Positions 1-64,000 of a stretch of 64,000 bases of DNA are shown piece after piece. Both the position numbers and the translations under genes were made by a program. Positions within the stretch are counted from its first letter, which is position 1. Each line of letters starts with the position of its first letter. The notes below the pieces were generated by a model. The model searched no databases and was not told the DNA's origin. It worked only from the letters and a program-made list of their open reading frames with translations. Origin of the DNA: Flagellimonas sp. CMM7 (lineage in GTDB: Bacteria > Bacteroidota > Bacteroidia > Flavobacteriales > Flavobacteriaceae); NCBI RefSeq assembly GCF_021390195.1, contig NZ_CP090003.1, forward strand, positions 1,228,001 through 1,292,000. The letters are read 5' to 3'.

Positions 1-1
1 A

Positions 2-1060
2 TCAAAAATTTCAGAACGGGTTAAATTGAAACTGGCAACTATTGCCGGGACCAAAAATGTGAAGGACGATTGGGGCCCAAAAAGCAAAAAATTTCTGATT
101 GAGATAGATCAGAATAGGGCGCAAACTGCAGGGGTAAGCAGCGAGGATATCGCAACATCGCTCCAAACAGTTTTGGACGGATTTCAGACAGGGGAATATA
201 GGGAAGATGACAAATCCATACCGATTATTATGCGAAGTGACGCCTCACAACAGCAATCTTTGGCATCATTGGAGACCTTGAACGTATATTCGCAAAATTC
301 TGGAAAGACAGTGCCTTTGCTACAGGTGGCATCCATCGTTCCAGCATGGCAATACTCCAAGATAAAACGGCTAGACTTACTAAGAACGATTAATATAAGT
401 AGTGAACTACGTGAAGGTGCCAATGCCTCTGCGATTATAGCAGAAATTACTCCCTGGTTGGAGCAAGAGTCGGCCAATTGGTCCAATAGTTATAGCTACA
501 AGTTTGGAGGAGATGCTGAAAGTACCGCGGAAAGTATGGGTTCGGTAATAGGTTATCTACCCATTTCTGCCTTTATTATTGTATTACTGTTAATTATCCA
601 GTTCAATTCGGTTAGGAAAATGACCATGGTTGTTCTTACCATTCCATTGGCTATAATAGGAGTAGTTATTGGTTTACTAGTATTTCAGGAAGCCTTTGGT
701 TTCATGCCATTTTTAGGTGTTATTTCTTTGGCAGGAATTGTAATTAACAATGCCATTGTACTTATTGACAGAATGGAAATTGAACAACGGGATTTGGGCC
801 GAAGCGAACAGGATGCCGTTATAGGAGCTTGTCTACAACGCTTCAGGCCAATTTTGTTGGCTACTTTCACAACGGTACTGGGATTGATTCCACTTTATTT
901 AAGCGGTGGTGAAATGTGGGAAGGTATGGCGGTCAGTATTATGATCGGTCTGTTGTTTGGAACAATTATTACCCTTCTGTTCATACCAGCATTGTATAGC
1001 GCTCTCTTTAAAGTTAGTTATAAGGAATACAAGTTTAATGAGGCGTTATTAGATGAGTAA
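2..1060 (+). CDS. RND-family efflux transporter, C-terminal part (5' end outside window)
   Basis: The frame is open from the window edge, so only the last ~350 residues of a normally ~1,000-residue AcrB/MexB-type inner-membrane pump are present. The visible part holds the end of the second periplasmic porter region, then a hydrophobic block of about five helices starting near codon 190. The signature stretch GVISLAGIVINNAIVLIDRM sits in this block, followed by the conserved RPILLATFTTVLGLIPL segment. These are typical of the C-terminal ACR_tran membrane half. Family knowledge: proton-driven export across both membranes with a periplasmic adaptor and a TolC-like channel, neither of which is visible here. 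The stop codon overlaps the next gene by 8 nt, indicating co-transcription. The substrate cannot be inferred. A TTG at 26 is only an internal codon. Confidence 0.93.
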   Translation, partial: SKISERVKLKLATIAGTKNVKDDWGPKSKKFLIEIDQNRAQTAGVSSEDIATSLQTVLDGFQTGEYREDDKSIPIIMRSDASQQQSLASLETLNVYSQNSGKTVPLLQVASIVPAWQYSKIKRLDLLRTINISSELREGANASAIIAEITPWLEQESANWSNSYSYKFGGDAESTAESMGSVIGYLPISAFIIVLLLIIQFNSVRKMTMVVLTIPLAIIGVVIGLLVFQEAFGFMPFLGVISLAGIVINNAIVLIDRMEIEQRDLGRSEQDAVIGACLQRFRPILLATFTTVLGLIPLYLSGGEMWEGMAVSIMIGLLFGTIITLLFIPALYSALFKVSYKEYKFNEALLDE

Positions 1061-2171
1061 TCCATTTACTATGGGGCATAATTTGAAACGCTACCTGAAT
1101 CTACTATGGCAATCCATTGTCTTTTGGAGTGTGGCCCTGGCTTGTTTTGCGATAATTCGTTATTTCGGGTTGGAAGATGAAGACGGAATTACCGTAATCG
1201 ATGATATCGCAGGAACAAAAGGTTTTTTAAAACCTTTGGCGTCCTTTAGTGCTATGGGAGGTGTATTGGGCATTCTATATGCTTCCATTGATTTTTTATT
1301 TGACAAACTGATTTCAAAACGATTAAGTCTAGGTCTTATGTTGGTTACAAAGACCTTTATAGAATTTGTTTTCACAATTGCGGTCCTTACCCTTACTGCA
1401 ACAATAGTTTCTAAGGTGTTCACTTTTGTTGATTTTAACGTTGAACCGGGTTGGTGGCTAAGGGAGAAGATGGTCTGGGGATTGCTTTTTTACCTGTTGA
1501 TTTCATCCCTTGTTTTTTCCATTATAAAAATAGCGGTCCAACGGTTTGGGAGGGGCGTTTTTCTAAAAATGTTAAGAGGCGCCTATAGTAATCCCAAGGA
1601 AGAAGAACGAATATTTATGTTTCTTGACCTAAAAGACTCTACCACAATAGCGGAACGGCTGGGTCACCATAAGTACAGCCAGTTTATACAAGATTGTTTT
1701 TTCGACCTTAATGAAGTGGTGCTTAAATACGAAGCTGAGATTTATCAATATGTCGGAGACGAAGCTGTTTTAAGCTGGTCCTACAAAAGAGGATTGTTTA
1801 ATAGCAATTGTATTGAAGTTTTCTTTGCATTTGAAGTAAAGCGAGCATCAAGAAACGCTCATTATTTGGAAAAATATGGAGTCTTTCCTGAGTTTAAAGC
1901 TGGAATGCATGGGGGTATTCTAATGGCAGCCGAAGTAGGTTTTATAAGAAAAGAATTGGCATACCATGGGGACGTTATTAATACATCGGCACGTATTCAA
2001 GCTGAGTGCAACAAACACAATGTAAACTTCCTATTGTCGGAAAAGCTGTTGAACGATTTAGGAGTGAAAAAATCTTTTTCATCCAAACCAATTGGCGATG
2101 TATTGTTAAAAGGAAAACAGAAAGAAATTAAGATTTACTCCATTGCGCATTATGACCAACAGATTGTATAA
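1053..2171 (+). CDS. Membrane-bound class III adenylate/guanylate cyclase
   Basis: A 372-residue protein with four predicted membrane segments in the first ~165 residues, followed by a cyclase homology domain (about 185-365). Two metal-binding aspartates are visible in FLDLKDST (D192, D195), and the GDE triad in QYVGDEAVLSW lies near residue 235. This supports synthesis of a cyclic nucleotide from ATP or GTP at the inner membrane; which nucleotide is not determinable by eye. The start ATG overlaps the end of the RND gene and the stop overlaps the channel gene, so the three look like one transcript. An alternative start ATG lies 18 nt downstream. The N-terminal membrane part resembles no sensor domain I can name. 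Confidence 0.85.
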   Translation: MSNPFTMGHNLKRYLNLLWQSIVFWSVALACFAIIRYFGLEDEDGITVIDDIAGTKGFLKPLASFSAMGGVLGILYASIDFLFDKLISKRLSLGLMLVTKTFIEFVFTIAVLTLTATIVSKVFTFVDFNVEPGWWLREKMVWGLLFYLLISSLVFSIIKIAVQRFGRGVFLKMLRGAYSNPKEEERIFMFLDLKDSTTIAERLGHHKYSQFIQDCFFDLNEVVLKYEAEIYQYVGDEAVLSWSYKRGLFNSNCIEVFFAFEVKRASRNAHYLEKYGVFPEFKAGMHGGILMAAEVGFIRKELAYHGDVINTSARIQAECNKHNVNFLLSEKLLNDLGVKKSFSSKPIGDVLLKGKQKEIKIYSIAHYDQQIV

Positions 2172-2817
2172 ATATCGATTTGAGATTTTCTTTTTTAGTC
2201 AGATTACAATTCTCTTTGGCTCCCTGATTTTCCCTCCTGTGTTTTTCGAAACTATTTTGGCTCCATTACTTTTTGTCATAAACTTGGCTGCGGGAATTAT
2301 CTTGATTTCCAAAAGAAAAAAATTAATGTGGTTTTTCACAGTGCTTTTAGCAGTCACGCTTTTCGCATTTGGTTCAACTTTGCAGGAGAAACATGAAACC
2401 AAGGTTTATGATTATTTGCAAATGGCAGCTTTCTTCTTGTTTTATATTGCCGTGACCATTGAAATAATCACCCAAGTGTGGTCCATAAAAAAGGTCAATA
2501 AGAATGTGATTTTAGGTTTGATCAGTGGGTATATCTCATTAGGACTTTTGGGGTTCTTTATTTGCCTTAGCATTGAGATGACCTATCCAGAATCCTTTCA
2601 AGGGTTGTTTCTTATTGAAACTGGGCCTGAACAACTTACCGAAAGACTTCTTTATTATAGTTTCATAACCCTGCTCACCATTGGTTACGGAGATATATTG
2701 CCGATAACCTCCCTTGCCCAAAAAGCAGCTATATTAATTGGATTGATGGGACAATTTTATCTGGTGATTATTACTGCAGCAGTGGTTGGTAAATATATCA
2801 ACCAATTCAAAAAGTAA
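2152..2817 (+). CDS. Small K+-channel-like membrane protein (Ion_trans_2 type)
   Basis: About 221 residues with roughly six hydrophobic segments. The last pair flanks a pore loop containing TIGYGD (about residues 176-181), the canonical K+ selectivity filter. The frame is open from a TTG at 2143, but the ATG at 2152 is the more likely start; it overlaps the cyclase stop by 20 nt. The protein stops 9 residues after the last helix region, so no cytoplasmic cyclic-nucleotide-binding or RCK domain is present, despite co-transcription with a cyclase. Predicted role: potassium conductance in the inner membrane. The filter makes the family call secure, but gating is unknown. Confidence 0.8.
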   Translation: MTNRLYKYRFEIFFFSQITILFGSLIFPPVFFETILAPLLFVINLAAGIILISKRKKLMWFFTVLLAVTLFAFGSTLQEKHETKVYDYLQMAAFFLFYIAVTIEIITQVWSIKKVNKNVILGLISGYISLGLLGFFICLSIEMTYPESFQGLFLIETGPEQLTERLLYYSFITLLTIGYGDILPITSLAQKAAILIGLMGQFYLVIITAAVVGKYINQFKK

Positions 2818-2996
2818 GAATCTTAGAGTCTCGTAAAAGGCTAGAAAGAAGTATTTTATTTACTATCAACAGCCTTTGATTGCTTTATTCTCTGATTTAG
2901 TCTATATCTAAAGTATGTGAACAAGCACATCACTAGCACGTCTGCGATAAGAACATAAATGTACTTAGGTAAACATTTTGGCAACCGTACTATTGA

Positions 2997-3361
2997 CATT
3001 CCATAAACTTCGCAATAACTTTAAGGTATTCTATTTCTGTTGTTTTATACCCGTACCTGGATAGAAATCTGGGTAACTTTGGGCATTTGGGGTCCTTGGG
3101 TGCCTTTGTCTTTACCATGTTGGCGAAGACATCTATTGGCATTGAGTTGGGTAAATTGAGGTATAAAAAGAAGAGTATAAACCAACCGTTTTTCAAATAG
3201 CTGATAGAGATGGAAAAATACTTTATGATTTTGAAGAATCGAAATCTCATTCAAGATTCGGATTTTTAATTTCTTTCGGATTAGGAATTTTCGGAATTGG
3301 ATTATGGTTGAGACATAAATACTGGAAAAAGCCTGCTCACAACAAGGTGTATAAAACATAG
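2997..3361 (+). pseudogene. Frameshifted remnant of a small membrane protein gene
   Basis: Two reading frames join into one plausible protein. The frame open from 2997 to a TAG at 3198-3200 ends ...KSINQPFFK. A second frame, open from 3167 to the TAG at 3359-3361, carries ...VFQIADRDGKILYDF... and a hydrophobic helix rich in Gly and Phe, then a basic tail ending NKVYKT. They would fuse smoothly across the T-run at about 3190-3194, suggesting one indel. No start codon is found in the first frame after the in-frame stop at 2994, so the 5' end is also lost or shifted. I cannot name a family. The gene end coincides with the left arm of a palindrome of the same type that follows the next genes. 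Confidence 0.45.
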
Positions 3362-3520
3362 CTAATAAGTGCTAAACCGAAAGGTTGGTGTTTATTTGCG
3401 ATGACCGCCAAATTTTTAAATTTGGCTTTTAGGATAGAAAAATTAAAAACAAAACATAAAAATTCGGCTCTGTGTTAATCCGAAAAGTTAGCGCCTTTTT
3501 ACACGCTACGTTTCATACAC
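3347..3520. repeat. Imperfect palindrome after the gene remnant (cassette-end-like)
   Basis: The left arm GTGTATAAAACATAGC (3347-3362) pairs with the right arm GCTACGTTTCATACAC (3505-3520), 14 of 16 positions complementary. The space between holds an inner hairpin GCCAAATTT/AAATTTGGC at 3407-3426. A CCGTTGACGG sequence follows immediately. The arrangement, a gene stop inside the left arm and a folded spacer, recurs after the next accessory genes. Confidence 0.6.
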
Positions 3521-3523
3521 AAT

Positions 3524-3760
3524 ACCGTTGACGGCAATGTCCCTTTGGGCACACAAAATCGCGTAAAAATTACGCTTTCCTTTTGCTCATCACCGTCAAT
3601 GGGCTTTGTACATCCAGCCTCAGAACTAAGGCCCTTTACCACTATATTTACCACATAAGACTAGCAAAAGGCACAGCCATCAACTATATTTATACCTCAT
3701 GAGGCGTGATGATGGCTGACCCGTGAGGCACGCCTCACGACGCCATAAACAAAGCCCATT
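3524..3760. repeat. 237-bp direct repeat, copy 1 (MITE-like core)
   Basis: Identical to 4424-4660 except for one base (G at 3659, A at 4559); the two copies are offset by exactly 900 bp. Inside, AATGGGCTTTGT (3598-3609) and ACAAAGCCCATT (3749-3760) are perfect inverted termini of a 163-bp segment. Nested pairs AGCCATCA/TGATGGCT and a near-palindrome GTGAGGCACGCCTCAC are also present. Sequence identity ends exactly at the right terminal repeat. No open frame of note lies inside. The structure suggests a non-autonomous mobile or cassette-boundary element. Confidence 0.85.
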
Positions 3761-3789
3761 GTAGCCAATTAAAACCAAGCAATCGGAAA

Positions 3790-4320
3790 ATGAAAATATT
3801 TGAAACCGAAAGATTAATTATTAAAAGTTTAGAAAAAGTGGATAAGACATATTTTGCTGAACTTTTTACTGACCCAAAAATTTTGGAACTTATACCTCAA
3901 AAAGCATTTACACAAGACCAAATAACAGATAGATTTAACAAAAGCCTGAATTTGGAATTGAGTGATTTAAAAGACCAAAAACGTGCTTGCGGAATATATG
4001 AAAAAGGGAAATCTGAAATGATTGGACTTGCTCTATTTCTAATTAACGAAGATGGAGAAAAGGAGTTAGGATACCGATTTCGAGCGAATTTTTGGGGAAA
4101 AGGATACGGAACAGAAACTACGAAAGGGATGTTGGAATATTATTTTCAAGAAATGAACGTAGATAAAGTTATGGCTGATGTGAATATTGCGAATATTGGT
4201 TCGGTTAAAATTTTAAATAAATTTATGGAACCTGTGAGTGAATTTTATAACGAAAGAGATAATTGTACAGATAGAAGATATGAACTCGAAAAAAATAACT
4301 GGCTACAACAACGTGTATAA
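3790..4320 (+). CDS. GNAT-family N-acetyltransferase (RimJ/RimL-like)
   Basis: 176 residues, normal for the family. It opens with FETERLIIKSL, the typical beta-1 start of RimJ/RimL-type GNATs. Near residues 95-108 it carries the acetyl-CoA binding segment GYRFRANFWGKGYGTE (Arg/Gln-x-x-Gly-x-Gly/Ala loop). A later VNIANIGSVKILNKF segment matches the conserved Asn-x-x-S-x-x-x-x-x-K helix. Predicted activity: acetyl transfer from acetyl-CoA to an amine, possibly a protein N-terminus or small molecule; the substrate is unknown. The gene stands alone between two copies of a 237-bp repeat, and its TAA stop lies inside a GTGTATAA motif. It therefore looks like a mobile cassette-type accessory gene. 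Confidence 0.85.
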   Translation: MKIFETERLIIKSLEKVDKTYFAELFTDPKILELIPQKAFTQDQITDRFNKSLNLELSDLKDQKRACGIYEKGKSEMIGLALFLINEDGEKELGYRFRANFWGKGYGTETTKGMLEYYFQEMNVDKVMADVNIANIGSVKILNKFMEPVSEFYNERDNCTDRRYELEKNNWLQQRV

Positions 4321-4430
4321 TTAATGGCTATTTTTAGCCTACTTCTGAAAATCCTTGCGGATTTTCAGCTTGGTGTGTACTTGCAAAGTTAAATACTAAA
4401 CCACGCAACTACTCATAGCCGAGACCGTTG
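4309..4430. repeat. Palindromic spacer after the GNAT gene (cassette-end-like)
   Basis: CAACG (4309-4313) just before the stop pairs with CGTTG (4426-4430), and GGCTA (4326-4330) pairs with TAGCC (4416-4420). The centre is a perfect 10-bp hairpin CTGAAAATCC-TTGC-GGATTTTCAG (4345-4368). The outer arms are weaker than at the other three units, but the layout is the same. The second 237-bp repeat starts at 4424, inside the right end. Confidence 0.5.
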
Positions 4431-4660
4431 ACGGCAATGTCCCTTTGGGCACACAAAATCGCGTAAAAATTACGCTTTCCTTTTGCTCATCACCGTCAAT
4501 GGGCTTTGTACATCCAGCCTCAGAACTAAGGCCCTTTACCACTATATTTACCACATAAAACTAGCAAAAGGCACAGCCATCAACTATATTTATACCTCAT
4601 GAGGCGTGATGATGGCTGACCCGTGAGGCACGCCTCACGACGCCATAAACAAAGCCCATT
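4424..4660. repeat. 237-bp direct repeat, copy 2
   Basis: Copy of 3524-3760 with a single difference at 4559. It carries the same internal 163-bp inverted-repeat segment (4498-4660) and ends 10 nt before the start codon of the next gene. It may therefore supply that gene's promoter and 5' leader. An open frame from a GTG at 4623 extends into the repeat, but the same codons in copy 1 lead nowhere, so that start is unlikely. Confidence 0.85.
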
Positions 4661-4670
4661 ATCTGCAATT

Positions 4671-5723
4671 ATGAGAAACCTAAATAAAATGAATTATCCA
4701 TTGCTGATTACCTTACTGATTTTGGTTGTCAATTGCAGAGGGCAGCAATCAGATGAACTAACTGAATTGAAATCCATTATTGCATCCGAATCATACCCCA
4801 ATATTGATGGAGTGCTTATTTCTCAAAATGACAGCTTAATTTTTGAAGAGTATTTTAATGGATTTGAAAGAGACAGTCTGCACGATACTCGCTCTTCATT
4901 TAAATCAGTTACAAGTTTACTCGCTGGTATAGCTATTGACAAAGGACTCTTTACTGTCAATGACGAAATAGGAAAATTCATACTGGAATGGAAAAACGAC
5001 CCAAGAGGAAAGATTACAGTAAAAGATCTGTTAGAAATGAAATCAGGACTTAACTGTGAATGCTTTTTTGAAATTGGCCCCTGCTGTGAAGAAGAAATGT
5101 GGGATACAGATAATTGGTTGGCCTATATTCTTGAAATCCCACTTGAACATGAGCCAGGATTGAATTGGGCATACACATCTATCGAGCCAGAACTTATTGG
5201 TGAAATAATTCACAGAACAAGTAATATGCCTTTGATAGATTTTGCTGAAAAATACCTGTTTGGAGCATTGGGTATTACAGAATATATGTGGCAATTTTCT
5301 CCTGAAGGCAGAGGTTATGCAGCAGGCAGCTTTAATATCAAACCACTAGACATGTTGAAAATCACGCAATTGGTTTTGGACAAAGGAAATTACGAAGGAC
5401 TTCAAGTTGTTAGTGAGAAGTGGATAAATGAATCGACAAATTGCATGACTGATGTGGACATGTCTTTTGTACGGTATGCTCGAACTCAAAATGCCAAATA
5501 TGCTTCGGCTCAGTACGGCTTTATGTGGTATCGCGAGCTTTTGCAATATGATAGCGTTAAAACTGAGGTCTTGTTTGCATCCGGTAACGGTGGACAATAT
5601 ATGATGGTGTTAGAAGACTATGATGCTGCAATTGTCTTCACAGGGAGCAACTATGGCAACTGGAGAGGTAAATTGCCATTTGATATTTTATTGAAGTATT
5701 TGATTCCAATATTAGAAGACTAA
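4671..5723 (+). CDS. Serine hydrolase, beta-lactamase family (class C-like), exported
   Basis: About 350 residues from the ATG at 4671; an ATG at 4689 would put the hydrophobic signal at the very N-terminus. LLITLLILVVNC is a signal sequence with a possible lipidated Cys, although Asn at -1 is not canonical. The Ser-x-x-Lys nucleophile motif appears in RSSFKSVTS, and a Tyr-x-Ser equivalent in LNWAYTSIEPEL. A Gly-rich SGNGGQY segment near the C-terminus stands in for the KTG-like motif. Family PF00144 includes esterases, D-aminopeptidases and class C beta-lactamases, so antibiotic resistance is not implied. The gene follows a 237-bp repeat and is followed by a strong palindrome, so it is likely an accessory cassette. 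Confidence 0.8.
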   Translation: MRNLNKMNYPLLITLLILVVNCRGQQSDELTELKSIIASESYPNIDGVLISQNDSLIFEEYFNGFERDSLHDTRSSFKSVTSLLAGIAIDKGLFTVNDEIGKFILEWKNDPRGKITVKDLLEMKSGLNCECFFEIGPCCEEEMWDTDNWLAYILEIPLEHEPGLNWAYTSIEPELIGEIIHRTSNMPLIDFAEKYLFGALGITEYMWQFSPEGRGYAAGSFNIKPLDMLKITQLVLDKGNYEGLQVVSEKWINESTNCMTDVDMSFVRYARTQNAKYASAQYGFMWYRELLQYDSVKTEVLFASGNGGQYMMVLEDYDAAIVFTGSNYGNWRGKLPFDILLKYLIPILED

Positions 5724-5740
5724 AATTGAAAAAGCAGATA

Positions 5741-5802
5741 ACACTGTATATGAAATCATAGCACCCTGCGGGATGCTACGCTTCATATACTAACCGTTGT
5801 GT
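5741..5802. repeat. Strong palindrome after the beta-lactamase-like gene
   Basis: GTATATGAA (5746-5754) pairs perfectly with TTCATATAC (5782-5790). Inside, TAGCACCC pairs with GGGATGCTA around a TGC loop. ACCGTTGTGTGG follows the right arm. It lacks a T-run, so it is not a typical terminator. It matches the palindromes after the remnant gene and after 23563 in layout. Confidence 0.65.
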
Positions 5803-6121
5803 GGTAATTAACCCCAGGTTTATTTATACTTCACCAGAGCAAAATTTTAAAGTTCAATTCCCCATGCCTATTTTTAAACTTATCTAAAGTTCACAGTTAG
5901 GGTTATTGTAATGATACAAAACGGTGGGATTTGTAAACTTGTAGTACCCCTCAAAAGGCGAATTAACGAAACTACTAAAAGAGACCAGGTTTGGGATTCT
6001 CTAAATAAAAGACTTAGGCTTCTAGTATAGTGATTGGTAAAATGGCAGTTTTGTAGGATGAGCAAAACTATTGGTAGCAGAATCCATCAAATTTACTTGC
6101 CTCATTTTCTTCACTGAACTG
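5803..6121. other. Non-coding stretch, nothing recognised
   Basis: About 320 nt of A/T-rich sequence between the palindrome and the converging orphan gene. One small minus-strand frame (5880-6065) has no start context or recognisable composition and was not called. No RNA gene or clear terminator was seen. Confidence 0.5.
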
Positions 6122-7354
6122 CTATAACTTGGAAATATAAACAATGCCTGAAACAATATTATTGTTTATATCCACGCCATTAAACTGCCCTTCTACTCCC
6201 TTACTTTTGTTAACAAAATCCATGGCGTTGATGTAAATCGATGTTTTTTGAAGATGGAACATTCCAGAAACCGAAAAGTCTAAGTTGAGGATCTGCCCTT
6301 TGTTTAGCGCAAGAACCTTGTCATCTTCTATGATTACGGAGTCATTTAAACTTACAATATTATAATGGTGTTTTTCAATCTTTAGGTTGATACCATAATT
6401 TTCTCCTTCTACGTTAAAGTTAAAAGCATAATCCCCGGCTGACTTTGTTAAAACTTGGGCATAAGGACTTTTTTTGGAAAACATAAGTGGGTTTTTCCTA
6501 ATGTTGCTCTCCACCACCAACCTGACCTTGTTTAATTCTTGGCAAATTATAGGGTCAAATGATTTGTCATTTACTTCTTCCTCAATTTCTGCTTTGGCGT
6601 CGAATTTTTTTAAAATCATCTTTCCAGCAATTGCCCTGTCGTATTTATCAAATCCAGAATAGGTCCCTATCAGATAATGCCGTTCATTAGGAGATGACTT
6701 GCCTATAAAGAAAATGAACTTTGCCCCCTCACTTTTCTTGTTGCCCACGAAATATTTTGTGTCAAAATGGGCGAAATCTTCACTTTGGCTTATAGTTCCG
6801 TAAAAGGTATACACGCCCTTTGCTTCATTTTCGTCAACATATACATATATCATTTCCACCGTCTTCCAATCATTATAAACGATTACCTGACCTTTGTTCA
6901 TCTTGTTGTCTTCACCAAAATAATAGCACACGTAATAATGGTCAATTATACTACCCCTCTTATTAAGTAGGTCAAATTGTTTGTCTCGCTGTTTTGGCGT
7001 GAACGAATCACTTTCAATGAATTCAATCACATCTTTATATCCCAAATAGTTAAAAAAGAGTGACCTATATTCTCTACTGATCTTGATAACTGGTTTACCG
7101 GAAGATGATTCCCTAAGCTTGTTATATAAGTACTTTCCGTTTACATATCCTCTAAGAACCAATTCCAAATCGTTTTTTAGATTGGCCTTTTCCGTGTCAT
7201 AGCTTCCAAAACCATATAGTTGGGAATCTTTGTACTTCCCTTCTATTTTATGAGATTCCTTGAAATGTATTATCACACTATTTATGAGCATGGTGAATAC
7301 CTGCTTAGTTAGGAGCAACGTCTCGTTATCATGCCCTTTTAAAATATTTTCCAT
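6122..7354 (-). CDS. Hypothetical protein, 410 residues
   Basis: I do not recognise this family. The protein has no signal peptide or membrane helix and is rich in Lys, Asp, Asn, Tyr and Phe. Its length and even composition across the whole frame argue for a real gene. The N-terminal half (about 1-150) looks mostly helical with charged segments. The rest alternates hydrophobic and polar residues (for example VYTFYGTISQ, KFIFFIGKSS, HYLIGTYSGFD), suggesting beta structure. It is transcribed alone, divergent from the TonB receptor with a 114-nt A/T-rich gap, and converges on the cassette block. It may be part of the accessory region. Confidence 0.7.
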   Translation of the reverse strand: MENILKGHDNETLLLTKQVFTMLINSVIIHFKESHKIEGKYKDSQLYGFGSYDTEKANLKNDLELVLRGYVNGKYLYNKLRESSSGKPVIKISREYRSLFFNYLGYKDVIEFIESDSFTPKQRDKQFDLLNKRGSIIDHYYVCYYFGEDNKMNKGQVIVYNDWKTVEMIYVYVDENEAKGVYTFYGTISQSEDFAHFDTKYFVGNKKSEGAKFIFFIGKSSPNERHYLIGTYSGFDKYDRAIAGKMILKKFDAKAEIEEEVNDKSFDPIICQELNKVRLVVESNIRKNPLMFSKKSPYAQVLTKSAGDYAFNFNVEGENYGINLKIEKHHYNIVSLNDSVIIEDDKVLALNKGQILNLDFSVSGMFHLQKTSIYINAMDFVNKSKGVEGQFNGVDINNNIVSGIVYISKL

Positions 7355-7468
7355 TATTTTCCTATTTATTAAAATGGAATTACTAAAATAAAAATTATAA
7401 TTAGGAAAAAAAATTTAGGAAAATTGACCTGTCTATATTTAGACAACTAATTTATAACCAGATAACTC

Positions 7469-9820
7469 ATGCTACGATCAGTTTTATTGCTTATAATCCT
7501 TTTGCCTTTTTGTTCTTTCTCACAGAACATTGAGGTTAGCGGAAATGTTCAGTCTACGGAAGGCCCTCTCTTGGGAGTTTCCGTAATTGAGCAAGGAACA
7601 ACCAATGGCACCACTACAGATTTTAAAGGGAATTATGCCATAAGAGTCAATTCCGGAGCTACTCTCGTGTTCTCCTATCTTGGATTTAAAACTCAAGAAA
7701 TTACAGCTGACGGCAATTCTTTAAACGTAACTTTAGAAGAAGATGCTTCCCAATTGGAAGAAGTTGTTGTAAAAGGATTTGATAATGTAGTTGGTAGAGC
7801 AAGACGACGTGCCGAGTCCGTGCAATCCATTCCTGAATCTGTTGTTACATTCACTGCACAGGCAATTGAAACAAAAGGTGTAAACAATATACAAACCTTT
7901 GCAGATCAGATTCCGAACGTAAATTTTACGACTTCTCAGAACATTGGAAATAATTTTATAACCGTCCGAGGAATTTCACATATACGTAATGGTGAGTCTC
8001 CCATTGCTTTTGTAATTGATGGGGTTACGCTGCCTGATGCCAATTTAATCAACCAAGAATTGTTTGATTTGGCTTTGATCGAAATTGTCAAAGGACCTCA
8101 GGGAGCACTTTATGGTAGAAACGCCATTGCAGGTGCAATCAACATCGTTACTAATGAGCCTACCAATACATCCCGAAATAAAATTCAATTTGGGTATGCT
8201 AACGGAAACCTTTTACAAGCACAATTGTCATCAACCGGGCCATTAATAAAAGATAAACTTTTCTATAGGGTTTCAGGATCATATAAAAAGGGTGATGGTT
8301 TATTGAACAATGTCACATTAAATACCGAACCTGATTTTGTTGAGGATTTATCCATTAGAGGACAGTTAAAGGCCGTTTTATCTTCCAATACCACGGCGAC
8401 ACTTACGGGTCAATTTATAGATGCTGAAGCTGGTGCAGTATATTATGCCTCGCCAACAACGGGCAATCCAACCATTAATCCAGATGATTTTGACAATCTT
8501 GCTATTCAAGCAGATCAATTTGGGCGTTCTACGCTTGATGCCATCTACGGAAACCTAAAGTTCGATTTTAATCTTGGTAATGTTAGACTTACTTCCTCTT
8601 CCTCATATAATAAAGGAGAACGTAACCATATAGGTGATCTTGATTTTACGCCAGCCGACGTTTTACGACAAATTCAAGATAGCAACACAGAAACAATCAA
8701 TCAGGAATTTCGACTGAGTTCCACTGCCACTGATAGCAAGGTTAACTGGGATCTAGGTGCTTTTTATCAAAAATTGGATAAAGAACTAATTACAGATGCC
8801 ACTGCCGATTTTGGTTTTTTTGCAGCACCCTTTCAACCAACAGGCACACAATCCAGATTAGCCATTGGAAACTTTACAAATACCTATAGTACTATTGCAG
8901 CGTTCGGGTTTTTAGACTTCCAAGTAACCAACCGATTGACATTATCTGCAGGGCTTCGATATGATCGGGATAACATTAAACAAGACAACGTTACAGAAAA
9001 TACCAATCCCGAAAAAACAGATACACAATTGCAACCCAAACTTTCATTGGCCCTAAAAGCAACTGAAGATATGCTCCTATATGCCAACTATGGTCGTGGA
9101 TATAGAACCGGAGGTTTTAACCAAGGAAATACGGTACGATATAATTCAGATTTTGAGGCGGAAACCACCGATAATTATGAAATTGGAATGAAAAATAGCC
9201 TATGGGACGGCCGCTTTATACTGAACCTCTCTGGATACTACATTGATTTCAGTAACCAGCAGTTATACGCTCTTGTACTTGATGGTGGGAACGGGAATAT
9301 TCTCATTGGTAATTTCAATGTTCCAGAAAGTGAGTCGGTCGGGTTTGAAGCGGACCTAAAGCTAAGAGCCACAAATTGGTTGGATATCCTTGGCAGTTAC
9401 GGAGTAAGTAAGGCTAGAATAACTGAAGGTACTTCTACGGTTAGCACAGGGGCCAATGAAACTATAAATGTCTCTGGAAACAACACTCCTCTGGTACCTC
9501 AGGATAGCTATAGTTTTGGTTTGGAGTCCAACTTTGACATTTCACGGAATGTTTCATTTAATGGGAATATAAACTTGGAAGGAACTGGAGAAATTTATTG
9601 GCACGAAGATAATGTCGCAGTATCATCAGGCTACAATCTTTTGAATGCCAGGATTGGTCTTACTTTCGATGAATTTTCAATCAACCTTTGGGGTACCAAC
9701 CTAACCGATACCGAATACATTACCGAGTTTTTTGCACAGACATTTTCCAATGGTGGTTCTGACCTAGCATGGCTTGGACAGCCTGCCACCTATGGGGTTA
9801 GTGTGGCATACAAGTTCTAA
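7469..9820 (+). CDS. TonB-dependent outer-membrane receptor
   Basis: 783 residues. A signal peptide (about 1-19, MLRSVLLLIILLPFCSFSQ) precedes a CarboxypepD_reg-like domain (about 20-95) that ends at the usual LEEVVVKGF junction. The plug domain (about 115-225) contains VRGISH, FVIDGVTLPD and IEIVKGPQGALYGRNAIAGAINI, and the rest is a beta-barrel ending in a terminal Phe (SVAYKF). It imports a ligand through the outer membrane using TonB energy. No SusD partner follows. Instead a HyuA/HyuB-type module with its own inner-membrane permease lies directly downstream, so a hydantoin-like or related cyclic amide substrate is inferred. A hairpin at 9876-9906 separates it from that module. Confidence 0.93.
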   Translation: MLRSVLLLIILLPFCSFSQNIEVSGNVQSTEGPLLGVSVIEQGTTNGTTTDFKGNYAIRVNSGATLVFSYLGFKTQEITADGNSLNVTLEEDASQLEEVVVKGFDNVVGRARRRAESVQSIPESVVTFTAQAIETKGVNNIQTFADQIPNVNFTTSQNIGNNFITVRGISHIRNGESPIAFVIDGVTLPDANLINQELFDLALIEIVKGPQGALYGRNAIAGAINIVTNEPTNTSRNKIQFGYANGNLLQAQLSSTGPLIKDKLFYRVSGSYKKGDGLLNNVTLNTEPDFVEDLSIRGQLKAVLSSNTTATLTGQFIDAEAGAVYYASPTTGNPTINPDDFDNLAIQADQFGRSTLDAIYGNLKFDFNLGNVRLTSSSSYNKGERNHIGDLDFTPADVLRQIQDSNTETINQEFRLSSTATDSKVNWDLGAFYQKLDKELITDATADFGFFAAPFQPTGTQSRLAIGNFTNTYSTIAAFGFLDFQVTNRLTLSAGLRYDRDNIKQDNVTENTNPEKTDTQLQPKLSLALKATEDMLLYANYGRGYRTGGFNQGNTVRYNSDFEAETTDNYEIGMKNSLWDGRFILNLSGYYIDFSNQQLYALVLDGGNGNILIGNFNVPESESVGFEADLKLRATNWLDILGSYGVSKARITEGTSTVSTGANETINVSGNNTPLVPQDSYSFGLESNFDISRNVSFNGNINLEGTGEIYWHEDNVAVSSGYNLLNARIGLTFDEFSINLWGTNLTDTEYITEFFAQTFSNGGSDLAWLGQPATYGVSVAYKF

Positions 9821-9875
9821 TGCTTGTTCATAACAGCACTATTTTGAGTTAGTTTAAGTGATCCATTGCAAATGC

Positions 9876-9912
9876 AAAGCCACTAATAAAACACCTTAGT
9901 GGCTTTCTTTAA
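9876..9912 (+). terminator. Hairpin between TonB receptor and hyuA
   Basis: AAAGCCACTA (9876-9885) pairs perfectly with TAGTGGCTTT (9897-9906) around an 11-nt loop, followed by CTTTAAAATTTA. The tail is only moderately T-rich, so it may act as a partial terminator or attenuator between the receptor and the catabolic genes. Confidence 0.6.
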
Positions 9913-9929
9913 AATTTATTAATAATACT

Positions 9930-11993
9930 ATGAGAGTCGCAACAGATATTGGCGGGACTTTTACAGACCTGGTATGCTTGGAATTTGACAAGAAAACGGG
10001 CAGGCCGACTGGTGTAAAAGTCGCAAAATCGGATACCACACCTTCCAATTTTGAACAGGGTATACTAGATACCATCGAAAAAGGAAATGTAGATTTAAAA
10101 GAGATTGAATTCTTTGCACATGGCACCACCGTTGTCATCAATGCACTTACCGAACGTAAGGGTGCAAAAACGGCTTTGATAACCACAAAAGGGTTTCGGG
10201 ATGTACTGGAAATAGCACGATGTAATAGGCCCGATTTGTTCAACTTCAACTTTATAAAACAACCTCCTTTTGTACCCAGGTATTTAAGGTTTGAGGTAGA
10301 GGAACGAATGAATTACAAGGGTGAGGTAATCAAAGAATTAAACATGGCGACGCTCAAGGCCATCCTAAAAACCTGTAAAGAAGAAAACGTTGAATCCATT
10401 GCCGTATGCCTTTTACATGCATATAAAAATCCAGAGCACGAAATAAAGCTTGTTCAAGAATTGTCCAAACTGGTCAATAATATAGAAATAATCGCATCTC
10501 ATCAGGTGACCAGGGAATGGCGTGAATATGAACGAACAAGTTCAACAGTATTGTCCGGCTATGTTTTACCCATTGCCAAAAAATATTTGAATCAGCTCAA
10601 AGAAAAATTAAAACTTAAAGGACTCCGTGATTCCCCTTACATCATGCAATCAAATGGAGGCATTACTACCTTGAATGATGTAAAGAGTAATCCGATTACC
10701 ATGGTAGAATCTGGTCCTGCTAGTGGTGTTTTTGGAGCGATAGCCTTAGGAAGGGTCATTGGAAAAAAGAACTTGATTGTTTTGGATATTGGCGGGACCA
10801 CCGCCAAATGTGCTTTAGTTGAAAATGGCCAGGTAAAAATTACCACCAACTATAAGATAGAACATTCAAGGACAGAGGCTGGATACCCCATTCAAACACC
10901 CGTAATCGATATTGTTGAGATTGGAAATGGAGGCGGAAGTATTGCTTGGATAGATGAAGGAGGAAAAATGCATGTTGGACCTAAAAGTGCAGGTGCAATG
11001 CCGGGGCCTGCCGCTTACGGTCGTGGCGGAAAAAATCTGACTACTACGGACGCCAATATTATCACTGGGCGCATACATCCCGATTATTTTTTGGGAGGGG
11101 AGTTACAACCTGATTACTCAAGTATCGAAACAGCCGCCAAACCTCTATGCGAATCATTAAATGCATCAAAAGAAGACATTGCAAAAGGCATTCTGCGAAT
11201 TGCCAATTCCAATATGGTAAATGCATTAAAGCTTATTTCCGTAAACAAAGGCCATGACCCCCGAGATTTTACCATGGTTGTCATTGGAGGTGGGGGCTCA
11301 ATGCATGGGGTGGATCTCGCTAGGGAACTTCAAGTAGCCGAACTGATTGTCCCTCCGCACGCGGGTGTATTCTCTGCTTTTGGAATGCTCATGTCGGATA
11401 TACGAAGAGACTTTATCAGAACCAATGTGATAACCCTGGAATTAAAACAAAGGACCATTATCCAATCAACCTTCGCAGAAATGGAAAATGAAGCCATTAA
11501 AAATTTCAAATTGGATGGCTATACAAAAGACGATATCAAGTTTACTTATTATACCGATTTGCGTTATGCTGGTCAAGAACACTATGTAAAAGTGCTGTTG
11601 TCCAACTTTGACGACCATACTCCTTTGGATACCATAATCGAATATTTCCATAAAGAACATAAAAAGCATTATTCTTTTGAACTGGATGCCACTGTTGAAT
11701 TGGTGAACTTTCATTTGGTGGCCGAAGTGGTAGTTGACAAACCAGACTTTCCAAAATTGGAGACCCTTGGTAAAAAAGTAGAGGATGCACGCTTTGACAC
11801 CAGAGAGGTTGATTTTGACGATTTGGGAATTCATCAAACCACATTTTACCACAGAAATCTGTTAGAGCCAAAAATGAGCATCAAGGGACCAGCTGTAATT
11901 GCCGAAAAGGCAACCACCACTTTAGTTACTCCCTTGCACATAATGAATGTTGATGAATATGGTAACCTAATTCTAACCTTACAAAAAGTCTAG
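9930..11993 (+). CDS. hyuA: Hydantoinase/oxoprolinase A subunit (N-methylhydantoinase A-like)
   Basis: 687 residues, the usual length of the long HyuA form. Two actin-like ATPase phosphate motifs are visible: DIGGTFTD at residues 6-13 and DIGGTTAK near 286. The first domain also has GTTVVINALTERKG (about 65-78), and a Gly/Pro-rich MPGPAAYGRGG follows near 353. Members couple ATP hydrolysis to opening of cyclic amides such as N-methylhydantoin or 5-oxoproline, working with a HyuB subunit; hyuB follows 2 nt downstream. The start ATG is 20 nt after the hairpin. The substrate is not fixed by sequence, and acetone-carboxylase-type relatives share this fold. Confidence 0.9.
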   Translation: MRVATDIGGTFTDLVCLEFDKKTGRPTGVKVAKSDTTPSNFEQGILDTIEKGNVDLKEIEFFAHGTTVVINALTERKGAKTALITTKGFRDVLEIARCNRPDLFNFNFIKQPPFVPRYLRFEVEERMNYKGEVIKELNMATLKAILKTCKEENVESIAVCLLHAYKNPEHEIKLVQELSKLVNNIEIIASHQVTREWREYERTSSTVLSGYVLPIAKKYLNQLKEKLKLKGLRDSPYIMQSNGGITTLNDVKSNPITMVESGPASGVFGAIALGRVIGKKNLIVLDIGGTTAKCALVENGQVKITTNYKIEHSRTEAGYPIQTPVIDIVEIGNGGGSIAWIDEGGKMHVGPKSAGAMPGPAAYGRGGKNLTTTDANIITGRIHPDYFLGGELQPDYSSIETAAKPLCESLNASKEDIAKGILRIANSNMVNALKLISVNKGHDPRDFTMVVIGGGGSMHGVDLARELQVAELIVPPHAGVFSAFGMLMSDIRRDFIRTNVITLELKQRTIIQSTFAEMENEAIKNFKLDGYTKDDIKFTYYTDLRYAGQEHYVKVLLSNFDDHTPLDTIIEYFHKEHKKHYSFELDATVELVNFHLVAEVVVDKPDFPKLETLGKKVEDARFDTREVDFDDLGIHQTTFYHRNLLEPKMSIKGPAVIAEKATTTLVTPLHIMNVDEYGNLILTLQKV

Positions 11994-11995
11994 CA

Positions 11996-13657
11996 ATGGA
12001 AAAATTCACTTTAGAAATCATTCAGGATGCATTGGTTGCGGCTGGCGATGAAATGTTTCAGACTTTACAGCGCACCAGCATGAGCCCTATTATATACGAA
12101 TCACTCGACTATGCGGTAGGTATTACAGACTCCAAAGGGGAACTATTGGCCCAAGGTAACGGAGTAACCGCATTTTTGGCTGCCTTGGATTCTGTTGTAA
12201 GGGCCACTTTGGAGAAATTCAATGGAGAAAACGCATTGGAAGAAGGAGATGTGGTCATTGCCAATACACCTTATGCGGGTGGTGGAACCCACCTGTCAGA
12301 TGTGTCGGTGATATATCCTGTTTTTTATAAAAATGAACTGGTCGCATTTACAGTCAATAAAGCACACTGGACCGAGTTGGGGGGGACATTTCCAGGTTCT
12401 GTTTCAACAATAGCCACAGAAATTTATCAGGAAGGATTGCATTTCCCATTCATAAAAGTACGAGCAAAAGGTGAAGTCAATGAAGCTATTGTTGACCTCA
12501 TCAAATCCAACGTGCGATTACCGGACAGCACGCTTGGTGATCTCTATGCCGGAATTGCAGCAGCAGAAGTAGGTGCACGAAGGGTGATTTCAATCATTAA
12601 AAAATATGGCTTGAAAACATTTATAAAAGCCAAAGAAGATTTCCTCGATTATGGGGAGCGCATGTGTATTGAAGCCCTTAAGCAGATTCCAAATGGAGTG
12701 TATGAAGGAACAACCGAAATTGAAGACAATGGTTTTGGTGAAGGACCCTTTCCTATCAAGGCTAAAATAACAGTGACAGATAATGAATTTATAGCTGATT
12801 TTAATGGTTCTCATCCACAAGTAAAAGGTGCTACCAATCTGGCTTTTAGTGGCTTGGTCACAGGTTGCCGAAGTCTTTTTAAGGCCATAACCACACCACG
12901 AATGGATGCCAACGGAGGCGCGTTCAGGCCAATGAAAGTTATCTGTGAACCGGGAACCATTGTTAGCGCGGAAGCCCCTTCGGCAGTATCGGTTTACTAT
13001 GAAGTTTTAATCACGTCCATCGATTTAATTTGGAAGATATTGGCGCCAATGATTCCGGATAAGTTACCAGCTGGGCATTTACGTTCTGTCTGTGCTACGT
13101 TCATTTCAGGTATGCATCCGGACACCGGACAATTTTATATTCAGGCCGAACCTTTGGCAGGTGGATGGGGAGCTTCCTCATCACATGACGGAAACCGTGG
13201 GCAACTCTCCTGTGGTAGTGGTGAATCCTATAACATTCCAATTGAAATCCGAGAAATGCGCTACGGTATCCAGGTAGAACAATATGCCTTTCACAATGAA
13301 GGCGGTGGATATGGCGAATTTCAAGGAGGAAATGGGCAGTATGTAGATTACAAAATTGTTTCCGATGGAGCTCATGTCACAGCCGCATTTTTGGGTGAGA
13401 AAACAAAAACCTGGGGTATGAATGGTGGTCATGATGGATCCTATAATTACTTCTTGCTTATTCGAAAAGATGGGACGGAAGAAAGACATAGTTTGGGAAC
13501 CAACATTGCCTTGGATAAAGGAGATATCGTAAGATGTGTTACCGCTACAGGCGGGGGTTATGGAGATCCTAAAAATCGCCCAAAGGAAAATGTTCTCTTA
13601 GATGTGAAAAACGGGTACATAAGTAAAAAAGAAGCAAAAGAATTCTACAGTATTTAA
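11996..13657 (+). CDS. hyuB: Hydantoinase/oxoprolinase B subunit
   Basis: 553 residues, full length for the HyuB family. Recognisable stretches include SPIIYESLDYAVGITD near residue 30, the Gly-rich NTPYAGGGTHLSDV near 90, DFNGSHPQVKG near 265, and a C-terminal CVTATGGGYGDPKNR. HyuB partners with HyuA to form the ATP-dependent ring-opening enzyme in the cytoplasm. It sits between hyuA (2 nt) and a hydantoin-racemase-type gene (1 nt), so translation of all three is probably coupled. Which cyclic amide is opened is unknown. Confidence 0.9.
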   Translation: MEKFTLEIIQDALVAAGDEMFQTLQRTSMSPIIYESLDYAVGITDSKGELLAQGNGVTAFLAALDSVVRATLEKFNGENALEEGDVVIANTPYAGGGTHLSDVSVIYPVFYKNELVAFTVNKAHWTELGGTFPGSVSTIATEIYQEGLHFPFIKVRAKGEVNEAIVDLIKSNVRLPDSTLGDLYAGIAAAEVGARRVISIIKKYGLKTFIKAKEDFLDYGERMCIEALKQIPNGVYEGTTEIEDNGFGEGPFPIKAKITVTDNEFIADFNGSHPQVKGATNLAFSGLVTGCRSLFKAITTPRMDANGGAFRPMKVICEPGTIVSAEAPSAVSVYYEVLITSIDLIWKILAPMIPDKLPAGHLRSVCATFISGMHPDTGQFYIQAEPLAGGWGASSSHDGNRGQLSCGSGESYNIPIEIREMRYGIQVEQYAFHNEGGGYGEFQGGNGQYVDYKIVSDGAHVTAAFLGEKTKTWGMNGGHDGSYNYFLLIRKDGTEERHSLGTNIALDKGDIVRCVTATGGGYGDPKNRPKENVLLDVKNGYISKKEAKEFYSI

Positions 13658-13658
13658 T

Positions 13659-14456
13659 ATGGAAGATGTTCTAAAAATCATGTATTTAAACCCAGTTGGT
13701 TTTGACTCGTACGACGCATTTTTTGCCGAAATGATCAAAGAAAATAAGTATTCGAACACTGAAGTACATGTCACCTCTTTGAACCCAACCGTAGGTCAAA
13801 TGGATAACCTAGAGTATAGAACCTACAACGCACTCATTGCCTCAGATTTGATTAAGGCCACGCGCCAAGCTTCAGCAGATGGTTTTGATGCACTGATCGT
13901 TGGTTGTTTTTATGACCCCTATTTATTGGATGTTAGAGAAATTTCTGGCGATATGGTAGTTGTTGCTCCTTGTCAGTCTTCAATCGAAATTGCCTTAAAA
14001 CTATCCAATAAATTTTCTGTAATCATCGGTCAAAAAAAATGGGAGCATGAAATGCACTCTACCATAAAGGAATATGGTTATGGAGGACATTTGGCATCCT
14101 TTAGGGATGTTGGCATGAATGTCTGTGAGTTTCAAAAAGATCATGATATTACTGCTAATAATTTATTTAGAGCTGCAGAAAAAGCTGTTAAAGAAGATTT
14201 TGCAGAATCCGTCATATTGGGTTGTACTTGCGAATTTGGTTTCTTTAAAGAGATTCAGGACAAACTTGAAGTACCCGTTATTGATCCTTCTCTTGCTGCT
14301 TTGAAACAGGCAGAGCAAGCGGCCATTTTAAAAAAACAATATGGATGGAAGCCCTCAAGAAAATGGAGTTGTGAACCTCCATTAGAACAAGATATCGCGC
14401 AATTTGGACTGTTTTCGGATGAATATCAATTTGGTAATAGAATTATCGTGAGCTAA
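13659..14456 (+). CDS. Asp/Glu/hydantoin racemase family protein
   Basis: 265 residues. Two catalytic-type cysteines are visible in the expected contexts: LIVGCFYDP (about residue 87) and VILGCTCEFG (about residue 188). In this fold such a pair removes and adds the alpha proton from opposite faces. Family members include hydantoin racemase and aspartate/glutamate racemase. Position directly after hyuAB supports racemisation of a hydantoin or of its opened product. The C-terminal extension (KPSRKWSCEPP onward) is a little longer than in minimal racemases. The stop codon overlaps the next start by one base (TAATG). Confidence 0.85.
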   Translation: MEDVLKIMYLNPVGFDSYDAFFAEMIKENKYSNTEVHVTSLNPTVGQMDNLEYRTYNALIASDLIKATRQASADGFDALIVGCFYDPYLLDVREISGDMVVVAPCQSSIEIALKLSNKFSVIIGQKKWEHEMHSTIKEYGYGGHLASFRDVGMNVCEFQKDHDITANNLFRAAEKAVKEDFAESVILGCTCEFGFFKEIQDKLEVPVIDPSLAALKQAEQAAILKKQYGWKPSRKWSCEPPLEQDIAQFGLFSDEYQFGNRIIVS

Positions 14457-14779
14457 TGGAAATGAAAAAAATAACATATCCACTGCCCGATGAACATTAC
14501 AACAAATCTCTTTTTCACATTCAGAAAGAGCAGGTAGAGTTTCAATTTGGCACCGTGTTTCTAAAAAAGGGAACCCGGATTCCGGAAGTAGGTTTTACAA
14601 GACATCCAAGTCATGAAATTTCGATTATTCAACAGGGAAATATTGAAATGCTCAATGAAGATGGATCAATTAAGGGTTACCTAAAGTCAGGGGATGTCGT
14701 TTATCTGGAAGCTTTCGAGGCCCAAGCAGGAAACATTCTGGAGGACACAAAACTCCTTTATATGCTAATCAAGACATAA
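14456..14779 (+). CDS. Small cupin-domain protein
   Basis: 107 residues forming one cupin barrel. The first motif region contains PEVGFTRHPSHEISIIQQGNIEM, with two His and one Glu spaced as potential metal ligands, and a later GDVVYLEAFEAQA fits the second motif. It could be a small metal enzyme or a ligand-binding accessory for the pathway; function is unproven. The ATG overlaps the racemase stop by one base, and a second in-frame ATG lies 6 nt later. It is followed after 4 nt by the permease gene, so it belongs to the same transcript. Confidence 0.75.
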   Translation: MEMKKITYPLPDEHYNKSLFHIQKEQVEFQFGTVFLKKGTRIPEVGFTRHPSHEISIIQQGNIEMLNEDGSIKGYLKSGDVVYLEAFEAQAGNILEDTKLLYMLIKT

Positions 14780-14783
14780 TAAA

Positions 14784-15983
14784 ATGGAAAACAATCAAAC
14801 TAACACAAAATGGTATAGTCTTGCCGGTATTTGGTTCGGAGGTATCGTTAGCGTACCCGCACTGCTCATTGGTAGTACTTTAATAGCTGCCTTAAGTTTC
14901 AATACATCAATTTGGGCTGGTCTTATTGGTTTTAGCTTTGTAGTACTCTTCATGTCTTTCTTGAGCATGGCAGCAGTTGAAAGAAGAAAAGCGACTGTTG
15001 CGTTGGCTTCGAGCAGTTTTGGTGAGAATGGTGCCAAGATAATCGTTGCGTTGGTCATTGGCTTATCTACCTTAGGGTGGTTTGGAATCCAAAGTAATAT
15101 TGCTGGGGCTTCCTTTTCGAAAATACTCTTAGAAATGGGAGGGCCTGATATCCCAATATGGGTAACATCGGTCTTTTGGGGAATTATTATGGTACTCACT
15201 GCAGTTTTTGGATTCAAATACCTGAAATGGCTTAATTATATAGCAGTACCTGCCATTGTTTTGTTACTGATTTACGGACTCGTTATCACCTTTAAAACCC
15301 ATAGTTTTCAGGATGTGCTGGATTTTAAGCCAGTAAGCAAAATGCCCTTTTTACAAGCTATAGGACTTACCATCGGCTTTATCTCAGTAGGAGGGGTAAT
15401 TTCTCCTGATTACAATCGTTTTGCAGCAACAAAACGGGATGCCGTTTTAGGTTCAATTTTTGGAATCATCCCTTCAGCATTATGCCTGCTGGCCATTGGA
15501 GCAATTTTAGCAATTACTCAAGGAACTTATGACATCGTTGAAATATTTTCCAGCTTAGGGTTTCCATTTTTTGCAATGTCTATTCTTATTCTAGCTACGT
15601 GGACATCCAACGTTATGAACATCTATTCCTCTGGATTGGCCTTCAATGATCTTTTTAAACTAAGTGAGGACTCACGCTCCAAAACCACATTATTGATCGG
15701 AATTGTTGGGATACTACTTGCGGCTATTGGAATACTATCCCATTTCATGAGCTTTATTACCCTTCTCACCATTACCATAACTCCAATAGCAGGAGTAATA
15801 ATCTCAGATTATTATATCGCTAAAACATATCAACAAAAAGCCCAGAAAGTAAATTGGATAGGAATTCTCTCATGGGGAACAGGAGTAGTATTAATGCTGC
15901 TTATGGACTCCCCTATTAAAAACATATTGGGGATTGTTGTGGGGGCATTGGTTTATTACATCCTTAAAAAAATTATAAAGTAA
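14784..15983 (+). CDS. NCS1-family permease (CodB/Mhp1-like)
   Basis: 399 residues with about twelve hydrophobic segments. The N-terminal WYSLAGIWFGGIVSVPALLIGSTL and the later LGWFGIQSNIAGASF are typical of nucleobase:cation symporter-1 proteins such as cytosine permease CodB and the hydantoin transporter Mhp1. GGVISPDYNRFAATKRDAV matches the conserved intracellular SxDYxRF-type motif. It should carry the pathway substrate across the inner membrane after TonB-dependent uptake. Substrate class (hydantoin, pyrimidine or purine derivative) is inferred only from neighbours. Confidence 0.88.
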   Translation: MENNQTNTKWYSLAGIWFGGIVSVPALLIGSTLIAALSFNTSIWAGLIGFSFVVLFMSFLSMAAVERRKATVALASSSFGENGAKIIVALVIGLSTLGWFGIQSNIAGASFSKILLEMGGPDIPIWVTSVFWGIIMVLTAVFGFKYLKWLNYIAVPAIVLLLIYGLVITFKTHSFQDVLDFKPVSKMPFLQAIGLTIGFISVGGVISPDYNRFAATKRDAVLGSIFGIIPSALCLLAIGAILAITQGTYDIVEIFSSLGFPFFAMSILILATWTSNVMNIYSSGLAFNDLFKLSEDSRSKTTLLIGIVGILLAAIGILSHFMSFITLLTITITPIAGVIISDYYIAKTYQQKAQKVNWIGILSWGTGVVLMLLMDSPIKNILGIVVGALVYYILKKIIK

Positions 15984-15985
15984 GT

Positions 15986-17068
15986 ATGCGAAAAATCAGC
16001 AAATCGGACATTGAATATATAGCCATGGGGTCAACCGTTTTAGGTACAGGAGGTGGTGGTGATCCCTATATTGGTAAGCTTTTGGTAAAACAAGCCATAG
16101 ATACTTATGGTGAAGTTGCCCTTGTCTCCGCAAAAGAATTGAAGGATGACGCTTTGGTAGTTCCGATAGCAGCTTTTGGGGCACCTATGATTCTTGTGGA
16201 AAAGCTTTTTTCAGGAAATGAATTCATCAAGGCCTTTGAAATGATGGAAGAATATTTGGGTAAAAAAATAGATGCCATTATGCCAGCCGAAGCTGGGGGG
16301 CTTAATGGCGTAATCCCGTTTGCGGTTGCCGCACAAAAAAATATTCCCATAGTGGATGCCGATGGTATGGGAAGGGCATTTCCCCGTTTGGAAATGGTCA
16401 CCTTTACGTTACATGATATTCCCGTTTCCCCTATAGCTCAAGCTGATGAAAAAGGAAACAGAAACATATACCATACTATTGATAATGTATGGGGAGAAAC
16501 CCTAGTCGGGGCGACAACAATTCAAATGGGGGGTAGTTGTGCCATTGGATGCTATCCAATGAGCGGGGAACAAGTTAAGAAAACTGCTGTGCATGGTATT
16601 GTCACTTATGCCCAAAAACTTGGAAAAGCTATCCTTGATGCAAAAGAGAAAAACCTAAGCCCACTTAATTCTTTAATTAAAGAAGCCTCTGCCATTAAAC
16701 TTTTTACAGGTAAAATCAGCAATGTTGCTATCAAAACAGAAGGCCGATGGAATAAGGGAATTTGTGAGATTATGGGACTTGATGAAAACCAAGGATCGTT
16801 TATGGAATTGGATTTTCAGAATGAATTTTTAATGGCTAAAAAAGACGGGGAACCTGTTGCCATTACTCCAGATTTGATTGTACTTATAGATGCAGAAAAC
16901 GCACAGCCCATTACTGCTGAATCGGTTCAATATGGCACCAGAGTAGTGGTTTTAGGTATGAGAGCCGATGGGCAATGGAGAACACCAAAGGGAATAGCTT
17001 TAGGAGGCCCGCAAAAGTTCGGTTATGAAGAAAAATTTGTTCCTATCGAGGAATTGAATAAAAACTAA
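15986..17068 (+). CDS. DUF917 family protein
   Basis: 360 residues, normal for DUF917. It starts with SDIEYIAMGSTVLGTGGGGDPYIG, the Gly-rich N-terminal signature. PAEAGGLNGVIPFAVAAQKNIPIVDADGMGRAFPRLEM follows near residue 100-135. DUF917 proteins are repeatedly found beside short hydantoinase/oxoprolinase genes, and such a gene follows here after 4 nt, so the two probably act as one enzyme or consecutive steps. The biochemical role is not established. The gene starts 2 nt after the permease stop. Confidence 0.88.
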   Translation: MRKISKSDIEYIAMGSTVLGTGGGGDPYIGKLLVKQAIDTYGEVALVSAKELKDDALVVPIAAFGAPMILVEKLFSGNEFIKAFEMMEEYLGKKIDAIMPAEAGGLNGVIPFAVAAQKNIPIVDADGMGRAFPRLEMVTFTLHDIPVSPIAQADEKGNRNIYHTIDNVWGETLVGATTIQMGGSCAIGCYPMSGEQVKKTAVHGIVTYAQKLGKAILDAKEKNLSPLNSLIKEASAIKLFTGKISNVAIKTEGRWNKGICEIMGLDENQGSFMELDFQNEFLMAKKDGEPVAITPDLIVLIDAENAQPITAESVQYGTRVVVLGMRADGQWRTPKGIALGGPQKFGYEEKFVPIEELNKN

Positions 17069-17072
17069 AAGT

Positions 17073-18656
17073 ATGTATTACAAAATAGGGGTTGATGTTG
17101 GAGGTACCAATACGGATGCTGTATTGGTGTCACATACCAATGAAATATTGGCCAAAACCAAGCAGACAACAACACTAGATGTTAGCACTGGCATTAAGAA
17201 TGCTATTGATGCTGTTATTTCCCAAGATAAGATTCCAAAAGAGGATATCAAATATGTCATGTTGGGTACAACACATTGCACAAATGCGCTGGTGGAACGA
17301 AAAGAATTGAACAAAATTGGAGCTATTAGAATAGGCCTTCCAGCAAGCAGTTCCATACCGACTATGGCAGATTTCCCTAAAGACCTGAAAGCACTTCTAG
17401 GAAAACATAATTATATGGTACATGGTGGATATGAATTTGATGGTCGACTGATTAGTCCCTTGAACGAGGAAGAAGTAAAAAAATGTCTTCATGAAATGAA
17501 GGGTCAAGTAGAGTCTTTGGCCATTACTGGCATTTTTTCCAAAACCCTGCCCGATCAAGAATTACAGGTAGCTGCCTGGGCCAAGGAAATTTTGGGTAAA
17601 GGTGTAAGAACAAGTTGTTCCCATCAACTTGGTGGGCTAGGCTTGTTAGAACGTGAAAACGCCGCCATTTTAAATGCAGCACTGCAAGGCGTAGCTTCTA
17701 AAATGGTGAATGCGTTTAAAGATACAGTGCATGGTTTAGGTCTATCCTCGCAATTGTTCATTGGTCAAAATGATGGCACCCTTATGTCATTGGACCAAGT
17801 ACAAGACTATCCAGTACTCACAATTTCTTCCGGACCTACCAACAGTATTCGCGGTGCGGGAGCGCTGTCAAAAGTAGAAAATGGCATTGTAATAGATGTT
17901 GGGGGAACTACCTCTGATGGAGGCGTATTGGTCAACTTTTTTCCTAGGGAAAGCACGCAGGCAGCTCAAATAGGGGGAGTTCTTACAAATTTTAGAATGC
18001 CAGATGTCGTAGCGGTTGGAATTGGCGGGGGTACCATTGTCAGGTTTTCGGGTAATAAATGTCATCTGGGTCCAGATTCGGTTGGGTATAGACTTAAGGA
18101 AAAAGCCATAGCATTTGAAGGCGATACATTAACCCTTTCTGATTTCTTTTTGGCTAACAAGGAATTGGAAATAGAAGATGCTGAAAAAGCATCAAACCTG
18201 ATTGAAGTAATAGAAAAAATTACAAAAAAAACATTTACAGAAGCTCTATCCGAAGTGAAGCATCAGATTCAAATAACTATTGAAAAGTTAGTTGACAAGC
18301 TAAAAACAGATTCCAAAGAAATTCCTGTAATTGCCTGCGGTGGCGGATCATTCTTGTTGCCCAAAGAAATTAACGGTGCTTCTAGCGTAATTTTTCCGGA
18401 ACACTTGGAAGTGGCCAACGCATTCGGTGCTTGTATTGCTCAAATAGGCTGTGAGGAAGAAATGGTGATCAACACTATGCAAAAAGATGAAAGCAAAGCC
18501 TTGGAAAAACTACTACAAAAGGTCAAAATTGAGTTATTGAAAAACGGAGCGTTTGAAGATAGCATCAATGTACTGGCAAAAGAATCAATACCCTTAGCCT
18601 ATCTTCCTGGAGCTGTTAAACTGAAAGTGAAGCTTTGTGGAGATTTGTTAAGGTAA
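17073..18656 (+). CDS. Short hydantoinase/oxoprolinase family protein (second HyuA-like)
   Basis: 527 residues, the short HyuA-type form. ATPase motifs are GVDVGGTNTDAVLV at the N-terminus, GTTHCTNALVERK near residue 67 and IDVGGTTSDGGVL near 272. A further Gly-rich GIGGGTIVRF lies near 314 and IACGGGSFLL near 420. It lacks the C-terminal region of the 687-residue HyuA upstream. Its partner is probably the DUF917 protein rather than HyuB. It ends the hydantoin-type transcription unit; no obvious terminator follows. Confidence 0.88.
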   Translation: MYYKIGVDVGGTNTDAVLVSHTNEILAKTKQTTTLDVSTGIKNAIDAVISQDKIPKEDIKYVMLGTTHCTNALVERKELNKIGAIRIGLPASSSIPTMADFPKDLKALLGKHNYMVHGGYEFDGRLISPLNEEEVKKCLHEMKGQVESLAITGIFSKTLPDQELQVAAWAKEILGKGVRTSCSHQLGGLGLLERENAAILNAALQGVASKMVNAFKDTVHGLGLSSQLFIGQNDGTLMSLDQVQDYPVLTISSGPTNSIRGAGALSKVENGIVIDVGGTTSDGGVLVNFFPRESTQAAQIGGVLTNFRMPDVVAVGIGGGTIVRFSGNKCHLGPDSVGYRLKEKAIAFEGDTLTLSDFFLANKELEIEDAEKASNLIEVIEKITKKTFTEALSEVKHQIQITIEKLVDKLKTDSKEIPVIACGGGSFLLPKEINGASSVIFPEHLEVANAFGACIAQIGCEEEMVINTMQKDESKALEKLLQKVKIELLKNGAFEDSINVLAKESIPLAYLPGAVKLKVKLCGDLLR

Positions 18657-19049
18657 TGGATATTCTAAAAAAATACATTTGGTGTATGCATAGGTATTAG
18701 CGTGAACAGCTATAACCGCAAGTATTAAGTTATAAGGAACTATCTATACTAACTTTAAAAGTCTCATTTAAACTCCTTAATGGGAACGTTTTTCGCAACT
18801 ACTTCTACAAACAATTGGGTGTATTTAATCCCACTTTTGTTTAAACTTTCTCAACGTCCACCGAAAGGTCAACATTAATGACTTAAATTACTAAAAAAAT
18901 GTCCCTAGATTCTTGGTCTAGTGAATTTAACTAAAAATCAAAAATGGCACTTAATGACTAGTCAAATGAGTGCAAATCGGTTCAATTGGTATTAGTTTTT
19001 GGAGGATATTGGGTTAATTTTAAAATTATGTTGTATTAATGTTGTACTA
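18657..19049. other. Non-coding stretch, nothing recognised
   Basis: About 390 nt of A/T-rich sequence between the hydantoin module and the tRNA terminator. No frame of credible length, RNA gene or clear hairpin with a T-run was seen. Confidence 0.5.
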
Positions 19050-19081
19050 AAATAAAAAAAGCCGACTCTTAAAAGTCGGCT
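19050..19081 (-). terminator. Rho-independent terminator of tRNA-Leu
   Basis: Read on the minus strand, AGCCGACT pairs with AGTCGGCT around a short A/T loop (19060-19081), followed directly by seven T and TATTTTAG. It lies 13 nt past the tRNA 3' end. On the plus strand the hairpin lacks a T-run, so it is one-directional. Confidence 0.85.
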
Positions 19082-19093
19082 TAAGCCTTGCTG

Positions 19094-19175
19094 TGCGGGC
19101 GGAGAGACTCGAACTCTCACACCTTGCGGCACTAGATCCTAAGTCTAGCGTGTCTACCAATTCCACCACGCCCGC
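19094..19175 (-). tRNA. tRNA-Leu (anticodon UAG)
   Basis: The minus strand folds as an 82-nt class II tRNA. The acceptor stem GCGGGCG/CGCCCGC carries discriminator A, and TGGTGGAATTGGTAGACACG gives the D-arm. The anticodon stem CTAGA/TCTAG holds loop CTTAGGA with anticodon TAG, a long variable arm TGCCGCAAGGTGT follows, and GAGAGTTCGAGTCTCTC forms the T-arm. CCA is not encoded. It reads leucine CUA and related codons. Confidence 0.95.
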
Positions 19176-19185
19176 AAAAGGAGTG

Positions 19186-19215
19186 CAAATATAAATCAAT
19201 TTTCGGATTTGCAAA
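19186..19215 (-). promoter_or_regulatory. Bacteroidetes-type promoter of tRNA-Leu
   Basis: On the minus strand TTTG (19212-19215) is followed after 18 nt by a perfect TATATTTG (-7 consensus TAnnTTTG, 19186-19193), ending about 10 nt before the tRNA 5' end. Spacing and both boxes match the known Bacteroidetes sigma-ABfr promoter pattern. Confidence 0.75.
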
Positions 19216-19270
19216 TACACTATTTTAAAAACTTGTTTTTTGTACTTTTAGTGCCCTTTTAAAACTTTAC

Positions 19271-20659
19271 ATGGAACAAATCAAAGAATACATCACAACG
19301 CATAAAGATCGATTTATTTCTGAATTGGTCGAATTACTTAAAATACCATCAATTAGTGCTGATGCCGCTTTTTCCAAAGATGTTTTAGAAACCGCCAAAA
19401 TGGTTGAGAAATCTCTTATAGCTGCTGGCTGCGACAAAACAGAAATCTGCAAAACAAAAGGCTATCCTGTTGTTTACGGAGAGAAAATCATAGACCCTAG
19501 TCTACCTACAGTACTTGTTTATGGACATTATGATGTGCAACCGCCAGATCCAATGGAGTTATGGACTTCACCTCCATTTGAGCCCGTCATCAAAAAAACG
19601 GAATTGCATCCAGAAGGCGCAATTTTTGCTAGAGGAGCTTGTGACGATAAAGGCCAAATGTTCATGCATGTTAAAGCTGTTGAATTTATGATCAAGAACG
19701 ATGTTTTACCATGTAATGTAAAACTCATGATTGAAGGCGAGGAAGAAGTGGGAAGCGATAGTTTGGCAGACTTCCTTACCGAACACAAAGAAAAACTATC
19801 AAATGATATCATTCTTATCTCTGACACAGGAATGATTGCAAATGATGTTCCTTCCATAACAACAGGGTTAAGAGGTTTGAGCTATGTTGAAGTAGAAGTT
19901 ACCGGCCCCAATCGTGATCTCCACTCAGGAATATATGGTGGAGCCGTACCCAATCCCATCAACGTCTTAAATAAAATGATCGCCTCTTTACATGATGAAA
20001 ACAATCATATTACCATTCCAGGTTTTTATGATAGGGTTGAGGAAGTTTCAGCTGCGGAGCGTGCAGAAATGGCAAAAGCACCATTTAATTTAGATGATTA
20101 TAAAAAAGCTTTGGATATAGCTGATGTTCAAGGTGAAAAAGGATTTACAACTTCAGAAAGATATTCTATTCGACCTACTTTGGACGTTAATGGAATCTGG
20201 GGTGGATATACTGGCGAAGGTGCAAAAACTGTAATTGCCAGCAAAGCCTATGCAAAAATTTCCATGCGTTTGGTCCCTGATCAAGATCCTGATGAAATCA
20301 CCGAATTGTTCACCACACATTTTGAATCCATTGCTCCAAAAGGCGTGAAGGTTAAGGTGACGCCACATCATGGCGGGCTTCCTTACGTCACCAATATGGA
20401 CAGCATAGGTTATCAGGCGGCGGCAAAAGCCTATGAAACTACCTTTAATAAAACACCTATCCCGGAAAGAACAGGCGGAAGCATTCCTATTGTTGCCCTT
20501 TTTGAACAAGTTTTAGAAAGTAAGACCATTTTAATGGGCTTTGGCTTGGATAGTGATGCCATTCACTCCCCTAATGAACACTTTGGTGTTTGGAATTATC
20601 TAAAAGGGATTGAGACCATTCCATACTTTTATAAATACTTTACAGAGCTTACTAAATAA
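19271..20659 (+). CDS. M20 family metallo-dipeptidase
   Basis: 462 residues, the CNDP/PepV-like length. All five di-zinc ligand contexts are visible: VYGHYDVQP (His, about 85), GACDDKGQ (bridging Asp, about 123), IEGEEEVGS (Glu pair, about 157), ISDTGM (Asp) and IHSPNEHF (His, about 432). The dimerisation or lid domain lies between, with the substrate-contact segment GPNRDLHSGIYGG. It should hydrolyse dipeptides in the cytoplasm, as no signal peptide is present. It resembles dipeptidases more than the smaller N-carbamoyl-amino-acid amidohydrolases of hydantoin pathways, although it lies near such a cluster. Confidence 0.92.
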   Translation: MEQIKEYITTHKDRFISELVELLKIPSISADAAFSKDVLETAKMVEKSLIAAGCDKTEICKTKGYPVVYGEKIIDPSLPTVLVYGHYDVQPPDPMELWTSPPFEPVIKKTELHPEGAIFARGACDDKGQMFMHVKAVEFMIKNDVLPCNVKLMIEGEEEVGSDSLADFLTEHKEKLSNDIILISDTGMIANDVPSITTGLRGLSYVEVEVTGPNRDLHSGIYGGAVPNPINVLNKMIASLHDENNHITIPGFYDRVEEVSAAERAEMAKAPFNLDDYKKALDIADVQGEKGFTTSERYSIRPTLDVNGIWGGYTGEGAKTVIASKAYAKISMRLVPDQDPDEITELFTTHFESIAPKGVKVKVTPHHGGLPYVTNMDSIGYQAAAKAYETTFNKTPIPERTGGSIPIVALFEQVLESKTILMGFGLDSDAIHSPNEHFGVWNYLKGIETIPYFYKYFTELTK

Positions 20660-20702
20660 ACGTTAAACCCCTGATTTTAGGGATTTTCTTGTAACAAATC
20701 AA

Positions 20703-20747
20703 TAGTGTTTGCGTTCTAATAGTCTATCAAACTTAAAACGAACACTA
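20703..20747. promoter_or_regulatory. Inverted repeat just upstream of the DUF4407 gene
   Basis: TAGTGTT (20703-20709) and AACACTA (20741-20747) form a perfect pair, extended by GCGTT/AAACG with one bulge, ending 2 nt before the ATG. It could be an operator or a 5'-UTR hairpin. Functional meaning is inferred only from position. Confidence 0.3.
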
Positions 20748-20749
20748 TC

Positions 20750-21850
20750 ATGTTACAACGCTTTTTTATTTTCTGCTCGGGAGCGGACACCCAAATTTTA
20801 GAAACTTGCTCTAATGGGGAACGCAACAAATATGCTGGTATAGGCGCTACTGTTTTCTTTACAGCCGTAATGGCCTTTATTGCCAGCGGGTATGCCCTTT
20901 ATACCGTTTTTGACAATGTATTTACTTCCATTTTCTTTGGATTGATTTGGGGCCTGTTGATTTTTAACTTGGACCGCTATATTGTTTCAACCATAAAAAA
21001 ACGTGATAATTTTAAAAGTGAATTGCTACAAGCAGCACCAAGGATTATTCTTGCTATCATCATCGCCATTGTCATTTCCAAACCTCTTGAAATGAAGATT
21101 TTTGAAAAGGAAATCAATCAAGTCCTCTTGGAAGAAAAAAATGCCATGACCTTGGCCAATCAAGAACAGATAGCCTTACAATACAATCCTAAAATTGAAA
21201 GCTTAAACCAAGAAATTTCAAGGTTAAAAAATGAGGTAGTGAACAAAGAAGCGGAAACCAATGCACTTTATGACACCTACATTTCAGAAGCTGAGGGTAC
21301 GGCAGGCACTGGTCTTTTGGGAAAAGGGCCCGTTTATAAGGAAAAACGCGAAAAACATGATGCTTTTTTGGCTGAATTAAGACAATTAAAAGAGGGTAAT
21401 GCACAGAAAATAAGTGCACTAGAAACTCAAATTGCAAACCTAGGTTCAGATTATACCGCGGCGGTAACCAATTCTCAACCTATCATTGATGGTTTTGATG
21501 GACTTATGGCCCGTATCAATGCATTGGGCAAATTACCCTGGCTACCTTCATTTTTTATTTTTCTGTTGTTTTTGGCCATTGAAACCGCCCCTATCATTGC
21601 TAAATTACTGGCACCAAAAGGTGAATACGATTATAAGTTTGAGGAGCAAGAAAGTGTAGTTGCCACTTGGGTTACCCAAAAAGTTGCACAACGCAAGCTT
21701 TTATTCTCCACTGATGGTGAACTCAATCAGAAGATTTATGAGGACATTAAAAATGAGGAAGAACTGTATCGCTATAAAAAAGAAAAGGCTCAAGAGCTGC
21801 TTAAATTACAAGCAGATTCATTTCATAAAGTACAGATAAAAGGGTTGTAA
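20750..21850 (+). CDS. DUF4407 membrane protein
   Basis: 366 residues. The N-terminal FFIFCSGADTQILETCSNGERNKYAGIGATVFFTA region is the family signature. Two membrane segments lie at about 34-75, LIFNLDRYIVSTIKKRD follows, and a third helix sits near 95-112. A long charged coiled-coil (about 120-230) comes next, then a fourth helix near 265-285 and a cytoplasmic tail. The function of DUF4407 is unknown; the topology (paired membrane segments around an extracytoplasmic or cytoplasmic coil) suggests a membrane scaffold or stress protein. It appears monocistronic, with no operon partner within 250 nt. Confidence 0.85.
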   Translation: MLQRFFIFCSGADTQILETCSNGERNKYAGIGATVFFTAVMAFIASGYALYTVFDNVFTSIFFGLIWGLLIFNLDRYIVSTIKKRDNFKSELLQAAPRIILAIIIAIVISKPLEMKIFEKEINQVLLEEKNAMTLANQEQIALQYNPKIESLNQEISRLKNEVVNKEAETNALYDTYISEAEGTAGTGLLGKGPVYKEKREKHDAFLAELRQLKEGNAQKISALETQIANLGSDYTAAVTNSQPIIDGFDGLMARINALGKLPWLPSFFIFLLFLAIETAPIIAKLLAPKGEYDYKFEEQESVVATWVTQKVAQRKLLFSTDGELNQKIYEDIKNEEELYRYKKEKAQELLKLQADSFHKVQIKGL

Positions 21851-22117
21851 CTGGCTTTGTGAGTTGAACAATTTTAATCTCTTTCCTAATTTGTTAATGC
21901 ATGACTTTCATTCATCAATTAGCCCTTGAATCTTAGCTTAAAATTCCCGAACTTCACTTATCGTAGGATATAAATCATTAAAACGAATTCATATCCTTTT
22001 AGTTAGGTGCAATTAGCCAATAAATTCAACATGTCATTTATTATTTAACAACCCTGGCATTATAATAATCTATTGACAAATTTCACGTTTGCTATTATAT
22101 ACAATACTATTCTGAAC

Positions 22118-23563
22118 ATGAAAGCATCAATCAAATTAACCGTACTTTCATTAGGATTAATAATCTTAGGATGCAAAGAACTTCCCGATTCCAAATTGGA
22201 TTTGGATATAGGGAAAATTGAAAATGGTTTAATTACAACTGCTACAGTAAATAACAAAAATGGTGAGTTCAGCATCTATGAACGAATGGAATACTATGGC
22301 GTTCCTGGCGTTAGCATTGCAGTGATAGAAAAAGACACGGTCCGAATAAAAAAAGGATATGGAGTTCGAAATGTTGAACTAAAAGATTCTATTGATTCCA
22401 ATACTATGTTTCAAGCTGCATCTGTAAGCAAGCCATTAACTTGTCTCGCGATATTAAAAATGGTAGAGGCTAATTTGATAGCCTTAGATTCAGATGTAAA
22501 TATGTACCTAAGAGATTGGAAAATAGACTATTCAAATTACAAGGATTCTACTAAAGTAACTTTACGTCAACTACTATCGCATAAATCTGGACTAACAGTA
22601 GGTGGATTTCAAGGATACAAAAACCATGATAGTCTTCCTGATTTAATAAGTATTTTGAACGGAACTAATCCAGCAAATAATGATATGGTCAAGTTAAAAT
22701 TTGAACCTGGTACAGATTGGTCTTATTCTGGGGGTGGATACGTCGTTATTCAAAAACTCATCGAAGATGTTTCGGGTAAAGGATATCCCGATGTAATGGA
22801 CTCATTAGTATTGAAACCCTTAAAAATGAATTCAAGCTTTTTCAATCCAGCTTTTGAGGACAAAAGCAAAAATGTAGCTGTCGGATATAATTATGACAAA
22901 AGTAAGGTTGATAATGGGTGGAGGTTTTATCCAGAACTAGCTGCGGCAGGCTTATGGACGAATCCTTCTGATATATTAAAATTTATTAAGGCAATTGGTG
23001 ACTCTCTAAATGAGAAACCGAATAGCTATCTAACTGATGAAAGTGCTAAGATAATGTTAGACTTAGGCTTTTTTGTTGATGACAAGGAAAATCCAACGGT
23101 ATTTTCCTTTCGTGGAACAAACAAAGGGTATCGTTGCGAATTTATTGGATTTACAGAAAATGACAATTGCAATGGAGCAATGGTAATGACAAATTCATAT
23201 GCAAGCAGATATTTAATCCAGGAAATTTTGAGATCAATCGCAAGTCACTATGATTGGAGATATCCTTTTGCGAAAGAAATAGTCGAATTTACGCAAGATA
23301 TAGACAATGATAACCTTATAAACTATTTTGAAGGTCAATATCAATATGCAGAAAGCAAATATATCATCTCATTAAAACCAAGTGACAGTCTGTTATTAAT
23401 GAATAGGCATTGGAATGGGAACTTTTCCTATTTAACTCAAATTTCTGACAGTATATTCATTGACACATCTACATTAAGTGAATATAAGTTTGCTTTCAAT
23501 CAAGAAAGTAATAATGTAACGCTCATAATCAATAATAAACGAGAGTATCGAAAAATAAGGTAA
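22118..23563 (+). CDS. Lipoprotein of the serine beta-lactamase-like family
   Basis: About 481 residues from the ATG at 22118; a TTG-initiated extension to 22073 would bury the signal sequence and is rejected. LSLGLIILGC is a good lipobox. The nucleophile motif SxxK appears in FQAASVSKPLTCL, and a Tyr-x-Gly segment in WSYSGGGYVVIQ takes the second-motif position. The C-terminal ~100 residues form an extra beta-rich domain (YFEGQYQYAESKYIISL onward), as in many PF00144 proteins. Predicted periplasmic or surface hydrolase of unknown substrate. It ends in the same kind of palindromic tail as the 2997-5802 accessory genes, suggesting shared mobility. Confidence 0.85.
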   Translation: MKASIKLTVLSLGLIILGCKELPDSKLDLDIGKIENGLITTATVNNKNGEFSIYERMEYYGVPGVSIAVIEKDTVRIKKGYGVRNVELKDSIDSNTMFQAASVSKPLTCLAILKMVEANLIALDSDVNMYLRDWKIDYSNYKDSTKVTLRQLLSHKSGLTVGGFQGYKNHDSLPDLISILNGTNPANNDMVKLKFEPGTDWSYSGGGYVVIQKLIEDVSGKGYPDVMDSLVLKPLKMNSSFFNPAFEDKSKNVAVGYNYDKSKVDNGWRFYPELAAAGLWTNPSDILKFIKAIGDSLNEKPNSYLTDESAKIMLDLGFFVDDKENPTVFSFRGTNKGYRCEFIGFTENDNCNGAMVMTNSYASRYLIQEILRSIASHYDWRYPFAKEIVEFTQDIDNDNLINYFEGQYQYAESKYIISLKPSDSLLLMNRHWNGNFSYLTQISDSIFIDTSTLSEYKFAFNQESNNVTLIINNKREYRKIR

Positions 23564-23583
23564 GAACCAACAGCACCTAACAA

Positions 23584-23695
23584 TGTATAACGCCCATTGC
23601 GGCGGATGTTGGTTAAATGAATCTGTTTTCCTATAAAAAATAATCCTATTTAGCCGAAAAAACGTAAATTCAAAATCGCAACGGAACGTTATACA
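23584..23695. repeat. Palindromic tail after the second beta-lactamase-like gene
   Basis: TGTATAACG (23584-23592) pairs perfectly with CGTTATACA (23687-23695), enclosing about 94 nt. The left arm is preceded by CTAACAA, giving the CAA-TGTATAA layout seen after the accessory genes at 3347, 4309 and 5741. Confidence 0.6.
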
Positions 23696-23811
23696 AAACG
23701 ATAAGTGTAGTCCCTTCCAATTTGCCATTTGGCGTCAATCCACCATCCCTTTTTTAGACACTTTGACTTTGCCTAGTGCAGACATGCTCAGGATGACAAT
23801 AGAGCGTGAAG

Positions 23812-24681
23812 TCAGATATTAATCTTGGAGTAAGCCTTTAAAGCAACAGCAAGGCTGTCCTTCCAATGTGGGATCTCCAATTCAAAAGTATTCTTGATTT
23901 TAGACTTATCCAGAACACTAAACTTTGGGCGTTCGGCAGGCATAGGATACTCAGTGGAAAGAATTGGTTTTAAATCAATATTAATTTTGTAGTTATCAAA
24001 AATAGCTTTTGCAAAATCATACCAACTTGCCACACCTTCATTACTGTAATTATAAACGCCATATTCTATACTGTGTGCTTTTATAATATGAAGAACCACC
24101 TTAGCTAAATCCAGTGCATAGGTTGGAGTCCCAACTTGATCATAGACCACGGAAAGTTGATCTCTTTCACTTCCTAACTTTAACATGGTCTTCATAAAGT
24201 TGTGTCCAAACTCTGAGTATAACCAAGAAGTTCTAATAATAAAATGCTCTTCAACATTATTTATAATAGCGCGTTCACCCTTATACTTGGTATCGCCATA
24301 AAAACCTATAGGCCTAGCAATATCTTCTTCTAAATATGGGGTGTTCAGGAATCCATCAAAAACAAAATCCGTAGAGATATGGATTAATATGGTTTTACTT
24401 TCATTACAGTTCATGGCCAAATTGCGAGCTCCCGTAACATTTACCCTGTACGCTAAATCATTCTCAGCTTCCGCCTTGTCTACATTCGTAAATGCCGCAC
24501 AATTAATACAATAAGCATAGTCTGAAGAAACAAGCTCTCGTCGCACCTCATCAAAATCCGTGATATCCAATTCTGAAGAAGATTTAAACACAAAATCCAA
24601 GTCTTTTTCATGTCCGTTAGAAACGAGGGACTTAAAAGTGCTTCCTAATTGTCCAGATGCTCCTGTAACCAATATCTTCAT
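23812..24681 (-). CDS. rmlD: dTDP-4-dehydrorhamnose reductase
   Basis: 289 residues. The N-terminal nucleotide-binding loop is VTGASGQLGSTF, the INCAAFTNVDKAE segment is characteristic of RmlD, and the SDR active-site Tyr-x-x-x-Lys is in YGDTKYKGE (about residue 130). It performs the last, NAD(P)H-dependent step to dTDP-L-rhamnose. It is the last gene of the transcript rmlB-rmlA-rmlC-rmlD, 15 nt after rmlC. It borders the palindromic tail of the preceding accessory gene on its 3' side. Confidence 0.95.
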   Translation of the reverse strand: MKILVTGASGQLGSTFKSLVSNGHEKDLDFVFKSSSELDITDFDEVRRELVSSDYAYCINCAAFTNVDKAEAENDLAYRVNVTGARNLAMNCNESKTILIHISTDFVFDGFLNTPYLEEDIARPIGFYGDTKYKGERAIINNVEEHFIIRTSWLYSEFGHNFMKTMLKLGSERDQLSVVYDQVGTPTYALDLAKVVLHIIKAHSIEYGVYNYSNEGVASWYDFAKAIFDNYKINIDLKPILSTEYPMPAERPKFSVLDKSKIKNTFELEIPHWKDSLAVALKAYSKINI

Positions 24682-24696
24682 AGTATGTGTGTAAAA

Positions 24697-25245
24697 TTAA
24701 TGGGGAACGGCTTCTTTAAAAACTGGTAAAAACTTATCCTTTTCAGAAATAATTAAATCCTCTTCATTCAATATCCAATCAATATTGAATGTTGGATCGT
24801 TATAGATGATACCCCCTTCGGATGCTGCATTATAAAAGTTATCGCACTTATAAGAAAACTTGGCAGTGTCGCTTAAAGTTACAAAACCATGTGCACACCC
24901 CTTTGGAATATACATTTGTTTTTTATTGTTTGATGAAAGTAATGTTGACACCACTTGTCCAAAAGTTTTGGACTCCGGTCTTATATCAACAGCTACATCC
25001 AAAACTTCACCATCCAACACACGAACTAATTTAGCCTGAGCATGTTCTCCTTTTTGAAAATGAAGCCCCCTAAGTACTCCTTTTGAGGAAAAAGATTCAT
25101 TGTCTTGCACAAAAAATGGTTTTGCACCGGTTAATGTTTCAAATTTTTCTTGGTTGTAGCTTTCAAAAAAATATCCTCTTTTATCTTCGAACACTTTGGG
25201 TTCAATAATAAAACAACCTTCTATTTTTGTATTATGAACTTCCAT
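24697..25245 (-). CDS. rmlC: dTDP-4-dehydrorhamnose 3,5-epimerase
   Basis: 182 residues, the family length. FEDKRGYFFESYNQEKF and QDNESFSSKGVLRGLHFQKG are the classic RmlC signatures, with the catalytic His in LRGLHFQ. YIPKGCAHGFVTLSD follows in the cupin barrel. It epimerises dTDP-4-keto-6-deoxyglucose at C3 and C5. It lies 3 nt after rmlA and 15 nt before rmlD, so is clearly co-transcribed. Confidence 0.96.
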   Translation of the reverse strand: MEVHNTKIEGCFIIEPKVFEDKRGYFFESYNQEKFETLTGAKPFFVQDNESFSSKGVLRGLHFQKGEHAQAKLVRVLDGEVLDVAVDIRPESKTFGQVVSTLLSSNNKKQMYIPKGCAHGFVTLSDTAKFSYKCDNFYNAASEGGIIYNDPTFNIDWILNEEDLIISEKDKFLPVFKEAVPH

Positions 25246-25248
25246 ATT

Positions 25249-26109
25249 TTATGTCAAAGCTTCTAACAATCGTTTGCTATAACCACTCTTTAAGAATGGT
25301 TCTGTCAATTTTTTAAATTGACTTTTGGTGATGAATCCCATTTTATAGGCTGAAGATTCAATAGCACCAATTTTAAGACCCTGTCTTTCTTCAATAACTT
25401 GAACAAATTGTGAGGCTTGCATCAGCGATTGAAAAGTTCCTGTATCTAACCAAGCTGTACCCCTATCCATAATACTCACTTTTAGCTTCCCTCTTTTTAA
25501 GTATTCTTGGTTTATGTCCGTTATCTCCAACTCACCCCGCTTACTTGGCTGAATATTTTTTGCTATTTCTACCACATCATTATCATAAAAATAAATTCCT
25601 GGAACCGCATAATTGGATTTTGGTTTTGTTGGTTTTTCCTCAATCGAGATCACCTTGCCATCTTCATCAAACTCAACAACTCCATACCTTTCTGGGTCTG
25701 TAACATGGTATGCATAAATAATGCCTCCATCTGGATCATTATTGGATTGTAATAATTCTTCCAATCCTGTTCCATAGAATATATTATCCCCCAATACTAG
25801 AGCTACCTTATCATTTCCTATAAATTCTTCGCCAATGATAAAAGCTTCCGCCAGCCCGTTAGGGTGTTCTTGTACCGCATACTCAAACTTGCATCCGTAC
25901 TTTCTCCCATCACCCAACAGTCGTTGGAACATAGGCAGATCATGCGGTGTTGAGATAATCAATATTTCCCAGATTCCAGATTCAATCAATGTGGAAAGTG
26001 GGTAATAGATCATGGGTTTATCGTAGACGGGCATCAGTTGTTTGCTAACCGCCAGTGTAATGGGGTGCAATCTTGTTCCTGAGCCTCCTGCTAAAATTAT
26101 TCCTTTCAT
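25249..26109 (-). CDS. rmlA: Glucose-1-phosphate thymidylyltransferase
   Basis: 286 residues. [17 protein letters not shown] is the nucleotidyltransferase signature at the N-terminus, followed by [29 protein letters not shown] supplies a metal-binding Asp (about 110), and [16 protein letters not shown] follows in the middle domain. It makes dTDP-glucose from dTTP and glucose-1-phosphate. It is the second gene of the rml transcript, 112 nt downstream of rmlB. Confidence 0.96.
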
Positions 26110-26221
26110 GTGTTATTTTTTATTGTTTTTCAATCGTCACATGTAATCTTTGATAATTAAAACAATCCTTGCTTTGGTGCTTAAAGATTATTTTAATCAT
26201 GTCGGTTTCATCTTTTTAGTT

Positions 26222-27259
26222 TTAAGCTAAACTTTTGGACTTATTATGAATGAATTTGTTCAAATACCAGTCTATGGTTTTCTCTATGCCCGTTTCAAAA
26301 TTTTCATCTGCCTTCCAGCCTAAATCATTTTCAATTTTTGATGCATCAATGGCATATCTAAAATCATGTCCAGCCCTATCTTTTACATAGGCGATTAAAT
26401 CGCTATAAGAAGTGGTTTCAGATTTTGGATGCTTTTTATCCAAAATATCACACACTGTTTGGGCAATGTATAGATTATTTCTTTCGTTCATTCCCCCTAT
26501 GTTATATGTTTCACCTGAAACGCCTTTATCATATGCTAAAGCAATTCCCTTACAATGGTCTAAAACGTACAACCAATCCCTAATATTGGAGCCATCTCCG
26601 TAAATAGGAATTTGTTCTCCTGCCAATGCTTTTCGTATTATGGTAGGAATCAATTTTTCATCGTGCTGTTTTGGTCCGTAATTATTGGAACAATTGGTGG
26701 TCACCACATTCATACCATAGGTATGATGGTAGCTTCTCACAATAAAATCTGAAGAAGCTTTTGATGCACTATATGGACTATTTGGTGCATATGGTGTAGT
26801 CTCCATAAACAAACCTTCTTTACCCAACGTACCATACACTTCATCCGTAGAAACGTGATGAAATCTAGCATTTTTATAAGCCTCTTTATACACCCCAGGG
26901 CCGACCATCCAATATTTCTTGGCAACATCTATCAAATTAAATGTACCCATGATATTGGTTTGCATAAATGCATCTGGATTGGTAATGGAATTGTCAACAT
27001 GAGATTCCGCAGCAAAGTGTATTACTCCTTTAATATCATATTTTACAAATATCTTTTCGATGAGTTTTCTATCACAAATGTCTCCTTTGATAAATGTATA
27101 CCGCTCATGCTTCTCAACTTCATTCAAGTTTTCTAAATTCCCTGCATACGTGAGCGCATCAATATTAATCAGGTTGACCTCTGTATTTGCTTCTAAAAAA
27201 TAGGGGACAAAGTTGGAACCTATAAATCCTGCTCCTCCTGTAACCAAAATATTTATCAT
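26222..27259 (-). CDS. rmlB: dTDP-glucose 4,6-dehydratase
   Basis: 345 residues, standard for RmlB. VTGGAGFIGSNFVPYF binds NAD. FHHVSTDEVYGTLG carries the catalytic Thr-Asp-Glu set (about 132-142), and YSASKASSDFIVRSY contains the Tyr-x-x-x-Lys (about 165). It converts dTDP-glucose to dTDP-4-keto-6-deoxyglucose. It is first in the rml transcript. A 16-bp GTAGGA-N7-TAC site lies 29 nt upstream of its start, shared with other operon heads in this locus. Confidence 0.96.
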   Translation of the reverse strand: MINILVTGGAGFIGSNFVPYFLEANTEVNLINIDALTYAGNLENLNEVEKHERYTFIKGDICDRKLIEKIFVKYDIKGVIHFAAESHVDNSITNPDAFMQTNIMGTFNLIDVAKKYWMVGPGVYKEAYKNARFHHVSTDEVYGTLGKEGLFMETTPYAPNSPYSASKASSDFIVRSYHHTYGMNVVTTNCSNNYGPKQHDEKLIPTIIRKALAGEQIPIYGDGSNIRDWLYVLDHCKGIALAYDKGVSGETYNIGGMNERNNLYIAQTVCDILDKKHPKSETTSYSDLIAYVKDRAGHDFRYAIDASKIENDLGWKADENFETGIEKTIDWYLNKFIHNKSKSLA

Positions 27260-27287
27260 GAAGATTATTCTTTTTATTACTTATTTT

Positions 27288-27303
27288 GTAAATATAATCC
27301 TAC
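27288..27303 (-). promoter_or_regulatory. GTAGGA-N7-TAC site upstream of rmlB
   Basis: The minus strand reads GTAGGATTATATTTAC. Nearly the same 16-mer precedes the LruC gene, and related ones precede the genes at 46832 and 54533. TTG lies 21 nt before the embedded TATATTTA, so the motif may overlap a TTG/TAnnTTTG promoter. It could be an operator, a promoter, or both. Confidence 0.45.
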
Positions 27304-27482
27304 TTTATGTGGTCGTTCAATTAATGTTGTGAAAGGCTATTTTTTGTTGGTGGAATACTTTAATATATGCTTTAAAGCAAAACAAACCAATTTATTAAAC
27401 TCCATATTTCTTTTCTGACAGTAAATACTGAAAAAACATAAAATCTTTTTCCTACTTTCGTATCAGGCCTTTTTTCTCTTAA

Positions 27483-28616
27483 ATGAAAAACCAAGTTACG
27501 GAAAAACCTTATATCCTTGCTGTTGATGATGAACAGCTAAACTTAGAGCTGCTTCGATTTATTTTGGAAAGAAATAACTACGAATTTGAAGGCACCAGTG
27601 ATGACGATTATTTTTTTGAAATCCTAGAAAAAAGAAAACCAGATCTTATTCTTTTAGATGTGATCATGCCTCGTATTGAAGGGTTTGAGCTCTGTGAGAA
27701 GCTCAAAAAATTCAAAGAATACAAAGACATCCCTGTTATTTTCCTTACTGGCAAGGTAAATGTGAAAGATAAAGTTAGAGGTTTTGAAGTTGGCGGGGTA
27801 GATTATGTAACCAAGCCTTTTAATGAGCAAGAATTAATTGCACGAATCCAAACCCATGTTGAATTGATTCGTGCTAAAAACCAAATTGAGGAACATGCCA
27901 AAAACCTTAAACGATCCAATGATCTAAAGGATAGGATGTTCTCTATTATTGGCCATGATTTACGCTCTCCCCTAAGTGCCGCCAAACTAAAAATGGACTT
28001 TATCATGCGCGGTATCATTGACCCAAAGGATGATAAATTCTTGGACGAAACAGTCTATGACCTGCTTAAAACTATGGATGAGGCATTAAACCTGCTTCAA
28101 AATTTATTGGGTTGGGCCAAGTCTGAAAGTGATCAGATTCAAATGATTCCTGAAAAACTAGACCTCAACGATTTAGTAGAGCAAACTTTTCGACTCTTAA
28201 AATTGGGGAGCGATCATAAAAACATTGAAATGCAAAACAATGTCCCTGCTGATGTTTTTGCTTTTGCAGATAATAATATGATCAAAACAGTGCTCAGGAA
28301 TATACTTTCCAATGCAATAAAATTTACTCCTGTTGAAGGAATTATTAAAATCAATTCCAAGCTTGGAAAAAATAAGATAGTTATAGAAATAGAAGACAAT
28401 GGTAATGGGATTCCAAAAGAGGACATTAAAAAAATCCTGAATCCAAATGAGCACTTTAGTAAGCTTGGTACGGAAAAAGAACCTGGTACTGGGCTAGGGC
28501 TAGTGCTTTGTCAAAATTTTGTTCAAAAAAATAACAGTACTTTAAAAATTAGAAGTGAGGTTGGAAAAGGAAGTACCTTTTATTTTGACCTTCCTCTTTT
28601 TACAGAACAGGACTAA
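27483..28616 (+). CDS. Receiver-histidine kinase hybrid (REC-HisKA-HATPase)
   Basis: 377 residues. The N-terminal receiver domain (about 10-130) has acidic pocket VDDE, phospho-acceptor D59 in LILLDVIMP and Lys in VTKPF. The HisKA domain follows with H158 in IIGHDLRSPLSAAK. The HATPase has N-box NILSNAIKF, G1 EDNGNGIP and G2 GTGLGLVL. There is no membrane segment, so it is a cytoplasmic kinase that probably receives phosphate from another system. It is the only plus-strand gene within the 23.8-55 kb region and overlaps the end of the converging glycosyltransferase gene by 4 nt. Upstream TCCTACTTTCG resembles sequence before the 46832 and 54533 genes. Confidence 0.92.
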   Translation: MKNQVTEKPYILAVDDEQLNLELLRFILERNNYEFEGTSDDDYFFEILEKRKPDLILLDVIMPRIEGFELCEKLKKFKEYKDIPVIFLTGKVNVKDKVRGFEVGGVDYVTKPFNEQELIARIQTHVELIRAKNQIEEHAKNLKRSNDLKDRMFSIIGHDLRSPLSAAKLKMDFIMRGIIDPKDDKFLDETVYDLLKTMDEALNLLQNLLGWAKSESDQIQMIPEKLDLNDLVEQTFRLLKLGSDHKNIEMQNNVPADVFAFADNNMIKTVLRNILSNAIKFTPVEGIIKINSKLGKNKIVIEIEDNGNGIPKEDIKKILNPNEHFSKLGTEKEPGTGLGLVLCQNFVQKNNSTLKIRSEVGKGSTFYFDLPLFTEQD

Positions 28617-29821
28617 GCAACTGCCTCTGTCTGCACATCTCTTTTAGCGCGTTCCCAATTAACGGATTGATTTCCTTTGATATATCTTCCAAAACCAAGA
28701 AATACAGAAAGATTCATAATAAAGAAATAGTACGGTATAAAAAGTACTTTTAAGCGAATCTGTCTATTTTCTAAAAACCAGCCCAACAAAGCTGATGCAT
28801 AAAACAATACTTGCCCCCAAAACAATACACTGAACAGACCTAGGGAAAGTAGTCCTTCATTTTGAGCCAAAACAAAATTGGCTGGAATTATTAAAAAAAG
28901 TAAAAGTGGAGTCAACGTCCAACGCAATACGCGATGCGAAATGTATTGAAACGAAAGTGTTCCATATGTAAAGAAGTTTAGCAAAGCCCTTAGTCTAACC
29001 ACAGATTGAATGCCTCCTGCCGAAATTCTTACTTTTCGTTTTAATTCTTCTTTTACATTGGCAGATGCAGTTTCAATGGCATAAGCCTCAGGGTTGTATT
29101 GTATGGTGTATCCAGACATGGCCACACGTAGTGAAATCATAAAATCATCCAACAACGTATCCTTCTCTACTTCTTGCCAAAGTTCTGTTCGTATTGCAAA
29201 AAGTTCACCTGCAGCTCCAACAACCGAGTAGAGTTCTGCATCCCATTTTTTAAGTTGCGATTCGTATTTCCAATACATTCCTTCTCCAGCGCCAGCAGCA
29301 CTATCTGCATCTTTGGAATAAATTCGTTTTTCACCTGAAACACAACCTACTTTTGGGTTTCTGAACAGGCGTACAATTTCTCTAATGGAATCTTTTCCAA
29401 GATTGGTATTGGCATCAGAAAAGATGACAATTGGAGTTTTCACAAAATCCATCCCCCTGTTCATGGCAGCAATTTTACCCGCTCTTTCATCTTTATGATG
29501 CACCTCTACCCCATCATACTTCTTTAATAAGTCTGGAGTACCATCATCTGATCCATCTGTTACCCAAATTTGAGTCACTTTATCTTGTGGATAGTTTAAA
29601 CTTTTTGAGTTTCTTACTTTCTGCTCCAAATAATCCTTTTCATTAAAAGCAGAAACAAAAAGTGTTACTTCTGGTTCATACGATTCATTGCCCTCAAACT
29701 TTTTTGCCAATCCAAAGACTCTTCTAATCTTGATAATTAAAAACAACAGTATTCCATACCCTAAGTAAGAGTAAAAAATAATGAAAAGTGAAACCCAAAA
29801 AAATATCTTTAAAAACTCCAT
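28613..29821 (-). CDS. Family 2 glycosyltransferase, membrane
   Basis: 402 residues. An N-terminal helix is followed by a GT-A domain with TLFVSAFNEKDYLEQKV, WVTDGSDDGT and VIFSDANTN (metal-binding Asp). DDFMISLRVAMSGY supplies a catalytic-type acidic pair, and RKVRISAGGIQSVV lies where processive enzymes carry QxxRW. At least three C-terminal membrane helices follow. It likely transfers a sugar during exopolysaccharide assembly at the inner membrane. It is the last gene of the glycosyltransferase transcript running from 36425 downward. Confidence 0.88.
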   Translation of the reverse strand: MEFLKIFFWVSLFIIFYSYLGYGILLFLIIKIRRVFGLAKKFEGNESYEPEVTLFVSAFNEKDYLEQKVRNSKSLNYPQDKVTQIWVTDGSDDGTPDLLKKYDGVEVHHKDERAGKIAAMNRGMDFVKTPIVIFSDANTNLGKDSIREIVRLFRNPKVGCVSGEKRIYSKDADSAAGAGEGMYWKYESQLKKWDAELYSVVGAAGELFAIRTELWQEVEKDTLLDDFMISLRVAMSGYTIQYNPEAYAIETASANVKEELKRKVRISAGGIQSVVRLRALLNFFTYGTLSFQYISHRVLRWTLTPLLLFLIIPANFVLAQNEGLLSLGLFSVLFWGQVLFYASALLGWFLENRQIRLKVLFIPYYFFIMNLSVFLGFGRYIKGNQSVNWERAKRDVQTEAVA

Positions 29822-29849
29822 TACTACTTCTTTTTAATCCGTTAATGAA

Positions 29850-30488
29850 TTATACCGCAACAAGATTGTTTTTTACCGCTCTTTCCCATTCTCCTGTATC
29901 GTGATTGTATGTTTTGACTACTCTTGCGGGATTACCAACAGCCACAGAGTATGCCGGAATATCTTTAGTGACCACACTTCCACCAGCAATAACGCAATGT
30001 TTTCCAATGGTAACTCCTGCAACAATGACACTGTTTGCTCCTATCCAAGTTTCTTCTTCAACAATAATGGTAGCCGTAGATACTCCTTGCGCATGTATGG
30101 GTTGTGATACATCTTCATAATTATGGTTTAACCCAGAAAGCACCACATTTTGAGCTAAACGAACATCATCTCCAATAGTAACAGGGCCAATAATGGTATT
30201 GCCTAGACCTATTCGAGTTCTATTTCCAATTTTCACTGCACCTACTCCATTATTAATGGTTGAAAAATCTTCTATGGTAGAGTTTGCCCCTAATTCAAAA
30301 GGGCTCCATGGCAAAACATCCATGCGAGTTTTTCTGCAAATAGTAGCACCACTTCCTTTCTTATGATAAAAAGGGTTTACAAACCATTTTACCCACAAAC
30401 GAGGTCTTGCTTGGTTCTTAGGAACTAGCAACCAATGCACATATTTTTTGATGCCCTCACTATTCGTTATCTTATCCTTTAAACCCAT
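29850..30488 (-). CDS. Hexapeptide-repeat acyltransferase (WcaF/WbbJ-like)
   Basis: 212 residues with a left-handed beta-helix signature: repeated [IV]-G-x-x-x-x-[IV] units from about residue 65 to 190 (for example VKIGNRTRIGLGNTIIGPVTIGDDV and WIGANSVIVAGVTIGKHCVI). A catalytic-type His lies in SGLNHNYEDV. The C-terminal SVVTKDIPAYSVAVGNPARVV is the usual family ending. It should O-acetylate a sugar of the exopolysaccharide. It sits between glycosyltransferase genes with gaps of 12 and 28 nt, in the same transcript. Confidence 0.9.
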   Translation of the reverse strand: MGLKDKITNSEGIKKYVHWLLVPKNQARPRLWVKWFVNPFYHKKGSGATICRKTRMDVLPWSPFELGANSTIEDFSTINNGVGAVKIGNRTRIGLGNTIIGPVTIGDDVRLAQNVVLSGLNHNYEDVSQPIHAQGVSTATIIVEEETWIGANSVIVAGVTIGKHCVIAGGSVVTKDIPAYSVAVGNPARVVKTYNHDTGEWERAVKNNLVAV

Positions 30489-30500
30489 AATTTTTTGATT

Positions 30501-31694
30501 CTATGCTGACTTTTTTATGGCATCATAAATTGCCCTAACATTATTCTCCCAAGTATGACTCTTTGCAAATTCTATTCGCTTTTCAATTAATTCCGAATTG
30601 TTTTCAGCTAAAGCTTTTTCTGCCAATTGAATGTACTCTTCCCTGCTGGAGCCTAGATACACGTGTTCTTTGAACATTTCCATGGCCTTTGTCCTTGTTG
30701 CCAAAGTAGGTTTGCCCATAGCTAAGTATTCATCAATCTTACGAGGGTAATTTCCAATGGTCCAATCGTTAACTACTTGTGGATTCATAGCAACATCAAA
30801 GCCTTTAACATAGGCCGGAAGTTGGGATGCATCTTTGCTTCCCAAGAAAAATACATTGTCCAATTCATGTAATTTTGATGATTTAAAATCTTCGTCTTCG
30901 GGCCCAACCAAAACTATACTCCAATCCTTCTTGGTATTGGCCATATGTTCCAAAAGTTCAATATCCAATCGCATGCTGGTTAAATATCCAACGTATCCAA
31001 TAATAGGTTTGGGAATGGCATCAAATTCTTTGGGAATCTGTATGGTATCTTTTTCATCATTGAACAACGAAACATCACAGCCTTGGCCAACCATAAAACT
31101 GTTTGGGTTGAATTTTGAACCGTATTCTGCATAAAGTGTAGAATTATTTACAACGGTATCTGCTTGTTGAATAATTTGCGGTTCAATACGCTCCCCATGC
31201 TTTCTCCAGTAGGGAACACGAATCAAATAATCCCTCATGTAATAGGTATAGGTTTTAGGGGATAAAAATTCCTTAAGATGTAATCCCAAAAACATGGAAC
31301 TATCATTAAACAGCAAAACATCCTTAAATTTTAATTGGCGCATTGCTTCCTGAATATCACCGGAAAAAATCTTCGAATTCCTTTTATTTAGTTTCTTGAA
31401 TATGGAGTGAAAAGGAATCCAGTTAATTGATTCTGTTAAGGACTTCGGATACAAGTTCCAAAGGTCTTCCTTTATCTGAACTAAGCCGGTTTCTTCTCCA
31501 TTCTTGATTCGAATCCTTTTTTGAACTCTTTCAGTATTTTTCCCTCGCCTTAAAGTGGCCCTGTCTAATGGTGGGTTTACATATAGTACTCTATTGTGCT
31601 TGGCAAATTCCATGGCAATATTTTTACAGTTACTGCCAATCTCAATATCCCATGCCTGTATACCTACAACTACAATATCTTGACCTTTAATCAT
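30501..31694 (-). CDS. Glycosyltransferase, GT-B fold
   Basis: 397 residues. The N-terminal domain opens with VVGIQAWDIEIGSNCKNIAMEFAKHNRVLYVNPP, typical of TuaH-like and related glycosyltransferases. The C-terminal half has IGYVGYLTSMRLDIELL and the nucleotide-sugar contact region GNYPRKIDEYLAMGKPTLATRTKAM (Glu-x-x-x-x-Gly). No membrane helix is present, so it probably acts on the cytoplasmic face. It begins 1 nt after the preceding gene ends (31696), indicating tight co-expression. Donor and acceptor cannot be told. Confidence 0.85.
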   Translation of the reverse strand: MIKGQDIVVVGIQAWDIEIGSNCKNIAMEFAKHNRVLYVNPPLDRATLRRGKNTERVQKRIRIKNGEETGLVQIKEDLWNLYPKSLTESINWIPFHSIFKKLNKRNSKIFSGDIQEAMRQLKFKDVLLFNDSSMFLGLHLKEFLSPKTYTYYMRDYLIRVPYWRKHGERIEPQIIQQADTVVNNSTLYAEYGSKFNPNSFMVGQGCDVSLFNDEKDTIQIPKEFDAIPKPIIGYVGYLTSMRLDIELLEHMANTKKDWSIVLVGPEDEDFKSSKLHELDNVFFLGSKDASQLPAYVKGFDVAMNPQVVNDWTIGNYPRKIDEYLAMGKPTLATRTKAMEMFKEHVYLGSSREEYIQLAEKALAENNSELIEKRIEFAKSHTWENNVRAIYDAIKKSA

Positions 31695-31695
31695 A

Positions 31696-32853
31696 TTAGC
31701 TGTTTTTTAATTCGCTATGGACATCTTCATATAGTTCCAATACATTCTTCGCCATAGTTTCCCATGAAAAGTGTTTTGCTCTTTTTATTCCTTTTTCCGC
31801 CAAAACTTGAGCCAACATTTTATCTTCTACCAAGGTTCTTATGGCAGTGGTAATTTCTGATGGATTAAAAGGATCAACCATTAACGCGGTATCTTCTCCG
31901 GCCACCTCTGGCATTGATGACGTATTTGATGTAATTACGGGAACTCCACATGCCATTCCTTCCAGAATTGGTATTCCAAAACTTTCCCGTAATGATGGGT
32001 ACAGAAATACAGTACATTGACTTATAATTGCGGGCAAATCTGTATTGGGAACGTATCCCGTTAAATGAATCAATGGTCTTATTTCTTCACCTTCAATAGA
32101 AGTTAAAAGTTTTTGAAGCTCTCCTTCATCATAATCCAACATTACCAGTTTATACTGATTAGGATACGCTTTATTGAAATCTGAAAATGCCTTTAATACC
32201 CCTTTGGTATTTTTCTTAGGATCTGTATTCCCAAGAAAGAAAAAGAAATTATCCGGCAATGCATATTTATCCTTTATGGTCTTTAAATTACTTAGGTCTG
32301 TCACCTTTTTAAAATGAGAACCAACACCATTATAGATAGCGGTCAATCTGTTATCCTTAAATCCGAAATGATTGTTTATACGTTCCTTTTCGTAATTGGA
32401 AACCGTAATAACCTTTTTGCTTTTCCTAATCACTGGCGGCACAAAATACCTTCGGTACATATTACCCAATTTCTGATACCATGTCCCTTCTTTTTTAAAA
32501 ACACTTATACTTTCCAAATAAATAATATCATGCAAGGTGGTTATGAGAGGAACTTTGGAAAATAATGGTCCTGTATTGCTGGTACAATGTAAAACATCAC
32601 AACCTTCTTCATAGGCAGCCCTTGGTAATGCTAACTGTTCCCAACCTGGATAACCCCATTTAGATTCTAACTGTACTATTTTGAAATTAGGTGCATTGGG
32701 AATACAAGTGTCATCAAAATCGGGTTTTACAAAGACCACATATTCATTTTTATGGTCAATTTTCTGAAGGTTTTTAATAAGCTCCAGAGCAACCATATCC
32801 ATCCCATGTTTCTTTTTCCTGAAAAGACGTTGTCCTTCTATTCCTATTTTCAT
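31696..32853 (-). CDS. Family 4 glycosyltransferase
   Basis: 385 residues, GT-B. The N-terminal KIGIEGQRLFRKKKHGMDMVALEL holds the acceptor-side loop. The C-terminal domain has FLGNTDPKKNTKGVLKAF and the hallmark ESFGIPILEGMACGVPVIT (E-x7-E motif, about residues 288-306), followed by EVAGEDTALMVDPFNP. It transfers a hexose, often mannose or glucose type, from a nucleotide sugar. The family call is secure, the substrate is not. It follows the gene at 32860 by 6 nt. Confidence 0.92.
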   Translation of the reverse strand: MKIGIEGQRLFRKKKHGMDMVALELIKNLQKIDHKNEYVVFVKPDFDDTCIPNAPNFKIVQLESKWGYPGWEQLALPRAAYEEGCDVLHCTSNTGPLFSKVPLITTLHDIIYLESISVFKKEGTWYQKLGNMYRRYFVPPVIRKSKKVITVSNYEKERINNHFGFKDNRLTAIYNGVGSHFKKVTDLSNLKTIKDKYALPDNFFFFLGNTDPKKNTKGVLKAFSDFNKAYPNQYKLVMLDYDEGELQKLLTSIEGEEIRPLIHLTGYVPNTDLPAIISQCTVFLYPSLRESFGIPILEGMACGVPVITSNTSSMPEVAGEDTALMVDPFNPSEITTAIRTLVEDKMLAQVLAEKGIKRAKHFSWETMAKNVLELYEDVHSELKNS

Positions 32854-32859
32854 TTGCTG

Positions 32860-34068
32860 TTATTGACTATTAACTGTACCGTGCTCGGTATGAATAAATT
32901 TTTTATTGGCTCCTTTTAGTTTGAAAAGAGATAAAAACATGAGCAGAAATGCCTTGGGCAAGGCAAGTATGGCCTGCAGTGTTTTTGAGTTGTAAAACTT
33001 TTGGGGAATAGCGAAAAAGAATGCAAGTGCAGTCAGCAATAAACTTATATACCAAAAAGAAGCAGGTACTGCCAAAAAATTAGTTGGCAAAAACAGATTT
33101 ATGACTAAATAAGCAAAGGAAATTACCACTACCAATCCTAGTAACAATACTCTTGGAGGGGATATCATTTGATATACCTTATCAAAAAAATCAATATTAC
33201 CTTTTGTAAATAGTTCCTTTAACCCTGGGAAAAAATATCTTCCAAAATATATAAACTGAGCTGAAAGCCAGCGCTTACGTTGGTTAGAAAACACCTCTGA
33301 TTTTTGGACTTTTTCATCCAGCACCAAAGCATTATTCAAATATTCAATCTTGGTTCTGTTCTTTAGTAATTTTAACTCCAATTCTTTATCAAAACCGCCA
33401 ACAGCATTAACATTGGCCATGGTATTCTTAAAAAAGTAATAATCAAACGCCATTCCTGATCCTATTAAGGCTGATGACAAACCAAGAACACGATGTCCTT
33501 TCCTAAAAATATGATTGTTAACCTCTTCGCTGATTGCATCCAATATTGCAAAGGAGGTATTTGTATTTTTTGCTGCTCTATGTCCTTGAACTACCTTGTA
33601 TCCTTGATTGAAAGACGTATTTACTTTCTCAATGAATCGGTTCTCCATTATATTATCTGCATCCAGAATCAAAGCCACATCATAGGCATCGCCAATAACT
33701 TCCATAGCTCGATTAAGTGCTTTGGATTTTGTGCTTTTCTCAAAAGAAACTTCAACCAGTCGAATTGATAATTTTCTAAGCTCGTTCAAGGTTTTTTCCT
33801 GAAAGGAGTCGGCAATTATGACAACATCGTAGAGTTCTGATGGATAACTTTGCTGCAACGCACTTTTAGCCACCTCAACAATTACATTATCCTCTTTGTA
33901 TCCAGGAATCAATACCGCAAACTTTCTTTGCTTATGGAGTATTTCATTCCGTTTTCTTGCTTGAAAAAGTCCAGCAAAAGAAAAAATGAATACATAGATG
34001 GATGCAAATCCAAAATACCCTATTAAAAGGAATTCAAGGCCATGTATTAAAATTTTGAGCACATCCAT
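32860..34068 (-). CDS. Processive-type family 2 glycosyltransferase, membrane
   Basis: 402 residues. An N-terminal helix (about 10-33) precedes the GT-A domain with FAVLIPGYKEDNVIVEVAKS and LILDADN (metal-binding DxD). VLDEKVQKSEVFSNQRKRWLSAQF contains the Q-x-x-R-W motif of cellulose/hyaluronan-synthase-like enzymes. Three or more C-terminal helices follow. It could extend the polysaccharide backbone or transfer a single sugar. It lies 25 nt downstream of the UDP-xylose synthase gene. Confidence 0.88.
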   Translation of the reverse strand: MDVLKILIHGLEFLLIGYFGFASIYVFIFSFAGLFQARKRNEILHKQRKFAVLIPGYKEDNVIVEVAKSALQQSYPSELYDVVIIADSFQEKTLNELRKLSIRLVEVSFEKSTKSKALNRAMEVIGDAYDVALILDADNIMENRFIEKVNTSFNQGYKVVQGHRAAKNTNTSFAILDAISEEVNNHIFRKGHRVLGLSSALIGSGMAFDYYFFKNTMANVNAVGGFDKELELKLLKNRTKIEYLNNALVLDEKVQKSEVFSNQRKRWLSAQFIYFGRYFFPGLKELFTKGNIDFFDKVYQMISPPRVLLLGLVVVISFAYLVINLFLPTNFLAVPASFWYISLLLTALAFFFAIPQKFYNSKTLQAILALPKAFLLMFLSLFKLKGANKKFIHTEHGTVNSQ

Positions 34069-34093
34069 CTATATATATTCTTAATAGCTATCA

Positions 34094-35062
34094 CTACCCT
34101 TCTATAAGTTCTTTAATCGATGTTTCTTTTATAAGATTGTCAAAATATTCAATGGTTTTTCCAAGACCAGTTTGTAAATCAACACTGGGCTTCCAATCTT
34201 GTAATTTTTCTTGAGCCAGCGAGATATCCGGCTTTCGTTGTGTAGGGTCATCTGCCGGTAAGGGCAAGTGAATTATTTTAGACTTTGAGCCTGTAATTTC
34301 AATAATGTTTTCTGCGAGCTCCAGCATAGTGAACTCCCCAGGGTTTCCAATATTGATTGGGCCTATAAATTCATCTTCCGTTGCCATCATCTTAATCATC
34401 CCATCTACTAAATCGCTTACGTATTGAAAGCTTCTGGTCTGCAACCCATCACCAAAAATGGTGATATCTTTTCCTTGTAATGCCTGCATAATAAAATTGG
34501 AGACTACTCTACCATCATCGGGTTCCATTCGGGGTCCGTAGGTATTGAAAATTCTAATAATTTTCACTAAAACATCATTGGAATTATGATAGTTGACAAA
34601 AAGTGATTCTGCACATCTTTTGCCTTCATCGTAGCATGACCTTATTCCTATAGGGTTTACATGGCCCCAATAATCTTCTGGTTGAGGATGTAATTCTGGA
34701 TCTCCGTACACCTCACTTGTTGAAGCTTGAAGAATCTTAGCATTTATTCTTTTGGCCAATCCCAGCATATTGATTGCCCCTAAAACAGATGTTTTTATTG
34801 TTTTTATAGGATTATGTTGATAATGCACTGGTGATGCTGGACAAGCCAAATTATAGATTTCGTCCACTTCCAAAAAATAAGGCAGTGTTACATCATGTCG
34901 GATTACTTCAAAATAAGGGTTATCCATTAAATGGACTATTTTACTTTTTCTTCCAGTGAAGTAATTATCCATACTTACCACTTCATTTCCCTCATTCAAG
35001 AGTCTTTCACACAAATGAGAGCCCACAAAACCTGCACCTCCTGTTACTAATATTCGTTTCAT
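34094..35062 (-). CDS. UDP-glucuronate decarboxylase (UDP-xylose synthase)
   Basis: 322 residues. [17 protein letters not shown] binds NAD+. [14 protein letters not shown] and [24 protein letters not shown] are distinctive for UXS rather than general epimerases. [11 protein letters not shown] and [13 protein letters not shown] supply the catalytic Ser/Glu and Tyr-x-x-x-Lys. It makes UDP-xylose from UDP-glucuronate, the product of the adjacent Ugd, 10 nt upstream. Together they imply xylose, and possibly glucuronate, in the polymer. Confidence 0.93.
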
Positions 35063-35072
35063 AGTATTCTTA

Positions 35073-36425
35073 TTATATGTTAGCGGTTTCTACTTCTGTA
35101 TTTTTAATAACCTCCCTACCTATACTGTAATAGGTAAATCCTTGTTCGCTCATTTCCTCAGGGTCATAAATGTTACGCCCATCGAAAATGGCTTTGTTGT
35201 TCATCAATTTTTCTAAAATTCTAAAATTGGGCATCCTAAACTCTGACCACTCAGTAACCACAATCAAAGCATCTGCATCAATAATGGCGTCGTACTCATC
35301 TTTTGCATATTCAATCTTATCTCCCAAAATTCGCTTGGTTTCTTCCATGGCCACGGGGTCATATGCCCTTACCGTAGCACCAAGTGCTTTTAATTGCTCA
35401 ATGATAACCAATGATGGTGCCTCACGCATGTCATCTGTTTTTGGTTTGAATGCCAATCCCCAAAGACCAAATTGTTTGCCTTTTAGGTTTTTTCCAAAAT
35501 GGCTCTTGATTTTATCGACTAAAACAGATTTCTGTCTGTAATTAACACTTTCTACCGCCTTCAACACCTCCAATGAGTGGCCGTATTCATCCGCTGTTCG
35601 CACCAAGGCCTGAACATCTTTTGGAAAGCAGCTACCTCCGTAACCCGTTCCAGGGTAAATGAATTTATTTCCAATTCTGGAATCGGAACCAATACCTTTT
35701 CTAACCAAATCTACATTGGCCCCAACAAGTTCGCACAAGTTGGCAATGTCGTTCATAAAACTAATTTTGGTTGCCAGCATGGAGTTAGCGGCATATTTTG
35801 TCATTTCTGAAGAAAAAATATCCATAAATAACAATGGGTGCCCATTCATCAAGAAAGGCTTATAGAGTCTATTCATCACCTTCTCGGCACGTTTGCTTTC
35901 TATACCAACAACTATACGGTCCGGTTTTAAGAAATCTTCAACTGCACTTCCTTCTTTTAAAAACTCTGGGTTAGATGCCACATCAAAAGGAATACGAACA
36001 TTTCTGTTCGCCAATTCTTCTTCAACGGCCGCTTTCACCTTATAAGAAGTTCCAACAGGAACAGTACTTTTGGTAATAATTACTTTGTAATCTTCCATAT
36101 GTTGGCCTATTTCTCTTGCAACACCCAATACATATTTTAAATCTGCACTGCCATCTTCGTCTGGAGGTGTACCAACTGCTATGAAAATAGCATCACTATT
36201 TTTAATACCTTTTTCCAAACTTGTGGTAAAGGAAATTCTCCCCTTATCTATGTTGCGTTCTAGAAGTAAATCCAGACCTGGTTCATAGATTGGCACCTCG
36301 CCATTCCGTAGTTTTTCAATTTTTTTCTCATCAATGTCCACACAGACAACGTTGATTCCTGTTTCTGCGAAGCAAGTACCTGTTACCAAGCCTACATAAC
36401 CTGTACCTATTACTGTTATATTCAT
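35073..36425 (-). CDS. ugd: UDP-glucose 6-dehydrogenase
   Basis: 450 residues. The N-terminal Rossmann motif is [62 protein letters not shown] and the catalytic Cys in [17 protein letters not shown] (about residue 260) are all present. [14 protein letters not shown] follows in the C-terminal domain. It oxidises UDP-glucose twice to UDP-glucuronate with NAD+. It heads the glycosyltransferase gene run down to 28613 and feeds the following Uxs enzyme. Confidence 0.95.
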
Positions 36426-36466
36426 AATTTAAAGTGTATTAAAAGGTTGATTTTCTATTCTAATTA

Positions 36467-38431
36467 TTATCTCACATACCAATCTAAATCCTGTGTTCCT
36501 CCAGAATTGGCCCAATTGACAAACTTTGGATATTCAATATTTATTGGAACCATTTCCTGTGGGGGAACAAAATCATCAAAAATGTTCAGAGCCCACGGTA
36601 GATTTGTACTGGTTTTATAATATCTATTTTCAGATGGGTTACTATCGTCACTTGAGGTCCCCAAAAAACCAGCTTTGCTTGTTGGCTCAAAATCGGGAAG
36701 ATGAACCTCCTTTGCTCTATCTCCATTGGAAATCAGGAAAGGATTAAATGGAACAGACCCTAGCTGCTCATAGCTTACAGGTGTATTAAAATCGATGACC
36801 AATTGAATAGTATCACCTTCCATTTCTATAACATTACCTGCAACAAATACAACAGTTTCATTGGCCGCAGTGCCCGATTCTGTTCCATTTGCATTTAGGC
36901 TTATAAAGTCTGCATTGATAATCTGTCCCTGAACACTTTCAATTGTAGAGGGATCGATTGGAAAAGACAGTCCAAAACCATTTTGAAAAGCTCCACCTAT
37001 ATTATCGATAATGAAAGTTCCTTCGATACTTGTTACTTGATTTGATGCATTGGTAATAAGGTTGTAACTGTAGGAAACAACAAGATCATTAAAATCATAA
37101 TCCCCTTGGCTTGGCCACAAATCTTCATAAGCCAAGACGCCTGAAAGGTTTTCACTTGGCGAAAAATTATTGAAGGCTTTATTAACGTCAAAAGGAAAAT
37201 CGTCCAATTCATCATTTACTCCATCCCCATCTTCATCATTGGCAGGGATTAAAGCAACTACATTGGTCAATTCTATTGACTCAACTGGGTTAGCACGAGC
37301 ATAAAAAACCGCATCATTAAAATCTTCATCTGAATTTTGATCTCTTCTTAGGTCTTCAAAGGCTAAAAAATTGATTTCGCGAGTGCTATCATAAAGTTGT
37401 ACAACATGCGTATTCAAACTAGAGGACTCTGGATTAAAGCTAGGTTCTGAATAAAAAATATTGATACCATCTCCTACTCCAGATCCATTCCATCCATTGG
37501 ACACAACAAACCAAGATATTACCGTATTTGGCTGAAAACGACCTAAAAGGACGCGATCACCTGGTACTAATCCGCCGGAAGAACCTACCATGGAAACGTT
37601 AGGAAAAATGATGTTATGTGCTGTAATTTCGTCCACAGAAGCGGGTTCTTCTCCAACTGGATATGAATAATACCCCAAAGCATTTCTATATCCCGCTCCT
37701 TCTGAAACAAAAGTTACCCAAACATCTGCAAGATCAGTAAGCACCATACTGGTCTCACTGCTATTTGATAAAAATTGTGGATTGGCCTCTGGGACCTTAC
37801 TTCGCTCAGGAAGTGATGCGTTAACATCATCCAACAGATTCTGTTCAATTACATCTGGAAGCTCCATTTCTGAAGGGACTCCTTGATTATCAAAACCGCT
37901 TAAATACGTATAGGAAACTTTCCCAGTAATATTTGAGATTCCCTTATTGGCCTGTAACAGTGTTTTTCCTTTTCCTGATGTAGATCGTTCATACAATGGT
38001 CTATAATCATATGAAACCGAACCATTTTCAACTGGCAAACGAATATCTTTTGTTAATCCTATATAATCGGAAATAAGAAGCAGACTATCAACTTGTGCCT
38101 GAACCATAAAGCTTTCTTCAAAATGACCATTTGCATCAAAAGTTGCACGTCCAAAGGAAATACTATCCTGTGCTCCTACCTTACTATAAAGAGAAAATAC
38201 AGCTCCACTTAAAAAGGTTGGAACATCTAGAGTTACATCGATTGTTCTACTAGTAGCATAATCAAAACTGGCTGAAACGGTAAAATCACCCAAAGGATTC
38301 TCCTCTTCATCATTATCATCATCTATTACAACTGTGTCCTCTGTTGGTGGGCCCAAGTCACTTTCGCTTACACAACCTGCATAAACAAAAAGAATCAAAA
38401 TAAGAACCGTAGTTTTAAAAACTTTAAACAT
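36467..38431 (-). CDS. LruC-domain surface lipoprotein
   Basis: About 654 residues from the ATG at 38431. The frame is open further to 38530, but only this start puts a lipoprotein signal (VLILILFVYAGC) at the N-terminus. After an acidic Asp/Glu linker the protein is beta-rich. It has the paired motif LAFEDLRRDQNSDEDFNDAV near residue 355 and LAYEDLWPSQGDYDFNDLVV near 450, plus a calcium-type stretch DEDGDGVNDELDDFP between them. These Asp-rich repeats mark the LruC domain/DUF4842 family. Predicted to be anchored in the outer membrane and to bind Ca2+. Its setting inside the polysaccharide locus suggests interaction with the polymer. A shared 16-bp site lies 23 nt upstream. Confidence 0.85.
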   Translation of the reverse strand: MFKVFKTTVLILILFVYAGCVSESDLGPPTEDTVVIDDDNDEEENPLGDFTVSASFDYATSRTIDVTLDVPTFLSGAVFSLYSKVGAQDSISFGRATFDANGHFEESFMVQAQVDSLLLISDYIGLTKDIRLPVENGSVSYDYRPLYERSTSGKGKTLLQANKGISNITGKVSYTYLSGFDNQGVPSEMELPDVIEQNLLDDVNASLPERSKVPEANPQFLSNSSETSMVLTDLADVWVTFVSEGAGYRNALGYYSYPVGEEPASVDEITAHNIIFPNVSMVGSSGGLVPGDRVLLGRFQPNTVISWFVVSNGWNGSGVGDGINIFYSEPSFNPESSSLNTHVVQLYDSTREINFLAFEDLRRDQNSDEDFNDAVFYARANPVESIELTNVVALIPANDEDGDGVNDELDDFPFDVNKAFNNFSPSENLSGVLAYEDLWPSQGDYDFNDLVVSYSYNLITNASNQVTSIEGTFIIDNIGGAFQNGFGLSFPIDPSTIESVQGQIINADFISLNANGTESGTAANETVVFVAGNVIEMEGDTIQLVIDFNTPVSYEQLGSVPFNPFLISNGDRAKEVHLPDFEPTSKAGFLGTSSDDSNPSENRYYKTSTNLPWALNIFDDFVPPQEMVPINIEYPKFVNWANSGGTQDLDWYVR

Positions 38432-38453
38432 TATTGTAGGTTTAATATATTTT

Positions 38454-38469
38454 GTAAATATTATCCTAC
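38454..38469 (-). promoter_or_regulatory. GTAGGA-N7-TAC site upstream of the LruC gene
   Basis: The minus strand reads GTAGGATAATATTTAC, differing from the rmlB site by one base, and is followed by the same ACAAAATA. It lies 23 nt before the chosen start. Operator or promoter role is inferred. Confidence 0.45.
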
Positions 38470-38567
38470 ATTTTAATAAAGAAAAGTATTTGTTGTAAAG
38501 CACTGGATTCGTGTTGTCAATTGGTGACAACCATGTATCTAGTTCACGCTAAAAGTCTTATATGATA

Positions 38568-39458
38568 CTAGCTAGCAGTAGTTTTGTTTGTCAAATTCCA
38601 TGAAATTGCCCTCCAAAATGCCCTCAAATGTTCAAACTCTCTTTTTATAATAAACACTAGCGTGTTTTTAGGTATTGAAACAAAGCACTGAAACAATAAA
38701 CTGATAAACAGTTGGAATGGTTTAAAGTTTCTTCTTGCAAAGAGGATTCTGTTTCTTGAAATGTAATAGGTTTTCAAAGGACTGAATTTTCCTGTTGAAA
38801 CCGATTCTTTATGAAGAATGTGTGATTTTGGTTGGTAGTAAATTTTATAGCCAGCTCTTTTTACCATTTCGGCCCAGTCATGTTCCTCGTAGTACAAGAA
38901 ATAAATCTCCGTCATCATTCCCACACTTTCAACCACACTTTTTGGAACCATCATCGCAGCTCCATGAATGGATTGTGTTTCTCCGGCTTTATCAAAATCC
39001 CCATCATCTTTTTGATGATATCCTATACTGTTGTTGCGTATGGTCCAATGGTTCATCGGGGTATACCCTGCATATTGTATTAAAGTGGGGTCCCAATGAA
39101 ATTTGATCTTTGGGCTTACCATTCCAATAGTCTTATCTTCTTGAAGTGTTTCTACTAGTGGCTCAATAAAACCTTTAGGAACTATGGTGTCATTGTTTAT
39201 AAAGAGCAAATAATCTCCTTTGGCTTGTTTAATACCAAGATTGTTACCTCCTGCAAAACCCAGGTTTTCCTTACTTTTAACAAGGTTTACTTCAGGGTAT
39301 TTTTCCTTTATGATATCTGGATTGTCCTTGGGTGAAGCATTATCCACCACAATGATTTCATAATTTGGATATGTTAATCCTCTAATGGATTGCAGTAAAT
39401 CTAAAGTAACTTCAGATTCATTATAATTAATGGTTATTATTGATACAAGTAGTTTCAT
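38568..39458 (-). CDS. Family 2 glycosyltransferase (rhamnosyltransferase-like)
   Basis: 296 residues with a single GT-A domain. VSIITINYNESEVTLDLLQSI, EIIVVDNASPKDN, ENLGFAGGNNLGIKQA and LLFINNDTIVPKGF are the standard motifs of the WbbL/RfbF group. The metal site is the Asp in NNDT. ESVGMMTEIYFLYYEEHDW carries the catalytic acidic residues. Many members transfer rhamnose, which fits the rml genes in this locus, but that is inference. It is the last gene of the transcript headed by the response regulator at 46832. Confidence 0.88.
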   Translation of the reverse strand: MKLLVSIITINYNESEVTLDLLQSIRGLTYPNYEIIVVDNASPKDNPDIIKEKYPEVNLVKSKENLGFAGGNNLGIKQAKGDYLLFINNDTIVPKGFIEPLVETLQEDKTIGMVSPKIKFHWDPTLIQYAGYTPMNHWTIRNNSIGYHQKDDGDFDKAGETQSIHGAAMMVPKSVVESVGMMTEIYFLYYEEHDWAEMVKRAGYKIYYQPKSHILHKESVSTGKFSPLKTYYISRNRILFARRNFKPFQLFISLLFQCFVSIPKNTLVFIIKREFEHLRAFWRAISWNLTNKTTAS

Positions 39459-39475
39459 GTTATTTTGTGTCTTAT

Positions 39476-40951
39476 TTAGGATGTAGCCTCTAACGCTAGT
39501 TCAGCTTCTTTTCTCTCTATAATCTTCTTGTCCAATTTTGGGGCTATGAACATAAATACCATCCCAGCATACATCAATATGCACGTTGGAAATTGTCCAA
39601 AAATTCCATTTCCGTAGGAAGCGGCCATTATCCCAAACATACCGCATACCAAGGCAGCAATCTGTCCTTTTAGCCAGCCGTCCCGTATTTTGTACATCAC
39701 ATTGTAAGCCCCTGTAATCAATGTAAAAAAGAGTATAAACAAATGCAGATAAAGGCCAATAATTCCGGTATCTGCCCAAACAGCTACAAACCAACTATCT
39801 GTTGCCGTATTTGCTAAAAAAGTATTTGGAGAAAAGCGTTTTCCCCAATTTCCCGTGGAACCTATACCTCCGCCAAATGGCCTTGAATTCAAGTATCCCT
39901 TTAGCTTAGCTTGATTTTCCAATCGAACTTGCAGTGATGCATCATTGGGATCAAAAGCGGTTCGCATTCTACGTATTTGATCATTATCATTGCCTATGGT
40001 AGTGTACTTGAAGAAAACAAAAATGCTTATTCCAGCAAGTACTCCAAGAACAATACTTGGCATGTGTTTTCTTATGATTATGAACATCATCCCTCCTGCT
40101 GCCGGGACCGCAATTGCTCCACGAGTTCCAGAAATCATCATTCCCAAAAGCCCTGCTAGGCAAACAATAGCGCAAAAAATCTGAAACTTTTTGTTCTTTG
40201 CAAATAATGTCAACACTCCAAACACAACACCTGCATGGCCCTGTGCTGCACCAAACTGACCTGCGTCTGAATAAAAAGAAAATATTCTAAGTTTTCCGAA
40301 GAGAATATGGGTAACATCTCCTCCTCCATCTAACCATGCTTGTTCAAAAGGATCAACTCCAAAGATTAATTGTTGCATCCCCTTCATTGTTGCCAAAAGG
40401 GACAAAATACCCCAAATAATAAAAAACAATTGAAGGTCTTTTGGCTTGTCGAATAATATAAAGACCAGAGGGATAAACAACCACATGTATAGTGATAACC
40501 CCCTCATAGCATAGAACCATGCTGCTATACTAACAGCCTCTGGATTTACTATTTGAAATATTGCATAGCCAAACCAAACAGATGCCAAAATAGTAAGTTG
40601 AGAACTCGCCTTATTCCATGGTACTTTTATTCTGAAGGCCTTAAAGAATAATGCCAAGTACATCAGCACCATTAAACCATCCATAAGCAATCCCCAAGTC
40701 ATAGGAACATATCTACCAATCCCCAATACAAAAAAATTGAAGATAAGCACCGTTACCACACCTATTCTAGGGTTCACAAAAAGAGCTCCCAAATACACTA
40801 CCGCAAATGGGATTATCATAACACCAATACCTGCTACCAAACCTTTGGTTGCGGTCAAGTGAGCCGTAGTCAACACTACGGACAAAAGCATTAAAATAGG
40901 CAATGGTTTTTTTAGATAATCCGACCCTTGTGTGGTTTCAAACGTATTCAT
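39476..40951 (-). CDS. O-antigen polymerase/ligase-like membrane protein (Wzy-type)
   Basis: 491 residues with about twelve hydrophobic segments. The large loop between late helices contains RMRTAFDPNDASLQVRLENQ and RPFGGGIGSTG, the periplasmic loop typical of Wzy_C/WaaL proteins. ISGTRGAIAVPAAGG matches the S-x-R-G motif. It should polymerise repeat units in the periplasm. It overlaps the flippase gene by one base, so translation is coupled. Confidence 0.85.
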   Translation of the reverse strand: MNTFETTQGSDYLKKPLPILMLLSVVLTTAHLTATKGLVAGIGVMIIPFAVVYLGALFVNPRIGVVTVLIFNFFVLGIGRYVPMTWGLLMDGLMVLMYLALFFKAFRIKVPWNKASSQLTILASVWFGYAIFQIVNPEAVSIAAWFYAMRGLSLYMWLFIPLVFILFDKPKDLQLFFIIWGILSLLATMKGMQQLIFGVDPFEQAWLDGGGDVTHILFGKLRIFSFYSDAGQFGAAQGHAGVVFGVLTLFAKNKKFQIFCAIVCLAGLLGMMISGTRGAIAVPAAGGMMFIIIRKHMPSIVLGVLAGISIFVFFKYTTIGNDNDQIRRMRTAFDPNDASLQVRLENQAKLKGYLNSRPFGGGIGSTGNWGKRFSPNTFLANTATDSWFVAVWADTGIIGLYLHLFILFFTLITGAYNVMYKIRDGWLKGQIAALVCGMFGIMAASYGNGIFGQFPTCILMYAGMVFMFIAPKLDKKIIERKEAELALEATS

Positions 40952-42294
40952 TAGCCCAAATGCGTTTTAAGGTTTTTCAAGAACAGAACGCTTTCAGAAA
41001 CTATTTGACTACTTTGAATTTGAATCTCCTTCTTCAGGTAATAGAATCCTAGAAATATTCCCATTACTGTAAACAATACTGTTCCCATTGCAACCGCAAC
41101 CAAGCTTTTAAATACAAATACCGCCAAAAGATTTAGAATGATATTTGCCGACGTCATCACCAACACTTTATAAAGATTCAATTTTGGTTTATTGATGCTA
41201 TCCAACAAAACTCCTGTAAAGCGATCTATGGGCAATAACATTATGTAAACCGTAAATACTCGAAAAATTAAGGTTAGTAAAGGCAGTGAGTCTTTGTATT
41301 CATTTCCTCCTAAGAAAAGCACCATATATTCAGCAAAGACAAAACTTACCATGGCCACTGGAAAAAACAGTAGTGTGATAATACCAACATAGGAAGAGAA
41401 AATTCTTTTAACCCCTCTCAAATCTCCTTCAATGGACTTCTTGGACATTCTGGGGTAGGCAGTCATAGCAAAGCTGTGCAATGGTATTCCCAAAAGATCT
41501 GTCAATTTTAAGGGTATGGCATACATGGCAATACCTGCGGAGCCTAAAATTGGGCTCATTCCAATGATAAAAGTATCCGAACTTTTCAATAAACTGGAAC
41601 TTATTAAGGTGCCCATAGAGTATTTACCAAAATTTATCAATTCTTTTTCTATGGCCCTTTTGGCATTTTTTAAATAGGAAAGCCCATCCCAATTTTTGAT
41701 AGAGCACCAAACACCAGAAACTGCATTAACCGCAATATTCACCCAAACAATTTCTATGAGACCAAGTTTTAGCCACCATTGGTTTAAAATGAGAAACAAA
41801 CAGAATAGCCCCACATTTGACAGTCTTACCACCATCATTCTTTTAAAATTCTGTTCTGCCTGAAAAAGCGACATGGCATTGTTCCAACTTAGGTTGGAAA
41901 GTGCCAAAAAAGGATAGTAAAACAAGAACAATCGATACCCGTTGTTAATTTCTAGATTGAAAATAAGCAGAGTCACATGGCCACCCCAACATAGGAATGT
42001 CAATATTCCCAAGAGCTTAAGATTTATTTTAAACGTTGACCCTAGTATTTTTCTTTGTTTTTGGTCATCTGCTCCAGATAACAAACGTACTGAAGAGGTA
42101 CGTGTGAGTCCAAAACGTAAAAGATCCACAAAAGTGGCCAAGGTGATAAACAAGACCCATTCGCCAAATAGCTCCTTGCTCAATTGCCTTGTCAACAACA
42201 TAAAACTCACCAATCCCAAAAAGGCAACACTTACGTTTGCCATTAATGAGGAGAGGTTTTTTTCCTTGCTGATATTTTTGAGTCTTCCCAACAT
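40951..42294 (-). CDS. Polysaccharide flippase (Wzx-type, MATE/MOP superfamily)
   Basis: 447 residues with about twelve membrane segments. The start, NVSVAFLGLVSFMLLTRQLSKELFGEWVLF, is typical of polysaccharide-biosynthesis flippases, and GSAGIAMYAIPLKLTDLLGIPL sits mid-protein. It should flip lipid-linked repeat units to the periplasm. One-base overlaps with both neighbours show a tightly coupled Wzx/Wzy/Wzc unit. Confidence 0.88.
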   Translation of the reverse strand: MLGRLKNISKEKNLSSLMANVSVAFLGLVSFMLLTRQLSKELFGEWVLFITLATFVDLLRFGLTRTSSVRLLSGADDQKQRKILGSTFKINLKLLGILTFLCWGGHVTLLIFNLEINNGYRLFLFYYPFLALSNLSWNNAMSLFQAEQNFKRMMVVRLSNVGLFCLFLILNQWWLKLGLIEIVWVNIAVNAVSGVWCSIKNWDGLSYLKNAKRAIEKELINFGKYSMGTLISSSLLKSSDTFIIGMSPILGSAGIAMYAIPLKLTDLLGIPLHSFAMTAYPRMSKKSIEGDLRGVKRIFSSYVGIITLLFFPVAMVSFVFAEYMVLFLGGNEYKDSLPLLTLIFRVFTVYIMLLPIDRFTGVLLDSINKPKLNLYKVLVMTSANIILNLLAVFVFKSLVAVAMGTVLFTVMGIFLGFYYLKKEIQIQSSQIVSESVLFLKNLKTHLG

Positions 42295-44525
42295 TAGGCT
42301 ACTGATTCTTTAGTGAAAAATCTAAACTGAACTATCTTTTTTACCCAAGTACGAATCAATGATCTTTTCTTTGGTAGATCACCTACTACGGTTTCCATTT
42401 CCAAAACCTTCACCCCGTTAAGAATAATTGATGGTTCAGGCCCGGTGGTAGCTTCTTTAAATAAATTCAATGCATTTTTGTCCGCCTCGCCCCAAGCTCT
42501 GTTGGCCCTGGTTACTAAAAAGGTGTAATCCATGGTTGAAGCCAGTTTTACCGGAAAAGGGTTTTTTATAATACTTGGAATCTCTAAAATGATAAAATCA
42601 AAAGTGTTGAAATCAGAAATGATATTATCCGAATCGAACTCTTGAACATTTGAAATTTTATAAAGCTTATCGCTTACTGTATAGATAATTTTATGATAGT
42701 AATCTCCGGTCAATCCAAGGTCTTCGTCATCATAGGTAACATGGAGTATTTTATAATCAAGTTCACATAATTTGGCAATCAAATGTTTGCAAATGAAGGT
42801 TTTACCCTCATTTTCTTGGGTTGAAAACAACATGTTGATTACCGGTTCACTTTCCTTTTCCTTTTTATATTGATTTAGTATTACGTTTCTTGAAATGGCA
42901 TTAACTGCTTTGTTTCTCAGGTAATCGTAATCCAATTTTTTATTCTTTTCACTTATCACAGGGAAAATAGAGGACACATTTAACTCAATTTTATCCTCTG
43001 CTCTTTTTGCAGTGTTAAGATTTCCATCCAAAAGCTCAAGAACAAGTATAGTAGCAGCCACCAAAACAAAACCAACCATCCCCGCTACAATAACTAAAAG
43101 CATACGCTTACTTGGTTTTGGGTTAATAGGGAAAAATGGGACTTCCGTTAGTTTAATGTTTGATTTTAACTCTACATTTTGTTGACGAAGTTTGGCGAGC
43201 CCAAGACTATGAAGTAAGCTTAAATACTCTCGCTCCGCGATGTCAATTTTACGTTCTAATCTTTTCATTGTGGCTCCAAGTGGGGAAAATTCCTGGTATA
43301 ATCCTTTAAATTCCATTCGTTTTTGTTCCATCACCTTCAACTGTGCATTATAACCTTCATAATCAATGGTGTTCTGCAGCCAGTCTGAAAGTACACTTGT
43401 AGATGCTATACTTTTGGTATCGTAATCTGTGGTATACAAAGTATCAATGTGAGATGCCAACTTATTCTCCAACTCATTTATACGTTGCATTTTTTCAGAA
43501 ACTTCTTTGCTTTCTTTTTCACGCTGGACAGAATCTTTTGTCATTCCCAAAGTTTTCATAGAGACCTGAAAATTCAGGGTCGATAGTTCCTTCCTAAGTT
43601 CCATAATGCTTTGACTGGAAATACGCTTCTTTTCATGGGTTTTCAACTTAGATTCTAATATGCTCAAAACTGCTTTGGCCGCTTGAAACTTTCTTTGGAC
43701 TTCAAAATATTTAATTTCAAATTCTTCCTTCTCCGCAGCTAAATGTTTGGTCTGTTCATAATAGTTGATAATGTTGTTGGTTCTATTGAAGGTTAAAAGT
43801 TCATCCTCTGCTCCTCTTAAATCAACCGTGGATTTTCCCAACTGACCTTCAAAATATTTAACTACGGCATCCGACTGGTTTACTTTGATATTTGCATTCA
43901 ATTGCACAAAAACCTCACAAAGGATTACCAATGTATTTTGACAAATTGCTGGGTCTTCAGACTCAAAATCAATATCTACAAAATCACTGTTAGAAATGCG
44001 TCTTATACCTACTTTACCCGAAATTTTTTCAATACTATAATCTGGGTGATCCAAATTAATTAGCTTGTAGATATAGTTCGTGTGGTTCGACTCTTTTAGC
44101 CCTATAAAATTTTCATAAGTCTTTTCTACATCACCTCTCACCACTAGTTTTTTAACCTCTTCTGGAACATCTTCCATTAGATCTTGATATTTGTCCCTAG
44201 AAATAATTTTAATATCTGCACTATCCAAAGCCATATGTTGCGCAAACAGCTTTAGACCAACAATTTCCATTGTGGTTCGTGCTTTTATTAAGTTGAGTAG
44301 GTTATCATAAGCTGTATTGGTAGCCCTAAAATCAATTTTGGTATTCTCCAGTTCTATGTTGGAGCCCGTAGCAATTCCGGTATAGATTCTAGCTTTTGAA
44401 TTATAGACTTTAGGTTCGCCCTTGGTCATATAAAAAACCAGGGATGCCAGGATAATTGGCATTGCCACGAGCAACCCAATATGTCTTAGTAAAAGACGAA
44501 CGAAAAAAAGTAAATTAAACTTCAT
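42294..44525 (-). CDS. Wzc-like polysaccharide co-polymerase with eroded kinase domain
   Basis: 743 residues. A Wzz-type N-terminal helix (about 15-32) and periplasmic coiled-coil region (about 200-460) lead to VPFFPINPKPSKRMLLVIVAGMVG, the Pro-rich segment and second helix. The C-terminal BY-kinase-like domain (about 530-743) keeps the end of Walker A (STQENEGKT, about 568-576) but not the full Gly pattern. It has TYDDED at the Walker A' position and FIILEIP at Walker B, where Asp is expected. The C-terminus (FRFFTKESVA) lacks a Tyr cluster. It likely controls chain length, with doubtful kinase activity. It couples with the flippase gene by one base. Confidence 0.88.
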   Translation of the reverse strand: MKFNLLFFVRLLLRHIGLLVAMPIILASLVFYMTKGEPKVYNSKARIYTGIATGSNIELENTKIDFRATNTAYDNLLNLIKARTTMEIVGLKLFAQHMALDSADIKIISRDKYQDLMEDVPEEVKKLVVRGDVEKTYENFIGLKESNHTNYIYKLINLDHPDYSIEKISGKVGIRRISNSDFVDIDFESEDPAICQNTLVILCEVFVQLNANIKVNQSDAVVKYFEGQLGKSTVDLRGAEDELLTFNRTNNIINYYEQTKHLAAEKEEFEIKYFEVQRKFQAAKAVLSILESKLKTHEKKRISSQSIMELRKELSTLNFQVSMKTLGMTKDSVQREKESKEVSEKMQRINELENKLASHIDTLYTTDYDTKSIASTSVLSDWLQNTIDYEGYNAQLKVMEQKRMEFKGLYQEFSPLGATMKRLERKIDIAEREYLSLLHSLGLAKLRQQNVELKSNIKLTEVPFFPINPKPSKRMLLVIVAGMVGFVLVAATILVLELLDGNLNTAKRAEDKIELNVSSIFPVISEKNKKLDYDYLRNKAVNAISRNVILNQYKKEKESEPVINMLFSTQENEGKTFICKHLIAKLCELDYKILHVTYDDEDLGLTGDYYHKIIYTVSDKLYKISNVQEFDSDNIISDFNTFDFIILEIPSIIKNPFPVKLASTMDYTFLVTRANRAWGEADKNALNLFKEATTGPEPSIILNGVKVLEMETVVGDLPKKRSLIRTWVKKIVQFRFFTKESVA

Positions 44526-44527
44526 TC

Positions 44528-45265
44528 TTAAATATTCAAATCTGCTCCGATAATGCTTTCCAGAGCCATTATTGAAGAAATAAATTCTGAGCGTTGTAGT
44601 TCAAAATTCATTGTTGCTTGGTTCATCATTTGTTGCAAACGCGTATACTCGGTAACGTTGATCACACCGTTTGCAAAATCTTTTTCTGCCCTTATGGATT
44701 GGATTCTGAAGTTGTCCACAATAGACCCCGAGATAAAAAAGAGTCGATGCGTTTTGAGCAAATCATTATATAGCTCAACAACTTTTTGTTCCAACTCCAT
44801 TTCGGCAACTTCGGTTTCAAATCGAGCTTTTTTAGCTTCACCCTTTGCACTTTTTATTCTTGCACTCCTGTTCACTATTGCAGAAAGAGGTAACCGCAAA
44901 GAAACACCAACATTATACCTACTTTGCTCAGTGGAAAAAAGGGTCTGACTCCCCGGATCTCCTGCAATTTGCTGGTTACTCAGGTTATCAAAAATCCCGT
45001 AGCTATAACCTGCTTCCAAATTGATGTATTCTAACCAGGCCCTTTGTTCCGCAGAAACAACCCCATCTCTATATTGCTGCTCTGAAACAGTAACTTTTAC
45101 AAAGGGAGAATGAACCTTGGCCATATGGACAAGTGTATCTATTGGAGGTAATTTCTTGCTGATGTCATTCTCCTTTAGCCCTTTGTCTATGAACTCATTG
45201 ATAGATTGACCCGCTACTGCCTGTAGTATGAAAAAAACCAATAAAAAGCCCCAAAATTTCTTCAT
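44528..45265 (-). CDS. Short TolC-like outer-membrane protein
   Basis: 245 residues with a signal peptide ending AVAGQS. LVHMAKVHSPFVKVTVSEQQYRDGVVSAEQ resembles the helical start of an OEP repeat. A beta-strand pair INLEAGYSYG...RYNVGVSLRLPL and long helices to the end complete it. This is about half a normal TolC protomer (two repeats, >400 residues), so it carries one OEP repeat. It may form a larger oligomer as the outer-membrane outlet for the polymer; no Wza-type protein is visible. It lies 2 nt upstream of the Wzc-like gene and overlaps the initiating transferase gene by one base. Confidence 0.75.
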   Translation of the reverse strand: MKKFWGFLLVFFILQAVAGQSINEFIDKGLKENDISKKLPPIDTLVHMAKVHSPFVKVTVSEQQYRDGVVSAEQRAWLEYINLEAGYSYGIFDNLSNQQIAGDPGSQTLFSTEQSRYNVGVSLRLPLSAIVNRSARIKSAKGEAKKARFETEVAEMELEQKVVELYNDLLKTHRLFFISGSIVDNFRIQSIRAEKDFANGVINVTEYTRLQQMMNQATMNFELQRSEFISSIMALESIIGADLNI

Positions 45266-46461
45266 TACACGTTCTCTTTTTGAAAAACTGCTCTGAACGT
45301 TCTAAGCACTATCCACATGTCAATCAAAAAAGCATGTTTGCTATTGGCGTATTCTACATATTTTACATCCAAACTTTTGCGTTCTTCCGGAGACATTTTG
45401 GAACTTCTACCCCTGGCCTCTACTTGCCAAAGTCCTGTAATTCCAGCTGGTCCGTTAAACCTATCTGTCCATTCATCTGTAGTCAGCACTTCAGCTTCAT
45501 ACAACGGCAAAGGCCTATTGCCCACAATGGACATATCTCCTTTAAGAACATTGATCAATTGTGGCAATTCGTCAATGCTCAACTTTCTTATAATCTTTCC
45601 AACTTTGGTTATTCTAGGGTCGTTATCAAACTTTACAAAAGCACTCTTAGCACTTTCTTTACGTATGCTGTTATGAAGATTTTCGTCCACTTCATCATCA
45701 TCTCCAAAAAGGACTGTTCCTTGTGGTTTATCAGATGCCTGCTCAATGTTTTCTTCATTGGATTGTTCTACATCCTCATGCACATATTGATTTAAATGCT
45801 GAAACTCCTTTAGACGCTTATCAGCATCTGGATACATGGAGCGTAGTTTGTAGAAGTCAAAAATTTTATATCCTGTTCCTACTCTTTTTGAAATGTAGTA
45901 GACCTTGCCTTTGGATTCTAACCTAATAGCGATAATAAATAATATTAGAAACGGAGAACCCAACAATAATGCAAGTCCGGCTACAGAGATATCAAAAGTT
46001 CGTTTCCAAAAACCAATCTTATACTTTTTGTCCGAATCTTTTGGAGGCCCAATTTTCTCTTTTTTTAAGTTGACTTTAAGTTCTTTTAAAAATTGAACTC
46101 TATCTAAGATATTTGTTATGGAAAGTGGTTGTACATAGAAATCATCTATTCCACTTTTAACAGCCTCGGACAAGTCATTTTTGTTTCTATCCTTAGCCAC
46201 TAAAATGAATGGAATGGAGCTACTGTCAGCGAACTTTTCCTTCAAAGTTTTATGAAACTCTATACCAGATTGTCCTGGAATCTGCTTTTCGCAAAGAATG
46301 GCATCCACATTTTCATTTTCTTCCAACCATTTTATTGCCAAAAGGGAATTCTTCGCAATATGGAAATCTACTTTTTGGTCGCAGTCCAGAAATTGGTCCA
46401 CCACTTTTTGATTTGTTCCCACATAAAGAAGACAAAGTTTCTTATCCGATATTACTTCCAT
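45265..46461 (-). CDS. Initiating sugar transferase fused to a degenerate receiver domain
   Basis: 398 residues. Residues 1-120 have receiver topology. The Asp pair is absent (LLYVGTN), the phospho-acceptor is Glu (E58 in ILCEKQIPG), and the Lys is Gln (Q111 in YVQPLS), so phosphorylation is unlikely. Residues 150-398 form a bacterial sugar transferase: helix FWKRTFDISVAGLALLLGSP, KRVGTGYKIFDFYKLRSM, KLSIDELPQLINVLKGDMSIVGNRP and ITGLWQVEARG. An acidic ~55-residue insertion separates the first two from the rest. Such WcaJ/PglC-type enzymes put the first sugar-phosphate on undecaprenyl phosphate. The fused pseudo-receiver suggests protein-level control. It follows a genuine response regulator by 5 nt. 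Confidence 0.9.
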   Translation of the reverse strand: MEVISDKKLCLLYVGTNQKVVDQFLDCDQKVDFHIAKNSLLAIKWLEENENVDAILCEKQIPGQSGIEFHKTLKEKFADSSSIPFILVAKDRNKNDLSEAVKSGIDDFYVQPLSITNILDRVQFLKELKVNLKKEKIGPPKDSDKKYKIGFWKRTFDISVAGLALLLGSPFLILFIIAIRLESKGKVYYISKRVGTGYKIFDFYKLRSMYPDADKRLKEFQHLNQYVHEDVEQSNEENIEQASDKPQGTVLFGDDDEVDENLHNSIRKESAKSAFVKFDNDPRITKVGKIIRKLSIDELPQLINVLKGDMSIVGNRPLPLYEAEVLTTDEWTDRFNGPAGITGLWQVEARGRSSKMSPEERKSLDVKYVEYANSKHAFLIDMWIVLRTFRAVFQKENV

Positions 46462-46466
46462 AATTC

Positions 46467-46832
46467 TTAAGCCCGTATAAGTAGTTTTTCTACCCTGATT
46501 AACAGTTCTTCCGGATTAAATGGCTTTACCAAATAATCATCTGCACCCAATGTTAAACACTGAATACGATCTGCGCTACTGTCTCTACAACTCAATACAA
46601 TAATTGGAATGTCTGCAAAATATCCGCTTTCTTTTACCTTTTGAATAAGTTCAAAACCATCCATGTTTGGCATTTCCAAATCTGTAATAATCAAATCTGG
46701 AATATTCCCTTCTTGCATCCATGACAATGCGGACAAACCATCTTCTTTTGTGGTTACATTGTACGATTGTCCTAAAAACTGCGATACCAATTCGCTTAGC
46801 GATTGTTTATCATCTACTACTAGAATTTTCAT
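46467..46832 (-). CDS. Stand-alone response regulator (CheY-like)
   Basis: 121 residues with one receiver domain and no output domain. All key residues are visible: D7/D8 (LVVDDKQS), phospho-acceptor D51 (LIITDLEMPNMDG), Ser in VLSCRDSS and Lys in LVKPFNPEE. It probably acts by protein contact, and its first position in the polysaccharide transcript, next to a pseudo-receiver transferase, suggests a target there. The conjugate kinase may be one of those encoded at 49418-54037. A shared 16-bp site lies 45 nt upstream. Confidence 0.93.
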   Translation of the reverse strand: MKILVVDDKQSLSELVSQFLGQSYNVTTKEDGLSALSWMQEGNIPDLIITDLEMPNMDGFELIQKVKESGYFADIPIIVLSCRDSSADRIQCLTLGADDYLVKPFNPEELLIRVEKLLIRA

Positions 46833-46876
46833 TGTTTTTCCTTTTTAAGTTTTGTAGTACTTAACATTATTGAAAA

Positions 46877-46892
46877 GTAGGATAAATATTAC
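46877..46892. promoter_or_regulatory. GTAGGA-N7-TAC site upstream of the polysaccharide transcript
   Basis: The plus strand reads GTAGGATAAATATTAC; the coding (minus) strand continues as TCCTACTTTTC, which contains a -7-like TACTTTT. It is the same 16-mer pattern as before rmlB, the LruC gene and the H-NOX gene. The remaining spacer 46893-47121 shows nothing else recognisable. Confidence 0.4.
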
Positions 46893-47121
46893 CCATTAAT
46901 AATTCTATGTTGTAAAACCTAGGCAGCATGTTGTAAGCAGCTGTTTATTGGTAGTAACATTTTACCAAGCAATAGCCAGTTAGGTTCTAAAAAAAGTTGC
47001 TGTTTTTAAGGCTTTTAAGCACAAAAGCCCATGACCAAATTATATTGGTTAAATGTGAAGTGAGAAATTAAAAAAGAAGAAGTGATTTAGAAAGAAAAAA
47101 ACTGAAGCAGTACTCTTAAAC

Positions 47122-47967
47122 CTATTGTGCAACTTCCTCTGTAATTAATTCTTTATAGGTTTCTTCCATTGATTTTTTAGCAGGCATAAACCTTTCATTG
47201 CAAAATGGAAATGGTTTTGCAGGGTCTCTTTTTGGGGGCAAAGCTGTATACACATCAATGGGTATATATTTGAATTTTCCAACATTATAGAGTTTAATCG
47301 CCAACATGCCATCATCACATCCAGATACAGCTTTTAGATCCGTTTCATAACCAATAGGAAGAATGGAATCTCTGCGGACGGCCATACAAACTGCTCTTAT
47401 GTGTTTAATTTTTGTGGTAAAATCCTGTGACAGCTTCCACCTGAAATAAATGTTTTTTAGTTTGTTCCGAAACTTCATTTTGGAAGAGAGTTGAAAATCA
47501 TCTTCGTAACTTTTTGAAACAGAATAGCAAAGTACAAGGTCTTTGTCCACAAAAAAAGGAAGAGCCATTTTATCTACATAGTATGGATCATATATAGAAT
47601 CTGGATCCATGGTACATATGATTTGCCCCTTCGCCTCTTCTAATCCTCTTTGTCTTGCATAGGTTATTCCTTGCTGTTTTTCACTAACAACTTTGGCCCC
47701 CAATTGTTCAAGAATTGACAAACTTTCATCATCCGCATTATTTTCCACAAAAATGACTTCATAAGGAATAATAGTCTTAAGATTGGCTAAGGAGTATATA
47801 TGTGCAACCAAAGTTTCCTTTGCTCGGTAGATTGGTATAATCAGACTTACCGTTGGCTTTTTAACAGCACCCAACAGTTCAAAATACACAGTCAACTTAG
47901 TAAAGTCATCATCATTCAAGCTTTTTGGTGTTGCTCCAAAGTAAGGTTTATAGGCAGTAACTTTCAT
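47122..47967 (-). CDS. Family 2 glycosyltransferase
   Basis: 281 residues. VSLIIPIYRAKETLVAHIYSL, EVIFVENNADDESL and IICTMDPDSIYDPYYVD mark a GT-A domain with metal-binding Asp. AVSGCDDGMLAIKLYNVG supplies later acidic residues. The first ~35 residues form an extra N-terminal segment containing PYFGATPKSLNDDDFTKL. No membrane helix is present. It sits between the STAS gene (27 nt upstream) and the polysaccharide locus, so it probably belongs to the signalling-linked transcript while acting on the same polymer. Confidence 0.85.
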   Translation of the reverse strand: MKVTAYKPYFGATPKSLNDDDFTKLTVYFELLGAVKKPTVSLIIPIYRAKETLVAHIYSLANLKTIIPYEVIFVENNADDESLSILEQLGAKVVSEKQQGITYARQRGLEEAKGQIICTMDPDSIYDPYYVDKMALPFFVDKDLVLCYSVSKSYEDDFQLSSKMKFRNKLKNIYFRWKLSQDFTTKIKHIRAVCMAVRRDSILPIGYETDLKAVSGCDDGMLAIKLYNVGKFKYIPIDVYTALPPKRDPAKPFPFCNERFMPAKKSMEETYKELITEEVAQ

Positions 47968-47994
47968 TTTTTTAACTCCTTTTGGTTACAAAGA

Positions 47995-48297
47995 TCAGAC
48001 ACGGTCAGAACTGAGAATGTAATTGGTTTTGGTAGTATTCATGATTTCTGAAATACTCCTGTTCTGTCTTCCAATTAAAGAGATCACCTTATTTTGTTTT
48101 ACAGATTTTTGATAAAGTTTTTCAAAAAAATGGGCAGCCGCAGAATCTAACATGGTTACTTTTTCTAAGCTAATCACAACGTTTTCATTTCGCTCCAAGA
48201 TGGAATCAAAATATGAATTCAAAGCACCCACATGTTGTATGGATACTTTTCCTAATATTTCAAAAATCCCTCGGTTCTCCCTTATTTCTAATGACAT
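47995..48297 (-). CDS. STAS-domain protein (anti-sigma-factor-antagonist-like)
   Basis: 100 residues, a minimal STAS domain. The strand-helix start ENRGIFEILGKVSIQHVGALNSYF and the phosphoacceptor region SLEKVTMLDSAAAHFF (Asp-Ser) fit the SpoIIAA-like pattern; Ser58-59 is the presumed phosphorylation position. No anti-sigma kinase is seen nearby, so partner and output are unknown. It lies 27 nt upstream of a glycosyltransferase gene and 107 nt downstream of the LytTR regulator gene, so it may be read with either. Confidence 0.8.
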   Translation of the reverse strand: MSLEIRENRGIFEILGKVSIQHVGALNSYFDSILERNENVVISLEKVTMLDSAAAHFFEKLYQKSVKQNKVISLIGRQNRSISEIMNTTKTNYILSSDRV

Positions 48298-48404
48298 ATG
48301 CTAAAAGATTTAACTATTAAACTCCAACCTATTTAACATTTTCAAAAAGCGTCTATAGTAGTAACGCAAAATGATTCATAAATTGTAGTATTTTTCTTTC
48401 TTTT

Positions 48405-49115
48405 TTATAAAAGATTCAATCGTTGCATTAACTCTGGCCTGTTAGATCTACTAATTGGAACAACACTTCTTTCTATTAAAACACTATTATCTTGTATGTC
48501 GATTATTTGAGTAAAGTTTATAATAAACGAACGATGAATTTGGAGAAACCTGCACTCTGGCAACTTTTCTTTTATTTTCTTAAGTGTTGAGTGCACTCTG
48601 TACCTTTTATTCTGTGTTTGTATCTCTATATAATCTCCTTTTGCTTCTATTAGCAGGATATCCTTGAACTTTAGTTTTATCAATCTCCTGTCTATATTGA
48701 TATAAAGGTCTTCATCCTCATTCTGGGCTGCACTTATTTCTGTGGATTCATTTGATACTTCACTAAATGTATTTTCAAGTTTGGATGCGCATTTTTGAAA
48801 ACGTTCAGAAGAAATTGGCTTAACCAGATAATCCACTATAAATTCATATTCATAGGCCTCTATGGCAAAATCTTTATCCGATGTGGTCAACACAATTTTT
48901 GGCGGGTTGCTCACTGTTTCTATAAAATCAATCCCGGAAAGCTTGGGCATATGAATATCCAAAAAAATTAAATCTACTTGGGTATGTTTTATAAACTTAA
49001 GCGCTTCCAATGCATTTGGAAACTCTGCCACTAACTCCATATCTGGAATGGTTTTACAAAGTTCTTCCATAATGGCTCTTGCACTTGCCTCATCATCAAC
49101 AATTATACACCTCAT
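48405..49115 (-). CDS. LytTR-family response regulator
   Basis: 236 residues. The receiver domain has acidic pocket VDDE, phospho-acceptor D53 (LIFLDIHMPKLSG) and Lys in YLVKPISSERF. The C-terminal LytTR DNA-binding domain (about 130-236) contains LLIEAKGDYIEIQTQNKRYRVH, LPECRFLQIHRSFIINFTQI and the terminal VVPISRSNRPEL. It is a transcriptional regulator and the only DNA-binding output in the sensing cluster, so it is a candidate regulator of the polysaccharide operons. It follows the Hpt gene by 1 nt. Confidence 0.94.
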   Translation of the reverse strand: MRCIIVDDEASARAIMEELCKTIPDMELVAEFPNALEALKFIKHTQVDLIFLDIHMPKLSGIDFIETVSNPPKIVLTTSDKDFAIEAYEYEFIVDYLVKPISSERFQKCASKLENTFSEVSNESTEISAAQNEDEDLYINIDRRLIKLKFKDILLIEAKGDYIEIQTQNKRYRVHSTLKKIKEKLPECRFLQIHRSFIINFTQIIDIQDNSVLIERSVVPISRSNRPELMQRLNLL

Positions 49116-49116
49116 C

Positions 49117-49440
49117 TTAAGCTATCTTTAAAATAAATTCCTCAACGGATTTTAAAATATCATTAAACTCCTCTTTGAGCTTTATATCACCATACTTTAG
49201 GTCTTCTTCATATTTAACAGCAAGCTTATACCCATTATTAAGTCCAAGAATACCTAGTTTGTGTTTTATCTTATGCACAACCTTTGCTGCTTCTTCAAAG
49301 CTATCACGCTCTAAATTTTCTACATATTCGCTTTTCTCCTTTGGAAATTCCGTCTGGATAATCGTTAAGAATTTCTTTTCAAATTCCTCATTCCCACCTG
49401 AAATTTCCTTTATATAATCAAGATTTGGTTTCTCTGTCAT
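49117..49440 (-). CDS. Histidine phosphotransfer (Hpt) domain protein
   Basis: 107 residues. The helical bundle carries the phosphorylatable His56 in AAKVVHKIKHKLGILGL (H-x-x-K-H), matching the Hpt motif. It should shuttle phosphate between kinases and regulators in the cytoplasm. Its start lies inside the upstream kinase gene (23-nt overlap), and the LytTR regulator gene follows by 1 nt, giving a kinase-Hpt-regulator relay order. Confidence 0.88.
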   Translation of the reverse strand: MTEKPNLDYIKEISGGNEEFEKKFLTIIQTEFPKEKSEYVENLERDSFEEAAKVVHKIKHKLGILGLNNGYKLAVKYEEDLKYGDIKLKEEFNDILKSVEEFILKIA

Positions 49441-50491
49441 TATGGTTATTTTTTATTGTAAAAAAGAAAGTTGTACCCATACCTTCTCCAGAAGAGAGCC
49501 AGATATCGCCTTTATAATAATTTATAATTTTCTTTACCAGCGCAAGGCCTATTCCTGTAGCTTCCGAGTTATTTTCAAGTTTTTTAAACATATCGAAAAT
49601 ACCTGCTTGCAAGTGTTTGGGAATTCCCTTCCCATTATCTGTTACACTAAATAGCCAACCGTCCTTTTCTTCTTTTACGTCTACAATCACTTGTCCATAT
49701 CTTCTATCCTCAGTGGCTGTAATTGCGTTGGTAATAAGATTTTTGAACAGTTGCTCCAAACGGTATTTACCGGTATATATTTTAGGTAATTTTTTGCTCT
49801 TTTTTATCTTGACGTTTTCGGGAACAAATACAGTTTGCCGTATTTCATCTATCAACAAATTAATATCTATCATTATGGCACTTTCTTGAATAGAGTCTAT
49901 TGTTGAATGCCGAAGAATCCCATCAATTAAACCATCCATTTTAGAAAGGTTTTGAAAAATAAGCTGTACGTTTTCCTTGTTTTGTTCTTTAAATCCTTCC
50001 TGTCCATCTTCGAACACCCAACTCACTAAAGAATGCACATTTCTTATTGGCGATTTTAAATCATGGGATACCATATGCGCATAGTTGTTCAATGACTCAT
50101 TCTGCTGTTCCAGGTTTTTCAGGAGCATGTCTTTTTCCGCTGTTATCTCTACAAGTTTATGTGCCTGCTTTTCTATATCCTCAACTAATTTTTGTGGATT
50201 AAAATCCAGTACACCATTTATACGATCACTTGTTTTGTGTTGCATTGAGGCAACGGCCTTACTTAACGCATCCAATACTTTTCGTTGACTTTCTGCTTCT
50301 TTATGCAACCTTTGATTGGCCTGATACAATTCTTCTGAGCTCAAAGACGTGGCCCTCTGAATCATTTTTAACTTTTCATCAAAGTCTGAATATGATCTGC
50401 TAATGGAATTAAAGAACGTCTCTATTTCCGGGTGCTCTATGAACTCCTTAGGAAAAAATTTCTTTATTTGTCTTTTAAGCAGAGAATGCAT
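49418..50491 (-). CDS. Cytoplasmic sensor histidine kinase
   Basis: 357 residues. The N-terminal ~130 residues are helical and coiled-coil, without membrane segments or a recognisable PAS domain. They begin HSLLKRQIKKFFPKEF and resemble kinases that take input from a separate sensor protein. HisKA has H143 in MVSHDLKSPIRNVHSL. HATPase motifs are NLITNAITA, VTDNGKGIP and ATGIGLALVKKI. It abuts the FIST gene with no spacer, which suggests the FIST protein is its sensor. It overlaps the Hpt gene by 23 nt. Confidence 0.92.
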   Translation of the reverse strand: MHSLLKRQIKKFFPKEFIEHPEIETFFNSISRSYSDFDEKLKMIQRATSLSSEELYQANQRLHKEAESQRKVLDALSKAVASMQHKTSDRINGVLDFNPQKLVEDIEKQAHKLVEITAEKDMLLKNLEQQNESLNNYAHMVSHDLKSPIRNVHSLVSWVFEDGQEGFKEQNKENVQLIFQNLSKMDGLIDGILRHSTIDSIQESAIMIDINLLIDEIRQTVFVPENVKIKKSKKLPKIYTGKYRLEQLFKNLITNAITATEDRRYGQVIVDVKEEKDGWLFSVTDNGKGIPKHLQAGIFDMFKKLENNSEATGIGLALVKKIINYYKGDIWLSSGEGMGTTFFFTIKNNHNDRETKS

Positions 50492-51619
50492 TTATTCGCT
50501 CAGTAATGTTAGGGTCATGGTTTGGTTGTGCAATTGGCACTCATTTTTTCCTGCAAATGGCGCCATCTCTCCATAGGAGTAAAATCCTGTGATTTTTGCT
50601 TGGTCCCCTACAATTTCAGCAACTTCTTCAATTTCATCTTCGGTTCTTTGATCGAGCACTAATTTTCTACCCACGCAACTTACCAATATGGCCAATTCTG
50701 GTTTGCTCTTTCTATCTCTCATGGCCAAGACCGCAGCGTTTGAAGCTCCTTCTGCTATATCGTCCACTGTGGACATCATCAATTGTACTTTAGCGTTCAT
50801 TGGCACATCACCGGCCAGAATCATTGAGTTTTCTGCTTCGTCTATATTAAGAATAGTGCGCACCAATGGTTCGGATTCATCATTCTGTTGAACAGTCAAT
50901 GGATACAAAAGGGCTGCTTTTGGTAGCTCATCGGCCTTATCTCCTAAATACATTTTATAAAGATCCAGTGCTGGTTTTCCATCAATCTCAAAAAGTATGT
51001 TTCCTTCAGATTTGGTAATAGTTCTCTCAGGACCAAATGGTGTCCATCCTCCAAAATTTGCATAAGAGACTTCAAAGTCTCCGCCATAAAAACCGATGGC
51101 CACTACTTCACCTTGCTTTGGGTTTTCATTGTAAGAAGTCAATGTTTTTTCAAACCGAGCTCCATCACCACATAATCCTCCAGTAATGGAGGCATTAAAC
51201 CCTTCTACAGATTCCAAACCTTCAATTAAATCGCTTCCATTTACAAAACTTCCATCGGAAACAATAAACATGTGCTTAAGCTGATTTTGGTCAAATTTAT
51301 TTGAAATAGCCAAACCCAATTTCTCAATATTCTCATGGTTTGACACGTTTTCACTTACTATATTAAAGCGAGTTTTTTCAAACTCTATAGCTGTTAATGT
51401 TATGCTTTCTTCATACACATTGGTTTCCATAATCTCTCCGGAAGTAGACCCAAAAACAAGATGTCCTTTGGGGTAGAGTTCCTTTACTTCATTGAACAAA
51501 TCTTTGGATTCCAATAAATATCTATCTCCAAATATTAAAACCAATGGCTCTTTTAAGGGTTGGTTTTCACTAAACTCCCATGACCCTCCTTTTAATCTTT
51601 TTGCTTGATTTATTTTCAT
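50492..51619 (-). CDS. FIST-domain sensor protein (NosP family candidate)
   Basis: 375 residues. The FIST_N part (about 25-215) includes LVLIFGDRYLLESKDLFNEV, GHLVFGSTSGEIM and GGLCGDGARFEKT. FIST_C (about 220-365) has LDLYKMYLGDKADELPKAALLYPL and the end GFYSYGEMAPFAGKNECQLHNQTMTL, the family hallmark. FIST proteins are small-ligand sensors; some (NosP) bind haem and sense nitric oxide through a co-encoded kinase. Here the gene is flanked by kinase genes at 0 and 12 nt and lies near an H-NOX gene. Haem binding is not shown by sequence alone. Confidence 0.88.
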   Translation of the reverse strand: MKINQAKRLKGGSWEFSENQPLKEPLVLIFGDRYLLESKDLFNEVKELYPKGHLVFGSTSGEIMETNVYEESITLTAIEFEKTRFNIVSENVSNHENIEKLGLAISNKFDQNQLKHMFIVSDGSFVNGSDLIEGLESVEGFNASITGGLCGDGARFEKTLTSYNENPKQGEVVAIGFYGGDFEVSYANFGGWTPFGPERTITKSEGNILFEIDGKPALDLYKMYLGDKADELPKAALLYPLTVQQNDESEPLVRTILNIDEAENSMILAGDVPMNAKVQLMMSTVDDIAEGASNAAVLAMRDRKSKPELAILVSCVGRKLVLDQRTEDEIEEVAEIVGDQAKITGFYSYGEMAPFAGKNECQLHNQTMTLTLLSE

Positions 51620-51631
51620 TGCTTTTTGTTT

Positions 51632-53998
51632 TTATACATCTTTTTTAAGTGAAAAATAAAATGTAGTTCCTACTCCTATTTCACTTTCTAACCAGACTTT
51701 CCCCTCATACCTATCAATAATTTTTTTAACTATTGAAAGTCCAATTCCTGTAGAGCGTTCATTGCTCCCTATAGATTGGAAAATCTGGAAGATTTTTTCA
51801 TGATATTCTTTTGGTATTCCTACTCCATTATCTTTTACGCTAAATTCCCAATGTGCGGAGCGCTCTTTGTAATCTATCTCTACCAACCCGTCCGGTTTAT
51901 CAATATTTACAACCGCATTGCTCAAAAAGTTTTGGAACAACTGGTGTATCTTGGTTTTATCAGCTTTGATTAACGGTAGCTTCTTTTTGGTTTTTATGAT
52001 GACATTTTCTGGGATATAAATGATTTCTTTAATCTCATGAATCACCTCATTTACGTCAACTTCCGTGTGATCCAAAACATCATTGTTAACGGTGGAATAT
52101 TTTAGAATTCCACTAATTAGTTTGTCCATTCCCTCAATTTTCTCCTGCATCATCTTTAAATTATAAAGGCCATTTTCATCCAAAGAATCTTTATAATCAT
52201 CATAAAGCCATGTAGCCAAAGCACTTACACTTCTTAAAGGCGACTTTAAATCATGTGAAACTATATGGGCATATTCCTGTAATCCTTTGTTACTTGTTTC
52301 GAGTTCCTGTAAAAGGTTTTCTTTTTGAAGTTCAAGGTGTTTCTGGGAAGTAATATCCAGATGAATTCCTATAGATCCAATCACATTTCCTGCATCATCA
52401 AATCTTGGAGCACCACTGACCAACCAAAACCGCTTTTCTCCGTTGGCAATTTTTACAGCCACCTCATAAGAATCCGAAATTCCTTCTTCTTCTTTCTGGT
52501 TTTGTTGCTTCAGATCATCTGTTTCATCACTAATAATAGGAATAGCTTCATAGACATTTTTTCCAATTAATTCATTGGCAGAATACCCTACCATATCACT
52601 AAAACTCTGATTGATCATTAAAATATTGCCATCGCTACCCACCTCAACAAGACCAAGATTCATATTTGCAATAATGCTCCCGTACTTTTCCTTTTGAATC
52701 TCCAAATTCTTTCGGTAGTTCTTCCGTAAAGTCACATCATTATAGCTCCATAAATGACCTTGATACTCTCCATTGCTGAACAAAGGAATATAGTCTCGCT
52801 CAAATGTTCTACCATCCAAGAGTTCCATTTCATCTGCCGTAACCACTTCTCTTTGACCAATAACATCATCTATTCTTCTTAGAGCCGAATCTGGTTCTAA
52901 GAACATGTCTTTGTATTTGTGGGTGGATTGTTCGCTATTTATTCCTTTAAGTACATCTGGGGAAACGGCAATTCCAAAAAGGTCGCAAAATTTTTGATTG
53001 GCCAAGACAATTTTCCTTTCCTGATCTTCCAATAGAATACCTGTCTGAAGGTTTTTTATCAAGGTTGTCATCCGTTCTTCCGATGCTCTAAGTTTTTCAT
53101 CAGAAATTTTTTCCTGTGTAATGTCCTCTATCATTGCAACATTATACTCAACATCTCCTTTTCCATCTAACAGAGAACTCATAGATGTTTTTCCATATAA
53201 GGTGTCACCGTTCTTTTTGCGGAATTTGCGAATTATAGAGAATTTCTTGGTGTCGTTTTCTAAGCTCTTTTGCAAAAGATCATCATACAAATTGCTGTCC
53301 TCTAAAGAAGAAATCTCATCCAATGATAATTTTTTAAGTTCAACTTCAGAATACCCCAACAGTTCAATAAAGGACTTATTTGCCTTTATTATTTTATTCT
53401 TCACAATCAATAAAATTCCCAAAGAGGAATTTTCCACAATAATATCTTGCTGCCTTTTTTGTTTCTCTAAAAGTTGTTTTATCTCAATCTCTTGGGTGAT
53501 GTCCCTTATCACTCCTTGTGCGGCTATAGGGCTTCCACTTTCATTATAAATGAGACTTGCATTTATGTTTACATATTTTTCTTCCTGATTTTTTGTGATA
53601 ATCTTTGCTGAATAATTTTTAAGAACACCCACTTGCAACAAGGTCTGAAACGATTCTGCCGTGTATTCTAAATAGTCTTGATGTACTATGTCTGAAAGAC
53701 AGATTTTTTCTTTTGTATGATCATATCCCAAAAACTCCTTGGCAGAGGTATTCATATTGATCACGTTAGACATTAAATCCATGACCACATAAGGATCAAT
53801 AATGTTAACGAAAGCATTATCTATGGCAGTTCCACCGTCATTCAATAAGGTTTCTAGGCGGCCATTTGCTTCTCTAAGGTGCAAAGAAGCATCATAGAGC
53901 TCCTTTGCTTTATTTTCCAGCAAACTCTCAGCAGTCTTACGGGCCTTTTTCTCCCGTAACAAAGCTCTTTTTAAAATGGAAACTTCATTGTTATCCAT
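51632..53998 (-). CDS. Multi-PAS sensor histidine kinase
   Basis: About 788 residues from the ATG at 53998, which overlaps the H-NOX stop by 8 nt; an upstream ATG at 54037 would overlap by 47. A short N-terminal coiled-coil precedes four PAS-type domains (roughly 60-180, 185-305, 310-425, 430-555; for example INMNTSAKEFLGYD, KIIKANKSFIELLGYSEVELKK, MINQSFSDMVGYSANELIGKN). The kinase core has IVSHDLKSPLRSVSAL, NFLSNAVVN, VKDNGVGIP and STGIGLSIVKKI. No membrane helix is present. Coupling to H-NOX suggests it is the H-NOX-regulated kinase, with additional PAS inputs. Confidence 0.93.
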   Translation of the reverse strand: MDNNEVSILKRALLREKKARKTAESLLENKAKELYDASLHLREANGRLETLLNDGGTAIDNAFVNIIDPYVVMDLMSNVINMNTSAKEFLGYDHTKEKICLSDIVHQDYLEYTAESFQTLLQVGVLKNYSAKIITKNQEEKYVNINASLIYNESGSPIAAQGVIRDITQEIEIKQLLEKQKRQQDIIVENSSLGILLIVKNKIIKANKSFIELLGYSEVELKKLSLDEISSLEDSNLYDDLLQKSLENDTKKFSIIRKFRKKNGDTLYGKTSMSSLLDGKGDVEYNVAMIEDITQEKISDEKLRASEERMTTLIKNLQTGILLEDQERKIVLANQKFCDLFGIAVSPDVLKGINSEQSTHKYKDMFLEPDSALRRIDDVIGQREVVTADEMELLDGRTFERDYIPLFSNGEYQGHLWSYNDVTLRKNYRKNLEIQKEKYGSIIANMNLGLVEVGSDGNILMINQSFSDMVGYSANELIGKNVYEAIPIISDETDDLKQQNQKEEEGISDSYEVAVKIANGEKRFWLVSGAPRFDDAGNVIGSIGIHLDITSQKHLELQKENLLQELETSNKGLQEYAHIVSHDLKSPLRSVSALATWLYDDYKDSLDENGLYNLKMMQEKIEGMDKLISGILKYSTVNNDVLDHTEVDVNEVIHEIKEIIYIPENVIIKTKKKLPLIKADKTKIHQLFQNFLSNAVVNIDKPDGLVEIDYKERSAHWEFSVKDNGVGIPKEYHEKIFQIFQSIGSNERSTGIGLSIVKKIIDRYEGKVWLESEIGVGTTFYFSLKKDV

Positions 53999-54533
53999 TT
54001 TGGAAGATCGCAAACCTGACTTCTGTTCCGTTTTCATTTAATAGTTTATAATCTACTTTTACTGTTTTCTTAAAGTGTTCAAATGTTTTTACAATTAACC
54101 CATGCGCCAAAGCATAGAGCCCTCTTGAAGAACTGTAAATCATTTCAAGTGAATTCTCTGTTTTTGAAAGTATTTTAAATTGAGGGAGTTCCGCATCAGG
54201 GTAGAGTTTCTTTACATGTACGTGAATATGATCTTCAATACAGTGAAGAAGTCCAATGGGGGTTCTGTAACTAGAAACCACTTCTGGATGGGCTTCTACA
54301 AGTCCCACAAATAGATGATGCCCAAAAGAATACAATAAATCCTCATGGGAAATATCCTTTTTCTTACTGAGTTCGGAAATCAAACTCACCATCTCATTAA
54401 AGTCATAAGTACCTACGGACGTATATGCGCCTCCAGAAGGAAGGTCACAGTTTTCCAACAGCGAATCAACGGTCTCTAGTCCATAAATAGACTCGACCAT
54501 TTCCATAAACTCAGTAAAAACAATTCCTTTCAT
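53991..54533 (-). CDS. H-NOX haem nitric-oxide-sensing protein
   Basis: 180 residues, the length of stand-alone bacterial H-NOX proteins. The proximal haem ligand is H102 in EDHIHVHVKKLYPDAELP, in the family's H-x-x-V...LYPDA-x-LP context. The haem-propionate-binding Y-x-S-x-R is Y133-S-S135-S-R137. The distal Tyr found in O2-binding members (five residues after that Arg) is Leu142 here, so selective NO binding is inferred. It heads a transcript with the multi-PAS kinase (8-nt overlap), FIST, second kinase, Hpt and LytTR genes. A GTAGGA-N7-TAC site lies 24 nt upstream. Confidence 0.95.
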   Translation of the reverse strand: MKGIVFTEFMEMVESIYGLETVDSLLENCDLPSGGAYTSVGTYDFNEMVSLISELSKKKDISHEDLLYSFGHHLFVGLVEAHPEVVSSYRTPIGLLHCIEDHIHVHVKKLYPDAELPQFKILSKTENSLEMIYSSSRGLYALAHGLIVKTFEHFKKTVKVDYKLLNENGTEVRFAIFQNG

Positions 54534-54557
54534 AATAAAGAATATTATGATTTAAAA

Positions 54558-54573
54558 GTAGGAATTGTACTAC
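54558..54573. promoter_or_regulatory. GTAGGA-N7-TAC site upstream of the H-NOX gene
   Basis: The plus strand reads GTAGGAATTGTACTAC, a near-palindrome (AAGTAG...CTACTT). On the coding strand it ends TCCTACTTTTA, matching the sequence before the 46832 gene and offering a -7-like TACTTTTA. Confidence 0.4.
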
Positions 54574-54611
54574 TTATTTAAAAAAAGAATGTTGTGAAAT
54601 AGAGAATTTTG

Positions 54612-55010
54612 TTAGGCTTTGACCAGCTCGCTAACCTCCCAGTAGTCAAAAACTTTTTTCAGCTTAGACTCGTAATCCTCATATTTTAAAGGCTTTATAA
54701 TATATCCTGCTATTCCAATCTCAAAGCATTTTAATAAATCAACGCGATTTTCCGATGTGGTCAAAATAATGGTAGGCAAATACTTAAGTCTATCATCCGC
54801 CTTTAAAATGGAAAGAAATTCAATGCCGCTCATTCGTGGCATATTAAGATCTAGAAGGATAATATCCGGCAAGTTTCCTCCTTTCAAGAATTCCATAGCT
54901 TCTTCTCCATTTTTAGCTTCGGTAATCTTGTGTTTGGACTGAAACTTAGAAATAGCTCGTTGCAATTTCATAGTTTCTATCATATCATCTTCTATGAACA
55001 GAACATTCAT
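54612..55010 (-). CDS. Stand-alone response regulator (Rcp1/CheY-like)
   Basis: 132 residues with one receiver domain. Key residues are E7/D8/D9 (FIEDDMIE), phospho-acceptor D54 (IILLDLNMPRMSG), Thr in ILTTSEN and Lys in YIIKPLKYED. The helix after the first strand is long, as in phytochrome-type Rcp1 regulators. It lies 78 nt upstream of the H-NOX gene on the same strand and is a candidate phosphate acceptor for the nearby kinases. No output domain is present. Confidence 0.92.
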   Translation of the reverse strand: MNVLFIEDDMIETMKLQRAISKFQSKHKITEAKNGEEAMEFLKGGNLPDIILLDLNMPRMSGIEFLSILKADDRLKYLPTIILTTSENRVDLLKCFEIGIAGYIIKPLKYEDYESKLKKVFDYWEVSELVKA

Positions 55011-55144
55011 GACACTTTGGATTTAGTATACAAAAGTCTTAAAACACTTTAAGAAAAGGATTACAATTTAGTTAAATGAGAATAAACTATCGACGAATGG
55101 TAGAAATATTTCGGCTAAATATCAATAATTTTAATAGGTTGACC

Positions 55145-55501
55145 TTAAAGAGAGTGCAATTGCTCTTTTAGTTTCTTGGTTAACCCTGAAACTACTAAAT
55201 CATAAGAATGATTTACAAGTTCTATGATCAGGTTAGGCGGAAGGTTTTCCAAAAACAGGGTATTCCAATGTTTTTTGCTCATATGATAGCCCGGTGTAAT
55301 ATCTCCATCATACTCCTCTCTTAATTCTATTGCTCGCTCCGGGTTACACTTAAGGTTACATTGAGATGGGATTCTTTTTAAGGGTAATAAAGCAAACATT
55401 TTACCCATTACCTTAAACACCAAAGTATCCTCATCAAAAGGAAACTCTTCTGTCACACCTTTTTTACCAATGCAGAAGTTTCTAAGTTCTTCAACATTCA
55501 T
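55145..55501 (-). CDS. MmcQ/YjbR family protein
   Basis: 118 residues, the family length. ELRNFCIGKKGVTEEFPFDEDTLVFKVMGKMFALL and GYHMSKKHWNTLFLENLP are the typical YjbR segments. The fold is a CyaY-like small domain, sometimes said to bind nucleic acid; function is unproven. The start lies 2 nt after the Dabb gene stop, so the genes from 59477 down to here may be read together. Confidence 0.88.
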   Translation of the reverse strand: MNVEELRNFCIGKKGVTEEFPFDEDTLVFKVMGKMFALLPLKRIPSQCNLKCNPERAIELREEYDGDITPGYHMSKKHWNTLFLENLPPNLIIELVNHSYDLVVSGLTKKLKEQLHSL

Positions 55502-55503
55502 CC

Positions 55504-55902
55504 TTATATCCCATTTGAATCATAAACAATTACCTTCTCCCAAAGATCCTTGCATTCTTCAATAAAGATTAAGTGAGCTTCTTCATTTTGATACCCTTCT
55601 TGTGCCTCCGGAGATTCAAATGTCACTATTAAGGAATAGGTGAATGAGCCATCAACTACATCCCTAATTGCTTTTGGTGGCGTGCCAATAAAATTCGTCT
55701 TTGCGTATTTAGAATTTTTAAGAAAGGTCTTTAGAGAGCTTTCAAATTTAGCCCTATCTGCTTTATTATCTGGGTTTTTAAACCAAAAATAAACGGTATG
55801 TGCAAAAGCTGGGTCAAAGGTTTTCATAGTGTCTTCAGTTTGTCCAAAACTTGTAGTTGCTACTACAAAGATTAATAGTAAAGATATAATTCCTGTTTTC
55901 AT
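55504..55902 (-). CDS. Exported Dabb (stress-responsive A/B barrel) protein
   Basis: 132 residues. A clear signal peptide (LLLIFVVATTSFGQ) precedes a dimeric alpha-beta barrel domain with FAHTVYFWFKNPDNKADRAKFESSLKTFL and FTYSLIVTFESPEAQEGYQ. The leading His-Thr-Val strand is typical of Dabb. It is predicted to be periplasmic; the reaction is unknown. It starts 6 nt after the DUF4230 gene stop. Confidence 0.85.
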   Translation of the reverse strand: MKTGIISLLLIFVVATTSFGQTEDTMKTFDPAFAHTVYFWFKNPDNKADRAKFESSLKTFLKNSKYAKTNFIGTPPKAIRDVVDGSFTYSLIVTFESPEAQEGYQNEEAHLIFIEECKDLWEKVIVYDSNGI

Positions 55903-55908
55903 ACTTAT

Positions 55909-56532
55909 TTATTCTTCTAAAAGGTTTTTTTCTCTATTTGTGATTTCCAATGCTGAATAATCTAAAGTCCAACCAATCGTTTCCACAATTTTTTCAACCA
56001 ACAGCACCGCTTGTAAAGCCTCTTTTCTTGCTGTTATCATTAAGCCACTTTCCGGTATTTTTTGTTTGATGTGTTCTTTGGCCTCCACATTCAGTTTGGT
56101 TAAATCATCTGGGGAAAAGCTATTGAACAGTCCATTTTTAATATCGTAAAACTGAAGGTCCGGTTCAATGGATAAAATTTCTGGTTCCGGAAAGTCCGCA
56201 AGTATGATACGCTTATTTTCATTGTCGGCTTTCAAATTCAGCTTCTTTAGATCGTACCCAATATGCGCTTTGGCCTTAACCACGATCAACGCTTTTTTCT
56301 TACTACTTAGAAGACTCATAAACCCTTCTTTAGTATTTTCATAGTGATAAATCTCAGCAAAATCTCCTTCTACTGAAATCAATTTGCATACACTCTGTAT
56401 TTTATCCAACAACACTGTGGACTGTTGTTTGGTGAGCTCTTTGCTTTTTTTTCTTCTAAACACAGAGAACAACCAATACATTAGTATCGCTCCTAGTATA
56501 AGACCCAAAAAAGCTTCTATAGCGCTATCCAT
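55909..56532 (-). CDS. DUF4230 membrane-anchored protein
   Basis: 207 residues. An N-terminal helix (about 5-23, LGLILGAILMYWLFSVF) is followed by basic residues and the DUF4230 domain, with ISVEGDFAEIYHYEN, ALIVVKAKAHIGYDLKKLNL and MITARKEALQAVLLVEKIVETIGW. It is predicted to be bound to the inner membrane. Function is unknown. It lies 32 nt downstream of the cyclase-family gene. Confidence 0.85.
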   Translation of the reverse strand: MDSAIEAFLGLILGAILMYWLFSVFRRKKSKELTKQQSTVLLDKIQSVCKLISVEGDFAEIYHYENTKEGFMSLLSSKKKALIVVKAKAHIGYDLKKLNLKADNENKRIILADFPEPEILSIEPDLQFYDIKNGLFNSFSPDDLTKLNVEAKEHIKQKIPESGLMITARKEALQAVLLVEKIVETIGWTLDYSALEITNREKNLLEE

Positions 56533-56564
56533 GTTTTAAATATATAAAGATTGTAAAGAACTCC

Positions 56565-57314
56565 TTACTCCATTGGGGCATATAAAATGGGTCTACTTGG
56601 ACTGGCATCATTTTCAAAAGGGGCAACATGGAGATTTAAAAAATAGCAACCATCTTCTATCTCATTTCCTACATATATAAATTCTGTGATTGTCGAACTT
56701 AACCTTGGTTTACCTTTCATTTTCCAAAAGGCGTTATGCGCCAAAAGAGCGCCACCATCTTTTTCTTTGTCCACAGAAGGAAGGTCAATTAGTAAGTGTG
56801 ATATCTCCTTATCAACCAAATAATTAGCCGCCGCCTCTAACAGGTAAGGTGGATTTTCATTGGAGTACTTCATCGACTTCTTGTTTTCAAGGTTTGGAAT
56901 GGTCCTAATAATCAACGCTTCTCGTTTTTTATTACCCAAAGCATATTTTAATTGCTTTTCCGATATCACAAAATCTTCTCCAGATTTTTCTGGGGCAACA
57001 GTGATCACTTCTGCCAAGAAAAAGAATTGTTTTAAATTTTGGTTCACAGAGTAAAACGCCTCAGTAATATGACCCAAACATTCGGTATGCGTCACATGAG
57101 AATGTGGATTGAACCAAATGTCATTAAAATTGGTAGATGCTCCCTCCGAAACCTTTCCTATAAAATCTCCGTCTTGATGTGGTTCAATTTTCGGTGAATC
57201 AAGATACCACGCATTCACGTTATCGCTCCCACCCTTAAGCGGGATTGAAATATCCAATGGCTTGGATAAATCGATTTTATAATTCTTCGAATTGTATTTA
57301 ATGTTAGCAATCAT
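56565..57314 (-). CDS. Cyclase family protein (kynurenine formamidase-like)
   Basis: 249 residues. The metal-binding motif of the family appears as FNPHSHVTHTECLGHI (His-x-x-x-His-Thr-Glu...Gly-His), a variant of HxGTHxDxPxH. LIDLPSVDKEKDGGALLAHNAFW lies downstream, where the second metal/substrate segment is expected. Members hydrolyse N-formylkynurenine or similar amides; the substrate here is not known. The start overlaps the HemW gene end by 4 nt, so the two are co-transcribed. Confidence 0.85.
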   Translation of the reverse strand: MIANIKYNSKNYKIDLSKPLDISIPLKGGSDNVNAWYLDSPKIEPHQDGDFIGKVSEGASTNFNDIWFNPHSHVTHTECLGHITEAFYSVNQNLKQFFFLAEVITVAPEKSGEDFVISEKQLKYALGNKKREALIIRTIPNLENKKSMKYSNENPPYLLEAAANYLVDKEISHLLIDLPSVDKEKDGGALLAHNAFWKMKGKPRLSSTITEFIYVGNEIEDGCYFLNLHVAPFENDASPSRPILYAPME

Positions 57315-58447
57315 GATTCCAAATTAATCATAAAAAGGTCCGATGCAATTCCATCGACCAGAAACTTTCCTTTTTTGGTTGCCAACAACTTTCCGTCATC
57401 CACAAAAAGTAGATGCCCCTCCAAGTATTTTTCGGCCTGCTTGTTTAAATAATCAAGACAAGTCTGTCCAAAATCAAGTTCAATTTTTTCCAGTGAAACT
57501 CCCCAGATAGTTCGCAACCCAGTCATGATATATTCATTATATCTATCCGTTTTGGACAAGGTTTCCTTTTCCAGCGGTAGTTGTTGCATTTCCAGTGCTT
57601 TGATGTACTTTGGGTTGTTCCTGATGTTCCAACTCCTATTCTGTCCATCAAAAGAATGTGCTGAAGGACCAATACCTATATATTTCTTTCCTTGCCAATA
57701 AGAAGTATTGTTTTTTGAAAAATAATCTTGTTTTCCAAAATTGGAAATCTCATAATTTACATAGTCATTCTTCTCTAAAACTTCTACCAATATATTGAAC
57801 TGTTCCTGTGCCTGTTCGTCATCTACATCAGCCACTATTCCCTTTTCTATAAACTTTTTAAGTGCTGTTTTTGGTTCAATAGTTAAGGCATAACTAGAGA
57901 TATGAGGAAGTTCAAAAGAAAGGGCTTTTTCAATATTCGCTTTCCATCTTTTGTTATCCATACCAGGAATCCCGTAAATTAAATCGATTGAAATATTATC
58001 AAAGTAATCAGTCGCCACCGATAAAGATTTGATGGCTTCATTTGATGAATGCGCTCGGTTCATCAATTTTAAATCCTCATCAAAAAATGATTGGACACCT
58101 ATACTTAGGCGATTAATAGGGCTTTTAGATAACTCAACAATTTTATGATCGGTTAAATCATCAGGATTGGCCTCTAAAGTAATTTCAGGATTTTCAACAA
58201 CCTGATAATTTTCATAAACAGCCCTTATTAAGGTTTCTACTTCGGCTATATTTAAAACTGAAGGTGTCCCGCCTCCAAAATATATAGTTTCTACGGTATT
58301 ATTTTTAAACTCATCTTTTCGGAGTTCAATTTCCTTTTTGATTGCCTGTATCATGGCCTCTTTTTTTCCCAATTGCGTAGAAAAATGAAAATCGCAATAA
58401 TGACAGGCTTGTTTACAAAACGGCACATGAATATAAATCCCTGCCAT
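57311..58447 (-). CDS. hemW: Radical SAM haem chaperone HemW
   Basis: 378 residues, the HemW length. The 4Fe-4S cluster motif is C11-x3-C15-x2-C18 in HVPFCKQACHYCDFHF. Family segments IYFGGGTPSVL, EANPDDL, RLSIGVQSF and IDLIYGIPGM follow. It lacks the additional N-terminal region of HemN coproporphyrinogen oxidase, so HemW is the better call. Role: haem delivery to respiratory or other haemoproteins. It lies 1 nt downstream of ruvC. Confidence 0.92.
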   Translation of the reverse strand: MAGIYIHVPFCKQACHYCDFHFSTQLGKKEAMIQAIKKEIELRKDEFKNNTVETIYFGGGTPSVLNIAEVETLIRAVYENYQVVENPEITLEANPDDLTDHKIVELSKSPINRLSIGVQSFFDEDLKLMNRAHSSNEAIKSLSVATDYFDNISIDLIYGIPGMDNKRWKANIEKALSFELPHISSYALTIEPKTALKKFIEKGIVADVDDEQAQEQFNILVEVLEKNDYVNYEISNFGKQDYFSKNNTSYWQGKKYIGIGPSAHSFDGQNRSWNIRNNPKYIKALEMQQLPLEKETLSKTDRYNEYIMTGLRTIWGVSLEKIELDFGQTCLDYLNKQAEKYLEGHLLFVDDGKLLATKKGKFLVDGIASDLFMINLES

Positions 58448-58448
58448 A

Positions 58449-59000
58449 TTATTTTACCTTTTTAGGGTTCTGCTTTACAAAAGCGTCCCATCCGGTGTAG
58501 TGCTTCCCAACCTCAACACGGCCTTCATTATAAAAATGGCAGACAGCAGCAGCAAGTCCATCCGTACTGTCTAAATTTTTAGGCAGTGTTTTCAACTTCA
58601 ACATGCTTTGAAGCATTTTGGCCACCTGTTCCTTGCTTGCATTCCCGTTACCTGTAATGGACATTTTAATTTTTTTGGGCATATACTCCGTAATAGGAAC
58701 TTGTCTGAAAAGTCCCGCAGCCATAGCCACCCCTTGGGCACGACCTAGTTTGAGCATGGACTGCACATTTTTTCCAAAGAACGGAGCCTCTATGGCAATC
58801 TCATCAGGATGATAGGTATCTATGAGCTCCAAAGTACGTTCAAAAATGAGTTTTAGTTTGGTATAGTGGTCGCTATATTTTTTAAGCATCAATTCGTTCA
58901 TCTGAACAAAATGCATTTGCTTATTAATCACCTTGATGATTCCAAAACCCATAACTGTTGTTCCCGGGTCTATTCCTAAAATGATTTTTTCCGTTGCCAA
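58449..59000 (-). CDS. ruvC: Crossover junction endodeoxyribonuclease RuvC
   Basis: 183 residues. The catalytic acidic residues appear in ILGIDPGTTVMGFGII (first Asp), IAIEAPFFGKN (Glu) and the C-terminal LDSTDGLAAAVCHF (Asp). It resolves Holliday junctions with RuvAB in the cytoplasm. It precedes hemW by 1 nt and follows a small lipoprotein gene by 3 nt. Confidence 0.95.
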   Translation of the reverse strand: MATEKIILGIDPGTTVMGFGIIKVINKQMHFVQMNELMLKKYSDHYTKLKLIFERTLELIDTYHPDEIAIEAPFFGKNVQSMLKLGRAQGVAMAAGLFRQVPITEYMPKKIKMSITGNGNASKEQVAKMLQSMLKLKTLPKNLDSTDGLAAAVCHFYNEGRVEVGKHYTGWDAFVKQNPKKVK

Positions 59001-59003
59001 ATT

Positions 59004-59477
59004 TTAATTGGTGTTTACTACTATGGGAAGTCTAAATCGTAAACTTACCGGTGTTCCTCTTTTTAGTGCTGGGGCCACTGTTAAATCTCGCAACCTGCTA
59101 GTTACCTCAGCATTGAATTCTTCAATTTCGTTAAGGATATTTGGATTTTCCTCTATGTTTAAAACGGTGATAAAGCCATGTTCATCAATTAAAAAATCAA
59201 CATACAAGGTATCGTTTAAATCAGTATCGACCTGAAATTGTAAGCTGTCCAATGCTTGTGAAAAATGATTCAAAATTTCACTTTGAAAGCAATCCCGTTG
59301 AGCTTGTTTGGCCGCTGTTTCATCACAATTATCAAATAGTGGATATTGGTCCACATCGTTCCAATCAATCGCCAAAAGTTCTTCATTGACCATTTTTTGG
59401 GTCTTGTCCTCTTTGGACATGAACAGTTCGCAAGAAGCGAGCAGACCAAAAAAACTTAACACAACCAACTTACGCAT
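59004..59477 (-). CDS. Small lipoprotein with TonB-C-like domain
   Basis: 157 residues. LVVLSFFGLLASC is a good lipobox (Leu-Ala-Ser-Cys). The C-terminal ~85 residues (VDTDLNDTLYVDFLIDEHGFITVLNI...VAPALKRGTPVSLRFRLPIVV) have the strand-helix-strand pattern of TonB C-terminal domains. However, there is no membrane anchor or Pro-rich linker for energy transduction. DNCDETAAKQAQRDCF resembles the short motif preceding TonB domains in flavobacterial proteins. Role is unknown. It heads the ruvC-hemW transcript. Confidence 0.78.
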   Translation of the reverse strand: MRKLVVLSFFGLLASCELFMSKEDKTQKMVNEELLAIDWNDVDQYPLFDNCDETAAKQAQRDCFQSEILNHFSQALDSLQFQVDTDLNDTLYVDFLIDEHGFITVLNIEENPNILNEIEEFNAEVTSRLRDLTVAPALKRGTPVSLRFRLPIVVNTN

Positions 59478-59603
59478 ACAACCCCAAATATTTGGTTGAA
59501 ATTACGATTTTTTGATCATATTTCTTTAACTCTTTTTTGTCTGGATACTAGTTCTTCCTGTAACAAATAGCTACTATATTTGTCTTATAGTCAAAACCAA
59601 AAA

Positions 59604-60116
59604 ATGGACATTGCTTTACTTGTTTTGGGGTTTCTTTTAATGTTAATTGGAATATTAGGTAGTTTTCTACCTGTATTACCTGGTCCACCAGTGAGCTGGG
59701 TGGGGTTGCTACTCCTTTATTTGACCAAAGCTGTTCCTGACGATTGGTGGATGCTGGGCATAACGCTCTTTTTTGCGCTGCTGATCACCGTAATGGATTA
59801 TTTGATTCCGGCAATGGGGACTAAAAAATTTGGCGGCAGTAAAGCTGGAATGTTAGGAACCGTAGTTGGGTTATTGGTCGCTATATTTTTTCCTATACTA
59901 GGACCGTTCGGAATTATCATTTGGCCCTTTGTTGGGGCATTAGTTGGCGAACTTATTAACAAGGCCGATCAAAAAACTGCATTGAAAGCTGCTTTTGGCT
60001 CCTTCTTAGGCTTTTTGACCGGAACATTTATGAAGTTCTTGATAGGCGTAATCTACTTTGGAATCTTTATTTGGAAAGCCATTGAATATAGTCCAGAGTT
60101 GTTCACCTTCAATTAA
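59604..60116 (+). CDS. DUF456 membrane protein
   Basis: About 170 residues from the ATG at 59604; a TTG at 59580 gives eight extra polar residues and is less likely. Several membrane segments surround Gly-rich turns: LVLGFLLMLIGILGSFLPVLPGPPVSWVGLLLL at the N-terminus, then KFGGSKAGMLGTVVGLLVAIFFPILGPFGIIIWPFVGA. This is the DUF456 pattern. Function is unknown. It converges with the nitroreductase gene, overlapping by 4 nt. Confidence 0.9.
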   Translation: MDIALLVLGFLLMLIGILGSFLPVLPGPPVSWVGLLLLYLTKAVPDDWWMLGITLFFALLITVMDYLIPAMGTKKFGGSKAGMLGTVVGLLVAIFFPILGPFGIIIWPFVGALVGELINKADQKTALKAAFGSFLGFLTGTFMKFLIGVIYFGIFIWKAIEYSPELFTFN

Positions 60117-60667
60117 TCAAGCCACTCTGTTTTTTCTTCAATAGGAGTTCTTGCTGATGGTTCTACTGGATCATCATAATACCCCATATATAGAAATCCT
60201 AGGCATTTTTCTCCTTCTTTTAGATTGAAAAACTCATCCATGTATTTTACCAAACCAGGAGAGCTCCAATAACATCCAATTCCCATTTCGGTGCAGCAAA
60301 GCCACATATTTTGAACAGCCATTGCAGTTGCGGCCAACTCTTCCCATTCGGGTATGCATTCATTAGGATCACGCTGCATGCAAATAGCAATTACCGCTCC
60401 TGAACGAGCAGGATTATCTTGCAGTTTTTGAATTTTTATTTGCTTGGGTTTGGGATCCACTTCTTGGTATTTGTCCGATAGAAATTTGCCCAAAGCTATC
60501 TTTTTATCACCCATTAACACCTTAAATCGCCAAGGTTCGGTCTTTTTATGGGTAGGTGCCCAGTTGGCTGCTTCCAACAGCTTCTCAATGGTTTCTTTTG
60601 AGATAGATTTGTTATTATATTGAGCTGGAAAAACACTTCGTCTTTTCTTAATGATATCAAATGCCAT
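60113..60667 (-). CDS. Nitroreductase family protein (YdjA-like)
   Basis: About 184 residues from the ATG at 60667; an ATG 6 nt upstream is also possible. IIKKRRSVFPAQYNNKSISKETIEKLLEAANWAPTHKKTEPWRF is the standard FMN-binding N-terminus. AVIAICMQRDP and MGIGCYWSSPGL follow. It should be an NAD(P)H-dependent flavin reductase of nitro or quinone compounds; the substrate is unknown. It is transcribed alone, 47 nt from the LysR gene end. Confidence 0.88.
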   Translation of the reverse strand: MAFDIIKKRRSVFPAQYNNKSISKETIEKLLEAANWAPTHKKTEPWRFKVLMGDKKIALGKFLSDKYQEVDPKPKQIKIQKLQDNPARSGAVIAICMQRDPNECIPEWEELAATAMAVQNMWLCCTEMGIGCYWSSPGLVKYMDEFFNLKEGEKCLGFLYMGYYDDPVEPSARTPIEEKTEWLD

Positions 60668-60714
60668 AATCAATTTTTAAGCTTTTCAAAGGTACACCTT
60701 GAAACACTTTTATA

Positions 60715-61602
60715 TCATATTTTCATAAATAAATCCATGCAGTTTTGCAGAGCAGGATTCCGATTATCCTCTTTCCAAACCATAGATAAAATAGCCCGTT
60801 GCTTAATCTTTTTGAGTTCAATGAATTTTACTTTCATTTGAAAACCGTATTGCAACGCAGTGGGCACTATTGCAATCCCCAATTTATTTTCCACCAATTT
60901 AAAGACAGTTTGGGCATGCACTGATTTATGGGAAACATTGGGTGAAAAACCAGCATCCTCGCAAATGCTCAAAACAGTATCATAATATTGAGGGCTGTAA
61001 TCTTGAGAGAAAAGGATAAAATCATCGGTAGCAACTTGATCAATGTTTTTAAATTCTTTCTCATTCAATATATGATCCGCTGGCAACACCAATGAAAAGG
61101 TATCTTCAAAAACAGGTTTCAATTTCAGCCCTTTTGGCACTCTGGACAATCGTACAAACCCTAAATCCAATTTATCCCTTAGAATAGCACTTATCTGAGC
61201 CCTATTAGAAAGTTCTTCTAAGCTGGTATGTATAAACGGAAATTTTTCCTTTAAGTCCAGCAATAAATTTGGTATTACATTCTGCATTGCAGAGCCTAAA
61301 AACCCAATTCTAATTTCACCCAAATGCCCTTCACCAATAAGCTTTAATTGTTTTTTGGTCTGCTCCAAATGGTTCAGTATAAACTCTACCTCACCCTTTA
61401 AAAATGCTCCTGCCGGGGTTAACCTAACTTTCTTCTTATCTCTAATAAATAGTTGTGTTTGCAGAATTCCTTCCATCTGCTTGATTTGCGTACTCAACCC
61501 AGGTTGGGATATAAACAGCTTTTCTGCTGCCTTTCTATAGTGCAATTCTTCGGCCACAGCCAAGAAATAAATGAAATGTCGTAGCTCTATTTGATAATTC
61601 AT
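60715..61602 (-). CDS. LysR-family transcriptional regulator
   Basis: 295 residues. The N-terminal winged helix-turn-helix is ELRHFIYFLAVAEELHYRKAAEKLFISQPGLSTQIKQME. The rest is a periplasmic-binding-like effector domain (IRIGFLGSAMQNVIPNLLLDL, GFVRLSRVPKG, ENKLGIAIVPTAL). It is divergent from hutH with 78 nt between starts, the usual layout for a LysR regulator and its target, so control of histidine degradation is inferred. The inducer would then be histidine, urocanate or a related compound. Confidence 0.92.
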   Translation of the reverse strand: MNYQIELRHFIYFLAVAEELHYRKAAEKLFISQPGLSTQIKQMEGILQTQLFIRDKKKVRLTPAGAFLKGEVEFILNHLEQTKKQLKLIGEGHLGEIRIGFLGSAMQNVIPNLLLDLKEKFPFIHTSLEELSNRAQISAILRDKLDLGFVRLSRVPKGLKLKPVFEDTFSLVLPADHILNEKEFKNIDQVATDDFILFSQDYSPQYYDTVLSICEDAGFSPNVSHKSVHAQTVFKLVENKLGIAIVPTALQYGFQMKVKFIELKKIKQRAILSMVWKEDNRNPALQNCMDLFMKI

Positions 61603-61611
61603 GGTTATTAA

Positions 61612-61630
61612 ATACTACAAAAATAAGTAT
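61612..61630. promoter_or_regulatory. Dyad in the lysR-hutH spacer
   Basis: ATACT-N9-AGTAT lies between the divergent starts. Such short dyads with central A/T are typical LysR operator sites, and it overlaps the start of the possible hutH promoter. Binding is inferred, not shown. Confidence 0.4.
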
Positions 61631-61661
61631 TGGTAATTATTAATAACGCTCAGTACCTTTA
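61630..61661 (+). promoter_or_regulatory. Possible hutH promoter
   Basis: TTG (61630-61632) is followed after 21 nt by TACCTTTA (61654-61661), one mismatch from the Bacteroidetes -7 box TAnnTTTG. It ends 19 nt before the chosen hutH ATG. Confidence 0.4.
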
Positions 61662-61680
61662 TAAATCTCAAATTAAGTTT

Positions 61681-63258
61681 ATGCAACTACCAAAAATATT
61701 TCATTTTGGCGAACATCATCTAACTGCAAGTATTGCTTTAGGCATTGCCAAAAGTTCGGTCAAAGGAATAATATCACCGGATTATCTCAAGAAAATAGAA
61801 GAGAGTAATCTTCGTGTTCAAAATATCGTTGCCAAAGGTGATACCGTTTATGGTATCAATACAGGCTTCGGACCTTTATGCAATACCAAAATTTCCAAGG
61901 AGGATACTAAAATTCTTCAATCTAATATTCTACAAAGTCATAGTGTTGGAGTGGGAAAACCCATATCTGAACAACTTGCCAAACTGATGCTTATCTTAAA
62001 AATACATGCACTTGCAAAAGGATATTCGGGTATCGCGGTTGACACCATCAAAAGAATGCTTTGGCATTTGGAACATGATGCCATTCCGGTAGTTCCATCA
62101 CAAGGTTCTGTGGGAGCATCTGGAGACTTGGCCCCTCTCTCTCATTTATTTCTTCCACTAATAGGACTGGGCAAAGTAAATTACAAAGGTGAAACCATTA
62201 CTACCGATCAGCTATTTAAGAAAACCGGACTTCAATCTTTGGGACTTGGTCCAAAGGAAGGTTTGGCGCTCATCAACGGCACACAATTCATTGCTGCACA
62301 CGGCGTTTTGGTCTTGCAAAAATTGCAGTATTGCCTAAGACATGCCGATATTATTGGAGCTATGATGCTGGAAGGGCTTCAAGGCTCTATGAGACCTTTC
62401 CATGAGGAACTGCATGCCCTTCGACCCTTTAAAGGCAATCAACATGTGGCCGGAAGAATACGAACACTGCTCCAAAGTTCCGAAATTTTGGAAGACCATA
62501 TCGACTGTGAACGAGTCCAAGATCCTTACTCGCTTCGTTGCATGCCTCAAGTACATGGTGCATCTAGGAATACCTGGTTGCACTTAAAAGAACTATTGGA
62601 AGTGGAACTTAATTCTGTTACTGACAATCCAGTAATCATCAATGATGAGTTGACCATAAGTGGAGGTAATTTTCACGGACAGCCCTTGGCCATGGCTTTG
62701 GACTACGCAGCACTGGCAGCTTCAGAATTAGGGAGCATTTCGGACCGAAGAATCTATTTGGCACTCGAAGGAAATAGTCCAGGAGTCCCTAAATTGTTGA
62801 TGGAGGATACTGGAATCAATTCTGGATACATGATTTTACAATACACCACGGCAGCATTGGCCAGTGAAAATAAAAGTCTATGTTTTCCGGCGAGCGCGGA
62901 TAGCATCCCAACCTCTTTAGGACAAGAAGATCATGTGAGCATGGGGTCTATAAGTGGAAGAAAAGCACTTCAGATCATAGAAAATGTAGAAAAGATATTA
63001 GCTATTGAGCTGTTAACCGCCGCTCAAGCCTTTGAATTCAGAAAACCTTTAAAATCGGGGGTGGTATTGGATGAAATTCATAAATTCATAAGAACCAAAG
63101 TCACCTTTGCAGATAGCGATCGTGTTTTTGCTGATGATATTGAAAAAGGAATAGAAACCATTCAAAAAGGTGAAATTATTGCACTGGTAGAACAAACCAT
63201 GAAAGTAAAAAACCTTCAATGGAACGCTCCTTATCTGGAAGAATTTGAAACATACTAA
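61681..63258 (+). CDS. hutH: Histidine ammonia-lyase
   Basis: About 525 residues from the ATG at 61681; an upstream TTG at 61630 lies in the promoter and is rejected. The MIO prosthetic group forms from A146-S147-G148 in VGASGDLAPLSH. The catalytic Tyr is Y57 in VYGINTGFGPL. ALINGTQ, VQDPYSLRCMPQVHG and SGGNFHGQPLA are conserved active-site segments. It deaminates histidine to urocanate in the cytoplasm. hutI follows 3 nt downstream, showing a hut operon. Confidence 0.96.
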   Translation: MQLPKIFHFGEHHLTASIALGIAKSSVKGIISPDYLKKIEESNLRVQNIVAKGDTVYGINTGFGPLCNTKISKEDTKILQSNILQSHSVGVGKPISEQLAKLMLILKIHALAKGYSGIAVDTIKRMLWHLEHDAIPVVPSQGSVGASGDLAPLSHLFLPLIGLGKVNYKGETITTDQLFKKTGLQSLGLGPKEGLALINGTQFIAAHGVLVLQKLQYCLRHADIIGAMMLEGLQGSMRPFHEELHALRPFKGNQHVAGRIRTLLQSSEILEDHIDCERVQDPYSLRCMPQVHGASRNTWLHLKELLEVELNSVTDNPVIINDELTISGGNFHGQPLAMALDYAALAASELGSISDRRIYLALEGNSPGVPKLLMEDTGINSGYMILQYTTAALASENKSLCFPASADSIPTSLGQEDHVSMGSISGRKALQIIENVEKILAIELLTAAQAFEFRKPLKSGVVLDEIHKFIRTKVTFADSDRVFADDIEKGIETIQKGEIIALVEQTMKVKNLQWNAPYLEEFETY

Positions 63259-63261
63259 CAC

Positions 63262-64000
63262 ATGAGCAAACCACTATTAATAGGTCCATTTACACAACTG
63301 CTTCCAATGTCAGGTTTACCCTTTAAAGGAGCGTTGTCTGATGAGCAATTGGTAATCATTGAAAATGGGGGCATTCTTATTTCCGATGGAAAAGTCATGG
63401 AAGTTGGTGTTTTTGAAGATTTAAAGTCTGATGCTGTCGATATCCACCATATTGAAGGGCAACATGTTTGTCTTCCAGGGTTTGTAGATTCCCATACCCA
63501 TATCTGTTTTGGTGGCTCGCGGGCCAAGGATTACGCCTTTAGAAATTCTGGGAAAACTTACTTAGAAATTGCAAAAGCGGGTGGTGGCATCTGGGATACC
63601 GTAACACAGACTCGAAAAGCTTCCCAAGAAGATTTAACTGAAGGTATTGTTTCAAGAAGCAAAACCCATTTAGAAAATGGTACAACAACGATAGAAGTAA
63701 AAAGTGGTTATGGCCTTTCAATTGATGAGGAACTCAAAATGCTAAGGGCCATCAAACAAGCAGAGAAAAAAACACAAGCAGATTTAGTGGCAACATGTTT
63801 GGCCGCCCACATGAAACCAAAAGATTGGAATAGCGACAAAAATTATCTGGAAGAAATCGCCTCACAACTGTTCCCTATATTAAAATCAGAAGGACTTAGC
63901 AATCGGATTGATGCTTTTATTGAAGAAAGCGCATTTTCTACTCTAGAGATAGCACCCTATTTTAAGAAAGCTAAAGCAATGGGATTTGATATCACCGTAC
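63262..64000 (+). CDS. hutI: Imidazolonepropionase (3' end outside window)
   Basis: The frame from the ATG at 63262 stays open to the window end (about 246 residues of ~410). LPGFVDSHTHICFGGSRAKD contains the amidohydrolase His-x-His metal pair. YLEIAKAGGGIWDTVTQTR and TTIEVKSGYGLSIDEE are HutI signatures, and TCLAAHMKP follows with a further metal His. It hydrolyses imidazolone-5-propionate to N-formimino-glutamate, two steps after HutH. The intervening hutU and the downstream gene are not in the window. Confidence 0.95.
   Translation, partial: MSKPLLIGPFTQLLPMSGLPFKGALSDEQLVIIENGGILISDGKVMEVGVFEDLKSDAVDIHHIEGQHVCLPGFVDSHTHICFGGSRAKDYAFRNSGKTYLEIAKAGGGIWDTVTQTRKASQEDLTEGIVSRSKTHLENGTTTIEVKSGYGLSIDEELKMLRAIKQAEKKTQADLVATCLAAHMKPKDWNSDKNYLEEIASQLFPILKSEGLSNRIDAFIEESAFSTLEIAPYFKKAKAMGFDITV

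Follow-up and report, generated by a model that had tools for sequence, protein, structure and literature searches.

An H-NOX and FIST gene unit of Flavobacteriaceae with the predicted layout of a converging, LytTR-ending phosphorelay

Results and discussion

Seven genes of Flagellimonas sp. CMM7, all on the minus strand between positions 55010 and 48405 of the window (the 64,000 nt stretch of contig NZ_CP090003.1 analysed here), probably form an autoregulated two-input phosphorelay in which both kinases feed one receiver-Hpt-LytTR line. In order they encode a lone receiver, an H-NOX, kinase 1 (HK1), a FIST protein, kinase 2 (HK2), an Hpt protein and a LytTR regulator (Table 1). We infer the docking of the sensors and the route of the phosphate as follows. 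The H-NOX would control HK1, the FIST protein would control HK2 via the N-terminal segment of the latter, and both kinases would phosphorylate the common stand-alone receiver, from which the phosphate would pass to the Hpt and on to the LytTR regulator. The regulator in turn would bind two CCATTCGTC-like boxes 5' of the operon, leading to autoregulation. Gene order, its conservation, the conserved stations, the mixed make-up of HK2 and the predicted operator can be read from the sequences themselves. The converging dual-sensor relay that an earlier sequence-only reading had suggested is well supported by comparison, and its support is of this comparative kind: gene order, a one-junction cassette, a chimeric HK2, common core and contact residues and fused HK-REC-Hpt proteins elsewhere.

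Table 1. Features of the unit and its surroundings (window positions).
Feature	Position	Strand	Scores and remarks
Stand-alone receiver (REC1)	54612..55010	-	Response_reg 76.5 bits; proposed first Asp station
H-NOX sensor, 180 aa	53991..54533	-	HNOB 130.5 bits, residues 2-160
Kinase 1 (HK1), PAS repeats and HisKA/HATPase, without receiver	51632..54037	-	HisKA 28.0 bits
FIST/FIST_C protein, 375 aa, second sensor	50492..51619	-	FIST 152.5, FIST_C 121.3 bits
Kinase 2 (HK2), FIST-associated N-terminal segment and H-NOX-kinase-like core, without receiver	49418..50491	-	HisKA 26.8 bits (cut-off 26.9)
Hpt protein	49117..49440	-	Hpt 20.8 bits; proposed second His station
REC-LytTR response regulator	48405..49115	-	LytTR 72.6, Response_reg 67.8 bits; proposed output
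Predicted LytTR operator with CCATTCGTC and a weaker TCATTTAAC as direct boxes at a distance of 21 bp	55066..55100	-	profile 30.2 bits
STAS protein, possible read-through gene (context only)	47995..48297	-	STAS 36.2 bits; 107 bp downstream of the LytTR regulator
Adjacent polysaccharide genes (GT2, receiver, receiver-sugar transferase; context only)	45265..47967	-	

Gene order and conservation

The sensor, kinase, Hpt and LytTR genes named in the sequence-only reading lie on one strand in the expected place with agreeing Pfam identities, and the gene set observed there is confirmed. The same holds for the overlaps or tiny gaps between them. With gene starts called mechanically, gaps range from 0 to 78 bp (receiver to H-NOX 78, HK1 to FIST 12, FIST to HK2 0, Hpt to LytTR 1), while H-NOX and HK1 overlap by 47 bp and HK2 and Hpt by 23 bp.

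The proposed search for the gene order in other Flavobacteriaceae recovered the entire seven-gene order at 51 of 108 H-NOX loci and the order minus FIST and HK2 at 37; the remaining 20 deviate. The genes carry profile labels, which replaced a phmmer pass, and one H-NOX row under the family cut-off (G076:C2) is excluded from the 108. At six loci (L040, L053, L128, L129, L134 and L137) neither Hpt nor LytTR was labelled in the profile pass. In 57/108 cases the H-NOX match has a same-strand FIST match 1.3-2.7 kb downstream of it. A chance adjacency of H-NOX and FIST was dropped on this frequency and that of the whole order. The CheY-like receiver, formerly placed just outside the unit, is indeed present but has to be counted as a member, since a receiver is located directly 5' of H-NOX at 103/108 loci; its role as a bystander was dropped on the same ground.

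Several variants occur. HK2 is kept without FIST at L138, a third kinase precedes Hpt at L154, and two genomes (L173, L174) have a cassette-type FIST with kinase that is not near H-NOX. Mapped on the H-NOX tree, a quick tree with long branches flagged, the cassette state requires 24 changes, at least 5 of them forced by starred branches, compared to a mean of 42.4 after shuffling. FIST matches unlinked to H-NOX amount to 59 (117 less 58), of which 21 in 20 regions, chosen among the higher-scoring ones, were taken up; the other 38, mostly lower-scoring arrays, were left out. The stand-alone FIST kinases compared are 19 proteins from 18 of these regions, the other two being L163, which received no FIST label, and L166, which stops at the FIST gene.

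The H-NOX and FIST sensors

The H-NOX family is defined by a proximal haem His and a YxSxR motif. In the CMM7 protein, the HNOB domain spans the full length, and alignment to relatives and to the solved chains 6bde and 6bdd (185 and 182.3 bits) reveals both H104 and YSSSR (133-137). The haem His and the motif had thus been recognised correctly in the sequence-only reading, only the His is H104 instead of H102, which we take to be the numbering of another H-NOX. Among relatives H104 is found in 106/108, S135 in 107/108 and R137 in 101/108. As 6BDD is the H-NOX of Kordia algicida (PMC7356049), a near relative of the CMM7 protein, the protein class is workable. The H-NOX presumably acts as NO sensor here. 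As to the sign of the response, we regard it as slightly favoured that NO-bound H-NOX lowers the activity of HK1, as reported for HnoK.

The FIST protein carries both a FIST and a FIST_C domain, one of the hallmarks of NosP. It reaches 50.1 bits with the curated NosP model at a cut-off of 450, and five FIST proteins scored 38-98 bits. Therefore the former label "NosP-type" is not retained and its identity as NosP proper was dropped; it is a member of the FIST family. No named NosP sequence is found among the best 120 of 7458 matches, and in the parts of the NosP literature that were searched the haem ligand of NosP was not found. A PDB sequence search for a solved FIST relative gave a lone match with E 0.31, which was discarded. 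Comparison with stand-alone FIST proteins revealed no His specific to the cassette type: H364 is common to both (61/64 and 19/20), and only 42/64 cassette proteins retain H53.

The FIST protein may sense haem or NO. A serious, if less favoured, alternative is that the relay converges while the FIST protein senses a signal other than NO, such as haem itself, a small metabolite or the redox state; the unit would then combine NO with a second signal. The far too low NosP scores and the lack of a cassette-specific His speak for it, as does the FIST-FIST_C protein CdpA of V. cholerae, described as haem-responsive (PMC8846402). On the other side, pairs of a FIST protein and a kinase have been described as sensors of NO (PMC12570481).

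Kinase 2 looks chimeric

HATPase_c is found in both kinases. Among H-NOX-adjacent kinases labelled in relatives (n=120), 115 are without a receiver domain and 5 have one; a receiver is attached to 0/62 cassette kinases compared to 16/19 stand-alone FIST kinases. A profile of the HK2 N-terminal segment matches 62/62 HK2, its own training set, and 16/16 FIST hybrids. It is absent from the H-NOX kinases (0/63, 0/52 and 0/5, together 0/120) and from other kinases (0/9). The core shows a different affinity. In the own genome the best other match of HK2 is HK1 with 206.9 bits, followed by 67.5 bits. A quick tree with long branches flagged, based on a subsample (24/63 dual-locus HK1, 24/62 HK2, 19/52 single-locus HK1), unites 24/24 dual-locus HK1, 24/24 HK2 and 17/19 single-locus HK1 in one group at support 95, whereas 16/16 FIST hybrids fall outside, as do 17/17 further kinases of the own genome. 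Four single-locus HK1 (L096, L099, L120, L159) are placed with or beside HK2.

The contact residues after the phospho-His follow the same pattern. Arg at +7 is present in 63/63 dual-locus HK1, 46/50 single-locus HK1 and 59/62 HK2, and Trp at +15 in 63/63, 47/50 and 60/62, respectively; both are missing from the FIST hybrids (0/16 each). With an N-terminal segment common to FIST hybrids, a core grouping with H-NOX kinases and no receiver, HK2 looks like a chimera. It may have joined the relay by its H-NOX-type core and the absence of a receiver of its own. Common descent alone could also explain the core and contact residues common to HK1 and HK2.

FIST and HK2 behave as a plug-in cassette, as 37/108 loci have the same order minus both. 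We lean towards the view that a docking segment was grafted on a duplicated H-NOX kinase core without receiver, by which a second haem-type sensor would write to the receiver-Hpt-LytTR line. The unit would then be an evolved two-input gate, repeatedly added or lost.

For phosphatase activity, Thr or Asn is expected at position +4 of the phospho-His. This position is Ser in 63/63 dual-locus HK1 and 56/62 HK2, which does not favour such an activity. It is rather unlikely that FIST-HK2 mainly serves as a brake, HK2 draining phosphate from the common receiver and opposing the H-NOX input, even though opposite signs are reported among NosP and H-NOX pathways (PMC8846402, PMC12570481).

Stations of the relay

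All parts of a multi-step phosphorelay (kinase, receiver Asp, Hpt His, second receiver Asp) are present and conserved. Counted at those of the 113 loci where the respective gene was located in place, D54 and K106 of REC1 are kept in 108/108 relatives, H56 of Hpt is aligned in 101/101 and D53 of the LytTR regulator is found in 96/96. The Pfam score of the CMM7 Hpt stays under the cut-off of 24.6. At locus L145, H-NOX is followed by a single PAS-HK-REC-Hpt protein, whose Hpt scores 32.7 bits and thus above the cut-off, and then by a LytTR gene with a 4 bp overlap. In the quick kinase tree, the fused kinases of other families fall with the FIST hybrids and not with HK1; an argument from fusions of the L145 type is therefore one of layout, not orthology.

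An improbable alternative has two parallel lines in one operon, without convergence of the sensors: HK1 would address the lone receiver, serving as a CheY-like output (e.g. for gliding), and HK2 would address Hpt and LytTR. In its favour, the hnox2 operon of Legionella is described with a kinase and a CheY-like receiver, the signal downstream of which is given as not known (PMC11237717), an illustration that the known part of a pathway can end with a lone receiver. Against it, receiver, HK1, Hpt and LytTR are kept without HK2 at 37/108 loci, L145 fuses kinase, receiver and Hpt 5' of LytTR, and core and contact residues are common to both kinases.

A predicted LytTR operator in front of the unit

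The unit combines a LytTR domain with a predicted two-box operator 5' of the operon. LytTR sites typically consist of two boxes about one such step (21 bp) apart. The only other match above 9 bits in the window (14.3) overlaps this site, which is moreover the only exact match to the strict pattern in the own genome. With a profile trained on receiver upstreams, and among relatives that are not independent, the operator is predicted upstream of 102/113 receiver genes at H-NOX loci. It is likewise predicted in 37/39 upstreams kept out of the training, with 0 sites in 239 kb of control loci. Its core 8-mer also occurs in 11/125 control upstreams from the same loci. In genomes without H-NOX the strict pattern is slightly over the control (41 to 28 matches), and with three mismatches allowed it has no excess in the window, where a single match compares to 1.31 expected by chance. 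The LytTR protein of the unit presumably binds this operator. In relatives, the predicted operator also precedes a secreted-protein gene as well as flippase, glycosyltransferase, UDP-glucose dehydrogenase and STAS genes. Secreted-protein or polysaccharide genes may thus be targets of the regulator there; in the own genome no operator target was found beyond the relay operon itself.

Comparison to known systems

A four-step phosphorelay of the Spo0F/Spo0B type connects several kinases with one lone receiver, one phosphotransferase and one DNA-binding regulator. The CMM7 unit has the same station plan, yet with LytTR instead of Spo0A, an Hpt protein, a single operon and soluble sensors. Like the H-NOX/HnoK/HnoB-HnoD-HnoC network of Shewanella and Vibrio, it comprises an H-NOX-adjacent kinase and a phosphorelay; the hno regulon of Shewanella is under feedback by the transcription regulator HnoC (PMC8738867). 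The hno outputs include c-di-GMP enzymes. The CMM7 unit has none of these, encodes receiver and Hpt in genes of their own, ends in LytTR and includes a FIST sensor. FIST genes near hnox were already reported for group 1 of an H-NOX network; what that account says of them contains neither this relay and its cassette nor the operator or the mixed kinase (PMC8738867).

NosP/NahK (NosK) resembles the FIST-HK2 pair in that a FIST gene lies beside a kinase without known sensor domain and with an N-terminal part before the DHp (PMC12570481). NahK models are, however, named hybrid kinase/response regulator, whereas HK2 lacks a receiver and has an H-NOX-kinase-type core, and the FIST protein is far under the NosP model. 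In Vibrio, NO-regulated kinases (HqsK, VpsS) converge with other inputs on one Hpt, LuxU (PMC6769237). Those are hybrid kinases common with quorum sensing, while CMM7 assembles two sensor families and the whole relay in one LytTR-ending unit. The box CCGTTCGTC of the Pseudomonas LytTR protein AlgR (PMC4064291) is one base away from CCATTCGTC; the predicted CMM7 site differs in having a pair of boxes, at a distance of 21 bp, ahead of a relay operon.

In the accounts consulted, pathways of H-NOX and FIST/NosP come mostly from proteobacteria and for the most part have c-di-GMP or quorum sensing as their output. The Flavobacteriaceae unit unites two unrelated sensor families, and its predicted route is complete from the sensors down to the DNA site. 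As it is common to many relatives, signal integration is directly testable. The matched natural variants (with or without cassette, kinase without sensor, third kinase, fused relay) allow to ask directly how sensors combine and how kinases choose partners. If true, the cassette reading would offer a ready natural experiment on wiring sensors into existing relays.

The polysaccharide neighbourhood

Control of biofilm or polysaccharide, as suggested by the sequence-only reading from the adjacent locus, gains support in relatives, where the predicted operator lies before polysaccharide genes; in the own genome it was found only before the relay. Six stretches ahead of STAS, GT2, the second receiver and Wzc yielded no operator (best scores between -12.9 and -23.0 bits; P 0.18-0.74 by comparison to shuffled sequences), and the adjacent locus was dropped as a direct LytTR target in the own genome. 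A terminator scan of the gap between LytTR and STAS listed no terminator-like site. By eye, a 5-pair stem with a 9-base loop, beyond the loop limit of the scan, followed by TTTTT is seen at 48367-48344.

Gene order of the unit and its conservation

The sequence-only reading had described H-NOX, FIST, two kinases, Hpt and a LytTR regulator as one unit preceded by a receiver. This seven-part arrangement stands, and more strongly than claimed, being borne out by Pfam domains and by a conserved order in relatives. Two domains score below the cut-off, namely Hpt (20.8 versus 24.6) and HisKA of the second kinase, HK2 (26.8 versus 26.9). A search of the strain's own genome for Hpt gave three matches with E no higher than 0.5, one of them above the cut-off. 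Among those of 113 loci with the respective gene in place, the phosphorylation sites are kept in every case (D54 of REC1, the stand-alone receiver before H-NOX, 108/108; H56 of Hpt, 101/101; D53 of the LytTR regulator, 96/96).

Genes of the relay unit and those following it, in transcription order
Gene	Position	Strand	Order
REC1 receiver	55010-54612	-	first
H-NOX	54533-53991	-	second
HK1, PAS kinase	54037-51632	-	third
FIST protein	51619-50492	-	fourth
HK2 kinase	50491-49418	-	fifth
Hpt	49440-49117	-	sixth
REC-LytTR	49115-48405	-	seventh
STAS		-	after REC-LytTR
GT2 glycosyltransferase		-	after STAS
Second receiver		-	after GT2
Receiver-sugar transferase		-	after second receiver

H-NOX was found in 105 and FIST in 87 of 299 Flavobacteriaceae genomes. 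All 108 H-NOX loci of the family were fetched (one further match below the cut-off was excluded) and their genes labelled with profiles built in this analysis. The gene order is conserved: REC-HNOX-HK-FIST-HK2-Hpt-LytTR is present in 51/108 loci and REC-HNOX-HK-Hpt-LytTR in 37, while 20 show other arrangements, at least three of which (L130, L131, L139) are cut by contig ends. REC immediately precedes H-NOX in 103/108 loci. A FIST gene lies on the same strand within 20 kb of 58 of the 108 H-NOX matches, in 57 of these downstream at 1.3-2.7 kb. A phylum-wide sample of 395 genomes yielded H-NOX in 27 and FIST in 89; of its 12 H-NOX genomes outside the family, one carries the complete dual unit (L140).

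On the H-NOX tree (126 rows) FIST presence needs 24 changes, at least five of them forced by starred branches, and hence FIST and HK2, the cassette, were gained or lost repeatedly. In the FIST tree the cassette FISTs group together at 100; this group includes those of L173 and L174 (cassette-type FIST and kinase away from H-NOX) and leaves out the divergent FISTs of L036 and L067.

Earlier work had noted FIST near hnox in one H-NOX protein group (PMC8738867), and LuxU is described as the route of VpsS with NosP and of the NO-regulated HqsK (PMC6769237). Legionella is reported to have three NO sensors in three operons (PMC11237717). A literature search (H-NOX, NosP/FIST, Bacteroidetes, LytTR) did not find this unit described; most subscription journals were outside its scope. 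By its title, a Shewanella study deals with NosP and the H-NOX network.

Probable convergence of two sensors on one relay

Judged from sequence, the two sensors likely converge on one relay, because the cassette occupies one junction in a relay that exists without it, HK2 seems chimeric, relay parts occur fused in other families, and variants of the unit are found. The earlier proposal of a converging relay is thus well supported in this part. It is further backed by the kinases of stand-alone FIST genes, since 16 of the 19 examined are hybrids (573-596 aa) that carry a receiver themselves, compared with 0/62 cassette kinases.

An N-terminal profile built from the HK2 sequences themselves was found in 62/62 HK2 and 16/16 FIST hybrids, and in 0/120 kinases next to H-NOX (63 from loci with the cassette, 52 from loci lacking it, and 5 hybrids) and 0/9 others. 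In a quick kinase tree (119 rows), one group at 95 unites 24/24 HK1 of loci with the cassette, 24/24 HK2 and 17/19 HK1 of loci lacking it, with 0/16 FIST hybrids and 0/17 other kinases of the own genome inside. Within this group HK2 is nearly one group (98), and four HK1 from cassette-free loci fall with or beside it. The best other match of HK2 in its own genome is HK1 (206.9 bits, 43% identity); the next among 17 others reaches 67.5 bits. Kinase partner choice is set by the residues directly after the phospho-His, and here HK1 and HK2 agree while the FIST hybrids differ. HK2 therefore seems to be a chimera of an N-terminal part common to FIST hybrids and a core grouping with HK1.

Outside the family, L145 shows H-NOX followed by a single PAS-HK-REC-Hpt protein and LytTR overlapping by 4 bp, and HK-REC-Hpt is fused in L141 and L142. 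Within the family, L032 (5967-12698) combines FIST and H-NOX genes with a sigma-54 regulator and just one kinase, an HK-REC-Hpt protein that shows HNOBA matches and whose Hpt (21.7 bits) is below the cut-off; by its predicted domains this is a second dual-sensor layout. The fused-kinase cores group in the kinase tree with the FIST hybrids instead of HK1, which makes the parallel a matter of layout. As to variants, L138 keeps HK2 with FIST absent, and in L154 a GAF-domain kinase whose core is of the same type stands between HK2 and Hpt (3712-5070), possibly a third input.

The H-NOX and FIST proteins

The H-NOX protein matches the solved chains 6bde (185 bits) and 6bdd (182.3 bits), the latter being Kordia algicida H-NOX (PMC7356049). 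Its axial His is H104, kept in 106/108 family loci; in the YxSxR motif Ser is kept in 107/108 and Arg in 101/108. The label "NosP-type" could not be upheld for the FIST protein, which scores 50.1 bits against the NCBIfam NosP model (cut-off 450); FIST proteins of four relatives reach 38-98 bits. H364, C361 and C315 are near-invariant in cassette FISTs (61/64, 61/64 and 63/64) and similarly kept in stand-alone FISTs (19/20, 16/20 and 19/20), a conservation that does not separate the two and is uninformative on haem.

Named near relatives of this FIST protein (87-93% identity, among the best 120 of 7458 matches) place the window genome near Flagellimonas/Allomuricauda. Two FIST proteins among the matches listed, P0003 and P0009, are named "histidine kinase" in public records, apparently a mis-annotation carried over from the neighbour gene. 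A second kind of FIST gene, with lower scores, stands in tandem arrays of 2-4 in several genomes (G037, G069, G101, G225, G261 and others), which by eye mostly have no H-NOX match.

A predicted LytTR operator

Where a receiver gene precedes H-NOX, a k-mer search of its upstream found CATTCGTC in 59/113 cases, against 0.4 in shuffles and 11/125 control upstreams drawn from the same H-NOX loci. A 35 bp operator profile, with two boxes 21 bp apart (CCATTCGtCGACACTtaa..gCcATTCGtCtACac), was trained on the receiver upstreams and exceeds 11.3 bits in 102/113 of them, 101 in the same orientation, with a median distance of 73 bp to the gene. Scores peak at 11.3 bits among 339 shuffles and at 4.8 among 178 upstreams from stand-alone FIST loci. 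Outside the training set, 37/39 upstreams of a secreted, T9SS-sorted DUF6923 gene pass; this gene lies downstream of LytTR, at most two genes away, in 37/96 loci (e.g. L037:9342-11930). The AlgR box of Pseudomonas, AlgR also being a LytTR protein, is CCGTTCGTC, one base off the predicted box (PMC4064291).

Above 13 bits, 253 sites occur in 1.67 Mb of H-NOX loci; shuffled DNA yields one and the stand-alone FIST loci (239 kb) yield none. The next gene is REC1 for 102, the secreted protein for 37, STAS for 8, a glycosyltransferase for 8, a flippase for 6, UDP-glucose dehydrogenase for 4, another receiver for 3 and unclassified for 47; for 28 it is more than 350 bp away and for 10 there is none. 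The strict pattern (at most one mismatch) is present in 78/105 genomes with and 37/194 without H-NOX, with 126 versus 27 and 41 versus 28 matches, respectively, relative to a reversed-pattern control.

In the own genome three places lie within two mismatches of the pattern (control 5). The match is exact only at the relay and the other two score -3.3 bits on the profile, so direct control of polysaccharide genes, part of the proposed biofilm role, is not supported in this strain. A search of this genome, run without a positive control, did not find the secreted DUF6923 protein.

Downstream and polysaccharide genes

Read-through of the relay transcript into STAS and GT2 is possible from the layout; the gaps toward them are 107 and 27 bp, and the terminator scan listed no terminator-like site in the way. 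By eye, 48367-48344 holds a short stem, a 9-base loop just beyond the loop limit of that scan, and TTTTT; this could end the transcript.

At 45265-46461 Pfam recognises a receiver (Response_reg, 41.8 bits) and a sugar-phosphate transferase (Bac_transf, 176.3 bits) joined in one protein. The receiver domain may be a pseudo-receiver, since by eye its phospho-acceptor Asp is Glu (LCEKQIP). Polysaccharide genes lie near the relay in many relatives (loci of the L108-L125 type, e.g. L122:7460-12446). Among the 108 loci, labelled by single-reference phmmer with examples examined by Pfam, flippase-like genes were counted near the relay in 23, group 1 glycosyltransferases in 18 and UDP-glucose dehydrogenase in 6.
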